The translations under genes were made by a program, and so were the position numbers. A DNA stretch of 64,000 bases from Lineus longissimus (Eukaryota > Nemertea > Pilidiophora > Heteronemertea > Lineidae), in NCBI RefSeq assembly GCF_910592395.1, contig NC_088319.1, positions 8,496,001 through 8,560,000 on the forward strand, written 5' to 3'. Below, piece by piece: positions 1 through 64,000 of this stretch. Within the stretch, counting starts at the first letter, position 1, and each line of letters starts with the position of its first letter. Below the pieces are notes generated by a model, which did not search any database, had not been told where the DNA came from, and saw only the letters and a program-made list of their open reading frames with translations.

Positions 1-670
1 AAATCCGTGAAAAGACTGATGAAAAAGGCCAAAATGGACCACAAAGACCCATTTGTCTCCCTATTGGAGTTCAGGAACACCCCCCTAGATGGCACTGATG
101 CGTATTCACCCAGCCAAATGCTACACGGCAGGTTACTCCGGGCCAAACTGCCCACAGCACAAAAGTTACTAAAGCCGCATGTGGTGCCACCTATGCTCCA
201 AAAATTTAAACCCAGGCAAGAAAAGCAAAAATTCTATTATGACAGGGAAAGTCATAGTATTCGCCAGCCAGTGCCTGGTGAGCCAGTCAGATTCAGAAAT
301 AGGAATCAGTGGGAATATGGTGTAGTGAGGCAAGAGTTGCCGCAACCGAGAAGTGTATTGGTAGAATCACAATCTGGCAGAATTTTCAAGCGCAACAGGA
401 GACACATGTATGTATCCTACCCTTGAAAATCCACCTGTTGCTGCAGATAATGATGCCCACATTGAGGCTTATGTCCCTGATGAGCCCTGTGTTGAAACTG
501 AGGTAAATCCATCCCCCAGTCTGCCACCATCTAATTCAGCCAGTACATCATCTCAGTCTGCTGCTACTAGTGCTAGGTATGAAAGTGGGAAGGTCAGAGA
601 GGACATAGTCACTAGTAGTGGAAGGATTTCTAGGGGAAAGAGCAGATTGGATACATACAATTTTGTGTGA
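1..670 (+). pseudogene. Ty3/Gypsy integrase C-terminus (5' cut by window)
   Basis: This is the end of a Ty3/Gypsy pol gene. Residues matching the integrase region after the catalytic core are visible: a SPSQMLHGRLLRAKLP motif, then a small beta-rich C-terminal domain ending in KRNRRHMY. The first frame stops at 426. A second frame, open from about 410 to 670, carries the usual low-complexity tail and a final SGRISRGKSRLD motif like the RSGR tail of Gypsy integrases. The switch coincides with a 4-base repeat (atgtatgt) near 408-415, so a 4-bp duplication probably broke the frame. The core, reverse transcriptase and gag lie outside the window. Decayed retrotransposon remnant; family-level call is confident, lineage is not. 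Confidence 0.8.
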
Positions 671-1790
671 AAGACTATGGATATCCAGTACAAATAGACA
701 ATACTGTGTTGTGTTGGACAATGTGCTCTATAATGCACTGTGTTACTAATTTTTCAAGTTTCATTTTGTGCCCCTATATTAAGGCACTCAGCATTCTCAG
801 TGTAGTTTTCTAGTATTGCACTATGCAAGTTTAAAGAAAATCTATATCAGTTTCTAAGAATGGCATGAACCCAGCCAGAGGGACATTACAGTTTATCTCT
901 ACAGTTAAACTCAGCAGATATTTCCATGTAATTTTTGAAGTTCATTTATTGTTAAGCTCTTTGAAAAAATCATTACCAGCTATTGCGGGCCTAGCACACT
1001 CTGTTTTGAATAGAGGGAGACTCCATCATTCCTATTGTTTGAGATTGGAAAGGTGTGAATTAATCTGGCAATTAGCCTCCTGTGCATTGGTGCATACAAA
1101 CACTAAAAAGTTTGGTTTTTGCTGATTTAGGGTCAAATAAATCAGCCAAAAGTTTTGAAAGCTTCACAAATGATTGTTGCAAGGAAGTACTTTATGATAG
1201 TTTGCGAAATTTTGATTAATTCTAGGTGGAAAGTAATATTTTTCGCATATTTGTTTGGAAAAAAATTGAAAATCCTCCAATTATGGACACTATGAATTTT
1301 TCTCCAATAAAGCTGAAATCTTGGGAATATAATCCTAAGAGTTATATCAACCACGTCTGAAGTCGGGAGTTTGTATCAAATGTATAGTTTCGGAGCTAGC
1401 GCAGCTAGAAAAGCCCCCAAAACCCACTTTCTCAGGAATTTACACTACGGGCTACGAGTGAAGCATTACAGATTTACCAAAATTTTCAACCTATAGATGG
1501 ACACATCGAATTTCCATCCAAATCACTCCAAATTTTGCCAGTTAAAATACCTAGACATATATAGAATTATGTCAGAAGTCGGGAGTTGGGATTATTTTTA
1601 CACCCCGCCCAAAAAGCCAACTTTATTGATATTTCCTATGCATTTTCCATTAGGCTTGCCAGGACCAATTAAGCAGGTGCACTAATTGGCTTGATTGGCT
1701 AGGCCCGCAATAGCTGGTAATGTCCTAGCTGCCCTGAGCAAGCAATCTGAACACGGGCACCTCCTGTAACCAGGTATGTAAAAGGGGGCA
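671..1790 (+). other. Ty3 element 3' untranslated region with polypurine tract
   Basis: Non-coding stretch between the integrase tail and the presumed 3' LTR. It contains the TA-flanked MITE described separately (976-1717). It ends in a purine-rich run, aaaaggggg at 1780-1788, followed by CA, which is what a plus-strand primer tract looks like directly upstream of an LTR. No gene is visible. Confidence 0.5.
976..1717. mobile_element. 742-bp MITE with TA target duplication
   Basis: The ends are perfect inverted repeats: CCAGCTATTGCGGGCCTAGC at 976 and its reverse complement ending at 1717. TA dinucleotides flank both ends (974-975 and 1718-1719), as in Tc1/mariner-type insertions. Three further flanking bases also pair, so a slightly longer terminal repeat starting at 971 is possible. 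No transposase ORF is inside. It sits in the 3' untranslated part of the Ty3 element and is therefore younger than it. Confidence 0.7.
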
Positions 1791-1860
1791 TGTAATGTAT
1801 AAGTATTAGAATATCGTCTCCTACGCCCCCCAGTGTCGCCCCCTAGCAATAGAATTGTTA
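1791..1860 (+). repeat. Start of Ty3 3' LTR (end not resolved)
   Basis: Begins TGTAATGTATAAG immediately after the polypurine tract, the expected LTR start. Only one LTR is in the window, so its 3' end cannot be fixed by comparison. The sequence up to about 2384 may be LTR plus flank and shows no gene. Confidence 0.45.
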
Positions 1861-2387
1861 ATTAGTTAAATATAGGTTTACCCAGAATGCATTTAGAAAC
1901 ATGGCGTGTTGCTCGTAATTTCATTTCATAGCCTACTTGCGATGATGGTCGGCGATGGCGCGCATCTCGACCAATCGCACTCATTTTGGTAATATAGAGT
2001 AGAGATGACCGTCCGGACAAATTGAGACAGAATTTCGAGATTCTTCGAAGACAAGTTGTCATTCGACAAGCGATATAGCCTATTTTCATGAGATTTTGGG
2101 TAATGAAAATGCCCAAAAATGCCCAAATCCTGGGTACTGAAAGAGTTAAGAAAATAATACAAAGTCGCTGTGTGAATATGATTCTTGAATGCCAGCTCTT
2201 GTCATAGTCATGATAACCAACAACAGTCAATTCTGAAGAACTAACTGTCAAAGAAAAGGCCAACTCAGATTTGGAACATATGTTTTGTCTCCTCAGTCAC
2301 AAAAGCAGTATCCGCATCAACAGAGACTGACATGAGCATGATCAGTTTATAAAGGGTTCCTATGACAGTTATTTCAAATCCATATAA

Positions 2388-2816
2388 AGCCCGTAGCACA
2401 CTAGCCGCCAACTTCGGCGTTCACAGGCGTTTTTTGCCGAGAGTCCTGAACGCCTGAAGAATCCCTAGTCTGCTACGAACGGCGTCGGCGAACGCGACTT
2501 GCCGCCACTTGCCTCAACTAAACGCCAAATATCTAACATGTTTGATTTTTGACGCTTGTCGCCGCGTTTGAACGCAAGAAGAGGCCAGGTGTGCTACGGA
2601 TTGCCGCCTGAATTGGCTTCGGCGGCAAGGCTATGGCCAATCAGTATGCGTCTTGATGTCACATGATTTCAAAATGGCAGCCTAAAGTGGCGGAAAAGAT
2701 GCTACTGGACGCCGATTCTGGGCAGGTGTGCTCTGACCGGGATCAACTGGCCGTCAACTGCGGCGTCAGCTGAACGCTTCTTGTCGCCAAAGTTGGCGGC
2801 TAGTGTGCTGCGGGCT
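2388..2816. mobile_element. PIF/Harbinger-type MITE, 429 bp, TSD TAA
   Basis: Terminal inverted repeats of more than 30 bp with two mismatches: AGCCCGTAGCACACTAGCC at the left and its complement at the right, ending CGGGCT. Both ends are flanked by TAA (2385-2387, 2817-2819), the 3-bp TWA duplication typical of PIF/Harbinger. The interior repeats GGCG/CGCC-rich motifs and has no ORF. It shares the terminal AGCCCGT with the MITE at 50199-50833. Confidence 0.8.
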
Positions 2817-2819
2817 TAA

Positions 2820-3641
2820 GACCAGAGACCTTGCCTATTTCAATTCCATTTCTGCTAGGTGGCCGCGTTTAAATTCAAGCTGACATGGTCATGGGTGGTA
2901 CATTTCACGTTTAAAGTGCCCGGCAAATAAGCAACTTGAAATGCACATTGCAGCTACCTGCAATTATAATAACTGCTGCTATGTGCAAGGATCCCTTAAA
3001 AATCTGTAATCGCTGGCTTTGTCATGCGACCTACGATGGCCACCACAAAGGAATTATCATGCAATTTAAATCGCAACTTGCAGTGATTTATGTACAGAGC
3101 TGCTTTGCCAGTGCCTTCCTGCTAAATCAAAACAAATATGCCTGTGCCACAGTGTTAAGGTAATTGTCTTGTTTTTATTCATTGGTCTATGTGCTAGTAC
3201 AACCGATCATGTTAATAGTGGGTCATACAACTACATATGCTTGCCTGAGAGAATGTCTTCATGAAGCATTCATTCTCTGTCATCTGCCATAGGCCTCATG
3301 GGCCAATGGCCAAATATCATTCTCATGCAGTACATATACTGCAGTTTTCTGTACATTTAACATTCTGTGATTCAGACCAAAATATCGTGTCTAATGATAC
3401 CAAATATCCTTTACCCTTCCAGGTAAGTAAGATAATCTTGTAAAGCAAATAATAATTGTACACATTTGGCTTTATTCCACCCTTAATAAATATTGCATTT
3501 AGAAAGTGTTAAAAACATGTAGCAAAATCGCGAACAATTTGTCTGCTTCCCTTCCACTTCCGCTTGCGCAGTAAGCTTAAATTCCTGGCTTTTTTCGAGG
3601 TAGCACATATGCTTGATATACAGCGTAGCGGATCGAGGCTA
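2820..3641. other. No gene seen
   Basis: Only short ORFs without recognisable motifs. Composition is ordinary AT-rich intergenic or intronic sequence. Confidence 0.4.
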
Positions 3642-3682
3642 TACAGGGTGGTCCAAAAAATGCACAAGCATACTTTCACTAC

Positions 3683-4140
3683 GAGACAAGACCACAATTG
3701 ATTTTTAAGCCTTTTAGCAGTTAAATTGTCAATGTTTGACCGCGACGCATCAAAGAATGCGTGGAGTTGTGATACTGAAATTCGGATATGATATACGGGT
3801 TAGTCTTGAGAGTAACTGGTGCGATTTAAATTGGTGATTGACCACGAAATTTTTTTTTAAAATTGACAAGTTTGACACAAGTGGACATTTTTACCCATTT
3901 CGGCCATTTTCACTCCAAATTTGAACCACCCCCCCCCCCCCCCCCCCCCTATGGCCAGGTTGTCAAAATTCTCAAAATTATTTTTTTTACCAAACAATTT
4001 ATTTATATCTGTAGACTTGCCACAGCAAATATTTTTTCAATACCTCTCCAAATATGTACTTGAGAGTAAAAAACTTGCACTCGTCTAATTGATAGGCCTC
4101 GACCATCCAACCTATAAATATTCATTAGTGGTCTTGTCTC
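3683..4140. mobile_element. 458-bp MITE with 4-bp target duplication (copy A)
   Basis: Inverted ends GAGACAAGACCAC and GTGGTCTTGTCTC, flanked by CTAC on both sides (3679-3682, 4141-4144). Two more copies lie at 28263-28706 and 29250-29693. The interior has a poly-C run (about 3930-3949) absent from the other copies. No ORF is present. A 4-bp unspecific duplication does not point to one well-known superfamily. Confidence 0.75.
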
Positions 4141-4220
4141 CTACCCGAAGCCCAAAAGCACTGGTATGAAGGATACAGAATCTTTCTAGAAGAAAAATAA
4201 GACCCTGATGACTTGATTCG

Positions 4221-4523
4221 GATGAGACCCTAAAATTATTTGAGGAACATTTTCCAGAAGCTCGTCAGCCCTGCAGAAGTACTGTTGTTCAGAATTACGA
4301 AAAGTATCAACAACATGGGACTAGTTTGAACAGAAACAAAGGGAACTCTGGTCGCCCACGAACATTGAGATCAGAAGAAGGAATTGCAGAAATCTGTCAA
4401 AGCGTCTTACAAGATCCGCATCTAAGCAAGAGATGGAACAACATCGGTGTCGGACCTACGTCTTTCACTCGTCTTGTTCATGAAATCCAGAGTTTTCGGA
4501 ACAAGCTGGGTTTGGTTATTTGA
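4221..4523 (+). pseudogene. Mariner-type transposase helix-turn-helix fragment
   Basis: The frame opens at a GATGAGACC start region and reads a KLFEEHFPEARQPCRST motif, then SGRPRTLRSEEGIAEICQSV, then a degenerate second helix-turn-helix. This is the paired-like DNA-binding region found upstream of the DDE core in many animal mariner-like elements. No DDE catalytic core follows before the stop at 4523. Probably the broken 5' end of a transposase, consistent with the mariner terminus at 3642. Confidence 0.55.
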
Positions 4524-4803
4524 GCTTATTTAGTAAGGAGCAGTGAGTTTGGCCATATGGAGGGTGTTCTCGACTTGTAGGGTTGTATTTGTGGGTTTGG
4601 GGTGGCAATGGTGGATGGTTTTTCTCCTGTGGTGATCATAGGGCTTTAATGATGTGGAAGCTCTCACACGATACTGCACATGTAAAGTGATTTAAGGTTA
4701 TATGAGTTGATTAGGAGCGGTTTATACTGACATTCAGTTTTGTTGTAGAGTTTGTAAAAAGGGAAAGTTTTATTTGGATAGTTTGAGGTTTGGAGGTGAG
4801 AGG

Positions 4804-4842
4804 TGAGAGGATGCATTGCTTATGAAGGCAATGCGTCCTCTC
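4804..4842. repeat. Hairpin, 15-bp stem
   Basis: GAGAGGATGCATTGC pairs with GCAATGCGTCCTCTC across an 8-9 base loop, one mismatch. It lies in a stretch (4524-5175) with no recognisable gene. Confidence 0.5.
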
Positions 4843-5184
4843 ACATTGTGATGCAGACGTTAAATGGATGAAGCGGATACAAGTTGATTGGTTCTGTTTG
4901 TACTCACATTCAGATAGAAATGTCGTGGAATATCGGACAGTTGTGGTTGACGAGAAGAAGGATGCATTGATGTGATTTTGTCCCTGCTGCATTTGGGCAC
5001 TGGAATGTGCTGTATGCACTGACTTCATAATTGCAAGAAGTTTGGTGCATGTCATGTTGTGGAACTTTCTGGCATGAAACATTGCACTTGTGAATGTTTT
5101 TGGGTATGATACGGCTGCTTCAAATCGTTGACCAAATCATGAAATGAGCAGAGTGAATGCCGGTCGGGCCTAGGCCCACACTAG

Positions 5185-6248
5185 GGTAGTTGATAAAGTA
5201 TGGAATTAGTGAAACCTTGGAAACACTGATAAACCTTGTAATATTCAATGTAAACCATGGAAGCACTGCGCAAATAGCGCGGGAAATCGGGTGCGTTCCT
5301 TCCACGATTTATACCCTCCCAACTGACAGTCTCGTCCCGGCTGACTTTATTGATAGCAATTTGCCAGTTAGTTCAGAAGCCAACATTTTTAATGTGGAGG
5401 ATGACGTCATCAATTGGCAATGCGCTGTGGTCGATAAAATATTTTATTTCTCTTCAATGGAAGCAAAAATTAGTTTTTATGATTGTTTTGTATTCCATAG
5501 ACGATAAAGTATTATGCTCGGTACTAGATGCACGAGATCATAGGACAAGCACACACGTGAATAAAAAAACCCGCTTAGAACTGGTGACGTCACAAAGATC
5601 TCTACATCCCTCGATGCGTACTGGAAGATGTAAGAAATCGCTCACGGCGAAGGAAATTTTCATCCGCAAACTTCGGTAATAAACATACATGACTAGGCTT
5701 CTTTTATTCATCGTTTGTTATAAAATATCAGTCAATCATAGACAATTAGGCCTAGACATACTCGTCAACCTTATCCATGCATAATGCATGAAAGGCCCCC
5801 AACTTCCCAAGCAACTCGTCTGATCGAAAAGCAAATGGCCATGGCAGCATGGCTGATGATGCACCTCATGACCTGTACGCTGTCTGTACGCTGTCTGTAC
5901 GCACGGATCGGATGCGATAACCTGAATTACATTGCATGGATGGTATTGGTCCATATTATGGGTGTGTGGTGGGCGTGTCTTCCCATATTTGGGAGATCAG
6001 TACTGTACACTGGAGGCGAGGTACAACTGGGTTGTTCTAAAATATAGACTATTGAATCGGATATGCGACAGATTTCTAAAATACCATAAAATTCCGATCT
6101 GATCATGTAAGAATAAGCTCCAAATGTTGATTCGTAACCACGTTAGGTTCGAATGGCATTATTTCATGTTTTTATGCATTTTAAGGAGTGTTTCCAAGGT
6201 TTATCAGTGTTTCCAAGGTTTCACTAATTCCATACTTTATCACCTACC
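5185..6248. mobile_element. MULE-like non-autonomous element, 9-bp TSD
   Basis: Inverted terminal repeats of over 50 bp, starting GGTAGTTGATAAAGTATGG on the left and pairing with the sequence ending at 6248 with about one mismatch. Both ends are flanked by the 9-mer CCACACTAG (5176-5184, 6249-6257). A 9-bp duplication with long terminal repeats is characteristic of Mutator-like elements. ORFs inside are short and unrecognised. The next 460 bases (6258-6718) hold nothing identifiable. Confidence 0.7.
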
Positions 6249-6718
6249 CCACACTAGTACTACTTACTTGACTTCAAGCTCGGTGTCATTAATTACTACA
6301 AGCCGCCCAAAGAATACACACGCATTCCTAATGGCTTATGTCACTTGAAACATGGCTCTTTCCACAAACTTACCAGTTACAAGGCGCAAACACCGAAAGT
6401 ACCGGCCGTTGTGGCTGTCATATTTTACCGCACGATGACATGAGCATACACGTGCATACACGAGGTGTACAACGTCATAAAATCGTGTGTGGTGCAACGT
6501 CACAAAATTGTGCAATGTCTGCGTCGTCATCGGATCTTGCTAAAAATTATCAGTTCACAATTTCGGACGCGTCATCAGTTTTGATATTCACCGATAAAAT
6601 CCTTTTTTTCTTCTAAGTCAAATTTCGTCCGCGCTCCTTTTCACCGTAAACTACCTTGAAAATTATTTTGCTAACTATTCCATGCGGTTAAACCGATTGG
6701 AGCGGGTTCTATCATAGA

Positions 6719-8861
6719 CTAGTATTGGGCAATTCGCCTAACAGCAAATTGCAGACCATATCCCTGGTGAAAGTATTTTGTCATGTTGAAAAAATTAGGT
6801 TTGCACCAGGATATAACCAGATAACCTGAATAACCAGCTGAATTAGGTTGTGACAGTAGGTGCATCATAAATACTAGAATTAGCCATGGTTCTGGGACTG
6901 CAACAACTCAGCATGGATGGTCAGAATCCAGCAGACAACAAGCAAATGTAATCTGAATCTCAACATCTTTCGTATCTTTTGATGAGTTTTCTGGTCGAGT
7001 GAGGGAAACCAGTTGGCCATCTGATATGGCTGGTGGGGATGAAAGCTCCCAATGTTGGGACGACCAATAATACATTGCGTCTCCACAGTATTTATATTAT
7101 AATACCTCCCTCCATGCACACATGGTTCTGCTGCCAATTTTTTCTTCAAATGATCTAGGTGTCAATCATGCACTTGTGGGTACTGGCACCACGTAGGTAA
7201 CTTCTGATCTGATCTTAAGTGGCAGGTTTTTAGTGCTTTGTCCTGGTGCTCATTTTTAAGATGACAAAACACTATCACCAGGGATATCGTCTGCAATTGT
7301 TGTTAGGAAAGTCACAACCTGGGGACAAAAAATAAATGTGATTTAGACTTCGCATTCCTTTGAATCAGTGGAGTAATGGTTAGAGCGCCGGACTCATAAC
7401 CAAAAGGTCGTGGGTTCGACTCCGGTTAGAACCACAATACTGGTTTCAGTGTCCCTGGGCAAGACACTTAACCCTGCAGTTGCTTCTCTCCACCCAGGTG
7501 TATAAATGGGTACCGGTTGGAATGATCAGCTAGTGCGCTGAATTGACGGCAGCCTTTCTGAGTTCTACTGAAAGGTTTCAGGAGAGACCGGGGTAATAAT
7601 GTAAAGCGCTTTGAGCGGGCAAACGGCCTGGATACTGCGCTATATAAGACGCATCATTATTATTATTATTATTATTATTGAAGAGTAGGTTGCGACATCC
7701 CAGGCCATTGATGCATGCATGGTCACAACATAAGGGCAACCGGGAATCATGGCAAGGATTTTTACAACCATTCTTTTGAGGTGTAGATTGTGATGCGAGG
7801 GAAGTGTCTTGATCTCTACATAAAATTCCTTCGACATGGTGCAACAAACCAGTCCAGTAGATATATACATGGTCATAGCATACGGCATCGAGACAACCAG
7901 TATGCAAGGTTACGGCCAGGCCCAAGGGGTATGACCGATCAGCACTAAGAGTAAAAACGTAACATGCAATAATATCTTTATAAACTAACTGCCACAGTAG
8001 GTTTATTTATTCAGTCTTTTTGAAGTAAAAGTATTACAGTGAAAAAGAACGAAATACGGCTGGAATATTATACTGGTTTGTCTTCGGACGGCAAATTCAG
8101 CACTGCACCGATGTCAAGGTTAAGACGGTTATACGACTTTGCCTCATCAGCTCCTCGTGGTCAAGGCTCCTATATCCGTGACTGATGCGGTCGCAGAACA
8201 GAACAGATGCTGATCATCCCCGTCAGGCTGTGTAAAACAGAGCGAGGAAATATTTTAACTTCACCAGAAGTTTTATCATTCATTATTCAGACCAACAGAC
8301 ACTGACTACCTGCTAATAGTCTATGAATTTCATTGTCATAATTCAGAACAAACACTTATCACCTTTGCTGACAATATGTTCAGAAGGTGTGTATACATTC
8401 GTGTGTCCATTTACACTGCACGTGTATACGTGCTTTACTGTACATTTCTACAGGAGTGAGCAGGATGTACAGAAAAACGATCTCCAAAACTGTTGCTTTC
8501 AGCACTCGCGACACGTTAAGCGAGGTTTCAGCAATTATTTTCAGTGAGGGTATATCTCATGTGTAGAGTCTGGGTTATTTTGAGACATTCTTAGGTGTTT
8601 AAGGCGCACAGTTTGATGAAACTTGCCCGAATTCGTAATTTTTTTGATGAATGTATATCCGCCATTGCGGGGATCTGGAAACTTTTGGATGACAAGTTTG
8701 CCTCAAAAAATGGACGTGCTCCCTATAATCACCCACACTAACAGCGAATATATATTCTTAAGATCCTTTTCTTGACCTCTGATGAGTTAATTTTGTCTGA
8801 TGCAGTGTTTCAACACAAATTTGAGGGCGATTACAATCACGAAAAATTCACACTCACCCAG
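6719..8861. mobile_element. 2.2-kb repeat element, copy 1, left part
   Basis: Near-identical to 23702-25536 apart from a SINE present only here. It starts CTAGTATTGGGCAATTCGCC. Its first ~590 bp form an inverted repeat (cctaacagcaaattgcagac near 6738 pairs with the region near 7300), so the left part may itself be a MITE-like unit. The right part of the same element is at 12009-12381 after a 3.1-kb insertion. ORFs are short and shared only because the copies are similar; no recognisable protein. Confidence 0.75.
7365..7677 (+). mobile_element. tRNA-derived SINE, 313 bp
   Basis: A tRNA-like head with A-box-like TGGAGTAATGG and B-box GGTTCGACTCC is followed by a conserved body (gggcaagacacttaacc, ataaatgggtacc, aagcgctttgagcgg, gcgctatataag) and an (ATT)n tail. 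TTGAA flanks it (7360-7364, 7678-7682). The paralogous copy at about 24345 lacks it, an exact empty site. RNA polymerase III would drive it; mobilisation would need a LINE partner not seen here. Confidence 0.9.
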
Positions 8862-8924
8862 AAGTATTAAGGTAGCAGGAAGGGTTGGGCGTTTGTGGTT
8901 TCTGAGTCTGAGGGGGTTGGTGTC

Positions 8925-8986
8925 TGTTGACTGTGCTTTAAGAGAGACTAGGCATGGCGCCAGTCTCTCTTAAAGCACAGTCAACA
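8925..8986. repeat. Perfect 25-bp stem hairpin, repeated nearby
   Basis: Left arm 8925-8949 pairs without mismatch with 8962-8986 around a 12-base loop containing GGCATGGCGCC. The right arm and loop recur in direct orientation at about 9302-9350. Transcribed, it would form a long hairpin RNA. Confidence 0.85.
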
Positions 8987-9223
8987 GGCATTTGGTCTCA
9001 GTATTTGGGTTTTGATTGCCATGACTGTACCCCTGTAAAAGTCAGAGGAGGAGAAGTTTGGAATGATGAAAGCATTGAAGAAGAAGAAATGTTATTATTG
9101 AGGAAAGCAAAATTTATTATGAGACTAGAAGGCAGTGTCCTGACTTGATTATTTTGAAAATGGCGGTCTGAACACATTAAAAGGTGGAACATGGCATTTT
9201 ATCAACTTTGAAGTGCTCCGCAG

Positions 9224-10505
9224 TTAAAGGGAGACTATAGGCAGCAGCTAGGTAGGCAAGATAAAGTCATACAAATTTGCCAATAGGGGTCAGTCATATC
9301 TCTAGGCATGGCGCCAGTCTCTCTTAAAGCACAGTCAACAGGCATTTGGTCTTAGTATTTGGGTAAGTACAGAATCAAGGCAGCACAGAGATCAATGATT
9401 GAACGATGCTGTGGGCAAGTCCTAGGATACTGCATCAGTCACGACCAACTTCTCATCAGAAAGCGTCACCACCAGCATATTCAATGTTCAGTTCCAACCT
9501 GTACCAGTCAAATGCACGCCTGTCATGGTCAGCAGTGGTCAGCTTAGCGCGATATGGAACATTCTTCCGAAACTCAAGCGAGGGAAGTCTGCTCATTTGC
9601 CTATCTCGCGCACTGTTTCTTCTTGTCAAACATCGTAGTGAAATCGTGGTACAGTGGGGCGTCCTCGAGGATTGCAGCTGGTCGGACAGACGTGAGGTGG
9701 AATGTGGGCGGCTGCACTTCTTCGTTGATGTGCGATGGCAGATAGCACAGTTGTTGCGTTGCATGACAGCTGAAAGTGAATGTGATATCATAGAACTGAG
9801 GCGTTTGCAATGAGACTATAGGTGAAGTAGAAGCAAGGAGTAAAATGGGCCATCTTCCAGTGACTAATATACAGAGTAAGGGCCCTGGGTGTTGTTAGAT
9901 TCAGCATTGAATGTATTCCTCGTACAAGCGTGAATAGTGTGGACATACAGTGAGAGGTGAGAGACCCCTATTGACTACTTCTTGTAACTTTATCTTGGAT
10001 ATTATATTAGTATTGAACTTCTAGCCATGGAATATGAAGAAATTGAAGTTGTAGGCATGGAATATGAAAAATTATTCAACGGTGAAAGACATTATTCCAT
10101 GAGGCTTTGCCGTGATCGCAAAGGACGCGACGTGATTGGTTCACATGCTAATGAGGTATGATAATGATAATTACCTCTATAATGCTACTTGGATAGCGAC
10201 TGTGTCGTTGACTGCAACAGTGGTCTATGTCAATGTGTACCTGTAATGTCAATGAAGTATGATGAGGTGATGACGATAGTGCAATTATTAAATATTGGCA
10301 AGAGATCATACTGCAACATAGGTCTTGTTTTTGACAGATGACTGTGCGACATTCCCATTGGGTCTTGTTAGAGTCAGCGCTGCATGTATTCCTTGTACAA
10401 GCTTGAATAGTTGTGACGGACTTTGAGGGGTGAGAGACCCCTATCGGCTACTTCGTCTAACTTTATCTTGCCTACCTAGCTGCTAGCAATAGTGCCCCTT
10501 TATCA
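9224..10505. mobile_element. Non-autonomous TIR element, ~1.3 kb
   Basis: Left end TTAAAGGGAGACTATAGGCA and right end (about 10420-10505) are inverted over ~65 bp, sharing GCAGCTAGGTAGGCAAGATAAAG. A short relative with the same ends occupies 23307-23498 next to a TTAA. Inside, two blocks are directly repeated: 9888-9998 with 10359-10468, and 10170-10345 with 10536-10702, the last partly beyond the right end. No ORF of note. Confidence 0.55.
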
Positions 10506-12004
10506 AGACTGAAACCCACTGTGTGGGGCTAAGAAATTACCTTTATAATCCTAGTTGGATAACCACTGTGTAGATGATTTGAAGAGTGCTCTGTGGATGT
10601 GTGCCTGTAATGTCAATGAAAGTATGATGAGGTGATGACGATAGTGGAATGACGAAATATTGGAAAGAGATCTATTCCTAGAAGAACATATGTCCTGTTT
10701 TGACTAGGTGGCGCATTTTAGAATCAGCAGTGAGCACTGTGTGTAACATGGTGGAGGCAGCGGAGATAATAACTGTGTCGAAAGTATTGTTATAGGGCCT
10801 TCCCTAGGCCCATGGGGTTAAATTTACAATCCACGATTGAAAAGACGTAGTTTGATCGCATTCAACTATAAATCCATTGAACAGTTGTGTTCCTTTAGTC
10901 AACCGATGACCTTTTGTTGGGCCATGATCGGGGATTGTAAACTGTAAATGTATTGTGGACTGGGAGACGGGGGAAACACAAGTGAAATAGACCAAAACAA
11001 GTGATTTTGGGGCTTTGGTTTAGACGCATGCCCCACATGCGCCATGCGGGATTATACGGTTCATGTGAACTTGTTGACATCTACATGATCTGGTGCTGTT
11101 ATTGGTCATGGTACATGGTAGGCCTAATCATCATGGCTATATGTTTCAGGAAAAGCTCGGAGTAAAATGAACTGCCGATGAATAATGATGTTGTTCATGT
11201 TTACCATGTTTACTAGTACATAGCCATAGGGTATGCACTGGCCAGTGCACTTTCTGCACGTCGTCATGGTCATGTACGTGATACCGTAACCTTGCATATT
11301 TTGTTTTTTGAATGCGCATGCTTTTTGGGCAAAATCACTTGTACCAACACTAATGAATAATGTCTTCTTATCCCTATGACTCCATACACAGTGAGGGCAT
11401 TGTCCCATTCCCATCAAATGGTAACTTATTGTACCGTATTAGGGTGGAAGTTGGGGAGCAGATACCTACCGTTGCACGCCTGTCATAATCAGTAGTGATG
11501 AGCTTAGCGCGATATGGAACATTCTTCAGAAACTCAAGCGAGGGAAGTCTGCTCATTAGCATATCTCGCGCACTGCTCCTTCTTGTCAAACATCGTAGTG
11601 AAATCGTAATGGAAAACGTCTGGCTTTGCGCCAGACGTTGAGACTAATAAGTGAAGAACTAATAGGTAAAGAACTTCTACTTGCGCGAGACTGCTCTGAT
11701 AAAATTATCATTGCAGAGACTACGGTGACGTACACATATATTTTTTACAATCAAAAATGCCCTCAAAAGACGACATGGAATGATTATTTTATTGATATTT
11801 CCTACTATATACCTTCCAATTATCACTTTATACAAATAGATCGGCGTTAGGTCGCATGCTTTTCTTTCCTGGTGACACTATAAAGCAAAATAGTTGCAAC
11901 CCCGTAAATGCGCTATAAGTCCAATAATAAGTGACGGTGACCCGTTATAAATGTTTCGCCAGCTTCGCTTTTTTGCCGCTACGCGGCGCGTTGGGCCCTT
12001 GCGT
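10506..12004. other. No gene seen; contains duplicated 130-bp block
   Basis: 11470-11605 repeats 9510-9640 closely. On the - strand both encode a similar short peptide with SRLPSLEFRKNVPYRAKL, which may be a captured exon or part of an unrecognised transposon protein. Otherwise nothing identifiable. Confidence 0.35.
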
Positions 12005-12008
12005 CCAG

Positions 12009-12381
12009 TCTAGAATGCGTAGACGAAATGTCTGTTGGCTCTTCCATCTAGCGGGTATTCTCCCACCTGTTCAGGTCAGGACAGATCAACGTTGAGCAAC
12101 TTGCCTAATCGGTAAAAACGCGGGACGCAGTGCTATTACCGGAACGGTTCAGAACCGGCGATTTTCATCAAAAATCACCCGAAAACTAAAAAAGTAAGCA
12201 ACGGCTGCAAAAATAAAGTACACGTTGTTCGTTAGCAGGTTATGAAACGTAACCTAACCAAATTTCAGGTCGTTCCGTGCGGCAGTTTCGGAGATACGTG
12301 TCGAAAACCACATCCCTCGGGTCCTGGCGATCGGCTCAGTAAAAACAATAGACCATATCCACGGAGTTGTGGATATGGTCT
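12009..12381. mobile_element. 2.2-kb repeat element, copy 1, right part
   Basis: 373 bp, the same length as 25537-25909. It ends in a perfect hairpin: AGACCATATCCAC, six loop bases, GTGGATATGGTCT. The hairpin sits at the very terminus, reminiscent of rolling-circle transposon 3' ends, though no Helitron start motif is clear on the left. Confidence 0.7.
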
Positions 12382-12399
12382 AATAACTGGAGGTCGAAA

Positions 12400-13890
12400 T
12401 TCACAACCAGGAATATGACTTATGAAACCATTTGAAGCGGTCCGCAAAAGCCTTCGTCGTGAGGTGGTGCCGCCTGTCGGCGGTTCCGGGACCATTGCGT
12501 CAAGTTCCATCTCATGCAGGTGCGACATGGAATAATCGAGACAGATTATCAACGGCGGCTGGGTTATTCGGAGTGTTTCCTTCATGATAACAGGAAATCT
12601 GCCATTATCGGAGATGAAGGGAAATTTCCTCTTAACGGCAAGGTGAATACGCAAAATGTAAGGGAGTACGACCAGTTCGGTAAACCTCCTCTTGATTTCA
12701 ATGCAGATAATCGTGCGGATGTTCGGGATTCTTTGCATTGCTGGTGCGGCCTGACACAAGGTTTCTGATATGTGCCGCTGCCATCACAGCATAAGGCCAA
12801 AGGCTCTTTTCAAGTTTAGCCTGGATTAACAAACATCTGGCCATTTCAAAAAGCACCCTCCAGTGTCTCTCTGCCGTGCCATTTTGGTGGGGGGAATAAG
12901 GGGCTGACGTGTCATGCCTTATTCCATTTTTTCTCAGCAGCTCTCCATAGGCACTGGAAGTAAACTCACCACCATTATCAGACCTTAAACATTTAACCCT
13001 TCCAAACGGGGCACAATCTGCCAGAAATTTCTCAGTGGCTGCAAGAGCATTGCTCTTCTCTTTCAGAAAATACACAAATATCAAACCAGAGTAGTCATCA
13101 ACAAAAATCATGGCATATCTAAACCCTTCAGAAGAGATGGGGTCAATGGGACCTGCTAAGTCAGAGTGCACCAGCTGCAATGGCTCTGTTGAGCGAACCC
13201 TGGGAGTCCTGCTTCTATCTTGTGTCATTTTGCCCAATAGGCAAACACGGCAACTTCCAGGAGTGCTCAACTTGCTGGTGTTGACTATCTTCATCCCTTC
13301 GACCACATTCTCCAACTTAACAATATCATGTAAGTTACAGTGTCTTAACACTTCATGCCAATCTAGAAGGCTTCGTGTGACCTTGACCGAATCAAGATCT
13401 GTAGAATTGTCTGGAGGTTCACTGTCCACAACACTCAGGTAGTATAGTCTGCCCGACTTTTTGACATTAAAGTTGCTTCCATCAGGAGTAACTAGTTCAG
13501 CAAAGTCCGGGTTGAAAGTGACAGTAGAGCCCTTTTCCGTCGCCGACTGTACGGAAAAAATGTCTTGCGGATACGATAGGATTAGCAGGGCATTGCGCAG
13601 TGCTTTCCTTCCTTATTCTCGATCATTACTTTCGCATCTCCACGTTTTAGCGCAACATTATTGAATTTTTCTCCGTTGGCAAGCTCGATAAAATGCCTCG
13701 ATGGCGAGAAACGATCATCAAAGCGAATGAATTTCGATTCGTCATTCAAGATATGGGCCGTTGCCCCACAATCAACAAGTAGACTGTTCCGTGGTTTTGC
13801 GGCGTCATCGAAACCTACTCGGAACACAAACGTGTGCACGGATTCTGTCGCATCTGCACATTTCACCGAAAGGGTACTCTCAACTCCCTG
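12400..13890 (-). pseudogene. Copia protease-integrase segment (inverted)
   Basis: Reading leftward from 13890: a retroviral-type aspartic protease with its active-site motif changed to LLVDCGATAH, then a pre-integrase domain with LLDWHEVLRH and CRVCLLGKM, then the integrase core with HSDLAGP, FVDDYS and SDNGGEF and the downstream PYSPHQNGTAER. The frame is broken near 13430-13580 and again after HIRNLV near 12730; a degraded linker with a PEPPTGG-R-rich motif reaches about 12400. It is on the opposite strand to the reverse transcriptase half at 13886-15198, so this half has been inverted. gag and the 5' LTR are missing: the 2.2-kb repeat ends directly to the left. Confidence 0.85.
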
Positions 13891-15198
13891 GGATTGATTA
13901 TTATGAAACATTCTCCCCCACAGCACGCATGACATCTATCAGAATGCTAATGCAGTTGGCTGCACAGTATGATTTGAAGATACATCAAATGGATGTCAAA
14001 ACTGCCTATTTAAACGCACCTATAGATTGTGAAATCTATGTTGAACAGCCTGAAGGTTTTGCCTTAAGAGGGCCAGGCAGGTGAAAAATTGGTCTATAGA
14101 CTGAAGAAGTCTCTTTATGGGCTCAAACAGAGCGGTAGGAATTGGAACGACATGTTGCATACTCATTTGATTGAACAAGGTTTCAAGCAGTCACTTGCTG
14201 ACAACTGTGTGTATTCCAAAATTTCGGAACAAGAGATGACCATAGCTATAGTGTGGGTGAATGATATCATCATCGCTTCAAATCTTGACTCAAAACTAAA
14301 TGATGTGAAAGAGGCACTGAGCAAAAGGTTCAGAATGAAAGATCTTGGGAAAATTTCCTATTTTCTAGGGATTGAATTTTCACAGACTGATAGTGGTACC
14401 ATTGAAATGAATCAGTCAAGGTATATTGAGAAAATTCTCTCAAGGTTTGGTATGACATACTCTAAGCCTAGGGCTACTCCATGTGAAGTTGGTAAGACAA
14501 ATGTTGTGAACTCCGAGCTTGTAGATGCCAAAAATTACAGAGAAATCGTAGGTAGTCTCATCTATGTGATGACGGCCACCAGGCCTGACTTATGTTTTGT
14601 TGTCACAAAACTGTCACAGCACATGGCTAATCCAACTGTTGAAGATTTGACAATGGTGAAGCATGTTCTTAGGTATTTGAAGGGCACTTTAAACCAAGGG
14701 TTGGTGTACAGGAAAGCTGACGGTTTGTCACTTGTAGGTTTTTGTGATGCTGATTGGGGAAGTTCCAGCGAGGACCGACGTAGCATTTCTGGCTATGGGT
14801 TTCAACTTTCTTCTGAGGGGCCACTGGTCTCATGGAAAAGCAAGAAGCAACAAACCGTTGCTTTGTCAACTTGTGAAGCGGAATACATGGCACTCGCTAC
14901 TGCTACCCAAGAAGCAAAATTTCTGTTGCAATTGTACCCGAGTATGACTGGGAAGAAACTTGAACAAGTTTGTATGCATTATGACAATCGGGGAGCGATC
15001 GCTTTAGCTCAAAACCCCGTTCATCACCAGAGAACGAAACATGTGGACATCAAGTACCATTTTGTACGGTCTGAAGTCAAAAATGGGTTGCTACAACTTG
15101 TCTATATTCCATCAGAAGACAATGTTGCTGACATGTTCACAAAGCCAGTTTCAAGGTATAAGTTACAGAAGTTTGTCAAGGCTATCTCAGGATTCTAA
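13886..15198 (+). pseudogene. Copia reverse transcriptase-RNase H
   Basis: Starts abruptly with GIDYYETFSPTARMTS, the usual beginning of Copia reverse transcriptase, and continues through QMDVKTAYLNAPIDCEIYVEQP. A frameshift near 14070-14085 separates this from the long frame 14089-15198, which holds SLYGLKQSGRNWN, YFLGIEF, LIYVMTATRPDL and an RNase H domain with FCDADWG, STCEAEYMA and the terminal HVDIKYHF-VADMFTKP. The polymerase active site reads WVNDII where WVDDII is expected, so the first catalytic aspartate is asparagine. The element is therefore dead on two counts. It is followed by a polypurine tract and LTR. Confidence 0.92.
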
Positions 15199-15406
15199 AA
15201 GTCACACAACTTATGGCTACTGTGGCATTGTGTCTGGTAATTGTTTTTCTTATTCAGGCATTTTCTTATTTGACTCTCATCTATGGCAACTTGTAGGGTT
15301 TGCAAGTTTCTTGTTTATCGTGTGTAGGGTTTGCAAGTTTATTGTTTATCGTGTGTATAGACTCTCAATCTCATGGTTGCTTTACATCATAAAGTTTAAG
15401 TGGGGG

Positions 15407-15602
15407 TGTTGGAATGTAAACTTCATCTGTCTATACTGTCCCTTTAAATACCATCAATTGCACCGTAACGTGCTGCCATCTGTACTAAGGTCATGTATCA
15501 AACCCTCCTGTACTACTAATAAAGGAGGGTGGAAAAAGATTACGCGCCTTCTCCGAACGTCGTCACACGAAAGAAGTTGTTCTTGTTTTTCTTCTCTCCT
15601 AC
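15407..15602 (+). repeat. Copia 3' LTR, ~196 bp
   Basis: Starts TGTTGGAATGTAAACTTC right after the purine tract aagtggggg (15398-15406), a classic Copia arrangement. It contains an AATAAA polyadenylation signal near 15518 and ends in TACA after a pyrimidine-rich run. The 3' limit is inferred from the terminal CA, as the second LTR is absent. Confidence 0.7.
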
Positions 15603-15619
15603 AAAGTTAAGTTTCTCAG

Positions 15620-15698
15620 TGAAACTAAGTCTCCATATCATGTCGGCCTCAACAAGGAGGAGGACATGTTGAAGGACGCATTACAAACTGAGCTTTGA
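15620..15698 (+). CDS. Probable last exon of an unidentified host gene
   Basis: After a pyrimidine-rich stretch ending TTTCTCAG, a frame reads ETKSPYHVGLNKEEDMLKD and stops with TGA at 15696-15698. AATAAA follows at 15789-15794. The composition (charged, no repeats) and the acceptor and polyadenylation signals suggest a genuine terminal exon; I do not recognise the protein. It would converge on SPAG7, whose stop is at 16277. The pyrimidine tract comes largely from the Copia LTR immediately upstream. A chance ORF cannot be excluded. Confidence 0.4.
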
Positions 15699-15788
15699 GA
15701 CACAATTGGTGATGTAAATTGGGACTGATGCCAAATGGATTACTAGTAGCCTAGCTGTGCCATAAGATGATAAGTTGTTAAGTTTAAA

Positions 15789-15794
15789 AATAAA
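15789..15794 (+). promoter_or_regulatory. Polyadenylation signal AATAAA
   Basis: Lies 91 bases after the putative stop codon at 15698, followed by a T-rich region. Supports transcription ending here from the left. Confidence 0.4.
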
Positions 15795-16276
15795 GTTTGA
15801 TTTTCATTTATGACATTGGTCTGTACTTCATTTTTGTTTGACCTTTCCACAGGATCCCGGCACAGGATAACCTTTTGTCAGTTACAAGGCGACGCTGTTG
15901 TGTATGCTCTTGATTGTTCGACCTTGCTTCACAAAAATGGCTGTGACGGTAAAGCTACTGAACCGTATTGAGTCTTCTTGGTTGTATTTTCTTCTAGAAA
16001 GATTCATTATCCATTCATACCAGTGGTTTTGGGCTCTGAGTAGTGGAAGTATACTTGTGCGTTTTTTTGGGACCACCCTGTATAATGGGCTAAGCTGTCC
16101 CCAGCACGAATCAAAAGGTCCCCAGTAGCGATCACTCTCCCCGGGCCCTGATCCTTTCTGGAGGAATCTGCCAAAAGCTACTGGCATCATCTCTGCCACA
16201 CAGACACCAATTTGTGTTCCATGAAGAAAGGCTGTAACTCATAAGATTGAACAGCAGTTTCTGTGGTCGAATCTCA

Positions 16277-19200
16277 TTACTGAAGCTCTGACCCAGCAGA
16301 TGCTCCTGTTTGATCAGTCAATTCTTCTGGCCCATCCACTTTTTGTCTCTTGGCTTTATTGTCGGCCATTACTTGCTCTATTGTTCGACGGTCTCGTTTA
16401 TTTTCACTCGACACTGAAAATAAAGAAGAGTGATGTATAAATCATAACATTCCTTTTAAAGTAACAAGCACAGACAATCCACAAACCAACAGCAGTGTGA
16501 GCAAATGTGAAGCTGGACTGTTGAGCTGTTTCTCATTGACTATAGATTCATGCACTTGTTTGGGAACAACGTTTACATAATATAATGTTGGCCGTCATCA
16601 CGTCACGATACATTGCAGCTCCGACACTTTTACATTACTGTAACGTGACATGACACAACGTCTTCGTAAACGTTCCCCCAATCAAGCCTTGGGGATTCCA
16701 TGAATTTATATTTTTACCGACCAATCTTTCTGCATATTTTCACTGTCCAAATCTTGTTCTTTCTGGAATGTATATGCAGCCATGCCGCTTTTGCAGTGTG
16801 GAGGCTTTGCAGAATAATGGGAGGAAGATATTTTGTGAGACTTACAAACATCTTGTGCCCACAATGACCCGTTTTGAGACTGCGAATGCAGTCTCGCATT
16901 TTCGAATCGAGCTTCATCCACCATGCTGATAATTTTTGTCTACCTCAACCTTGGTTACAGTAACAATTTTGTACACAGTTGTAGTGTATTAGATGTATGA
17001 AATCACACATGCTGTACAGGTTGGCTTGATATCATAATGCGATGCTCTGATTGAGCAAAACGTTTTCTTTCGCGGCCACCTTAGGAAATAGCGCGGAATT
17101 CAACAGGGTTTGAAACATGCGTAAGGAGAAGTCGTGTAGGCCCTCTTTGCAAGAGGATGCCCAGAGATGAAATGCCTAGCATTTATGGTTACGGAGATAG
17201 GCTCCAAAAAACGAGTTCAATGGACGGATGGTAACATAGACAGACGGACCGGACCGACTGACTGATGAACTGATGAATAGAGATACAGATAGAGGGTATC
17301 TTATCCCTCTTCCACTTGGCGGAGCAAGGTGGTACAAAAATTGCCTCAATCAGATCAAAAGTCAAACCAAATCGACAGAAACCAAATTAAAGCAGGCTGT
17401 CATGTCAATTTTACTGATTATCAGATGGCACAATTTTTGTTAGGAACATTGCCATGATGATTTCCATCACACACCGTCACACACACAAAACAATTGGCTT
17501 GATCAGATCTGATGTTATCCCCCAATTTGACGTAACCAAATTCTAGATGGCTGCCCCGTGTGGTGGCAATTTTGAATATCAGAACGCTGCAATTTTTGAA
17601 AGGAACTTATCCTAGTCACTCATCTTAATAAAATATGCGACCGCTCAACCAAAGAGATCGTCTGATGATCCACGGAAAGTGGAAAGTAAACTCACACCCA
17701 TGCACAGGCCATGATATATTGCCATAGATTTTTGTTGGGGTATAAAAAATCCACTTTGACTTACCAAATCCATACTGTTTATTAGCCATTGCTAGCTTTG
17801 CTGCATCCTTTGCAGCAACCTTCCCTATCAAGTGTTCATATTTATCTTTATAATTAGAAACGGGGACAACTTTTGTCTTAGGTTTCTGACGCATATTTTC
17901 CTCCTCTTGTAATTTGTCTCTTTCTCTTTCCTCTGCAATTTCTTTGGCTTTTTCTGGCGTCCACTCCTCCCCACGCCTGTAGGAAAGCAACTCATCATCT
18001 GTAGGAGCATACTCCTGCAATATATTAAGGAAAGCAGTGAAATGTGCTAGTGGAGTGACCTGCATATCAAATTTGAGTGTAGTGAAAGTTCGGCTTTGTT
18101 TGCATGTTTTGTTTGGTATTACTGGCTAACTGGAATTAAATGGTCTCTAACTGGAATTAAATGTGCTAACCTCGGGTAATGTATTACATGTCATTTGCAG
18201 TGGATATGGGGAGAATAGTTCCTGGCTAGTTTCACCAGTTTTGATTCCATTGAATAATATTATTCTTTTCGGCTCAATGGCACAAAAGAAAATTACCAGT
18301 ACCATCTAAGTATAGCATTTTAATTAAAAGTTGACTGAATTTTAGGGTTATTGAAGAGTGTACATGTCACATGGAAATTGGTTGACATCTGTAAAACTGT
18401 TTAGGAGTAATAGGACTTCATTGGATTTTCAAGATGGCGGCCTGGCGGCCATATTTGTCATGGGATTTGACTGAAAATAATGGATATTGATAAGAGTACA
18501 TAGATACATAATCACATGAAGTTTGGTTGCAATCCGATCATTAGTTTCGGAATAATAGGACTTTGTTTAATTTTCAAGATGGCGGCCTGGCGGCCATATT
18601 GGTCGATCGATTTGACTGAAAATCAAGGATGTTGTAAAGAGTACATAGATATACAATCACATGAAATTTGGTTTGAATGCGACTTTGTTTAATTTTCAAG
18701 ATGGCCGCCTGGCGTCCATATTTGAAGTCCGAGCGGGACAAATTTTTGGGGTAGAAAAGAGGCTCCCTAGATTATGTCCTCACAAGTTTAGAACCTTCTA
18801 GCTCAAATAGAAACGAAACGTACACCTCGGTGATTTAGTGAACTTTGACCTCTACGACCTTGAAAAGTACGTCAAATCAAAAACCTGGCTGATATGTCAT
18901 TAAACCTTATTACATACACCCACTATAAAAATGTTGTCACTCTACGTACAACCATTAGCTTCAAAATGGCAAAAAACTATTTCCAAGATGGCCGCCTGAA
19001 GGTCAGAAAGTAGGTCATATTGCGAAAAAGAAGAAATTGTCTGGGCATACTGCCCAAAGCTACCATCACAATGAGATTTGGCCATCTAGCCCTAGCGGTG
19101 ATGGACGACGGACGCCACGGTATTGTATAAGCTCCCCAGAGGTGAGCTAATGAAATGGCCAGGGCCATTGTGCTCACCTCATGTGGAGGAAAGATGGATA

Positions 19201-20188
19201 AAGAGCATGGTATTGTGTCATGTAGTGTTAGGTTTGATGTAGGTCCAAGCAATTACAATTTCCCCAAAATGGCCAATTTACAGTACATTCGACCTCTGTG
19301 ACCTTGAAAAGTAGGTCAAATCAAAGAAGACCCGGGTGACACATTGAATGGTTGTTAGAATTAGATGTACCTATGATATAAAATTGGTGCCAAACGGGCA
19401 AGTCATTACTAGGAATAATGGCATTTTGAAGAATTTAGGATTTGGCCCCCTCCCTGGAGGCCAAACGGCAAATCAGATCGCACCAAACTTCGGTACCTAA
19501 GATCACCTGACCAAGGGGTACATGTGTACTTAATTTGTGATCAATAGTCATTGCAGTTAAGAAACGTGCCATTGTTACGGCCTGACGGCAAATTTACGCC
19601 ATTTGACCTCTGTGACCTTGACAAGAAGGTCAAATTAAAAACCTGTGTGACATATACTGTATGGTGGTTAGATGTACCCATGATATCAAATTGGTGGCAA
19701 TCGGGCAAGAAGTTAAGGAATAATCACATTTTTAAGGTTTTTGGATTTTGCCCCCTGGTGGTCAAGTGGTATATCATATTGGACCAAACTTCGGTCCCTG
19801 AGATCACCTGACTAAGGGGTAAATGTGTACCAAATTTGGTATCAATAGTCATTGCAGTTTAGAAACGTGCCATCGTTACATCCTAACGGCCAATTTACAC
19901 CATTTGACCTCTGTGACCTTGAAAAGGAGGTCAAATCAAAAACCCGGAGGATATATGATGCACCTTTGCTAGAAGTACCTACCATATTTTTTTCAAAATT
20001 TCCCGACTACTATTAAGGGAGATATTGCATATTTTCACTTTTAACGTTTGGCCCCCTGGTGGCCAAACTATGAAACGAATCGGACCGAAACTTGGTCTCC
20101 AAGGTGTCATTACATAAGGGTACATGTGTACCAAGTTTCAACTCAATAGCTCTAACAGTTACGAAACGTGCCCTGCTAACGGACGACG

Positions 20189-20247
<59 letters not shown>

Positions 20248-23200
20248 ACGACGGACGCCACGGTATGGGATAAGCTCACCTCTGCTAAGAGGTGAGCTAA
20301 AAAGCATAATCCTATATAGCATAATCGCATTTTACATAATCTTCAACCTCAGCACAAGAAACAATCCCTAACCCAGTATACACTGTTGCTACATTACCAT
20401 TCAGCATGAGAACGAGGTTAAAGGGGACCATCAATTATTTCCTATCCTGGAAGACAGGTGATAAACTATGAACCCATCCTGGTAGACAGGCGATAAACTA
20501 CGATTCTACATTATTCTTAACATAACAGTTCCAGGTTTTTGACAATTTCCTTTCTGTAGAGAAGAAATTTACAGATGAGTTGGGGAGTTTACTGTGGAAT
20601 AAGCATTGATATTGCCTGATTTCGCAAAATGGGCAAATATTTTTTGACAGGACTTCTAAATATTTGTTGCTTCTCATGATCTACATTTCTCAAAGATCTA
20701 CCATATGTGCTTAACCCATATGGAGGCAAGCACCCACTAAAAAGGGACTTATTCACCAAAAAGGGCCCAGGGGAGGTCAGTCACCGAAATTACCCCTCAC
20801 AACCACAAACATTGACCAACACGCACTACAGTACTCTAGATTGAAACTAGAGATGATATACTATCAAAAAAAGTCATAAACTAGCCCCTATTCCCTATAC
20901 TGGATTTTATAATTCATGTTTCATGTGCATCCTCCATAGCTGGTCTGATCCCTCCCTCAGAAAACCTATACACAAACCCCCCAAAATACATAAAAAAAGA
21001 CGAAATCGAACACACAATGGCGAGAAAATATGCATATGTTCATTCTTCACGGCTGCACTGTGATAAGTGATGACGTTATGGGGATTCCCCATTGTGGCGG
21101 GTGATTCAAATAACATACGGAATTAGCCGTAGGTGCCAGTTTTCAGCTTTTTAAAAGGCTACGGCGTACTCCGTAGGTGCCCCCATATGGGTTAATCCCA
21201 AGTATGTCAGCCAAACTTTTGAATGAAGTGAGTGAAACACACTTCGTTATAATCAGCTGTCAGAATATTTACCGCGGGCATGGAAATAATACGCACTCCT
21301 GATTATGTAAAATACGATTATGCTGAATAGGATTATGTTTTTCCAAGTAAGCTGGTATTACCAGTGTTGTCTACGGGACTTCGAGTTCCAGGAAATGACA
21401 TATTAGTTTTGGTGTTCAGAGTCACCTGAATAAACTGTTCCAGGAACCCCTTGTAAATGCTCACTTTTTTCCACAGCATGACATATCTGTCAATTTCATC
21501 TTGTCCAAAAGAGAAAGATGCCAGTCCTGCAACTTCAGCCATTTCATGTCTGAAAAATAGTTTTAAACAAAATTGGTAATTGGTTAAGTTAGACAACAAT
21601 TTCACCATCAGATATCAGCCTATAAATTTCCCCACTCTTCAAGGATTTCGATATGCTGGTTTGTCTTCCATACGATTTGCCAATTTGCTGTGCATGCTAC
21701 TATCACATTGCATGAGCAAAAGGATGGATACACTCCCGGAAAAATAGAAGCAATACAATACGGTTCAATGAAACAGGCAGGGGCTGTTGTGCTCCTTGCA
21801 TCAAACTTGGTAGGCGGTATGTGCCACAGTTATATCCAATCAACAATTCACTTCAGCAACTTTGAAAACAAAACAGTCAAGGGCTGTTGACCTCACCAGT
21901 TTAACTTTGACTGAGAGTTGTGCTAATAGAGTCTGGCCAGGGCTAGTAGAAAATTAACAACACATGAAAAGCAATCCCTGTTCGAGAGATTCTTTCAGGA
22001 ATTCCAATTGTGCTTCTTGTTAGAACACTCAGCCCCTCTTGTGATAAGTGCCTGTGTATATCATCTTTTAACTAATGGCATCAGTTCTTTAACTGCAAGG
22101 AGGTAATTCAAATTCTTCCATCATGTTATGTACTCTTGAAATGAGTGTTAAGTAAAATGCTTTTCACCCAGGTAGATAGTAAAGTCTACATCCTGCACCT
22201 GTAGGGTATGTTCAGGTAAACCTAGCATGGCTACGTGGTATTGACTAAGAGGAATTAACTGGGAAAGTTTCAAATGGGAAACCTGTATGACATATGATGT
22301 ATCCTGACAGTAGGCCGTTGGCCGAGTCATGAAAATGTTGCTAGAAAATAGTATCCGTTTGACAGATAGCGGGCAATGGGAAAACAGTTGTTTTGGGTAA
22401 TAGGGTGTGCTGAATTTGCAAAAAGAATTTCCTGCGTGTAAAGTCGCACATTACAGCAGAAATGAGACCCTTAACCCATTTGCTGCAGCAGCCATTTTTT
22501 GGCTAGGGCCGCCATGTGCTGACAGTTAAAACTAATAATAAACAGTAAACTTATAACTGAATGGTTCGTCAAGGGGGCCAAAACCTATGCCGTGTTAACT
22601 CTTTCAGCCCTATGACCGTGTATACACGGATATCTAAACAATTCCCAAATCCTGCACTCGCATATACACGGTGACGCCGAAACCAGTTTCTAGTTCATCA
22701 TTGACGATCTCAAATGCGATTGGGGCGCCATCTTCAGGTTGCCAATCAAACCAATAGACTTCTAGGCTTCAAGTAAAAAATCACAGACGATTTTTGGTTT
22801 GGTTACCGTCCACAGGGGGGGCGTGGGTGTTGAATCAGATTTGCAAGGATTACGTGACAGTCCTAGCCATTATATTCCAGCAATTTTTCCTTTATTTCTT
22901 TCTATTTTTGTATATATCATTCTGAATCGTTTTGGACATTTTTCTTTGTTTTCTATACTAGTTCCTTATCACTAGTATCAGTTTATAAGGAATAATTCAA
23001 GAAATTTTCAAGGAAATAATTTTTATTGCGATGGAACTTGCTTCTGCCAATTCTTCGAAAAAAAAATTGAAGACAAAAAATGGCAAAATTGAAGAGACTC
23101 AGAAAAAAACCCAATTCATTGATAATTATAATCTATATATCACTGTAAGGTAGAGATCAAGACCTTTCTGATGGTGCCCAGCAATTAGTGATAGGGGTGG

Positions 23201-26200
23201 TAGGTTTTTTTTAATAAATTTCCGAAATCCTGATTTTTCCCGAAAATCGGGTAGGATCTGGAAGTAATGTTGTTGCGTCAAAATCGGCTAGGGCTGAAAG
23301 AGTTAAAGGGACTCTATTGGCAGCAGCTATGTAGGCAAGATAATGTTACAAGAGTTGCCAATAGGGGTCTCTTTCACCTTACAGTTCGTCAAAACTATTC
23401 AAGCTTGTAACAGGAATATATTTAGGACCCAGTACCATTACTGTGCATAATGGTTACCCTGAGATGGCCAATTTAACCTGCCTGTAGTCCCCCTTTGTTC
23501 TGTAGCTGACACAGATTTTAAATGAAACAACCAGGGGCCATTGTGCTCACCGTATAGATATTTGGTTCTTTGGAATTCATCCTGGTTTTAAGGAACATTG
23601 TACATGTATAGTATAAAGGTCAAACCAAAGTCGGTATGACATGTGATGTATCGTTGCTTGGAGTAAGTACCATAACAGTATCATCAAAAACAAGTCACTA
23701 ACTAGTATTGGGCAATTCGCCTAACAGCAAATTGCAGACCATATCCCTGGTGAAAGTATTTTGTCATGTTGAGAAATTAGGTTTGCACCAGGATATAACC
23801 AGATAACCTGAATAACCAGCTGAATTAGGTTGTGACAGTAGGTGCATCATAAATACTAGAATTAGCGATGGTTCTGGGACTGCAACAACTCAGCATATGG
23901 ATGGTCAGAATCCAGCAGACAACAAGCAAATGTAATCTGAATCTCAACATCTTTCGTATCTTTTGATGAGTTTTCTGGTCGAGTGAGGGAAACCAGTTGG
24001 CCATCTGATATGGCTGGTGGGGATGAAAGCTCCCAATGTTGGGACGACCAATAATACATTGCGTCTCCACAGTATTTATATTATAATACCTCCCTCCATG
24101 CACACATGGTTCTGCTGCCAATTTTTTCTTCAAATGATCTAGGTGTCAATCATGCACTTGTGGGTACTGGCACCACGTAGGTAACTTCTGATCTGATCTT
24201 AAGTTGCAGGTTTTTGGTGCTTTGTCCTGGTGCTCATTTTTAAGATGACAAAACACTATCACCAGGGATATGGTCTGCAATTGCTGTTAGGAAAGTCACA
24301 ACCTGGGGACAAAAAATAAATGCGATTTAGACTTCGCATTCCTTTGAAGTGTAGGTTGCAACATCCCAGGCCATTGATGCATGCATGGTCACAACATAGG
24401 GGCAACCGGGAATCATGGCAAGGATTTTTACAACCATTCTTTTGAGGTGTAGATTGTGATGTGAGGGAAGTGTCTTGATCTCTACATAAAATTCCTTCGA
24501 CATGGTGCAACAAACCAGTCCAGTAGATATATACATGGTCATAGCATACGGCATCGAGACAACCAGTATGCAAGGTTACGGCCAGGCCTAAGGGGTATGA
24601 CCGATCAGCACTAAGAGTAAAAACGTAAAATGCAATAATATCTTTTTAAACTAACTGCCACAGTAGGTTTATTTATTCAGTCTTTTTGAAGTAAAAGTAT
24701 TACAGTGAAAAGAACGAAATAAGGCTGGAATATTATACTGGTTTGTCTTCGGACGGCAAATTCAGCACTGCACCGATGTCAAGGTTAAGACGGTTATACG
24801 ACTTTGCCTCATCAGCTCCTCGTGGTCAAGGCTCCTATTATCCGTGACTGATGCGGTCGCAGAACAGAACAGATGCTGATCATCCCCGTCACTGCGTCAG
24901 GCTGTAAAACAGAGCGAGGAAATATTTTAACTTCACCAGAAGTTTTATCATTCATTATTCAGACCAACAGACACTGACTACCTGCTAATAGTCTATGAAT
25001 TTCATTGTCATAATTCAGAACAAACACTTATCACCTTTGCTGACAATATTTTCAGAAGGTGTGTACATTCGTGTGTCCATTTACAGTACACTGCACGTGT
25101 ATACGTGCTTTACTGTACATTTCTACAGGAGTGAGCAGAATGTACAGAAAAACGATCTCCAAAACTGTTGCTTTCCGCACTCGCGACACGTTAAGCAAGG
25201 TTTTAGCAATTATTTTCAGTGAAGGTATATCTCATGTGTAGAGTCTGGGTGATTTTCAGACATTCTTAGGTGTTTAAGGCGCACAGTTTGATGAAACTTG
25301 CCCGAATTCGTAATTTTTTTGATGAATGTATATCCGCCATTGCGGGGATCTGGAAACTTTCGGATGACAAGTTTGCCTCAAAAGATGAACGTGCTCCCTA
25401 TAATCACCCAAACTAACAGCGAATATATATTCTTAAGATCCTTTTCTTGACCTCTGATGAGTTAATTTTGTCTGATGCAGTGTTTCAACACAAATTTGAG
25501 GGCGATTACAATCACGAAAAAATCACACTCACCCAGTCTAGAATGCGTAGATGAAATGTCTGTTGGCTCTTCCATGTAGCGGGTATCCTCCCACCTGTTC
25601 AGGTTGGGACAGATCAACGTTGAGCAACTTGCCTAATCGGTAAAAACGCGGGAGGCAGTGCTATTACCGGAACGGTTCAGAACCGGCGATTTTCACCAAA
25701 AATCACCCGAAAACTAAAAAAGCAAGCAACGGCTGCAAAAATATAGTACACGTTGTTCGTTAGCAGGTTATGAAACGTAACCTAACCAAATTTCAGGTCG
25801 TTCCGCGTGGCAGTTTCGGTGATACGTGTCGAAAACCACATCCCTCGGGTCCTGGCGATCGGCTCAGTAAAAACAATAGACCATATCCACGGAGTTGTGG
25901 ATATGGTCTTATAAAGGAGATATTGCACTTTTTACCTATTTTAGTTTTGGCCTCCTGGTGGCAAAGTTGAGTACCAGATCAGATCGAAATTTGGTGTCCG
26001 AGGTTAAATGACGTAGGGAGTCATGTGTACCAAATTTTAAGTTCATAGCTTTAGTGGTTAAGAAACATGCCATAATTACACTAAAATGGCAAATTTACGC
26101 TATTTGACCTCTGTGACCTTGTACAGTAGGTCAAATAAAAAACCCGTACGATATGTGATATATCCTTGCTAGAAGTACCTACATTAAAAATTTCATCAAA

Positions 26201-26950
26201 AACAAATCACTTATAAGTGAGATATCACACTATTTATGTTTTCAGTTTTGGCCCCCTGGTGGCCAAGTCAAGAATTAGACTGGACCGAAATTCAGTGTCA
26301 AAGGTCATCTGACGTAGCGGGTTATGCATACAAAGTTTTGAGTCCATAGCCCTAGGGGTTCAAAAACGTGCCACTGTTTTTGAAATAGGATACGTCGGAC
26401 GACGGACACTGCGGTGTTGTATAGACTCACCGTACTGGTGAGCCAAAAAGACTGCTGTTGAATCGCTGTTGAATTCGCCGTTGGCGACGTGGCGAGGGGC
26501 TAGCGCGAACCCTGAACTATGCACACCGCAACATGTCGACCATGTTAACAATTGCCCCACTTGACTCTACACCCTCCAGTCAATCCGCCTGCAGCAATTG
26601 AAATTTTGACGCCTAAAGGCTTCTTAATTCTTGATTCCGGACATGGAAATCGCTTTTATCAGAACAGGGATTTATACCTGAAATTATCACTAGATCTGTA
26701 TAAATATCATGGTTTTATGGAGTGCAAAATCAAAGCGATGAGGAATTACAGTCAGGGGAGTTTAGGTAGGGTCAGCTATAAACAACGGCAAATGTTTACA
26801 ATGACAGGATCTTGCAATGTATCGAATTGAGAAACAGCAAAATATTTTAGGCAAAACTTACACCAATGCCCTGCATGTTTTATCCATTGGCTGAAATCTG
26901 TATTTTTCCTGGGTTGGATCCTTCATGAATTCATTTAGTTGCTTCTGAAC
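16277..26950 (-). CDS. SPAG7: SPAG7, R3H-domain protein (four exons; 5' exon not found)
   Basis: Four exons with correct GT-AG borders and compatible phases: 26862-26950, 21465-21549, 17765-18014 and 16277-16413 (stop TAA at 16277-16279). The first two encode the R3H single-strand nucleic-acid-binding region (FQPMDKTCRALV, then MAEVAGLASFSFG and RYVMLWKK). The third carries YAPTDDELLSYRRGEEW, a charged coiled stretch, and YKDKYEHLIGKVAAKDAAK. The last has NKRDRRTIEQVMADNKAKRQ. These match vertebrate SPAG7 throughout. SPAG7 is a conserved nuclear protein whose molecular role is poorly known. The N-terminal exon was not found between 26951 and 32000 and may lie further right or outside the window. 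No frameshift or stop: the gene looks functional. Introns of 3.4-5.3 kb are mostly transposons. Confidence 0.92.
16414..17764 (-). other. SPAG7 last intron
   Basis: Holds no further SPAG7 coding sequence. The stretch around 17200-17330 resembles eroded HINE-like 3' sequence. No other gene is visible. Confidence 0.5.
18400..19148. mobile_element. HINE-like element 3' end with tandem units
   Basis: Ends with an ACGACGGACGCCACGG block and an imperfect hairpin then GAGCTAA at 19148. The interior repeats a unit with TTCAAGATGGCGGCCTGGCG at about 18427, 18571 and 18692. The matching 5' terminus was not found, so the left limit is approximate. The next copy begins right at its end. Confidence 0.5.
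19149..20303 (+). mobile_element. HINE/Helentron-like element, complete
   Basis: 5' end AATGAAATGGCCAGGGCCAT followed by GTGCTCACCTC; 3' end hairpin GCTCACCTC-loop-GAGGTGAGC, then TAAAAA. The 5' GCTCACCTC is the complement of the 3' GAGGTGAGC. The interior has three ~310-bp tandem units, each with a TGACCTCTGTGACCTT motif and a gccccctggtgg motif, and an (ACG)n run at 20181-20256. Subterminal inverted repeats, a terminal hairpin and a microsatellite resemble Helentron-associated non-autonomous elements. No Rep/helicase is encoded. Confidence 0.65.
20181..20256. repeat. (ACG)n microsatellite
   Basis: Roughly 20 uninterrupted ACG units flanked by GGACGACGG, part of the HINE-like 3' region. It gives spurious polyarginine ORFs. 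Confidence 0.9.
20304..21464 (-). other. SPAG7 intron, no gene seen
   Basis: Unannotated intronic sequence between SPAG7 exons; no strong repeat structure or coding signal. Confidence 0.4.
21550..22598 (-). other. SPAG7 intron, no gene seen
   Basis: Short ORFs only (for example 21690-21890 +), none with recognisable motifs. Ends at the TTAA that flanks the next element. Confidence 0.4.
22599..23302. mobile_element. TTAA-flanked MITE, 704 bp
   Basis: Ends CTCTTTCAGCCCTA and TAGGGCTGAAAGAG, with TTAA on both sides (22595-22598, 23303-23306), the piggyBac/Kolobok target. A second copy, inverted and itself interrupted, is at 51952-55407. A perfect palindrome CCGTGTATACACGG lies near its left end. 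No ORF. Confidence 0.8.
23307..23498. mobile_element. Short TIR element abutting the TTAA element
   Basis: Starts AGGGACTCTATTGGCAGCAG and ends with the imperfect complement CTGCCTGTAGTCCCCCTTT. Same end type as the element at 9224. It shares the TTAA with its left neighbour. Confidence 0.45.
23521..26449 (+). mobile_element. HINE-like element interrupted by the 2.2-kb repeat
   Basis: 5' end AATGAAACAACCAGGGGCCA, then GCTCACCGTA; 3' end ACTCACCGTACTGGTGAGCC then AAAAA. The subfamily-specific CGTA matches between ends. The interior before and after 23702-25909 aligns with the uninterrupted copy at 38891-40419, so the 2.2-kb repeat inserted here later. Carries the TGACCTCTGTGACCTT motif at 26105. 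Confidence 0.65.
23702..25909. mobile_element. 2.2-kb repeat element, copy 2 (uninterrupted)
   Basis: From CTAGTATTGGGC to the terminal hairpin ending GGATATGGTCT. It lacks both the SINE and the 3.1-kb insertion of copy 1, so it is the cleaner reference. Both boundaries are set by the HINE-like host sequence resuming. A diverged third relative is visible at about 43600-43990. No recognisable protein. Confidence 0.8.
26450..26861. other. No gene seen
   Basis: SPAG7 intronic sequence between a HINE-like 3' end and the first visible SPAG7 exon. Confidence 0.4.
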
Positions 26951-28262
26951 CTACAATATAATGAAAAATAATACATTTTAACTAAAAGTCCTGCATCTGA
27001 AGAAAGCAGACACAATTTTGCTTCAACAAGCATGAGAAAATGTCCTGTTACCAATTTCAACATCAGTGTTTTCCTGGATTTGATTTGAACTACATGTACC
27101 ACCATTTGATTGTCTTTTTCGTGCCAACGCCAACTCTGTTGCTTGATACTTTTGATCAGGGAAAAATTGGATCCCAGCAATTATGGTATGATACTTGTAA
27201 ACTAGTCGAGATTGAGAGAGAATAGATTAGGAAACAAACAAGAGGCCCAAGGGCCTGGCGCTCAGCTGAGTTGTTGCTGCGTTGTTCGTATATATTACAT
27301 TACTCGTCAAACTCTACTAAACTAAGGACTCAAAGCCTGAGGATATTAGCTTCTGGATGTGTAACAGTGAATTACGGTAGACTGGCGCAATCTACTTCAA
27401 GCAAGCTCCACCCTTGCAATGTGTGCGCAAACAGATAACCTAACCTATATTGGACCATCAATTCTACACACAGCAACATGATTCATCCTCAGCTGTTACC
27501 ATGATGATGATGATGATGATCCTTTTCGCAAATTGGTCGTCTTCTGTCTTTCTTCCATATTTTAGTGCCACCGGATGTAGTCTGCCCTTGTGGAGGGAAC
27601 CTTTCAGCACAGGACAAAAGAATCCATGCGAATTGAATCACATGGAGAGACTAGCCCAATCACCCGCTTTTGGCTGGGTAGAAATGGGTAAATCTCGCAG
27701 ACTGGACCTTAAACTCTACTGCCGACGTGTGAGGCTGGTCTGACAGATGAGCAAGTAGGGTCCACCTAATGCAGAAGGCACCAGTTTCCCTAACTAAAAG
27801 GGTAACATTAACAAAATGCTCTACCCAACTCTATTATTGCCTAAAGGCCTGTGTACACTAGTAAAATATTAGCAACATTTTTACAACATTTCCAGTTGCA
27901 ACAAATGTTGCGTAGTGTGTACAGAGCAAAACGCGTCTTACATTTACAACATGTTGTAAAATTGTTGTAAAATTGTTGTAAAATTGTTGCAAATTAAATG
28001 CAATGCAATTCTTTGTTGCATGTTGTAAAAATGTTGCAAACTCTTCAGCCAATCAGAAATAGGATTTGCGTCATGTGATCTACCTGAGGTCATGTGACTT
28101 GAACAAGAAGCAGGTATAGCAACTCTCAAGTGAGTGTCTTGCTTCGTAGGGTGATGAAACCTTTTCTAGAAGTTTCATCCATTCGCAGGAAGTTTTTGTA
28201 TGACGGCTTGTCAGTCAGCCGCAACTCCTTTAACAGGCAGTGGTATGCCCCATGATCCACCC

Positions 28263-28706
28263 GAGACAAGACCACAATTGATTTTTTAAGCCTTTTAGCA
28301 GTTAAATTGTCAATGTTTGACCGCGACGCATCAAAGAACGCGTGGTGTTGTGAATCTGAAATTTAGATTATGTTATTCCGGACAGTCGGGCAAGTAAATG
28401 GTGAAAAATAAAATGGTGATTGACCACGGAAATTTTTTGATAATCGACAAATTAGACAGACTTTGATATTTCCACTCTTTTCAGCCAACTGGCAGAAAAA
28501 ACTCAAAACACGCCCCCTATTACCCAATTAGCAAAATTCGAAATTAATTTTTTCATCAAATAATTTCTTTATATCTGTAGACTTGCCACAACAAATATTT
28601 TTTCAATACCTCTCCAAATATGTACTTGAGAGTTCAAAACATACACACGTCTAATTGATAGGCCTCGACCCTCCAACCTATGAATATTCATTAGTGGTCT
28701 TGTCTC
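28263..28706. mobile_element. 450-bp MITE, copy B
   Basis: Same ends as copy A at 3683. Flanked by ACCC on the left and AATG on the right, which do not match each other but match the opposite flanks of copy C. Confidence 0.75.
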
Positions 28707-29249
28707 AATGAAGGTACATTTCAGGGGTTAACATTTTGAGATTTTTTTCAAACTAATGTAGATGACATCCCACAACTCTCCAACAAAGGAAAGTCATATC
28801 TGGACATTTTTGGAGAAATGAGAGACATTTCAAAGAGTGGTACAACTGTGCCAAAGCGACGAAAGAGGACAAAAGCGACAAAAAGTCATGATTTTGCAGC
28901 CAACAGCACCAAAGACCTGCCCTGGCCAGAATAAGCAAGCTATGGAGCTGAAAATTTAGGATGTAATTTAGGAATATCTTTGCTGCTTAGGGCACAACTT
29001 TCAGAATCAAGGCCTAAGTAGTTTCAAAGAAATTACAAAATGAATGGCAACACAACAAGACTTGTAAAAATGAAACCGAACTTAGACCGGGGTTAGGTTG
29101 ACTCTTATTTGGGTCAAATTAAGTTTTTTTCTCATTATTTTAGCTTGTTTTGACCTTAAATCATCAGCAATACAATATTCTAAATGAATTAGAGTGATTT
29201 GAGCACATTCAAATTTTTCACTATATTGACCCAACATGTAGTGTAAATG

Positions 29250-29693
29250 GAGACAAGACCACAATTGATTTTTTAAGCCTTTTAGCAGTTAAATTGTCAA
29301 TGTTTGACCGCGACGCATCAAAGAACGCGTGGTGTTGTGAATCTGAAATTTAGATTATGTTATTCCGGACAGTCGGGCAAGTAAATGGTGAAAAATAAAA
29401 TGGTGATTGACCACGGAAATTTTTTGATAACCGACAAATTAGACAGACTTTGATATTTCCACTCTTTTCAGCCAACTGGCAGAAAAAACTCAAAACACGC
29501 CCCCTATTACCCAATAAGCAAAATTCGAAATTAATTTTTTCATCAAATAATTTCTTTATATCTGTAGACTTGCCACAACAAATATTTTTTCAATACCTCT
29601 CCAAATATGTACTTGAGAGTTAAAAACATGCACACGTCTAATTGATAGGCCTCGACCCTCCAACCTATGAATATTCATTAGTGGTCTTGTCAC
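29250..29693. mobile_element. 450-bp MITE, copy C
   Basis: Almost identical to copy B. Flanked by AATG on the left and ACCC on the right (29694-29697), with one mutation in the last two bases of the element. Confidence 0.75.
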
Positions 29694-31460
29694 ACCCTCA
29701 TTTTGATCCAGGGCCTGGTCCATATTCTCTTTGGTTATTTCGCCGCCTCTTCAGTCTCTCAACAATGACAGCTAAAATTGCTGCAGAAGCACTCAAAACA
29801 CATCTTCTCTCCTTGGAATCATCCATTTTCCCTCCAAAATACCTATTTCCCTTTGTTCCCACTAAAAAGTTTGCAACAATTTACCAACATGTTGTAAAAA
29901 TGTTGCTAATTTGTTGCAATTTTGTTGCTAGTGTACACAGGGCCTTGAAGGGCTTGTTGCAAAATTGTTGTAAAAATGTTGGTAAAATGTTGCTAATATT
30001 TTACGAGTGTACACCCTGCTTAAGTCAAGTGAAACTCTTACAAACCTTAGCAGAATGCCACCATTGAAATGTTGATAGCAAGTAAAAACTTTAAACAGAT
30101 AGACTTGATTTTTTTACCCAACTGCCACATGCGGTTTTCTTTATTTAGTCAATTTTGAGGTAAGTATTACAGAATGAAATACTTGAATACTAAAATAGAC
30201 TGGCTCTTCTGATGATTGCACTGATGAAGACCGAAGTCGATGGGATGTGCAAAGTCATAGCTCGATCCTCTCTCTAGTCTTGGTCATCTGTGATGTGGTC
30301 ACCAAATATGTTCAAATGCAGCTGCAGTATGCCAGTAGTGTAGTGCAGATCATTCCTGCAAAACACGATGAGGAGATAACATTTTAATTTTGATAGATAG
30401 CTAAACTAGCCAAGTTTTATATCAAATACAAGGCCAACAACAACTGATAAGGCGCTAGGGCCGAATGATCAAGGAAGTTCATTGAGAATACATTGTGATA
30501 AGAGTGATGAATCGGCCCCGTTTGAAGCATTGTGCTATGTACAGTGTGCATGTACCGTCAGTGTGTATCAGCTATCGCATTTATTGTTTGTTGACATTTC
30601 AAATCGCCGGAGTCGATCCTCAATTACACTGTTTATGTACATTGGCAACCTTACCCGATGATATCAGAACGATGTTTATTATTGTCTTGTTTATTCACAT
30701 TAGTTCTGCTATGTGACAAGAGTTATTTGTTGAGTAATCCAGGACTTAAAGCCGGACTTTGACATCGTTTCTCAGACCAAGCTGCATTTCGCAGATCGTT
30801 TTTCAACGATCGTCGACGAACTATTTCAAATTAATCACATCCAATTAAACAATCCAAGCCTTCCCTAATGTCATCAACATGCAATAACACAAGCAGCCAA
30901 ATATTATCGCCTATGAAATTGTGCATTTAATGAGAACTTACCTCCGAATTGACAGAACGCGATCTATTCCATGGCATGGTCTCCTTACGTCTGAACTGCG
31001 CAGACTCCGAGACGTGACGTTCGCTGCACGTGGGATAACTTGCGCGAAATTTAAAATGCTCTTCTTGGGGGGTGCTCACTAAATTTTGCCAGTAACACCA
31101 CCTGGTGAGAAATTCATGAACCACGCCTATTGATAATGAAAGAGAAAGCTTTGCTCTATAAGATTAGATTTGATTCATGATCCCCAACTTAAAGAATTAG
31201 GAGAAATCAGCTGCTGGAAAAGTTTTTGGAACATTTCGCTCCGTGCCATCTAGTGGCCAAACCGCTCATCCTGCCGGACCCACATTTGGTCTATTCAGGA
31301 GTCCTGAAGGGTCTAAACGCCTCAGAGGGAAAATCTATCGCCTATCCGCCATAGTTTTGAAACGTGCCTGTTTAACGGACAGACAGACAGACAGACAGAC
31401 GGACATTCATTCTACCATTTACTCATATGAATAGCTCAGCTTGTCAGCTGAGCTAAAAAA

Positions 31461-32008
31461 CGATTGTTGGCAATGCGGCTATTACTTATAACAACAGTTT
31501 GGCCGTTACCATGGCAAAGTGTCTATTCATATCATACTTGGAGTCAGCTAATATTTATGGTCTCCATCCACAGTTTCATCAAATCCATCAGACAGGAAAC
31601 GAAACCACCTCCTGGTGTGGCACACAGGGCATCAGCAAGAGGCATGCAGAGACAAAACTAGTGGCAGACAATAACAGAAGGGTTGTTCCATGATAAAGTG
31701 TCAATAAATACTGTTGTTTCTTATTTGTTACAGTAGAGCTGTATCAGGGCTTGGATTCGCTTGTCACCTGTGTTAGTTTATTTATCATGGAGATATTATA
31801 AATAAATTTATTGTTGTTAGAGCTGTTGTTATACTTTCGTTCTTGGTTTTTATATACCATTGCCCTTAAAAAGAAGGACAGTAATTGTGACATCTGCATG
31901 TTACCCATTTTCTGTGATACACTGAGGGTCTATACATCATCCTTTGACCTTCAACTTTTTTTCAGTGTGAAACATGGTTAGTCAAGAATAAAATCAGCCC
32001 AGTCACAC
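31461..32008. other. Sequence between two transposons; weak exon-like stretch
   Basis: Between a HINE-like 3' end and the left end of the TatD transposon. Two + strand ORFs end near 31660-31693, and AATAAA occurs at about 31707, but nothing is recognised. This sequence was joined to 41518 onward before the transposon inserted. Confidence 0.3.
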
Positions 32009-32379
32009 ATAATACTAGGGTGTTCAGGTCACGTGACTTTTCACGTCCCGTCGGCGAATTTTAGCGTCATGCACGAAAAATGACTCAAAAAATTTCACCT
32101 AATTGTAGAAGATCGATTAATTTCGGTGTTTTATTGTTGATGTATGAAGAAACCAAGAAGACCCAAGGTAACCAGGTATCTAATCTTTCATTCTTTCAAA
32201 TTTCAACGAAATTCATTCACTATTTGCTGAGAAATTACAAATTACGCACAACTTTCGCCGCGGCTTCGATCTTTGCGACCGCCATAATGATATGCAAATA
32301 AGCGCGGCATGGGGGCGTGGCTACCTGTCACTTGCTACTCAAAACTTTGGCGCCTTTTCCGCTAATGGGTACGTGACCT

Positions 32380-32390
32380 TTATAAATTAT
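32380..32390 (+). promoter_or_regulatory. TATA-like box
   Basis: TTTATAAATT about 600 bases upstream of the first ATG of the 1105-residue gene, inside the transposon leader. A splice donor-like AAGGTAACC at about 32165 lies before it and an acceptor (ctcttcag, ends 32988) after it, so a non-coding first exon is plausible. Confidence 0.25.
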
Positions 32391-33012
32391 TTCAACGGAA
32401 ATGACCTCTGCTTGTCAAACTTTTGAGGTTGGCAGAAACTTGTGCCGATTTTGCTCAATATTTCCCGATTTTAGACGTTTCAAAGTTTTGGTAGCTCGTA
32501 TAATCATATGTTCGTCCTGCATGAAACTTCATAGAAGTGATAATAAGAAGAATTAAGTGGTCATTATTGATATCGTGAACAGTTCTTTAAAAAAAAGTTT
32601 GACAGTTCCCGCGGAAAAAACAATTTTAAAATCCAAATTAGTTCCAACCCTGCCGCGTGGAGCGCACGGCCATTTTTCTCAACATCCGGGTACTTCGTCA
32701 ATTAAATTAAGCTTCTCTGGTCAGCTGTTTCCAATGTTTTGATATCGTTTGGGAAGGTTTCTGTAAGGTTTTGAAGGTTTTTCAATCTTTTTTTAGCTAG
32801 TGACAGTTACCCAAGTCCCTTCTGGACACTTCTTACGTTTGACTGTTGTGAATATTTAGCTTTTGTAGCGAAAATTCAGTGAAAAAATTGTAATTGTATT
32901 TTTTCTTCACTTCCTCCTTGTCCTATTCATATTGTATTGAAATATCTGTTATCTGTTGCTTTTCTCATCTGTCATCTCCTCTCTTCAGCTACTCTTCTCT
33001 CTGATATTGGTC

Positions 33013-36000
33013 ATGGCTACCTATGGTGAAGCATATAAGATTTGGGAGCGTTGGAACTCCTCTGGTGACAGGCAAAGACCAAATGGTTATATCACACTTG
33101 TGGCGCTCTTTACTGAGGCGTATCCTCAATTTAAATCGTACTGCACCGATGACTCCAAATCAAGAACTCTTTCTAGTAAAATACAGAAAGTAGAATTTGA
33201 CTTTCGCATGAAAATAGTCAAAAACAAGAAGGACAAGGATGAGTTTTTTGCGAGATTGTTTGCCGTCCCTGTCGCCAAAGGCATTGAACCTACGGCTTCT
33301 GTAAGTAGGCCTGCAGGTACCGATGCAAACGGTGACTGCATTCGTAATGTAACCGACAGAATGCTATTCAGGTTAGGGGTTTGAAAAGAAAATTGAAAGA
33401 AATGGAACAAGATCAATCTATGAAAGAATTAGAAGTCATCCAACTTGAAGCTGCTCGTGATCAGGCGCTAGCAGTTAAGCTTAAGTCCCAAGCGGATAGG
33501 GAGAACTTGTCTTTGAAGTTCAATGCATTGTCAGTCCATCACACTGAAGTGAGAGCGCAAAATTTTGAAATTCTGACTGAAAATCAAACCCTCCTATCCT
33601 TGAAATACCAGAGTGCCAAAAACAAAGAATCAAAGGATAAGTATTTGTCAGAAAAAAATCTTACCTTAAAAAAGCTGTCCCGCCGCATTGTTTCTCTTGA
33701 TAATTGTAAAAGCCAATTAGAACAACAGAAGCAAATTATTGACACACTGCGCCGTCAAGTTGCAGAGAAGGAAAGTTTTCTGATGGAGAAGGAATTGGTC
33801 CTTGGGCAATCCAAGTCCAAGATTGTTGAGCATGAATCCGAAATTTCCAAGCTGCGCTCAAGAATATTCAAGCTTACCAGAGAATTGAAGGTCGCCTGTC
33901 CTTCTGAAGTTCAGGTAAGAGACAATGAAGTTATTTTAAAACTCATTGATGAAAAGAAAGACTTGGAGATAGCCAATAGAGAGCTACATCGCGCTGTGGC
34001 TCTACTAGAAGACCAAGAACAACTGGTTGAAGTCTTTGAAAATGGCAAATTCAAAGATGCCCTCCGTGAATGTATTGTCATCTTGGTAACAGATTGCAAG
34101 GTGAGTCTTCGCAATGTCTCCAAGTCGATCAATAGCGCTTTAAAACTTGCCGGTAAAAAGCTTGGCCGCGAACCATCAATTGGTGTCATGCAGCAAATCC
34201 TTGGTGAAGCAAAAGTTGTCATCAACCAGCAACTTGAGGACGAGTTAGCTGAGTCTTCTTGCATTGACCCATTGCAAAATATTGGTCACACTTTGCATGG
34301 TGATGGTACAACTAAATTCTCAAAGAAGTATCAAAACTTCCAGGCTACCACTTTGGAAGGTAAGACATTATCTCTCGGCCTGCGTGAACAAGCAACTGGT
34401 TCTGCCCAAGACACATTGGATAACTTCATATCTATAGTGTCCGACATTTGCTTACAAGTGAAAAGATCTGAGCCAGAGTGTTTGAAGAGAGTAGCAGAGA
34501 TCATGACTTCTTTTAAGAACACCATGTCCGATCAAGGTGCCACCAATCCGTTGTTTAATGCGAAATTTGCTACTATCCGTGAAGAGTTGTTACCAAGTGT
34601 CATTGACAACTGGGATTCACTACCGAGGGAAAGCAAAGATGAAGTCATCAAGTTGGGCAACTTCTACTGCAAAATGCACATGCTGGTGAACTTTGCAGGT
34701 GAGTGTGATAAGACCCTGCATGTTTTTGAAGAGCTGGCCTATGACAAAATGCCCGACTTGGGAGCTGCAATTCAAACTGCTGAATCTGGTCCAGTGCGCT
34801 CTATTAGAACCTCGGTGAAATTGCTCCACCCTCGCGGCTCCGATGAAGCTGGGATAGCTAGCTTTTTTCAACCGTTCTTGACTGTAAATGGCAGAAAGAG
34901 CCACATCTCTGCGTTTGAAGGCAACCGGTTTAACATCGTGTATGAGCATGCTGCCGCTCTGTATCATCATCGCAATGATATATCCGAGTTCTTCGTTGTT
35001 TATGGTAAGGGAAACAGACTTGTTAATTCTGTCCAAGAAGACCTGGACAAAATGCCCAATATTGCTGGTATGCGTGTGCTGGACATACTGTTCAAGCTTG
35101 TGACCCAACCATTCGAAGGCATGTTAAAGAAGGGTGGCAACATTCTTTCCACTAATCCGTACCTGGAGCAGCTCCAGAAGTGCCTGGAAAGATTCTGTGA
35201 AGATGCATCTCCTCTTTTGCAACAGTTCGTGATTTTCGATGATATTCCACCGATAAAAGATGAGGTGTACTGGAGCCTTTTCGAAAACTCGAGTGTTCAA
35301 ATGGACTTGTTGACACAGCAAGCGTTAGAGTTAATGTGCTCATCTCTCTTACTTATATTGGAGAGACAAGCAAAAAATCATCTGCCAGGTGGTAAGTACA
35401 GTGATGGCTCTCTCACAGTTGCTCTCCGCAAGCAAGCTGCATCAGTACCAAAGACAAATATCGTGTCAGAGAGGGACTTCGCTGTCCTTGATTATCTAAT
35501 CCGCCTAAAACCCGCCGCAAATACTGACCTGTATGAGACAATGATCCTTTGGACCGCCAATAAAACATCAGAGTGGCTTGGTAGTAAAATTGATGGTGAA
35601 AAGGTACAAATCTGGGATGAGGCAAGAAAGCAGCTTCCTGATATTCGGCGGAAATATAGGGAGAGGAAAGAGCAGATTCGGAGGGAAAAGATTAAAATCT
35701 TGATGAGTAGGAAAGAGAAGAAGGATGCTGGTGAGATGAAGGCACAGGATGATAGCATCAAACTAACGTATGACCTCGCAAATTATGGAATGGTTTGGAC
35801 GACGAAAGAGCAGGTAGACCAAATGGTAGATGAATTCACAGAAACATCTGAAAAAAAAGCAAAAGATGCGCTGATTGCTCAGTTGAAGTACCGTAAAAAG
35901 GTTATAAAATGTAAGGGTGAGGCAAAGTTGTTTTACCAGACTCGGAATTCCAAACCCTTGACTGTAAACGAGTTAAAAAAGAACTTATTAGAAGTTCTAG

Positions 36001-36401
36001 AATTGAATGCAAATTTTGAGTATGTGGAGCCCGATACTCCTTATACCATAACGAGCCCCGCCGCACGGGAAGAAACAATGGCCGTACAGAAGTCGAAGCT
36101 TCATGCCAGATTAGCCGAACCACGCCACAAAAGAATAACCGAACTCAATAAAGAAAAGCTGCCGTTGTATCTGCAAGATCCTACCAAGCTTGAGGGCAAG
36201 AAGATCAGCCATAAAACTCGTGATTCACCTGGAGAACCATTCGAGTGGTTCTCTGCCACTGTAGTTCAAGTTGAGGAGGAAAGTGACACCAATGTGATAA
36301 AAACTGAGTATCTGGTCAAGTACGACTTGGATCCTGATGACACATATGTTTTCCCTCTTCTTCAAGAATTAAAGAATGGATCTCTAATTATCTATGAATG
36401 A
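33013..36401 (+). CDS. Candidate transposase, 1105 aa, two exons
   Basis: Exon 1 (33013-33300) starts at the first ATG after a splice acceptor at 32987-32988. A 71-bp intron (33301-33371, GTAAGT...TTCAG, phase 0) joins it in frame to 33372-36401. Without splicing, exon 1 would stop at 33384. Order of parts: a basic N-terminal domain with WERWNSSGDRQRPNG (about residues 10-85), possibly DNA binding; a coiled coil of about 200 residues; a central domain with LHGDGTTKF (D407), MSDQGATN (D483) and CKMHMLVNF (C529, H532); LPGGKYSDGSL; a lysine-rich stretch; and a Tudor/chromo-like C-terminus with EWFSATVVQVEEE and EYLVKYDLDPDD. The HGDGT and SDxGATN blocks followed by CxxxH resemble the first two acidic residues and zinc pair of RNase H-fold transposases such as hAT. 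That fold is my inference. I recall similar multi-copy uncharacterised proteins in marine invertebrates. Confidence 0.75.
33301..33371 (+). other. 71-bp intron
   Basis: Donor GTAAGTAGG, acceptor CTATTCAG. Removing it joins two frames at phase 0 and bypasses a TGA at 33382. It is the strongest internal evidence for the two-exon model. Confidence 0.8.
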
Positions 36402-36619
36402 CACTGTCTCTCGCGCTGCGCCGTCTGGTCATTTGTTCTGTCATATCAGTTCCTGTGTGTACTGCATCTATCCTTCCACTTCCAGCAATCCGAATTTGCC
36501 ACTTGTTTAGCGAAGTTTCATCCTGTATCTATCAGTTCATTACTCCTTCGAATCCACTAGTGTTTTCATTGTCTCAGTGTCAGTATTTCAATCGTTGTGG
36601 TTTCAATCTATCCATGTGT

Positions 36620-36900
36620 TAGGCCTGATGTTGATCCTAAAGAGGAAATTAACCTCAAGGCGTCTTGCCTCACAGGGGATATTTGATCACTTTCTGTTTC
36701 TCTGGATTTATTCTGTGTTGGCCTGATGTTGATCCTGATTTTTCAGGCGTCTTGCCTCATGGATTAGATTCTCCGTCCATTTCGTGTCCGCTTTTTGCCG
36801 CTCTGGATTTATTCTGTCTTACTGTTGGCCTGATGTTGATCCTGATTTTTCAGGCGTCTTGCCTCATGGATTAGATTCTCCGTCCGTTTTTTGGTTGTCT
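36620..36900 (+). repeat. ~110-bp tandem repeat between the two transposon genes
   Basis: Units beginning GCCTGATGTTGATCCTGATT at about 36722 and 36827, with a diverged unit at 36626, each followed by CAGGCGTCTTGCCTCA and, in two of them, GATTAGATTCTCCGTCC. No ORF of note. It may contain the polyadenylation region of the first gene or a promoter for the second. Confidence 0.75.
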
Positions 36901-37051
36901 TTTTCCATTCTGCCTGATTTTACAGTTTAGGCCAGATGATGATCCCACTGAAAGTATATAATCTGTATTGTAATTTAAATTATGAAAATATCGAAATTTA
37001 CTTTTAAGTTTCATTTTTGCAGGAGAAAGAATCATCAGCTGTTAAGAAGCC

Positions 37052-37939
37052 ATGGATTGTAAGTACAAGGTAGAGGTATCGGGCATTTGTTCAGCCAATT
37101 TGTACGGCAACTGTAACCGTGACTGTTGCAGATTCACCCACATAAAATCTGGGCGAATCTTCGACAGTCACTGTCACCTTGACATAATGAAAGAGAAAGG
37201 TTTGAATATGGAGAGGCTGCCACTCCCCCCAAGGTTTGGTGGCTGTTTTGCAAATTTTTGCCATCCGTGGCGTTGGGATCAAATTGCTGGGCTCCTGGCG
37301 CCAAAAAATTGCTGGGGGTCTGTTGGAATACATCCGAAATCGGCTGATCAGTTCGATTTGGATGTATTCCAACAGATGAAGGAGATTATTGTGAGCAATG
37401 TAAAAGTCATTGCAGTTGGGGAGGCAGGGCTCGACAAGAGCTGGCACTCACATGCTTCTAACCCATGTCAAGGGTATGTGTTTGCCAAACAGTGTGAACT
37501 GGCCTGTCACCTCAACCTGCCTCTTATTGTTCACTGCAGGAATGCTGATGAGGAATGCTTGGCGCTAATGAAGCATCATTTGCCGATAGACCACCCAGTG
37601 CATTTGCACTGCTTCACTGGTGGCTTGGTCCTGGCAGAGAAATACCTGGCTCATTTTCAGAAGTTGCACATTGGTGTAACTGGTTTGGTAACCCTCATTG
37701 GGGACCGGCGCAGTAATAATGTTGCAGATGTAGCCAAAAACATCCCGCTGAATAGGCTACTTCTTGAGACGGATGCACCGTACCATGTGCCTCATCCATC
37801 ACAGGCTAAGTATTGTCATCCTGGCATGGTGCTGCATACAGCTCAAGAAGTAGCACGTCTGCGCAATATTTCTGTTGTCCGGGTACTGGATGCAAATGCA
37901 CTCGGTGTCCGTCAGGTATACAATGTGCAACTTCTGTAA
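37052..37939 (+). CDS. TatD-family metal-dependent nuclease with CCCH zinc finger, 295 aa
   Basis: A splice acceptor (tttttgcag, ends about 37021) precedes the ATG. Residues 13-30 form a CCCH zinc finger (C13-x7-C21-x4-C26-x3-H30). The rest is a full TatD amidohydrolase barrel with all expected metal ligands: DSHCHLD (H40, H42), VGEAGLD (E124), LIVHCR (H161), HCFTG (H186) and LLETDAPYH (D241). TatD proteins are 3'-5' DNA exonucleases or deoxyribonucleases using divalent metal. It lies 650 bp downstream of the 1105-residue gene, same strand, inside the same TIR-bounded element. It resembles the TATDN2-like branch of animal TatD. The role in transposition (trimming ends, processing excision gaps) is a guess. 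No frame damage. Confidence 0.88.
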   Translation: MDCKYKVEVSGICSANLYGNCNRDCCRFTHIKSGRIFDSHCHLDIMKEKGLNMERLPLPPRFGGCFANFCHPWRWDQIAGLLAPKNCWGSVGIHPKSADQFDLDVFQQMKEIIVSNVKVIAVGEAGLDKSWHSHASNPCQGYVFAKQCELACHLNLPLIVHCRNADEECLALMKHHLPIDHPVHLHCFTGGLVLAEKYLAHFQKLHIGVTGLVTLIGDRRSNNVADVAKNIPLNRLLLETDAPYHVPHPSQAKYCHPGMVLHTAQEVARLRNISVVRVLDANALGVRQVYNVQLL

Positions 37940-38176
37940 TAACAGGTTATCTCTGTCCGCCAACATTCCTCATCTGCATCCCTGTGAGATCTTCCTTATC
38001 CACCTTACATTTGTATGCCCTGTTTGTCCATCTGTCTGTTACTTTGTTGTTCCGATTGGGGAGTGGTCCAGTCTAATTTCCAATCCTACTTGTCACATTA
38101 CCAAAAATTGTAACCTCTACCTTTGTACCATTTCAGTCAACATCAGCTCCATCCATGGAAACAACATCCCAGAATT

Positions 38177-38466
38177 CCGTCCAATTTATACCCTAGCAGT
38201 AGCAATATTTTTATTTTCAAATTTTACATAAATGTCCGTCCAACTGATTGTGTTATTTTGATTTAATTTGTCAATAATTGAACTCAGTCCAATGTTCAGC
38301 TTTTTGTGTCAATAGATCCGTCCGATGATTTTGTCTTGCAACATTATGCAACTTTAGTTTTATACAAATTTCATTCAGCTCAAATCCGTCCAAAAGTTTG
38401 TGCTAATAGTAATATATCCGTCCAGTTATAACTATGTCACTTTCATTGCCCTCAAATCCGTCCAAC
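38177..38466 (+). repeat. Array of CCGTCCAA motifs
   Basis: CCGTCCA or CCGTCCG at 38177, 38236, 38318, 38386, 38418 and 38458, a half-site AGTCCAA near 38286, spaced 32-82 bases, often preceded by AAAT. No coding sequence lies here. In a subterminal non-coding arm such arrays are commonly transposase-binding sites. Related CTCCGTCC occurs in the tandem repeat at 36770 and 36875. Confidence 0.6.
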
Positions 38467-38890
38467 TACTTCATCTTTTATGATTTTGATAATATTAATT
38501 TATTTTCAGTCACATTTTTTGATTGATAAAACTGAGCAACTATTTGATAAAATGTAGGAATTAAAGTTAGGCCACATTCTTGATTTGGCATGTAGAGCAA
38601 ATGACCTATCCAACCAGTTTTTTACTGTTGTTACTGTTACATTGATGCTTTTTCTTTCTTTTTTCATGAGTCATCATCATATATTACCCCTTTGGCTTTG
38701 TTGACTGTAATTTGTTCTGCTTCCTGGGCGAAATATCTATGAAATCTTGGATGTTTTCTGGTTCATCTATATATAACAAGTAGCAATCACAGTCATGGTA
38801 GGCCTATAGTAAATTAGAGTTCTGTCATCCTAGCAGGCTGGGTCACTTGCTCTGTCATGTCTGTAGTTTTCTTTTTCCAGCATTTATTGA

Positions 38891-40419
38891 AATGAAACGG
38901 CCAGGGGCCATTGTGCTCACCGTAAGTATTTTTAGTAGACAGTTACAGAAAGTGCTACAGTATGACAATGGTGAATATATTTTTAACTTTGACCTCAGTG
39001 ACCCTGACAGGTAGGTCAAATAACAAACCAGGGTGATATGTGATGTAGACACATCCACCTGACCATAACAATTTCATCACTCGTTACACTACAGCAATCG
39101 GCAAAAAACGATTTCCAAGATGGCCGCCTAATTCAATCTTTGGCACCAAATGAATAAAAAAATGAAGAAAATGTAAGATAGAACTCAGAAAAGAAAAAAG
39201 GAAAAGATGAAAAATAAAAATATTTTTGGCTGTCCTTGACCGGGGTTTGAACTCACGACCTTTTGATTGCCACAATACGCGGAAAAACTCACAAAACATG
39301 CAATTTCGGCCATATTTGAATTCCGATCTGGCTGAAACTTGGCATACAAATAGTGGCTTCTTAGATGCATCATTACACAAAATTAAAACTCTTTACATTG
39401 AACAACGACAAAACGTACCAAGAACGGTAAAGTTTTCAACTTTGACCTCTGTGAACTTGAAAGGTGGGTCAAATCAAAAACCTGTAAGATATGTGATGTA
39501 TCCTTGCTGGGAGTACCTTCCATGAAACTTTTATCAAAAACAAATCAGTAATAAGCGAGAAATCACACTTTTTGAGTTTTGAGTTTGGGCCCCCTGGTGG
39601 CCAAGTCAATAATCAGAACGAACCAAAATTCAGTGTAAAAGGTCAACTGACCTAGGGGGTCATTTGTTCAAAGTTTCAAGTTCATTACTGTTGCGGTTGA
39701 GAAACGTGCCATAGTTACACTCAAACGGCCAATTTACGCCATTTGACCTCTGCGACCTTAAAAAGTACGTCAAATCCGAAAAATCGTGCAACATCTGAGG
39801 TAACCTTGCTAGGGGTCCCTGCCATAAAAATTTCATCAAAAACAATTTGCTAATAAACAGGCTATTGCACTTCTTACTTTTTCAGTTTTGGCCCCCTGGT
39901 GGCAAAGTCAAGAATCAGATCAGGCTGAAATTCAGCACCAGAGGTTATCTGATATAGGGGGTTATATGTACCAAGTTTCAAGTTCATAGCTTTGGTGGTT
40001 GAGAAACGTGCCATAGTTACACTCAAACGGCCAATTCACGCCATTTGACCTCTGCGACCTTGAAAAGTAGATCAAATTAAAAACCCGTAAGATATATGAT
40101 GTATCCTTGCTATGAGTACCTACCACAAAAGTTTTATCGAAAACAAGTCACTAATAAGCGAGATATCACACTTTTTAGATATCCACATTTGGCCCCCTGG
40201 TGGCCAAGTAGAGAATCAGATCGGACAGAAATTTAGTGTCACGGGTCATCTGACCTAGGGGGTCATGTGTACAAAGTTTTAAGTTCATAGGCCTAGCGGT
40301 TAAAAAACGTGCCACTGTTTTTGAACTAGGATACGACGGACAACGACGACGACGACGACGACGACGACGGACGACGGACACTGCGGTGTTGTATAGACTC
40401 CCCTACGGTGAGCCAAAAA
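38891..40419 (+). mobile_element. HINE-like element inside the TatD transposon
   Basis: 5' AATGAAACGGCCAGGGGCCA then GCTCACCGTAA; 3' GACTCCCCTACGGTGAGCC then AAAAA, same CGTA subfamily as 23521-26449. Two to three ~305-bp internal units with TTTGACCTCTGYGACCTT (39440, 39747, 40045) and gccccctggtgg. An (ACG)n run at 40342-40370. It is younger than its host transposon. Confidence 0.65.
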
Positions 40420-41517
40420 GTGATGGCTAGCTGCACTGACGAGCACCTGAAATGGGCGAAACATGGCATAGTCAAATCAAGATGTGCTTATAAATTTTAA
40501 ACATAGTTAAACCATGTGCTCTTTTCTCTTTCAGATCTGACATGTGGCATTCGGGCTCGTATGACAGAAACAATTCACATTACGGAAACAAAAGCATTTA
40601 CAGATTTTTATCGATATTATCTGTACCTTGAAAAAGAACATTTCAGAAACACAAGTTATATCTTTTAGTTCTTCTGTTGTTAGTTATAGGCTTGGTTCAT
40701 ATCTTTAGCTGCCTAGATGGACTGGATTCCCTGCTCCTCCCCGAAAATTTTGATATGTCACAAGCCTGGTTGGAATTTTTAAGTTGCTCAGCCCATTTGA
40801 ATTTGTAAAAAAGACGGTAGCCATCTTGGAAAAATTGTCAGCCATCTTGGATTTTGGTGGCCATTTTAGATTTTGAGATTTAGGGTATTATACCACATCT
40901 CCATCTTGCATGTCGTGGACAATTCGCTACAAATTCCCATGAATAGGGGATTTTTATCAAAATCGGCTTAATTTGGCTGCATATTTTGGCGGCCATCTTG
41001 GATTTTGGCAGCCATCTTGGATTTTAGGATGATGGTCCATCATCACACTACTCAATCCTGGAAATTTCATTAAAAAAATCCTATTAATAAAGGATTTATG
41101 ATGGAGTTTTCTGGCACTGGCTGTTCATTCTGGCGTCCATCTTGGATTTAGGCGGCCATTTTGGATTAAGGCGGCCATTTTGGATTGTCTGATGAAGGAT
41201 ATCACAACACGACTCCATCCAGAAAATTTCATCAAAAAATTCCTAAAAATAAGGTAGTTATGTGAGAATGTCCTTGTTCTGGCTGTTGATGGCAGCCATG
41301 TTGGATGCCGTTTGACCTTTGACCCCCAATGCATTTTCCTTTTATGCTGCTTGGTCAAAAAGATGCAAAGTACCGACCTTCAAATGGCTATAACTTTTGA
41401 TTGCATAGGAATTTTTTCATTCTGTAAAAGCCATTGACCTTAGAATTGCTGCTGCTTTCAATTTTGCCTTTACCATATCTTTTAAGCTTAATTTTGACCT
41501 GAACACCCTAATAATAC

Positions 41518-42460
41518 ACAGCCACAATTGTTTTTAAATCATAAAAATTCCAAAGTGATTTCGGACGATACCACATCAGTCTAAACATGTATCGTCCACA
41601 ACGACCACAATAATTTTCCAGTGAGAACATTCACCGCTAAGAATCAAACCTTGGCTACACAAGTCGTGCTCCATCTGAACTGGAATGATAGCCTTTGTAT
41701 CCACCAGCGACAAGGTTGTAGAAAAATCGGCAACAAAAGCATGTGTTTAGAAATGTCTGTCTTTTGTACTGTCCGGCCTTGGATGGCATCCAAGAAAATT
41801 TAATGGCAGCCTACAAAAACGTGTTTCTGATGTGGCGCTCACGCCGGCTGTCAATGATGTTGAAGGAATGGAACTGAGTGATGCGCAAGCATTTAGGTAG
41901 GGATCGCCATGCTATACATTCGCTGATCAGTGGGGAGAAATATTTCAACTTCCGTCATATGCTTGACGGCAAATTTGTAAAGGGTATAAGCCCGAGCTGT
42001 CAGCAGTGGTATAAACTAACATTGTGTTATGAGAGTGTCAAGAACGCTTTCGGTTTAAATGAGGACTTATCAAAACACCTTGGGGTTGGGAAATATCTGA
42101 CAGTCAACATTTATAACTCGTCGCGTCTCATTCATGTGCATTAGTACTTTAACCACGATGGTGATGAGAACAACAACCAACCATCTTCATTATCGCTGCC
42201 TACCAAAGAAGGTGTAACACTGACTGATGTAGAATGGGCTGTGTTATCTGAGTGGTTCTCCATTCCATTACGTGTGGATGGTTGGAAGCCATGTTACGAG
42301 TGCGATGATCATTCAAATCAACAGGGGGCGCTTAACTGTCCTGAATGTACACCATGGTGAATAATAAATAAATGATATATTTAGATAATCCTTTTTTGTT
42401 TTGTCCCATCATTAACAAGCATAGCGTTGAATGTCCCCCGTCGCTGTTGGGTGTTTTTTG
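41518..42460 (+). pseudogene. Decayed gene with PC4-like domain
   Basis: Several frames carry coding-like sequence from about 41615. The clearest runs 41878-42359, interrupted by TAG at 42142. It reads HLGVGKYLTVNIYNSS, then after the stop YFNHDGDE and LPTKEGVTLTDVEWAVL, the pattern of the PC4 single-strand-DNA-binding domain (reg-Y-x-x-I-R-E-Y..KKGISLT.EQW). It ends with a cysteine-rich CYEC..CPEC pair and an AATAAA-rich tail. It lies just right of the TatD transposon and is cut on its right by a HINE-like element. I cannot say which gene or element it came from. Confidence 0.35.
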
Positions 42461-45102
42461 AATGAAATGGCCAGGGCCACTGTGCTCACCTGTCGATATG
42501 AAAGGGAGAGTATGAGGAAGAACTTGTCATTGTTAGGGGTTAATCAAGCAAAAGTTGTGGGATGGTGTGGTTTGTCTTGAAAAAGTGGAGTTAGTCGTAT
42601 TGTTTTCCGCGTGCACATGTTACTGACGTTGGAATAAGTGAATCGTTATTTGTGGGAGAAGCTGAGAGATGTTTTCTGGCCAATTATGAATTAAGACGGG
42701 TTTACATGTGTCTTAGCTATTCAGTGACTATTGAAAATAAACAGCGCATTTACATTTTGTAAAACCTGCTGTCATAGGCCGAAATTTCAAATGAATGGGA
42801 TGTACCTGTGGAATTGCGTGTGAATACGCTATCTTGAAAGGAGTATTTATCCTCGGCTTGCGATTAGAGAGAAATGTTGAAAAATATGATACAAGAACAA
42901 TTGAAGCAAGGAATGCACAGTATAGAATATGATGTACTGAGTAACTAGGTAGCAGTTTGTATTCATTTTTGAGACAATAACATAGTTACAAGACAGCCCT
43001 ATAGTCGGATTCAAAAGTAAATGTCACTGCCCTTTGGGCCGCTGCGCAAAAACTACTGGGCCGATTTCTTCAAAGTTTGGTTTTTCTTGAATCTAATTTC
43101 GGGACCCAAGAGGATTTTCATATTTCAGTAACCATGGTTACGAAATATTTTTTTGTATGTATTGGTGTACATTGACGTAGTGTATTGATTTTGACATTTT
43201 CTCCTCTGTACTGCTTATTTCTGGATGCATTTTGCTGAAATGTTCAGGTTAATTTTTTTTCGTGTGTATCTTTAAAGCTGCCAAGTTTCATTTAGAACTA
43301 TCCATCAAAAAAAATCGGGCCCTCCAGATTCCCCCAAAATGGCCAAAGGGCTCCAAAGTTGAAAATTTTTTTCTTTATAATTTGTAAATCTCTAACCTGG
43401 AAATTGTGTTGGGTCCCGAAATTAGATTCAAGAAAACCAAACTTTGAAGAAATCGGCCCAATAGTTTTTGCACAGCGACCCAAAAGGGCAGTCAGTGACA
43501 TTTACTTATGAATCCGACTATAGCCTAGGCCTAACTATAAAAGCACTGATGACAGCTGTGCTACACTTTCATCATTATCATCATCTACTTTAGTCAACCA
43601 GCTCAGATGACCTTTCTTGGGGCAGTGATCGGTAACGGTGAACTCCTTCCGACCCAACAGGCAAATGTTTACATTCGTGTCTCCGTGTATCATGGATTCA
43701 TGTGTATACCAACACCGTTGTTGTGTTGACACACTGACTGACTCTGACTGTGTAGATTTCTACAGCGATGAAAAACGATCACAAAAATGGTTCTTTTTAA
43801 GCACTCGTGACATGTTTACAAAAATTAAAGCAAGTGTTTTTAGTAGAGGTTTACCTAATGAGTAGCGTCTGGGTGATTATAAACCATTAACTTGTGTTTA
43901 AAAGCCCACATTGTAACGAAAGGTTCCGGCTTGACGCTAATCTTCAATGACGGCAGCCGCCATTTTGCCATACTCTCGAAACTTTGGGATCGTCAAATGC
44001 AATGGAAATCACATAATTTCTGACACACACTGCTACAATTCATCATTTTATTGTTCTTTCACAGCTTATTATACCACCCCGATTCGCAAGGCAGCTTGTA
44101 CCAACTGGCTCTGCATTGACTATCCCCATTCCAAGCCGAAGAACAGTGTGACAAGTTTCTCATTTTACCTTCCAATCACAGTCAAAATTTTCTAGAACAA
44201 CCGGCAATGAGGACAAACTAATAATCTCAAACCAATCACAAGAATGTAATCAACACATACGACCTCATCCGAAGAGCGGATGATTAAGTTTTAGCATTGA
44301 TTTAAGGTGATTTAATTCCTTCTTCGTCTCGCTTCAAATTCATAAAATGGCTGTCTTCCATACTTGTAGTATGCAGATCTAGTGGCGCAGTACAACACTG
44401 CGCATCTGGGATACCCCGACGGATTGCCTCGAACCGCGAAATTCAAAACTGCTGGCAATGTGCCAACTGACATTTTTGCACAATACCGCCACCTAGTGAT
44501 ATGAAATGAAATTAATCTATTTAATATCGAAACCTCTATATCAGGCCAACCTCTAAAACTTCATTTCAAACTTCAATCTGCTGGAATAAAGAAAATGGGC
44601 TTTTTTAACCTTGACCTACTTATACCTGAATAGTAGGTCACACTGACCTAAATCTGTGTCAACATGTAGAGATGCCCAATAGGTGTCTACATATCAAATT
44701 TAGAGAGTCTATGACCAATAGCAAAAAAATGTGCCATGATCAAAGAAATTTTAGAGTTCGACCTCTGTGACCTTGAAATGAAGGTCAATTCAAAAACCTG
44801 TGTGATATGTGATGTACCTTTATTAGATACACCCACCATAAAATTTTCATCGCTCTAGCTCTAACCATAAGCTTCAAAATGACAAAAATAGGTTTTCAAA
44901 GAGCACCCCCTATATGGCAGACCAGCAGTCAAATTGCGCTGATTTTCATTCTGAAGGAAGGTCTTGCCTAGGGGTACCACACACCAAGTATCAACTTTCT
45001 GGGTCAAGCGGTTAAGAAACGTGCCACGATTTTGTCAAAAGTTAACGACGGACGCCATACGGCGCGGTATCGTATTAGCTCACCTGACAGGTGAGCTAAA
45101 AA
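42461..45102 (+). mobile_element. HINE-like element with nested repeats
   Basis: 5' AATGAAATGGCCAGGGCCAC then GCTCACCTG; 3' perfect hairpin AGCTCACCT-GAC-AGGTGAGCT then AAAAA. The matching CACCTG/CAGGTG links the ends. It contains the MITE at 42999-43523 and a diverged copy of the 2.2-kb repeat (about 43600-43990). Confidence 0.6.
42999..43523. mobile_element. 525-bp MITE with ~114-bp inverted arms
   Basis: Left arm CTATAGTCGGATTC... (42999-43112) pairs with 43410-43523 with few mismatches, including TTGGGTCCCGAAATTAGATT. Possible TA duplication. No ORF beyond shadow frames. Confidence 0.7.
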
Positions 45103-45956
45103 TGTGTAGTTTGAATCCGTGTGGTGTAGTTGGCTGTCATTGACTGAAGTTAATGGTTCAGTTGGGTGTCCCAGTAACGTGACACACCAAATTTCAAGCC
45201 AAAATATTTTGTCGTTCAGAAGTTACAGAGCGGAGGGTAATTTTCATGATTTTCCGGAAGTGCCCACTATGGGGCAGAAAAATGTATGAAACTAAAAACT
45301 TGAAAGATATAGCGTGTACCTTGGAGATATATCGTGTACCTTAGCCTAGTCTACCATAAAGATTTGATAAAGATCGGAGAAATATTAAGCGAGTTCTAAC
45401 ACTTTATGTGTTTTTGGTTTTGGACCCCTGGTGGCCAAATCGAGAATGAAACTCGGCCGATTTTTCAACTTGACACACATTTGGCCCACCCTCTATCAGC
45501 ACACGAAATTTTAATCCAAAATATTTTGTCGTTCAGAAGTTACAAAGCGGAAGGGAATTTTCATGATTTTCAGGAAGCGCCCCCAATAGGGCAGAAAAAT
45601 GCATGAAACTAAAAATCCGGGTGATATATCGTGTATCCTTGTTAGCTTACTCTACCATAAAAATATGGTAAAGACCGGAGAAATATTAAGTGAGTTCTAA
45701 CACTTTATGTGTTTTTGGTTTTGGCCCCCTGGCGGCCAAATGGAGATTCAACCTCGGCCGATTTTTCGACGCAACACACCTTTGGCCCACCCTCTATCAG
45801 CATTTGTCGTTCAGAAGTTATAGAGCGGACAGGAAACGTGCGTCCGGCGAGCGGCGCAACATTTTGCCCCCTACTGGACAGGCCGGGAATCTGACCGCGA
45901 TGATTTTTAGTGGGACACATCTTCAGATGTCCTTCACTCCTTCCACCAAATATCGA
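45103..45956. repeat. Tandem ~365-bp HINE-type units
   Basis: AATATTTTGTCGTTCAGAAG recurs at about 45208 and 45522, and its core again near 45803, each followed by a similar block with TTTTGG-CCCCTGG-GGCCAAAT. It looks like a HINE-like interior without recognisable termini, cut on the right by the TTAA element. Confidence 0.55.
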
Positions 45957-47045
45957 TTAAGAGCCAGTTTTTATAAGAGTCAGGCAGGTGGTGATTCATG
46001 ACCCTCTCAGATTTGTTCCTAAATTTTTTTATTGGTAGATATATGTTAATAACGGACGGAAATCACATTTTCTATCCTCAATAGGGTCCGCTTTTTTTTT
46101 AGGGGCCCCTGGAATATTGGGGTCAAAATGGGCCTAAATGGCAAAATAACCAAAATGTGGTTTTCAAATGCTGGTATTTCTGTGCGCCCTTAGTGAGCCA
46201 CAGAGATTTTCATGCGTGTAAGTCTATTGGGTATTGACTTTCAGAAAATGTGAAAATTTTGGCGGCTGACTTAGGGCGCAGCCCATAGGTGGCGCTGCAA
46301 AACGCAACATTTCGAAATTACACACACCTTCAGAGAGGTTGTGTGGTTTGCGCCCTAAGTCAGCCAGGGTGTTTCATACGTATTATGATACATTAGCACC
46401 TACTACTTTCATTTAAAGGAAATTTACGGCGGCTGACTTTGGGCGCACAAGTATAGGGGGCGCTTTTTGCCGCCGAAAGGTGAAATTACCACCTTTTCGC
46501 ACAGCAAGTTCTCCATGCGCCCCAAGTCAAAACTGATCAAACATAGCTCAACTAGTCACCCAGCATCTCTAGTACCAGTGGTTTGGAGGGTTTCATGGCT
46601 GGTTTGCGTATTAACACTTTTTGCACCGTTTTTTGTCGGGTCACTACGCGAAAAGGCTGAAAATGGAATTTTGTAAACTTTCTCCGATATTCATAAAACT
46701 TACAGGATTAGCTCCTTTTGCACTGAGAAAGGTGTTATTAAAGTTTCTGTGGAATGCAGCAAGCCACTTTTGTTGTAGGCTGCCATTTGGTGGCAATATT
46801 GGAACTATAAAGCAAAAGTACCAGTTTTAGTGGAATTGTATCTTTCAAACCAATTATTTGATTTCGATCAAATTTGGGAGTACATTTTCACTGAATCAAA
46901 GCTAAAACTTATTTCAGTACTAATCAGCAATCTATTCAATTTAAAAAGTGTGCCAGACAAGACAAAAGTCAGTTCAATAACAGTATGATCTGTGAATTCA
47001 ATGTTGGTTTATAGCCATTCACCAATAGGTGTCCTTCCTGTCTAA

Positions 47046-47444
47046 AGCCGCACTTACACCACCTGAAAATGGACCACCAATCTTGGTTCGGGAACCAATG
47101 CCGCACCATCGAAAATCCACCAAGCGCTTACACCAGCGCTGCAGCTAGTTATAAAATACGGCTACAGATGGCGCGTAAACAATAAATTGCATGCACAGAA
47201 AGCGCCATTTCGAAAGCGCCGCCTGGAGCCGAACCATCTAACTAGCTAATTGCCGATCCATTTGCGCGTACACCACGACAAAGCCGAGCTTTTAGCAAGC
47301 CGGGCGAATTTGGACCATCAAGCTTGGTGGGACAAATTCGCTCGGCAATTTGTATCGGCAATGGATTGCCGAACCAATTTGTCGCGGCAATGTGGTGGTG
47401 TAAGTGCAATTGGTCCACCAATATTTCGTGGTGTAAGCGCAGCT
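47046..47444. mobile_element. Harbinger-type MITE, ~400 bp
   Basis: Left AGCCGCACTTACACCAC, right GTGGTGTAAGCGCAGCT. TAA flanks the left (47043-47045); the right reads TAA only if the final T is shared, so the duplication is imperfect. Nested in the TTAA element. Confidence 0.55.
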
Positions 47445-47813
47445 AATGACATCAATCAAGCATGACAAGACATTGCCATGTGGCATGACATTTAAAAAAA
47501 TCTGTTTTAATCAAACACATCCTGCATTTTGTAAGTATGATGATGGCAATATGTAATAGATAAGACTGATATAATTTTGTAAGACATGCAAGTTTTTAAT
47601 CTCGGGGCTTAAAAAAACTGTAAAAGATCATAAAATGTGAGATGGGTGTGGCAAATGTTGAACACACAGTGCATGCATGCATGCATCAAACAAACTGCAT
47701 GCTGAAGTGGACAAGCCCACACCCTGTTCACCAAATGATCTTGCCTTGAGAACTGACCCGCCTACACAATACTTTTGCAGTTCTTCCCTTTCCTTTAGTT
47801 TGCTGCTTTGAAG

Positions 47814-48359
47814 ATGGCCTCATCAGTCTCAGAGACAGAGTATGAGAAATGCTGTTTTTTCTCGGATCTTCAAAACTGTGGGGCTCACAAAAAGAGTCGC
47901 AAGACTGGTATTTGTCAGGTGGCGGACTTGAATGCTGAGGTGAACAATCACATCAGGAATCTTGGACTGACAGTAACAGACAACATCGAGTTAAATGAAA
48001 AAACACTTATTGAAAACCGTGCAGGCAGAGATCTCTTCGCTGACAAGTTCATTTGTGCCCATCACAGATTTTCGTTTGGTATCTATTGGAAAAGTCCAGC
48101 AATTTGCCAACATCCAGAACATCCAAGAGTTGATTTTCGATCTAAAAAAGCCCGTCTTGCCACCAGACCTGCTACTCTAAAGCTTGCACAGGAAATATCT
48201 GAAAAATACCAAGTAAAGTTCCCAATCGGTGGACCGATATGTTCAAAGTATCGCGCGCCAGTGACCTACGTTCAAGTTGCCCATGACAACCGGGGTGAAG
48301 ATGGGCCTGTTGACGATAACGCAGATGATGAAAACCAAAGGAGGTGTAATTTCTGCTGA
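47814..48359 (+). CDS. Cysteine/histidine-rich protein of unknown function, 181 aa
   Basis: Starts at the first ATG (47814) and is uninterrupted. Conserved-looking metal-binding residues: CCFF..C near the start, FICAHHRF and AICQHPEHP in the middle, and PIGGPICSKYR towards the end, followed by an acidic tail and CNFC. This pattern suggests one or two zinc-binding modules. It is the only gene in the 45961-49356 element, so it is probably a transposon accessory or DNA-binding protein. I do not recognise the family and see no catalytic motif. Confidence 0.5.
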   Translation: MASSVSETEYEKCCFFSDLQNCGAHKKSRKTGICQVADLNAEVNNHIRNLGLTVTDNIELNEKTLIENRAGRDLFADKFICAHHRFSFGIYWKSPAICQHPEHPRVDFRSKKARLATRPATLKLAQEISEKYQVKFPIGGPICSKYRAPVTYVQVAHDNRGEDGPVDDNADDENQRRCNFC

Positions 48360-49482
48360 CATTTAAATATTGGTGAAGTTTTACACCATATTCATTGTAA
48401 AAGGGTTTAAGTTTCTGAGATACCGGTGATTTCATGGTAATTTTTGAATACTTTTGATTTTGAATAAACGGTTCATGATATAAAGGTCAAATTGCATGAA
48501 TTGCTCCTTTTTCTGTAAAATTTCAATTTTGCCACCAAATAGCTTGCCACCTTGACCTAAAACTCACAAAAAATACTTTCTTTAACGTAAGGAAGTTATC
48601 CTGTAAGTTTCATGAATATCGGAGAAAGTTCACAGTTTACCATTTTTGGCCTTTTTGTCTAGTGTCCCGACAAAAAACGGTGCAAAAAGGGTTAATACGC
48701 AAACCAGCCATGAAACCCTCCAAACCACTGGTACTAGAGATGCTGGGGGACCATTTGAGCTATATTTGATCAATTTTGACTTCGGGCGCATGGAGAACTT
48801 GTTGTGCGAAAAGGTGGTAATTTCACCTTTTGGCGGCAAAAAGCGCCCCCTATACTTGTGCGCCCAAAGTCAGCCGCCGTAAATTTCCTTTAAATGAAAG
48901 TAGTAGGTGCTAATGTATCATAATACGCATGAAACACCCTGGCTGACTTAGGGCGCAAACCACACAACCTCTCTGAAGGTGTGTGTAATTTCGAAATGTC
49001 GCGTTTTGCAGCGCCACCTATGGGCTGCGCCCTAAGTCAGCCGCCAAAATTTTCACATTTTCTGAAAGTCAATACCCAATAGACTTACACGCATGAAAAT
49101 CTCTGTGGCTCACAAAGGGCGCACAGAAATACCAGCATTTGAAAACCACATTTTGGTTATTTTGCCATTTAGGCCCATTTTGACCCCAATATTCCAGGGG
49201 CCCCTAAAAAAAAAGCGGACCCTATTGAGGATAGAAAATGTGATTTCCGTCCGTTATTAACATATATCTACCAATATAAAAATTTTGGAAGAAATCTGAG
49301 AGGGTCATGAATCACCCTCTAATAGGATCTTGCCTGATTCTTATAAAAACTGGCTCTTAAATTGCTTGAGTTGTTTAGAAGCTGTAGGGTTGAAACAAGC
49401 ACAAAGTTGGTGCCATGTACTAATACACAAGCTCAGGGGAACAAAAAGTGTGTTTTCAAATGTCGCTGCCTCATTTCAGCAA

Positions 49483-49863
49483 TGGATCCTGCAGATACAG
49501 CATCATTGCCCGCTACTGTAAGGGCAAGCCTGAACTTTGCACTTTTTCAGGCTTTTCGCCCTGAGGGCAATGTTAAAATGGATGGCGTCTATGTCTGCGG
49601 TTTCGGCGATTTTAACAGAATCCGCTTTAAACATCGATATGGAAAAATGGTATCTCACAGCAAATGGTATGCAGATGGAAACATGTACATTTTAAACAGA
49701 TCGTTGCCCATGGACTCTGATAGGTTTGGCCCATTCACAATGGACCAGATATGGTTCATGCCACGAATCCCAGCAATGAGTCCTTTGCAATGTATGGATC
49801 ATCTCAATAAAAACTTCCACGGCATGGCGTCATTGTCCCCTGGGCATTGTCACGTGTTGACTT
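49483..49863 (+). CDS. Unidentified ORF, ~126 aa
   Basis: Follows a plausible splice acceptor (tcatttcag, ends about 49480) and starts ATGGATCCTGCAGATACAG. It reads FRPEGNVKMDGVYVCGFGDF, FKHRYGKMVSHSKWYADGN and IWFMPRIPAMSPLQC without a stop until 49863. Composition is protein-like. Its last codons overlap the broken end of the Polinton ATPase on the other strand (junction about 49842), so the final residues come from a different source. Family not recognised. Confidence 0.35.
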
Positions 49864-50917
49864 GAACAGTATAATATATTGTGCATTCAGGCTAATATTC
49901 CTACAATATTTACCCTGGGTGTATAGATTTTGTAAGATGAATATCACAGACACATTTTTATGGTGTGCTCCTTTAGTAAATAGTTTTAACAACATCTTGT
50001 CATCCTTTGCTTCATCCATTAGGTTGTCAATGACAATCAAGTTTCGCCTTGTGGGGTCTAGCTTATCATGGAGGTCGGCTGGTAACCCCTCTACAAACTC
50101 TATACCCAAGGGGCGCCTTTCATCATAAAGCGTCTGATATTCTCCGTAACACCAGATCAAGTGCTCTGGAACAGGATCAAACATATTTTCCTCTATAAAG
50201 CCCGTTACACACGAGGGATTTCTCACCAACTTAGTTGGTTTTAAAATTAAGAACAGGTGTACAGGTGACTGGAAGTTGAGAGTCGTTCACCCACTCACAC
50301 GAAAGACATAATCCCAGCAATATTTCGGTCCTGCACTATATTTAGGCCAAAACCTTGGTCAAGGCTGAGTGCAAATATCTATTATTTCTGGCGGGGAAAT
50401 CTTAGATCTGCTGATGATTTTGTTGTGTACAATGAGAGGAAGAAAAAGAAGATTTTATATATTATTATTGTAAAAGGTATCAGTGAAAAGAGGAAAAGGA
50501 GAAATTGATGGGATAATAGGAGGTTTTGGGCAAATCGTGGATCATGACAAGGTAAAGCCTTGGCGCCTATGGCGCCTATAAAGATAAAGAGTCAAAATAT
50601 GGCCCAACTATGTTGTTGACTGAATCACACGGGGAAATTTCTCCCCCACACTCCTTATATAAACAAAAAAATCCTTATATAAACAAAAGATGTCGTGGAG
50701 AAATAGAACAAGTCGGTAGTGCAACCAGCAACTCCAACCAATCGGGCAAAGTATCAGTTACCTGGTCTGGATTCCTGTTATGAATTAAAATTCCAACTAA
50801 GTTGGTGAGAAGTCCCTCGTGTGTAACGGGCTTAAGCCGTCTTGTTAATGTTGTCTTGCCAGAAAAGCTTGCCCCCACTACGAGGTAGGTGGCCGGATGG
50901 GATAATCTCAGATGCAT
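49843..50917 (-). pseudogene. Polinton packaging ATPase, split by a MITE and truncated
   Basis: The 5' piece (50837-50917) starts MHLRLSHPATYLVVG and carries the Walker A motif GASFSGKTT. The 3' piece (49843-50195) carries IWCYGEYQTLY, the Walker B-like LIVIDNLMDE, and ILQNLYTQGK with SLNAQYIILFK. These are hallmarks of the FtsK/HerA-type genome-packaging ATPase of Polintons and adintoviruses. A 635-bp MITE (50199-50833) separates them exactly at its TAA duplication. The C-terminal ~70 residues are missing after RDNAQ, where unrelated sequence begins at about 49842. Non-functional. Confidence 0.88.
50199..50833. mobile_element. Harbinger-type MITE, 635 bp, in the ATPase gene
   Basis: Ends AGCCCGTTACACACGAGGGA and complement ACGGGCT, flanked by TAA (50196-50198, 50834-50836). 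The terminal repeat extends about 40 bp, including CACCAACTTAGTTGG. Same family style as 2388-2816. Confidence 0.88.
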
Positions 50918-51116
50918 GGCTTAGCAGGGGCAATCAGATTTTTCTTATGATTGATCAGTTTTGTCGTGCCATTCTTTTGTAATTGAATTAAAACACACGA
51001 GGGTATGAAAAAATATCAGCTTTCAAAATCATGGTTGTGTTTTTTCTATACCTTGCTTAGTGTTCTTTCTTTTAAAAAAATAGAAAAGAACCCATTTGGT
51101 TAATAAGAATTTTTTT

Positions 51117-51545
51117 CTATGCAACATCGACGAATCGTTTTACAAAATCAGGTACAATACAATCATTCATTAGTAAATTACTACCAAAAGGGTGAGCCCA
51201 CTCATTGACCTGGGCATTTCTCATTAACAGAAAATATATACAATACGCGCCACAGACAGAAGACAGTGGCCTCTGTCATGGCTTATCATTATAACTCCAT
51301 ATTTTACAATTCCTGTTTATATACATTTCTAATCCATAACATTGTGGGCCAAGGCCAAAACTATCAAACAGATAACCCGATCTATCTGAAGTAAAGTACA
51401 GAGAAATTCAGTGTAAACCAGGCTCACTAACTGTGGCTGAATTAATAATATAAGCAGAAGGATGTTTTCGCAGTTTCTTTGGTAAAGTGTCAATGGCGTA
51501 CACACCCTCAAATTCTGGTATCTTTTTAGAGAGAATGTTGCCTAT
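51117..51545 (-). pseudogene. Polinton adenain-like cysteine protease
   Basis: No long ORF remains, but the - strand reads GVYAIDTLPKKLRKHPSAYI, then GLH followed by a stop where Trp is expected, then ISLYF and LFDSFG, and finally a SSVCGAYCIYFLL motif, ending at TAG 51117-51119. The spacing of His, Asp/Glu and Cys (CGxYC) is that of the adenovirus-type maturation protease found in Polintons. At least two nonsense or frame changes: the Trp codon is TGA, and a second Trp after KP is also TGA. It lies directly after the capsid gene (stop 51553), as in other Polintons. Confidence 0.75.
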
Positions 51546-52341
51546 TTCAAGGCTACCTATCCACGAGTATTTGTCTTTCTTTTGTTACTTCAAAGACATC
51601 ATCAAATTTGGCGTAAAGTAGCAAATTTACTGTCTCTGTTAGCACTTCAGCAAAATGCATTTCAATCCTAAAATTACCCTTTCTAATGAGTGACAGACTG
51701 TCCTCACCAATACTAGGCGAAAGATCAAAAGCGAACAAAGTCTATCCTTCTGCATATTCATCTCTGCTTATATCTATTCCCTGGTCTCTATACAAATTAC
51801 CATTCGCCGAAAAAAAGTGACGTGTAGGCCCGTGCATACTCCCCCTCATCGAAATCAGGTTTAAGTGGTTGTGAAGGTATCTGCTGGCCATTAATACTAG
51901 TACTCAAATAAGTGATGTGATTATGTCGCATGTGAAAGGGATTTAATTTAACTCTTTCAGCTCTAGCCGATTTTGACGCAACAACTTCCAGATCCTACCC
52001 GATTTTCGGGAAAAATCAGGATTTCGGAAATTTATTTAAAAAAAACCTACTACCCCTATCACTAATTGCTGGGCACCATCAGAAAGGTCTTGATCTCTAC
52101 CTTACAGTGATATATAGATTATAATTATCAATGAATTGTTTATTTTTCTGAGTCTCTTCAATTTTGCCATTTTTTGTCTTCAACTTTTTTTCCAAAGAAT
52201 TGGCAGAAGCAAGTTCCATCGCAATAAAAATTATTTCCTTGAAAATTTCTTGAATATTCCTTATAAACTGATACTAAAGATAAAGAACTAGTATAGAATA
52301 CAAAGAAAAATGTCCAAAACGATTCAGAATGATATATACAA

Positions 52342-55105
52342 CAAGAGGCCCAAGGGCCTGGCGCTCAGCTGAAATGGATAGGTGAAGGCAAGGGCCAAGT
52401 GTGTGTCGGTACCGTTATTATGAGGCAACGTGAAGCTATAACGTCTAGCACGCAGAAGTGCTGATGCGAAAGACCTTCTTGCTATATCAGTGCATGCTGA
52501 AGTACTGAGTTGACGTCACCCTGGTATTATGACGTAAAGTCATTTCTATTGCCGTTGCAGTAGTGGGGTGTGTGATGATGTCAAGGAGTTGTGTGGTGAC
52601 GTGAAAGAGTGGAGTCCTTGTCTTCATGCAGCGTAGGTGGAACTAATAACATGCACATGGACACAAGGTACATAATTATTACAGTGTATTTTGTGAGGTG
52701 GGGTCTGGTGCTTTACAATGGTCAAATGAACCGACTGTTGTCTGGACATTGATGAAGTGGATGCAGCCAAATGTTTGGGGCGGTCTTTTTTGTATGTGAA
52801 GAAAAGAAGATAAAGAGTTGGTTAACAAAATGAACTTTATTGGTGCGGCAGATATTTGATGCCTTTCGGCAGATATTTGAAGCGCCTTGCGGCAGATATT
52901 TGTTGCCTTGCGGCAGATATTTGATAACGCTCTCCGGGAATGGAAAGCAGTAAAACGAGTAAGCACACCTTACTCTGAATGTGGGAACAGCAAGTGCTTT
53001 CCTGGACTTGAAATGTGCCAACGACTCCTCTTGCAATAACCAACAACAGTTGATCTGTAAAAAAAGAGAAGAGAAATTAACACTGACTAAATAAAAAAGG
53101 GTGACATAGACGGGGAAATGTACACCACCGGATACAGTCTGTGCTTGATCAGGCATCGGTCAGATGATATCCTGAACAAGGCATCTATGGAAGCAAATCC
53201 AGAAAGAGACTTAACCTTCGAAGGGCACACTTATTACTCAGTGAAAAGTCAGTCCTGTGGGCTGTTTTCCAATTCAAAATAAAAGTGTAACTTCTTTTAA
53301 TTAGTCTCACAGACTGAACCATAACACTCAACAGCCAACCGTGCCCACATGATGTGAGCCGAGAGCTGGGCTTAAAGATGAGCGAGTGGTGTACTACATT
53401 TTGAAAATTGTCTATCGTCTACGACATGTGACAGAACAGGATCTAGTGGACTTAATGATGAGGTACTATCAAATAAGGTGTCCATCAAATGAATCATGAG
53501 GGCCTGTTGAGTTATACTCTAAGCCTGTCCTACAGGGCTAGGCTATGGTTTTTGTCTTTTTTACAGCTACAGTACATCCATGCACAGCGCAGTGTACAGA
53601 CAGTACAGGATTGCAAACCAAAAACATGAGCATTGCTGCGTAACGAAACTGCAGTGGGATTCATACTACGATGTCATAATGTGACTTTCAAAATAATTGT
53701 AAACAAACGTAAATGGCGAAATTTGTTGCAAAATTGCCATCCACAACAACTCAGGGACCGTAGCCAAAATGGCCGACGGCGAATTCTCCGGTCGCTAGCG
53801 CAGTCCATAAACAAGCATCAATTTTACCAACTTTGGGCGCAAGCCTGGTCATCAAAGTTACAGAACTGTTAGAAATACATCCAAACAACATATATATACA
53901 GTTAAAAGTGCATAAAAATCCCGTTTCAACCTCCGGGCGCTACCTTTTTTTCTCCACCAGACGCCGGGCCCTACCGGTCGTTATTTAGTGCGACCGCCAC
54001 CAGAGTGTTTATCACGATCTTTCGCCGTTTTAATTGCGCGTTTTAGGCAGATTAATCAATTATTACATGCATGCATTATATATCACCGAAATGATAATTG
54101 CGTAGGCTATTTGAAACTAAGTTCAGATATTATTTTTGATCTTTGAATTGAATTTAGGCGAGTGATTTTTGACACCCGGTCGACATATCAGGACTTGCAA
54201 AATTCACGCGAGATCGCTTGCTTCATCGGCACGTTTGAAAACCGAATTTCACAAATTCTACAAATATTTATCACATACCATATGTATCACCACAAAGGTA
54301 ACTCTCTAGACTATTTGAAACCAAGTTCAGATACTTATTTTCACAAAAATTCGAAGCTATGCAAGCGATTTTTCAGTGGTAGAGATCGACGGAAACAAAT
54401 TTCTCGCTCTAAAATGACATGAGACGAGCACCAACTTTCGCTAATTTGTGCACAAAATTTCCGCAATATTATAAAAAACTATCGATAAATCTGAATTATA
54501 TAGACTCTTTTCAGTACCTAAACAAATTTCAGGTACATGGTCATGTTGATTAAAAGAGTATCAACCGATTGAACATGAGAAAGTTCACTCATCTTCATTG
54601 AAGCAGCGACTACCGCCATTTTTAAATGGTGGCATCTCTTCTATCGATCGGCCAATCAGCGGCACTGCTTGCAAAAAGTTGAGCCACCGCCAAATTTGAA
54701 ATCGCCAAAATTCAGTCAATGTGCCTGCAGCGCCAACTGGCGGTGAAAACTATATTAATTCCATTAAAAGTAAAAAATGAAAAAATATTTAAAAATATTC
54801 AGCCACATTTGAAAACAATATTTGCTCTGTGGACCGAGGTAAAAAGGGAAAGAAATCTAAACGCGAAATGACCTCATTCTCTTAATACAGGTCGGATCGC
54901 GCTGATTTTTCGTGTTTTGAGTTCACCTTGGGCAACTCCTAATTTAGCACCGTCAACGAAGTGACTAGGCCTTCCCAATCAGAAATGTCCAATTTTGTCC
55001 ACAGATGGGTTCCTAGATGGATGGATGGATGGATTGCAGGACGGACACCATTTGAACAGCTATTCTACTAACTAGCTCCGCTGACTTTGTCAGCTGAGCT
55101 AAAAA
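52342..55105 (+). mobile_element. HINE-like element nested in the TTAA element
   Basis: 5' CAAGAGGCCCAAGGGCCTGG then GCTCAGCTGA; 3' GCTGACTTTGTCAGCTGAGCT then AAAAA, preceded by (GGAT)n at about 55013. AGCTGA subfamily. Boundaries are confirmed because the host TTAA element is interrupted exactly here relative to its clean copy. The interior has a 20-bp tandem repeat (52843-52925) and no recognisable gene. Confidence 0.75.
52843..52925 (+). repeat. Four ~20-bp tandem units
   Basis: CGGCAGATATTTG followed by a variable 6-9 base spacer, four times. Produces repetitive ISAERHQ-like shadow peptides. Confidence 0.8.
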
Positions 55106-55797
55106 TAGAAAGAACTAAAGGAAAAACTGCTGGAAAAAAATGGCTAGGACTGTCACGTAATCCTTGCAAATCTGATTCAACACCCACGCCCCCCTGTGGA
55201 TGCAAGCCAAACCAAAAATCGTCTGTGATTTTTTACCTGAAGCCTGGAAGTCTATTGGTTTGATTGGCAACCTGAAGATGGTGCCCCAATCGCATAGATC
55301 GTCAATGATGAACTAGAAACTGGTTTCGGCATCACCGTGTGTATGCGAGTGCAGGATTTGGGAATTGTTCAGATATCCATGTATCCACGGTCATAGGGCT
55401 GAAAGAGTTAAAATTGCCAGACACAGCCGCCGCATCATTGACCATACCTAATATTACCCGCTTGGGTAGTTCCCCCAAGAAAACTTTATCCTTTGTCACC
55501 GTCCTGTTACCGGCCTGCATATTTATTACTTTAACATCAGTCTGGTGATATTTGGCGTTGGCTTTTTCCAAGGCTCTATTATGTGCCAGCTGTATGGTGG
55601 GTGCCACATGAACCCTTTTAACATAAAGTGCCGCCTCCATAATATTAATCTTGTAGGAGGGGTCTTCATCGCTTGACATTAGGGAAAATGCATCACTTTG
55701 CTGTATAAATTTCAACTTTACATTGATATTATTCAAAAGCAACTTCTGCAAACTAAAAGCATCAGTGTGCACCCGACCGAGTAACTCTAACGTTTTA

Positions 55798-56830
55798 GGG
55801 ATCACGTCCAAAGTCCGCACGCGATATTCGCCGGCGAAATTCACCCTACAGTATTTCGCCTGCGAAATCTGTCCGAAAATCGACCGGCGAATGTGAGGCG
55901 ATAATATGAAATCGCCGGAATGTCAGATGCGAAATTCGCCCACGATCGCGCCAATTCTTCGATTTCGCCCCAAAAATCGCTCCAGGCGATAATGGAGCGA
56001 TTTTACGAAATTGGTGGCTCTTGCATACTTGTCCGATATTCGGAACGATTTTGCAACGACTTTCGTCTTGATTTGTTGGCGGAAAAGTGCAGTCACGTAA
56101 ACAAATCGGGTCATACTAAACAGAGTCCACCAGGTTTAAACACATACATACATTAAAGCCATCAAAGTAAAATCTAATGGTCTTAAACGAAATAAGCATG
56201 ACATTTTTAGGAAATGTACTTTTTATGGTGTACGTATTACGTTTTGGCCACAAAATTTTATTTTGATGACTTTATACCCGACTTTAAACCTGGTGAACGC
56301 TGGTTGGCGCTGGTGGACGCTGTTTAGGATAACCGGATACTAAAACGATCTTGATTGGTTGGCTGAGACTCGGAAACATATCCTAACTATGATTATCTGT
56401 ATGATTCGGTACATTCCGCCACAATCCTTCGGAATACATACCATAATACTAAGAATCTCAAACCTCTGTGCCAAATTTGTGTAGCTCCTCGTGGATAGAT
56501 GTGATGTATATGATTACTGCAGTCAGGTTGACCGGGAATTCCAGTTTGTGTTTTTGTTCGGTCTGCTATCAGCTGATGTCGGAATAGGCATACTACAACA
56601 CAAATAGGCCTCTAATATTCGCTTCGTTCCGATGGTTGGTGAGAACGAATTAGGCGCGATTATTATTTTCGCCTGCGATTTTTATTCAGTCTGAATTTTC
56701 GCCTGATCATAATAGAATCGCCGAAGCAGGGAGCGATTTGGAGGCGAATGAGTGTGGCGATATTCGACCAGGCGAATTTTCGCCCCGACTCGCGAGCGAA
56801 TATTCGCGTGCGGACTTTGGACGTGATCCC
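55798..56830. mobile_element. Harbinger-type MITE, 1033 bp, in the capsid gene
   Basis: Ends GGGATCACGTCCAAAGTCCG and complement, flanked by TTA (55795-55797, 56831-56833). Subterminal regions repeat ATTCGCCGGCGAAAT-like palindromic motifs. It splits the capsid gene between the second and third pieces. Confidence 0.88.
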
Positions 56831-57587
56831 TTACTACCCTTGATGCTCTTGTAACGTTTCACTAAACCACTGTTGGGAGAATCGGCCCAAGGGTCTCATT
56901 AACGTCAAATTTCCCGCTCTCATCCTTTATTCACAACGCCTGCCCGAGGTGTGTACCTTTTGGCCTCGGCGCCGTAGCTTAGTAAGGTCTCTAAATAACC
57001 CCTGTAAGGATATGTATTGCTACTCGGACTGATCAAGCGGTCGATGAAGGACACGTCAGCCTGTGAAAACAGGCTATGCAATAAAAGATTAACAGGGGTG
57101 ACCCTTGACCCAGCCACCTGACTACCATCGGCATCTACAGTCTCTTTAGTTAAATTCGTACCGTCCTTTTTTATCACACGCAACTTGATGTATAAACTGC
57201 GTATGAGCGAGGTCTAGATAGTTGTCAGGTCCACCCTTCACCACCAACTCTATTGGACCCCAATCTGTTAGTGTATTCAGAGGCCTGGGGCCAATTCCAT
57301 AAAAGCATTCTAACTTAGTATGTTACTAGGCCTTAGCAAGATTCCAAATGCTTAGTTGGTTGCTTGTTAGCAAGCAACTTAATCGTATTCCATAAAACCA
57401 TTCTATGAACCATTCTTACTAGTTGCTTGCTAAACATTGGCTGGAATAGTGTGTTCATTACGAAACCACAAAACCACATTGGTCAATTTCATTTCACAAT
57501 GGGGAAAGGGTTCAATTCAGGACATGGCGTTAGGCCTAAGCATTTGGTGTGTATTCAGAATAGGGCTGTAGAGCAGACGCTTCAAAA

Positions 57588-58468
57588 TGGCAACTGCAAA
57601 AGTTGTTCAAGCTGGAAAGAGACAAAGGAAAACCTTTTTCTTGCTGAGTGCTACGAAGAGTTTAAGGATATCATAGACGCACCACACAGGGATGCCAATA
57701 TCAACGCGAAGAAGAACAAAGCATGGGACAATATCTGTGCACAACACAAGGCAAGTTTCCCGCATATTGAACGTTCTAAGGATGATCTGAAACTGAAGCT
57801 TTCCAAACTGAAGATGGAATCTCGAGAGAAGCTTCTGGAGAAAAAGAAATCACGCAACAAGACAGGGGGTGGAAAACCCACAACTGAGCCAAACCCAACC
57901 CAGCAGAAAATCCTAGATCTATGTGAAGAAACCCCTGGGTTCAAGGGGCTGAAGGGTGCTGAGACTCCTGCTACAGTGTCGGCATCCCAAGATCAATTAT
58001 CATCCGATGCAGGTAAGTCAGGACTACCTTTGTTTACAGATGGCTGGAAGAAACACACACTGCAAGAACATTACAGAATAACACAGTTTTTAAAGTTACA
58101 TACCATTTAATATAACAGACAAATTTGCAACCATACAGTTGAACAGTTGTCACCTTTCATTGAAAAAGTTCTTTTTTCAGGTTCCGACAATGATGGCGAC
58201 CAATCGAAAGGAAACTGCAGCACCGGCTGAGGAAGCGACAGCAAGTGCAACCACAAGCCGTACCGGAACTCCGTCGTCAAGCACGATTCCAAGGAAATAC
58301 GCCTCTTTCGATGATTTAGTTCACATTGAGAAAAAAAATGAACTTCTCAAACGAAAAAATCTTAAATTGAAAAGAAAGAAACTTAAGTTACAGATTCGAC
58401 TTTTGCAGCATAAAGTAAATGAAGTGAACTCGCCCAAAGACGATGGTCAAGTATTCTTTCACCTGTGA
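57588..58468 (+). pseudogene. Harbinger Myb/SANT-like DNA-binding protein
   Basis: A likely start ATG at 57588 reads MATAKVVQAGKRQRK, then a frame change near 57630 leads into the Myb/SANT trihelix (LAECYEEFKDII, AWDNICAQH, LKLKLSKLK), a lysine-rich stretch and a GFKGLKGAETP linker. A donor GTAAGT follows at 58013, and a possible second exon begins at 58181 with TIPRKYASFDDLVHIEKKNE and a leucine/lysine coiled coil. The GT-AG junction as drawn is off by one base, another sign of decay. In other Harbingers this protein carries the transposase into the nucleus and binds the element ends. Confidence 0.75.
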
Positions 58469-58575
58469 GCCATACTCGGCAACGGCAACTTACTCCACAA
58501 CAACTACTATTTACATGGATAGGTGATATTTTGACAAGGCATGGGAGTAAGTTCTCAAAATAAAGAGTGACCATA

Positions 58576-59313
58576 CTACTCTGCATCTTCTTGTTTATAT
58601 GGTGTCATAAGCCAGCTTCGGCACGGATATCCGCTATCACCAAGGATGAACCCATCAATAGCACCACTCTCCATGAGATCCCAAATCTGAGTTGTCCTCA
58701 ATATTCTGCTATCGTGTGCACCTCCAGGCCATCTTGCCACGATTTTGATGAATTTCCCCTTGTGATCACAAATGACTTGCACATTAATTGAATGATGTCC
58801 TTTTCTGTTGATATAGTCGATGTCGTTCTCATGTGGAGAACACATCCAAACATGAGTTCTGTCCACGCAGCCTATCACTTCTGGAAAGTGTACACGTCTC
58901 ATCCTTTAGAATCCATCCTTGATTTGGGCTATATTTCGTGCATCAGGGAATTTCACATAGTCACCTATCTTCTCTGCGAGAGAATCCGTCACACGATGAA
59001 TAGCACGCCAAGCAGTTTGCGGAGATACTTGTAGAGGATCCCCAACAACATATTGGAAGGTGCCAGTTGCATAATATTGAAGTGCTATCAACACCTGCTG
59101 AGATGGGAGTAGGGCGAAGTTTCTCCTTGTAGGATGTTCAATATCCGGGGCAACAATGTCCGTTATCAACATTATCCCCTCCCTCGAGAATCGATACCTC
59201 TTAACAAGTTCTGCATCACCAAAAATGTCCAAAGGGTTTCGACGATCACGGAAAACGCGTTCTCTTCGCATTGCTCTACGCAATTCAGCAAGTTCCAGGA
59301 TCCGTCTCGCCAT
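58576..59313 (-). pseudogene. HARBI1-like DDE transposase, nonsense-mutated and truncated
   Basis: Reads from ATG 59311-59313 through RYRFSREGIMLITDIVAPDI, LIALQYYATGTFQ, then a TAA at about 58909, then VIGCVDRTHVW (first D), ARWPGGAHDSRIL (second D) and FILGDSGYP..LMTPY. It breaks off after KQEDAE; the usual C-terminal ~100 residues with the catalytic Glu (NVVERTFG-type motif) are absent. So the copy could not cut DNA by itself. Confidence 0.88.
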
Positions 59314-59633
59314 CCTTACTCTTCGAAGTCCAGAGGTAAAAATTGATTTTAGAACGGTGCTAAGGATTTAGAAGTACCCAAGACCTATTCTAGAAATAGT
59401 AAGCAACTAGGAACCTTGCTAAGCTTAGAACGGTTTTATGGAATAGAATTAGCATGGAACTAGAGATGGAATGAAGTTTAGCAACCAACTAGGCCTAGAA
59501 TGCTTTTATGGAATTGGCCCCTGAATTCCACCCACTGGGCTAAATCTACGGCAATTTGCGTGGGCGGTAATTGAAAAATTTCAAGTCCACTTTTGGTGGA
59601 TGGTGCCGAGTTCTAATGAACTAAAGCCATTGT

Positions 59634-60015
59634 TTAATAATTCTCCTTCAGCCGCGGGCGCTTAGCAAATTTTCGAGTTCTTGTCCCAGTTCTTGGCTTC
59701 TTTCTTTTAGTCCTATTGGCTCTTGCTTTTATTGTATTTCTGGTTAGCCCCGCCAATGCCTCACTGGCATTGGCCATCAGCACTTGCTTTGGATTTTTCC
59801 TTTTCACTATGATATCATTTACAGTTCTCAAACCAACACTTGCTAATTTGGGTAGTACTTTCTTGCCAACTGACTTTAAAATTGGAAAACTGATCGAAAC
59901 AACCCTTTTAAAATATCGCCCACTCCACCGCCATGCTGCATAGTTGTACCGGCATAGAAGGGTACATTACCGCCCGCCTGGCTAGTGTAGTAATTGCAGC
60001 AGCAACCTACATCTG
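59634..60015 (-). pseudogene. Polinton basic pX-like virion protein
   Basis: Reads YYTSQAGGNVPFYAGTTMQ, GGGVGDILKGLF and, after a one-base frame change near 59882, LKSVGKKVLPKLASVG and a very Arg/Lys-rich tail (KARANRTKRKKP) to a stop at 59634. A glycine-rich start, amphipathic helix and basic tail fit the small core/pVI-pX-like protein found between penton and capsid genes in Polintons. It sits 3 bases upstream of the capsid start codon. Confidence 0.65.
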
Positions 60016-60030
60016 GCTTGTAATTTGCCC

Positions 60031-60807
60031 TTATTTTTGCATAAAATGGAGTACAACCACTGTTTTACCGTGTCTGAATTGCACCAATTCGCCGTTATCA
60101 CGCCTTATATCTATTTGTATATTATCAAATTGTTTATGTACAACAGGGAGATAGTAAGGGTTTTTGTAAATGTTAACAGTATTCCCAACATACTTCTTAC
60201 TAAAATCTACAACTCGAATCAGGGGCACCATGCAATCACCGACCACCTGCGATGTTACAATGTCAGAATACACATAAAGGGTATGAAAACCAACATGGAT
60301 ATCTGCTCTATATTCACCATTCTGATCACATTCAAATACCAGACCGGCTTTGAAACCCATACAATTAGCTAAATCCCCCTTAAGATTTATTCTAAGACTC
60401 AGATGATTATTAATTAGTTTCACATAACCGGTTACTCTATCGTACTCAAAATAAAGAGCCCTATGAACTTTTTCAACATATCTTGAAAAATCAGAATTTT
60501 CCGCGCAATAACTAACAATAGCTTTATTCACAGCTTTTACCACATATGCAATATTTTTGTACTTTCCCACTGTAATCTGCCCAGCCACTGCAATTTCCTT
60601 CCCTGTATGATAGAGTTTTATCTCAAACCCATTATTGTCTGAAATATTGTCAATATCTCCCACAAAATGAATTTCACTGAGCACCACACTCCAACTTCCT
60701 TGCAAATCAATTGTCTTAGCTAGATTGATTTTGTAAGAGTTCTGTGAATTCTTCGGGAAAAGGTGATGGGCTGCGTTGCCATTTCCGCCCAGTCGCGGAT
60801 TCAGCAT
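60031..60807 (-). CDS. Polinton penton/minor capsid protein
   Basis: An uninterrupted frame of 258 codons. NSYKINLAKTIDLQGSWSVV followed by LSEIHF matches the N-terminal jelly-roll start of Polinton penton-like proteins, and RDNGELVQFRHGKTVVVLHF matches their ending. The first six codons (MLNPRL) belong to the end of the upstream membrane-protein gene read in the same frame, so the true start is uncertain. It is the only virion gene here without damage. It would form the capsid vertex. Confidence 0.8.
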   Translation of the reverse strand: MLNPRLGGNGNAAHHLFPKNSQNSYKINLAKTIDLQGSWSVVLSEIHFVGDIDNISDNNGFEIKLYHTGKEIAVAGQITVGKYKNIAYVVKAVNKAIVSYCAENSDFSRYVEKVHRALYFEYDRVTGYVKLINNHLSLRINLKGDLANCMGFKAGLVFECDQNGEYRADIHVGFHTLYVYSDIVTSQVVGDCMVPLIRVVDFSKKYVGNTVNIYKNPYYLPVVHKQFDNIQIDIRRDNGELVQFRHGKTVVVLHFMQK

Positions 60808-60846
60808 GAGATATCCAATCCCGCTACTTAGGAGGGTAATCTAGAG

Positions 60847-60987
60847 TTAGGGCTGATCGGTCTTCAGCATTAAATTTATGATGGATGCAATAATCACAGT
60901 ATAAACAATGAGGATTTGACAAAAATAAACAATCTCTTCCTTGGGCACTTTACTACCAAAGACTGTCCAACTAGCTGCCGTTGCCAT
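60847..60987 (-). CDS. Polinton small single-pass membrane protein (damaged end)
   Basis: ATG at 60985-60987, overlapping the integrase end by about 17 bases. It reads FGSKVPKEEIVYFCQILIVY followed by a hydrophobic segment TVIIASIINL. The frame stops at TAA 60847, but sequence beyond (with a further TAG) reads ITLLSSGIGYLMLNPRL, the usual ending LLSSxxGYLLPNPxL of this conserved Polinton protein. So the gene probably extended to about 60785 and has lost its end to two stops. Confidence 0.7.
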   Translation of the reverse strand: MATAASWTVFGSKVPKEEIVYFCQILIVYTVIIASIINLMLKTDQP

Positions 60988-61875
60988 TTTTATACAGTTT
61001 TTTGACCCAGCTATCGAACTTTGATTGATAACCGTGCCACCTCACAAGATATTCTTTGTCAACGCCCCTGTCCCTTGTTTTTATAACTTTTTCAACCTCC
61101 CATAGCACAGGCCTGTAAAATCCCTGTAAAATTCCACCCTCGTCATCTTTTAAATTGTATATTGGCAACCCCAATCGTTTTCTACGTCTAGAAATAGTGA
61201 ATATTTCATCAGTATAACTAGGGTAGAACCCCTTGTCGAACAAATGTTTGGCTTTACTCACAAACACATTTTCGCAAATGTTAAACTTGTACTTTATATT
61301 AATGGTATTGGATTTTTGTTGCTGCCTTATGATTTCTGCATTGTCGTATGTTACATCGGCAGGGGCCATCTGAATACTTCGATGTTTGGAATGGTTATAA
61401 CTCGACACAACCTTTAGAAGTATCTTGAGGTCATGGAGGTAATGGCGTGTGTTGTTCACAGAAAAATATTTGTATAATTTAGACCTCAATGTGCATATCA
61501 ATGCGTGCTTTGATGTCCTGATTGTTGGCAAAGAAGTATTGAATCTCCTCCTTGCATAAAAATGATTTGAATGTTTTATTTTTTAACTCGGTCCCATTAT
61601 CTGTGAATATACAATCAGGTCTACGCTCCTTCAACACTTTTTTGAATGCATTGATCACTGTGATTGGCTGTTTGTTTCGAATCGGCAGAGCCCAACAATA
61701 ACGGGAAAACAAGCAAATTACAACCAGCAGGTATCTTACACCTTTGTTGTACTTTGTTTGACATGTCAGCCAAATCCATTTGGAATTGCTCATCTATCTC
61801 GATTACTTCTACCATGCGTCTTGGAAAGTGTTTCCTAGCCTGCTTATGTATATAGCAGCCTTCTCCACGGGCCAT
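60971..61875 (-). pseudogene. Polinton retroviral-type integrase with chromodomain
   Basis: Three overlapping frames. Upstream: RKHFPRRMVEVIEIDEQF and MDLADMS (first catalytic Asp). Middle: NKGVRYLLVVICLFSRYCWA and CIFTDNGTEL (second Asp). Downstream: YKYFSVNNTRHYL, HRSIQMAPADV, a basic region, and a chromodomain with EYLVRWHGY ending at 60971. Frameshifts lie near 61750 and 61510; the second removes the segment where the catalytic Glu should be. The N-terminal zinc-binding part is lost at about 61865. Polinton integrases insert the element with 6-bp duplications; the matching terminal repeat is not in the window. Confidence 0.9.
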
Positions 61876-61904
61876 TCAATCGGGGCGCCCCGCCCCGATT
61901 GAAT
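61874..61904. repeat. Perfect 14-bp hairpin at the Polinton break
   Basis: ATTCAATCGGGGCG, CCC loop, CGCCCCGATTGAAT. It begins exactly where integrase coding sequence ends. GCCCCGAT recurs several times in the next 70 bases. Confidence 0.85.
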
Positions 61905-62647
61905 CTGAAATATACGAAGTCCGCCCCGATCAAATTTTGCCGCCCCAATCAAAAAGTATGCCGCCCCGATTTATAACCTGCATCGCTATTTTGTCTCCCC
62001 CAGAAAAAAAACGAAATTAGAAGCCCGGAGATGCATCTGATAAACGAATAAAACCTGTATGCCACCCTTTATACTGTGCAGTTGTGTCGGGGTAGACGGA
62101 TTTCCTTCCCGCCGGCCTAAACTTGCGCATCGCGAACCCACTCCTGACAGAAAATCAATAATTTATGGCGCAGAAAACCTCGGACGGAACACGGCGACCA
62201 ATGAAATAATTGCGCGGCAAACCTTATTAGCAACCTTGGAAATGGCACACTCACTGTCTTCCTCCAGCGTAACTTGTCAGGGCCGTATTTAGAGGGGGGG
62301 GGGCAGCTGGGGCAGCTGCCCCCCCCCTGTGCAATAAATGTTGAAAAAAAAAATTCAGACAGTAATAAAAAGACAAACTAATCTTAGCCATAGCTTTACC
62401 AGCATGATAGCAGCATATGGATAGCAGATGTTATCAACTCGGGTGCAACCCTTATAATCTGACCAGTCCAGTGCCCTGACCCTAGTCTTCTATGGTTATA
62501 CACAATGATGCAACATTAGGTAAAGCCTAGCTTGTTATTGCTTGTTAACGGTATCCTGCACAATTAAAACTATGAAAATTAACATTTTCTGTCCAAATGT
62601 GGTATTTTCGTAAAATACTTCAAAAAAGTGGTCCTTTTTTAGAGTAA
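61905..62647. other. Unidentified sequence with G/C-run hairpin
   Basis: No gene seen. At about 62293-62329 a run of Gs, CAGCTG, GGG, CAGCTG and a run of Cs forms a near-perfect hairpin, resembling the fold-back ends of some DNA transposons. Confidence 0.45.
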
Positions 62648-64000
62648 CAAGAGGCCCAAGGGCCTGGCGCTCAGCTGAGTTAATATCATTAATATCTTCC
62701 TGGTGTTTAGTTCATTATGCATGAAAATGGCATGCTCCATGGTATTTGATATCCTTTTGCGTTCACTACGGTACCAATGTTTTTGGTTGACATAATTATG
62801 CCACTGTTGGAACATTCTCATGGTTTATGGTATGCACCTGTTGATGGGCCATATGAATAAAAACTAGCATAAGCTTTTACTCCAGATTTTGAAGTATTTA
62901 GTATGCTTCAAAAATTGGAATAGTTTAGTTCTTGTGAAAGCAAAGGATTTTTAGAAATCAGTATTTGCTACCAAAACAAGTAAATGCTAGACTACATATG
63001 AACGAAAATGTAGGATGAACCTTTTACTTGGTAGTATAAATGTATTTTCTTGGAACCATGTAGCCTTTAAAAGTCGAAGTGAATGGTTGGTTGTTCCTCT
63101 TTGCCGGACTGCATTCACATTTTGTTTGGTGGACATGTCATGCAAGGATTGGTCAAACCATACATCCATTTATGGAGAATCAGAGTGCATGGATTCCGAG
63201 TCATTAAAAATGTCTAAAGAATTATTCTTGGGTCATGAAGGGAAACCTGCGTTGTTTAGTATGAAAGTGAAAAATATGACAGAGTTAAGAAAATTATGTT
63301 TTATTGAACCATAGTAAGTTTTGATTGTCTGCTTGGCTCCTTGCCAGTTAAATAACATGTGACTATACACAAAATAGAAAACTTTGGTGGAAATTGTAAA
63401 TCATTTTTTTATCTATCAGGGGAAACAAGCTGATGATGATCAAGTAAATCATTCATGAGAAATCGTTTTGTTGATGAAGATTGCATGACGAAGTTAATGC
63501 TAAACCTTTTCTTGTGCTCTACTGCGCCACCGTAGTTTTCTATTTAGACCAGCGATGACGTCATTTCTGGTGATTCCCTACGCTAGTATGCAATGTATTT
63601 TTTCAGCGCTGTCAGTTGCTGAAGAGAGTGCCGTAGCTCCCTCAATTTCCAATCGATTTTTATGGGAGTGACATTATTGTATTGCTTAGAATGTCTACTT
63701 TTTACTCATGAAAGAATCGTAGAACTAAAACATAATAGGCGAACAGAATCATGCCGATTCACTGCACATACTGTGGGAATTCTCCACTTCAAAATACATC
63801 GGCGATGTCATCGCGAATCAGAGCATGCACTTCCGATATCGTTTTCACAGAAATGTGGCCAAATTTTCAAGAACTAATTTCTGAAAGTAGTCCCTGAAGA
63901 CCTTACGACTACCACTGAAACGAACTGGTGATAATATCGCCTACCAGACTACCGTAGTACTAGCCCGTAGCCAGGTAGCGGGCCATCGTCATCGAGCTGA
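62648..64000 (+). mobile_element. HINE-like 5' end (3' end outside window or not found)
   Basis: Starts CAAGAGGCCCAAGGGCCTGG then GCTCAGCTGAG, identical to the 5' ends at 27239 and 52342. No TCAGCTGAGCTAAAAA terminus occurs before the window ends, so the right limit is unknown. The ORF at 63015-63314 has no recognisable motif. Confidence 0.5.
63750..63878 (+). pseudogene. Possible C2H2 zinc-finger fragment
   Basis: One frame from an ATG at 63750 reads MPIHCTYCG; the overlapping frame to 63878 reads KIHRRCHRESEHALP then FSQKCGQIFKN. Together they look like the start of a C2H2 zinc-finger protein with a one-base frame break near 63785. A CRE-like TGACGTCA lies upstream at 63555-63562. Weak call. 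Confidence 0.25.

What the first reader, a model, noticed from the sequence alone, without database searches (positions are those of the whole stretch)
32016..41510. A TIR-bounded transposon carrying a coiled-coil candidate transposase and a TatD nuclease
Seen: exact 16-bp inverted ends, an exact 7-bp target duplication (ATAATAC), and two intact same-strand genes inside. Known: TatD proteins are metal-dependent DNA exonucleases; no transposon superfamily I know of encodes one. Inference: this is an undescribed DNA transposon class whose cargo nuclease may process excised ends or gaps. It could also explain why TATDN2-like genes are multi-copy in some marine invertebrates.
Basis: partly seen in the sequence, partly recalled or inferred. 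Interest (0 to 1): 0.92.

Follow-up and report, generated by a model that had tools for sequence, protein, structure and literature searches.

The report
Jumping gene carrying a TatD nuclease
This stretch is a genuine cut-and-paste transposon in the genome of an unnamed organism that carries, besides its transposase, a gene for a TatD-type DNA/RNA-trimming enzyme, a partner gene we did not find described for any DNA transposon.

Summary
Window 32016-41510 has exact 16-bp inverted ends, a 7-bp duplication, and two genes: a predicted spliced 1105-aa transposase and a 295-aa TatD nuclease. In the host genome all six close transposase copies found, plus two degenerate arrays, are followed by TatD sequence, complete only in the window copy. 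Three copies have both ends and different 7-bp duplications. The exact end occurs 47 times (0.18 expected). Of 18 end pairs read, 13 have exact 7-bp duplications, 3 one mismatch, 2 none. One insertion has two paralogous empty sites; the window copy has none. Against a divergent dead subfamily, both genes show dN/dS near 0.3; close copies are uninformative.

The transposase has an invariant D-D-CxxH-E signature in five families of this genome; TatD was seen with only one, so it is family-level cargo, not the mark of a class. Signature, ends and NTNNNAN target resemble hAT, but the 7-bp duplication and missing hAT, P and Dada features argue against plain membership. A Gypsy-like retroelement here also has a TatD ORF, so TatD was probably recruited twice. 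TatD's role is inferred. Relatives in named species could not be searched; the fold model was useless.

The parts
32009..32015 (.). left target-site duplication ATAATAC
   Evidence: other pairs
32016..32031 (+). left terminal inverted repeat TAGGGTGTTCAGGTCA
33013..33300 (+). transposase exon 1 (96 aa), predicted
   Evidence: donor GTAAGT kept in 4 of 5 copies
33301..33371 (+). 71-bp predicted intron GT..AG
   Evidence: no transcript
33372..36401 (+). transposase exon 2: region that looks coiled-coil (by eye), then D407 - D483 - C529xxH532 - E796, and C-terminal region; stop included
   Evidence: no Pfam family at its cut-off
36622..36946 (+). three exact and one 82% copy of a 17-bp motif (GGCCTGATGTTGATCCT) about 100 bp apart between the two genes
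   Evidence: families D6, D8
37008..37022 (+). predicted splice acceptor upstream of TatD; an in-frame TAA lies between it and the ATG, so TatD reads as a separate product
   Evidence: prediction
37052..37939 (+). TatD nuclease gene, 295 aa, CCCH-type finger pattern at residues 13-30, TatD domain 37-290 with HxH, E, H, H, D motifs
38893..40414 (.). nested repeat inserted later into this copy (not part of the element proper)
   Evidence: absent at the same point in copies B and C
41495..41510 (-). right terminal inverted repeat
41511..41517 (.). right target-site duplication ATAATAC

Best explanation
A cut-and-paste DNA transposon with two genes. Shown: defined 16-bp ends, 7-bp target duplications, several copies at different places, a deletion derivative and nonautonomous elements with the same ends, and a TatD gene that travels with the transposase and carries a signal of past purifying selection. 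Well supported: the 1105-aa protein is the transposase, a D-D-CxxH-E enzyme that works like a hAT transposase (short ends starting TAGGG, long spacer between second D and E, target preference NTNNNAN compared with hAT's NTNNNNAN). Inferred: it excises at the 16-bp ends and joins them across a 7-bp stagger; TatD, of the 3'-5' single-strand DNA/RNA exonuclease type, is made as a separate protein and aids the element, most likely by trimming single-stranded or hairpin-derived ends at donor or target, less likely by removing RNA made against or on the element.
For: Six of 6 close transposase copies found, and both degenerate arrays on C3, are followed by TatD sequence. Three copies with both exact ends have different 7-bp duplications. 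Of 18 end pairs, 13 exact and 3 one-mismatch 7-bp duplications, 2 none. Two paralogous empty sites for one nonautonomous insertion. L035 is a 2546-bp internal deletion of the same family (96-99% identical pieces) with its own duplication. dN/dS of 0.23-0.32 for TatD and 0.20-0.47 for transposase pieces against the divergent C3 arrays; excess of synonymous change p = 0.011 and 0.007 for two TatD comparisons, 0.002 and 0.015 for two transposase pieces. TatD metal-binding motifs present. D, D, CxxH, E invariant in five families.
Against: No transposition or expression data. The role of TatD is not shown; sister families spread without it. TatD is complete only in the window copy: B starts at residue 32 after a deletion, and the other four copies are truncated or interrupted. 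Close copies do not show selection: TatD omega 1.47 (B, 3 changes), 2.80 (C, 6 changes), 0.76 (D, 2 changes); transposase 0.65-1.01 on the longer alignments. The arrays that give omega near 0.3 are dead, overlapping repeats, so those tests are not independent. No empty site exists for the window copy in this assembly. In three of six close copies only the left end was found in the DNA fetched. The fold was not confirmed: the single-sequence model has pLDDT 38.5.
Confidence: 0.8

Rival explanations
1. TatD is a passenger: a host TatD gene captured once by the transposon and carried along without helping it move.
For: Only one of five examined families shows TatD; a multi-exon host TatD gene at C7:17.2448-17.2472 Mb is its closest other relative seen (37-51% over three exon matches) and the element's version is intronless, as after capture; five of six close copies have a damaged TatD; close copies show no selection on it.
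Against: Transposase and TatD show similar omega near 0.3 against the divergent subfamily; a captured useless gene should drift. TatD sequence is present in all six close copies found and both arrays.
Confidence: 0.25
2. It is simply an unlisted hAT family with a 7-bp instead of 8-bp duplication; hAT entries annotated '7-bp TSD' are apparently held in Repbase.
For: CxxH signature, D2-E spacing 309-338, ends TAGGG, target NTNNNAN; a Repbase paper gives a command to extract hAT families annotated '7-bp TSD' (PMC4455052, passages).
Against: hAT dimerisation domain PF05699 is found at 36 places in this genome, none overlapping the 49 transposase places (compared by eye); no Pfam transposase match at E <= 1 in the window frames or in five pieces of three other families; the exact duplications are 7 bp, none extends to 8.
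Confidence: 0.3
3. It is a member of the Dada superfamily, which also makes 6-7 bp duplications and sometimes encodes an exonuclease.
For: 6-7 bp duplications and C/DxxH; some Dada transposases contain a DnaQ-like exonuclease (PMC3706591).
Against: Dada families with definable ends have no terminal inverted repeats and sit in small RNA genes, with CCCC and CCHC fingers. Here there are exact 16-bp repeats, no Rfam gene in the window, and no such fingers seen by eye in the protein.
Confidence: 0.03
4. The ends and duplication are a coincidence around two host genes.
For: Within the window alone, 8 of 100 shuffles give two matches at up to 3 mismatches; genome-wide, counts at up to 2 mismatches do not exceed the control.
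Against: 47 exact ends genome-wide, 16 exact facing pairs, 13 of 18 pairs with exact 7-bp duplications.
Confidence: 0.005

Closest known systems
hAT superfamily (Hermes, Ac)
   Same: C/DxxH motif between second D and E; long spacer before E (Hermes spacing recalled); short ends; target T at position 2 and A at second-last position (Hermes nTnnnnAn, PMC10368747, passage)
   Different: 7-bp not 8-bp duplication (hAT 8 bp: PMC3942097, passage); no PF05699 dimerisation domain; element 7.4-9.5 kb with a second gene
P superfamily (P, 1360, Galileo)
   Same: C/DxxH group; Galileo papers contain the term 7-bp TSD (PMC4168063, PMC2775673, search listing only); coiled coil near the N-terminus (recalled)
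   Different: P RNase H domain PF21787 found at 20 places, none at this family; no THAP match at Pfam E <= 1
Dada superfamily
   Same: 6-7 bp duplications, C/DxxH, exonuclease in two lineages (PMC3706591, parts 1-3 of 4 read)
   Different: Dada: no terminal inverted repeats, small-RNA-gene targets, CCCC and CCHC fingers, exonuclease fused inside the transposase
ISL2EU transposons
   Different: unrelated nuclease, transposase with HTH and THAP domains, ends usually starting GG
Cellular TATDN2-like / TatD nucleases
   Same: full TatD domain with metal-binding motifs; a multi-exon host gene is 37-51% identical; the TATDN2 label is recalled
   Different: single-exon gene inside transposon ends, with N-terminal CCCH finger pattern

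Membership tests
TIR cut-and-paste DNA transposon | terminal inverted repeats | tested here: met
TIR cut-and-paste DNA transposon | fixed-length target-site duplication at independent insertions | tested here: met
   13 of 18 pairs exact 7 bp, 3 with one mismatch, 2 none
TIR cut-and-paste DNA transposon | empty site with one copy of the duplication | tested here: met
   two paralogous empty sites (78% and 75%) for one nonautonomous insertion; none for the window copy; other insertions not searched
D-D-C/DxxH-E transposase group | three acids plus C/DxxH between second D and E | tested here: met
   invariant in 5 families
D-D-C/DxxH-E transposase group | RNase H fold | tested here: inconclusive
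   single-sequence model pLDDT 38.5; a four-sequence profile finds no solved relative
hAT | 8-bp target duplication | tested here: not met
   7 bp; criterion PMC3942097, but Repbase seems to hold 7-bp hAT entries
hAT | hAT dimerisation domain PF05699 | tested here: not met
   36 places, none overlapping the 49 transposase places
hAT | target preference T second and A second-last | tested here: met
   T at 2 in 10 of 13, A at 6 in 10 of 13 oriented exact duplications (each p = 0.0006)
P superfamily | P-type RNase H domain (PF21787) | tested here: not met
   20 places, none overlapping
Dada | no terminal inverted repeats | tested here: not met
   exact 16-bp repeats; criterion from PMC3706591
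Dada | insertion in small RNA genes | tested here: not met
   no Rfam match in the window; other copies not scanned
Dada | CCCC and CCHC zinc fingers | tested here: not met
   none seen by eye in the 1105-aa protein
KDZ / Zisupton | KDZ transposase domain (PF18758, accession recalled) | tested here: inconclusive
   no such Pfam match at E <= 1; the genome search did not complete
Kolobok | TTAA target duplication (recalled) | tested here: not met
   duplications differ and are 7 bp
MuDR | longer duplication and MULE domain (recalled) | tested here: not met
   7 bp; no MULE match in Pfam at E <= 1
TatD nuclease | TatD_DNase domain and metal-binding HxH, E, H, H, D (residues recalled) | tested here: met
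   Pfam 4.5e-52; alignment to solved TatD proteins from residue 85 on, motifs
TatD nuclease | nuclease activity | not testable with these tools
   needs enzyme assay

The most novel reading that the evidence does not exclude
A superfamily-level lineage of 6-7 bp-duplication D-D-CxxH-E transposons, one branch of which recruited a TatD nuclease as a second transposition gene, in a genome where a Gypsy-like retroelement recruited TatD independently, suggesting that TatD nucleases repeatedly help mobile DNA.
Probability: 0.35. Interest if true: 0.78.

Novelty: new variant of a known kind. Interest (0 to 1): 0.62.

Why it matters
Accessory nucleases are known in a few transposon groups (DnaQ in two Dada lineages, PMC3706591; YqaJ in ISL2EU, PMC4482050), and the second of these papers says the role of such extra ORFs is unknown (passage). 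A compact two-gene element with defined ends and target offers a direct test of whether a transposon brings its own end-trimming enzyme. It also warns that TatD genes counted as host genes may belong to mobile elements; a giant squid Hox-cluster figure legend lists a TATDN2 ORF among non-Hox genes (PMC6962438, passage).

Tried and rejected
Viral and prokaryotic contig scans gave no relatives. Solved-structure search with the exon-2 frame and with a four-family profile gave nothing relevant. PHROGs gave nothing. Empty site for the window copy: none. Element boundaries for the C4 family: none found. The C20 copy of the C16 family shows no duplication by eye. Paper searches for TatD or TATDN2 with transposon, transposable element, retrotransposon or Repbase (20 of 53, 6 of 6, 1 of 1, 14 of 14 papers listed) and for 7-bp or new superfamilies (20 of 239, 7 of 7, 3 of 3, 20 of 27 listed) showed no TatD-bearing transposon in the lists; the library holds only open-licence papers, and the first two searches failed. 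Searches served ISL2EU and hAT. The KDZ domain search and a search for Gypsy-type integrase near further TatD ORFs did not complete.

Considered and rejected: coincidence, Dada membership, an unrelated pair of host genes.
Full report
OBSERVATION. The window holds an element at 32016-41510 with exact 16-bp inverted ends and ATAATAC on both sides. Inside are a transposase read as two exons (33013-33300, 33372-36401; 1105 aa) and a TatD gene (37052-37939). About 1.5 kb of it (38893-40414) is a later nested repeat, because copies B and C run straight across that point.

THE HOST GENOME. The window lies in G000:C12:8496001-8560000, an unnamed 391-Mb genome in 30 contigs. A search with the transposase exon-2 frame gave 49 matches (46 of 161 candidates scored, so a lower bound). 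Eighteen belong to close copies and arrays (56-100% identity) and 31 are distant (23-32%). Close copies: A, the window; B, C5:16354962-16362552; C, C12:6064342-6071718; D, C12 from 6125428; two on C3 at 16.774-16.787 Mb, which share one flank sequence and look like a segmental duplication; and degenerate arrays at C3:16.79 and C3:16.83 Mb. The exon-2 frame is full length without stops in A and B only; the others are interrupted.

TatD TRAVELS WITH THE TRANSPOSASE. A search with TatD gave 31 matches (36 of 36 candidates scored). Pieces of 94-100% identity (and two of 88-90% on C3) lie downstream of the transposase in all six close copies, and 42-88% fragments lie in the two arrays. Only the window copy has the whole gene: B starts at residue 32, C covers 1-98, D 1-159 in two pieces, the C3 copies 1-228 and 1-168 (one with further 3' pieces). 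None of the 31 distant transposase places has a listed TatD match close by; the nearest are about 35 and 45 kb away. Copies A, B and C each have both exact ends and different 7-bp duplications: ATAATAC, CTTATAC, TTGTAAG. For D and the two C3 copies only the left end was found in the DNA fetched.

ENDS AND TARGETS. The exact 16-mer occurs 47 times against 0.18 expected; with up to 2 mismatches the counts equal the reversed-pattern control, so only exact matches carry weight. They form 16 facing exact pairs; two more pair with a one-mismatch end; 13 exact ends are unpaired, three of them in close copies. Ten of the 18 pairs are 2.04-2.19 kb apart: nonautonomous elements whose ends are about 70-84% like the window's. 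I read 15 of the 18 pairs (12 whole, 3 by their ends) and the other three are A, B and C. Of the 18, 13 have exact 7-bp duplications, 3 have one mismatch (L033, L040, C13:12.77 Mb) and 2 have none (L029, L039). L035 is a 2546-bp internal deletion of the window family itself (96-99% identical pieces). In element orientation the 13 exact duplications have T at position 2 in 10 and A at position 6 in 10 (p = 0.0006 each against a T or A frequency of 0.295). That NTNNNAN is the 7-bp counterpart of Hermes' nTnnnnAn (PMC10368747, passage).

EMPTY SITES. Joining the flanks of L036 with one duplication copy gives 93 bp that match two other places without the element, at 78% and 75%. The joined sequence is open in a frame that I recognise from memory as BEL/Pao retroelement coding (no Pfam match for the 30-residue peptide). 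The window copy has unique flanks and no empty site. Flanks of the other insertions were not searched.

TRANSPOSASE. The window frames have no Pfam match near a cut-off, and five pieces from three other families have no match at a cut-off (the best is a zipper-like Asd-4 domain, 21.4 of 29.1 bits, E = 0.00028); no solved structure matches. Aligned with four other families of this genome, 42 positions are invariant, among them D407, D483, C529, H532 and E796; D-D spacing is 76-81 and D2-E 309-338. [quoted passage not shown] The single-sequence fold model was useless (pLDDT 38.5). Other families: C6:9126008-9131959 and C20:9318589-9324540, 5952 bp, 99.85% identical, ends TAGGGAGTTCAAGGCC, 7-bp duplications ATTTTAG and CTATAAT; C16 near 10.47 Mb, 99.9% identical to a second copy on C20, ends TAGCAACC, duplication GTTAATA in one of the two (ends read by eye); C5:16199684-16207622, ends TATGGGCGG, 6-bp GTTAAC, sitting in a common 300-bp repeat; the C4 family gave no ends. 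TatD was not listed near any of them. So this is a lineage with 6-7 bp duplications, two of whose families were recently active.

MEMBERSHIP. hAT: 8-bp duplication not met; PF05699 found at 36 places, none overlapping the 49 (compared by eye). P: PF21787 at 20 places, none overlapping. Dada: inverted repeats, target and fingers do not fit. KDZ could not be searched in the genome. So it works like a hAT-type transposase, but I do not file it as hAT. A Repbase paper mentions hAT entries annotated '7-bp TSD' (PMC4455052, passages), so curators might.

TatD. The domain is complete and the HxH, E, H, H and D motifs line up with solved TatD enzymes or are present by motif, with a CCCH-type finger pattern at residues 13-30. 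An in-frame TAA between a predicted acceptor and the ATG makes it a separate product. Selection: against the divergent C3 arrays TatD omega is 0.23-0.32 at dS about 0.3, and transposase pieces 0.20-0.47; synonymous excess p = 0.011 and 0.007 for two TatD comparisons, 0.002 and 0.015 for two transposase pieces. These arrays are dead, overlapping repeats, so comparisons are not independent. Against the two C3 copies TatD gives 0.34 (p = 0.076) and 0.25 (p = 0.012). Against B, C and D there are too few changes (TatD 1.47, 2.80, 0.76), and the transposase itself gives 0.65-1.01 on the longer close-copy alignments. The closest other TatD seen in the genome is a multi-exon gene at C7:17.2448-17.2472 Mb, 37-51% over three exon matches plus a weak first exon, which fits capture of a host TATDN2-like gene (label recalled).

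SECOND RECRUITMENT. Two TatD ORFs (L052, L053), 28-34% identical to the window's, lie downstream of a Gypsy-type integrase C-terminus (Pfam Integrase_p58_C, E = 1.2e-7 over its cut-off and 1.7e-5 just under it). L054 and L055 hold further copies of that ORF at 91-95% (no integrase match in the 3 kb fetched), and L058 looks like another. L056, L059 and L060 are more distant single-ORF TatD proteins. Terminal repeats of the retroelement were not looked at. I described these only.

MECHANISM. Shown: mobile element, ends, duplication, linkage, a signal of past selection. Inferred: hAT-like excision and 7-bp staggered joining; TatD as helper. Most likely role: trimming of single-stranded or hairpin-derived ends (my estimate 0.35 given a function); others: RNA or R-loop removal, defence against host silencing. 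Passenger status remains possible (0.25).

NOVELTY. Transposons with accessory nucleases are known (DnaQ in two Dada lineages, PMC3706591; YqaJ in ISL2EU, PMC4482050). I found no report of TatD in one in the listings (open-licence papers only; lists cut at 20; Repbase and Dfam not searched). Verdict: new variant of a known kind.

Noticed in passing
L052:1994-3301 and L053:1475-2782: A TatD ORF with a zinc-finger-like N-terminus lies just downstream of a Gypsy-type integrase C-terminus in two places of the genome; L054 and L055 hold further copies of the ORF.
   Followed up: partly
L056, L059, L060: More distant single-ORF TatD proteins (368-498 aa frames), 25-37% identical to each other, to the retroelement type and to the window's; whether they sit in retroelements was not tested.
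   Followed up: partly
L025/L026 (C6:9126008-9131959) and C20:9318589-9324540: A second family of the same transposase lineage with two copies 99.85% identical on different contigs and clean 7-bp duplications, so recently active.
   Followed up: yes
C3:16.789 and 16.829-16.831 Mb (L014, L051): Arrays of shortened transposase-TatD fragments, as if a deletion derivative had become a tandem repeat.
   Followed up: partly
window 38893-40414: Nested repeat with three roughly 300-bp tandem units ('GCCCCCTGGTGG'), with relatives in most of the host regions compared and around the C5:16.20 Mb element.
   Followed up: partly
window 36622-36946: Four 17-bp motifs about 100 bp apart between transposase and TatD; possible regulatory repeats.
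   Followed up: no
window 12265-15198, 58906-59313, 49804-50229, 60031-61531: ORFs that look like Copia, Harbinger and Polinton/adintovirus-type genes (recognised by eye, not tested).
   Followed up: no
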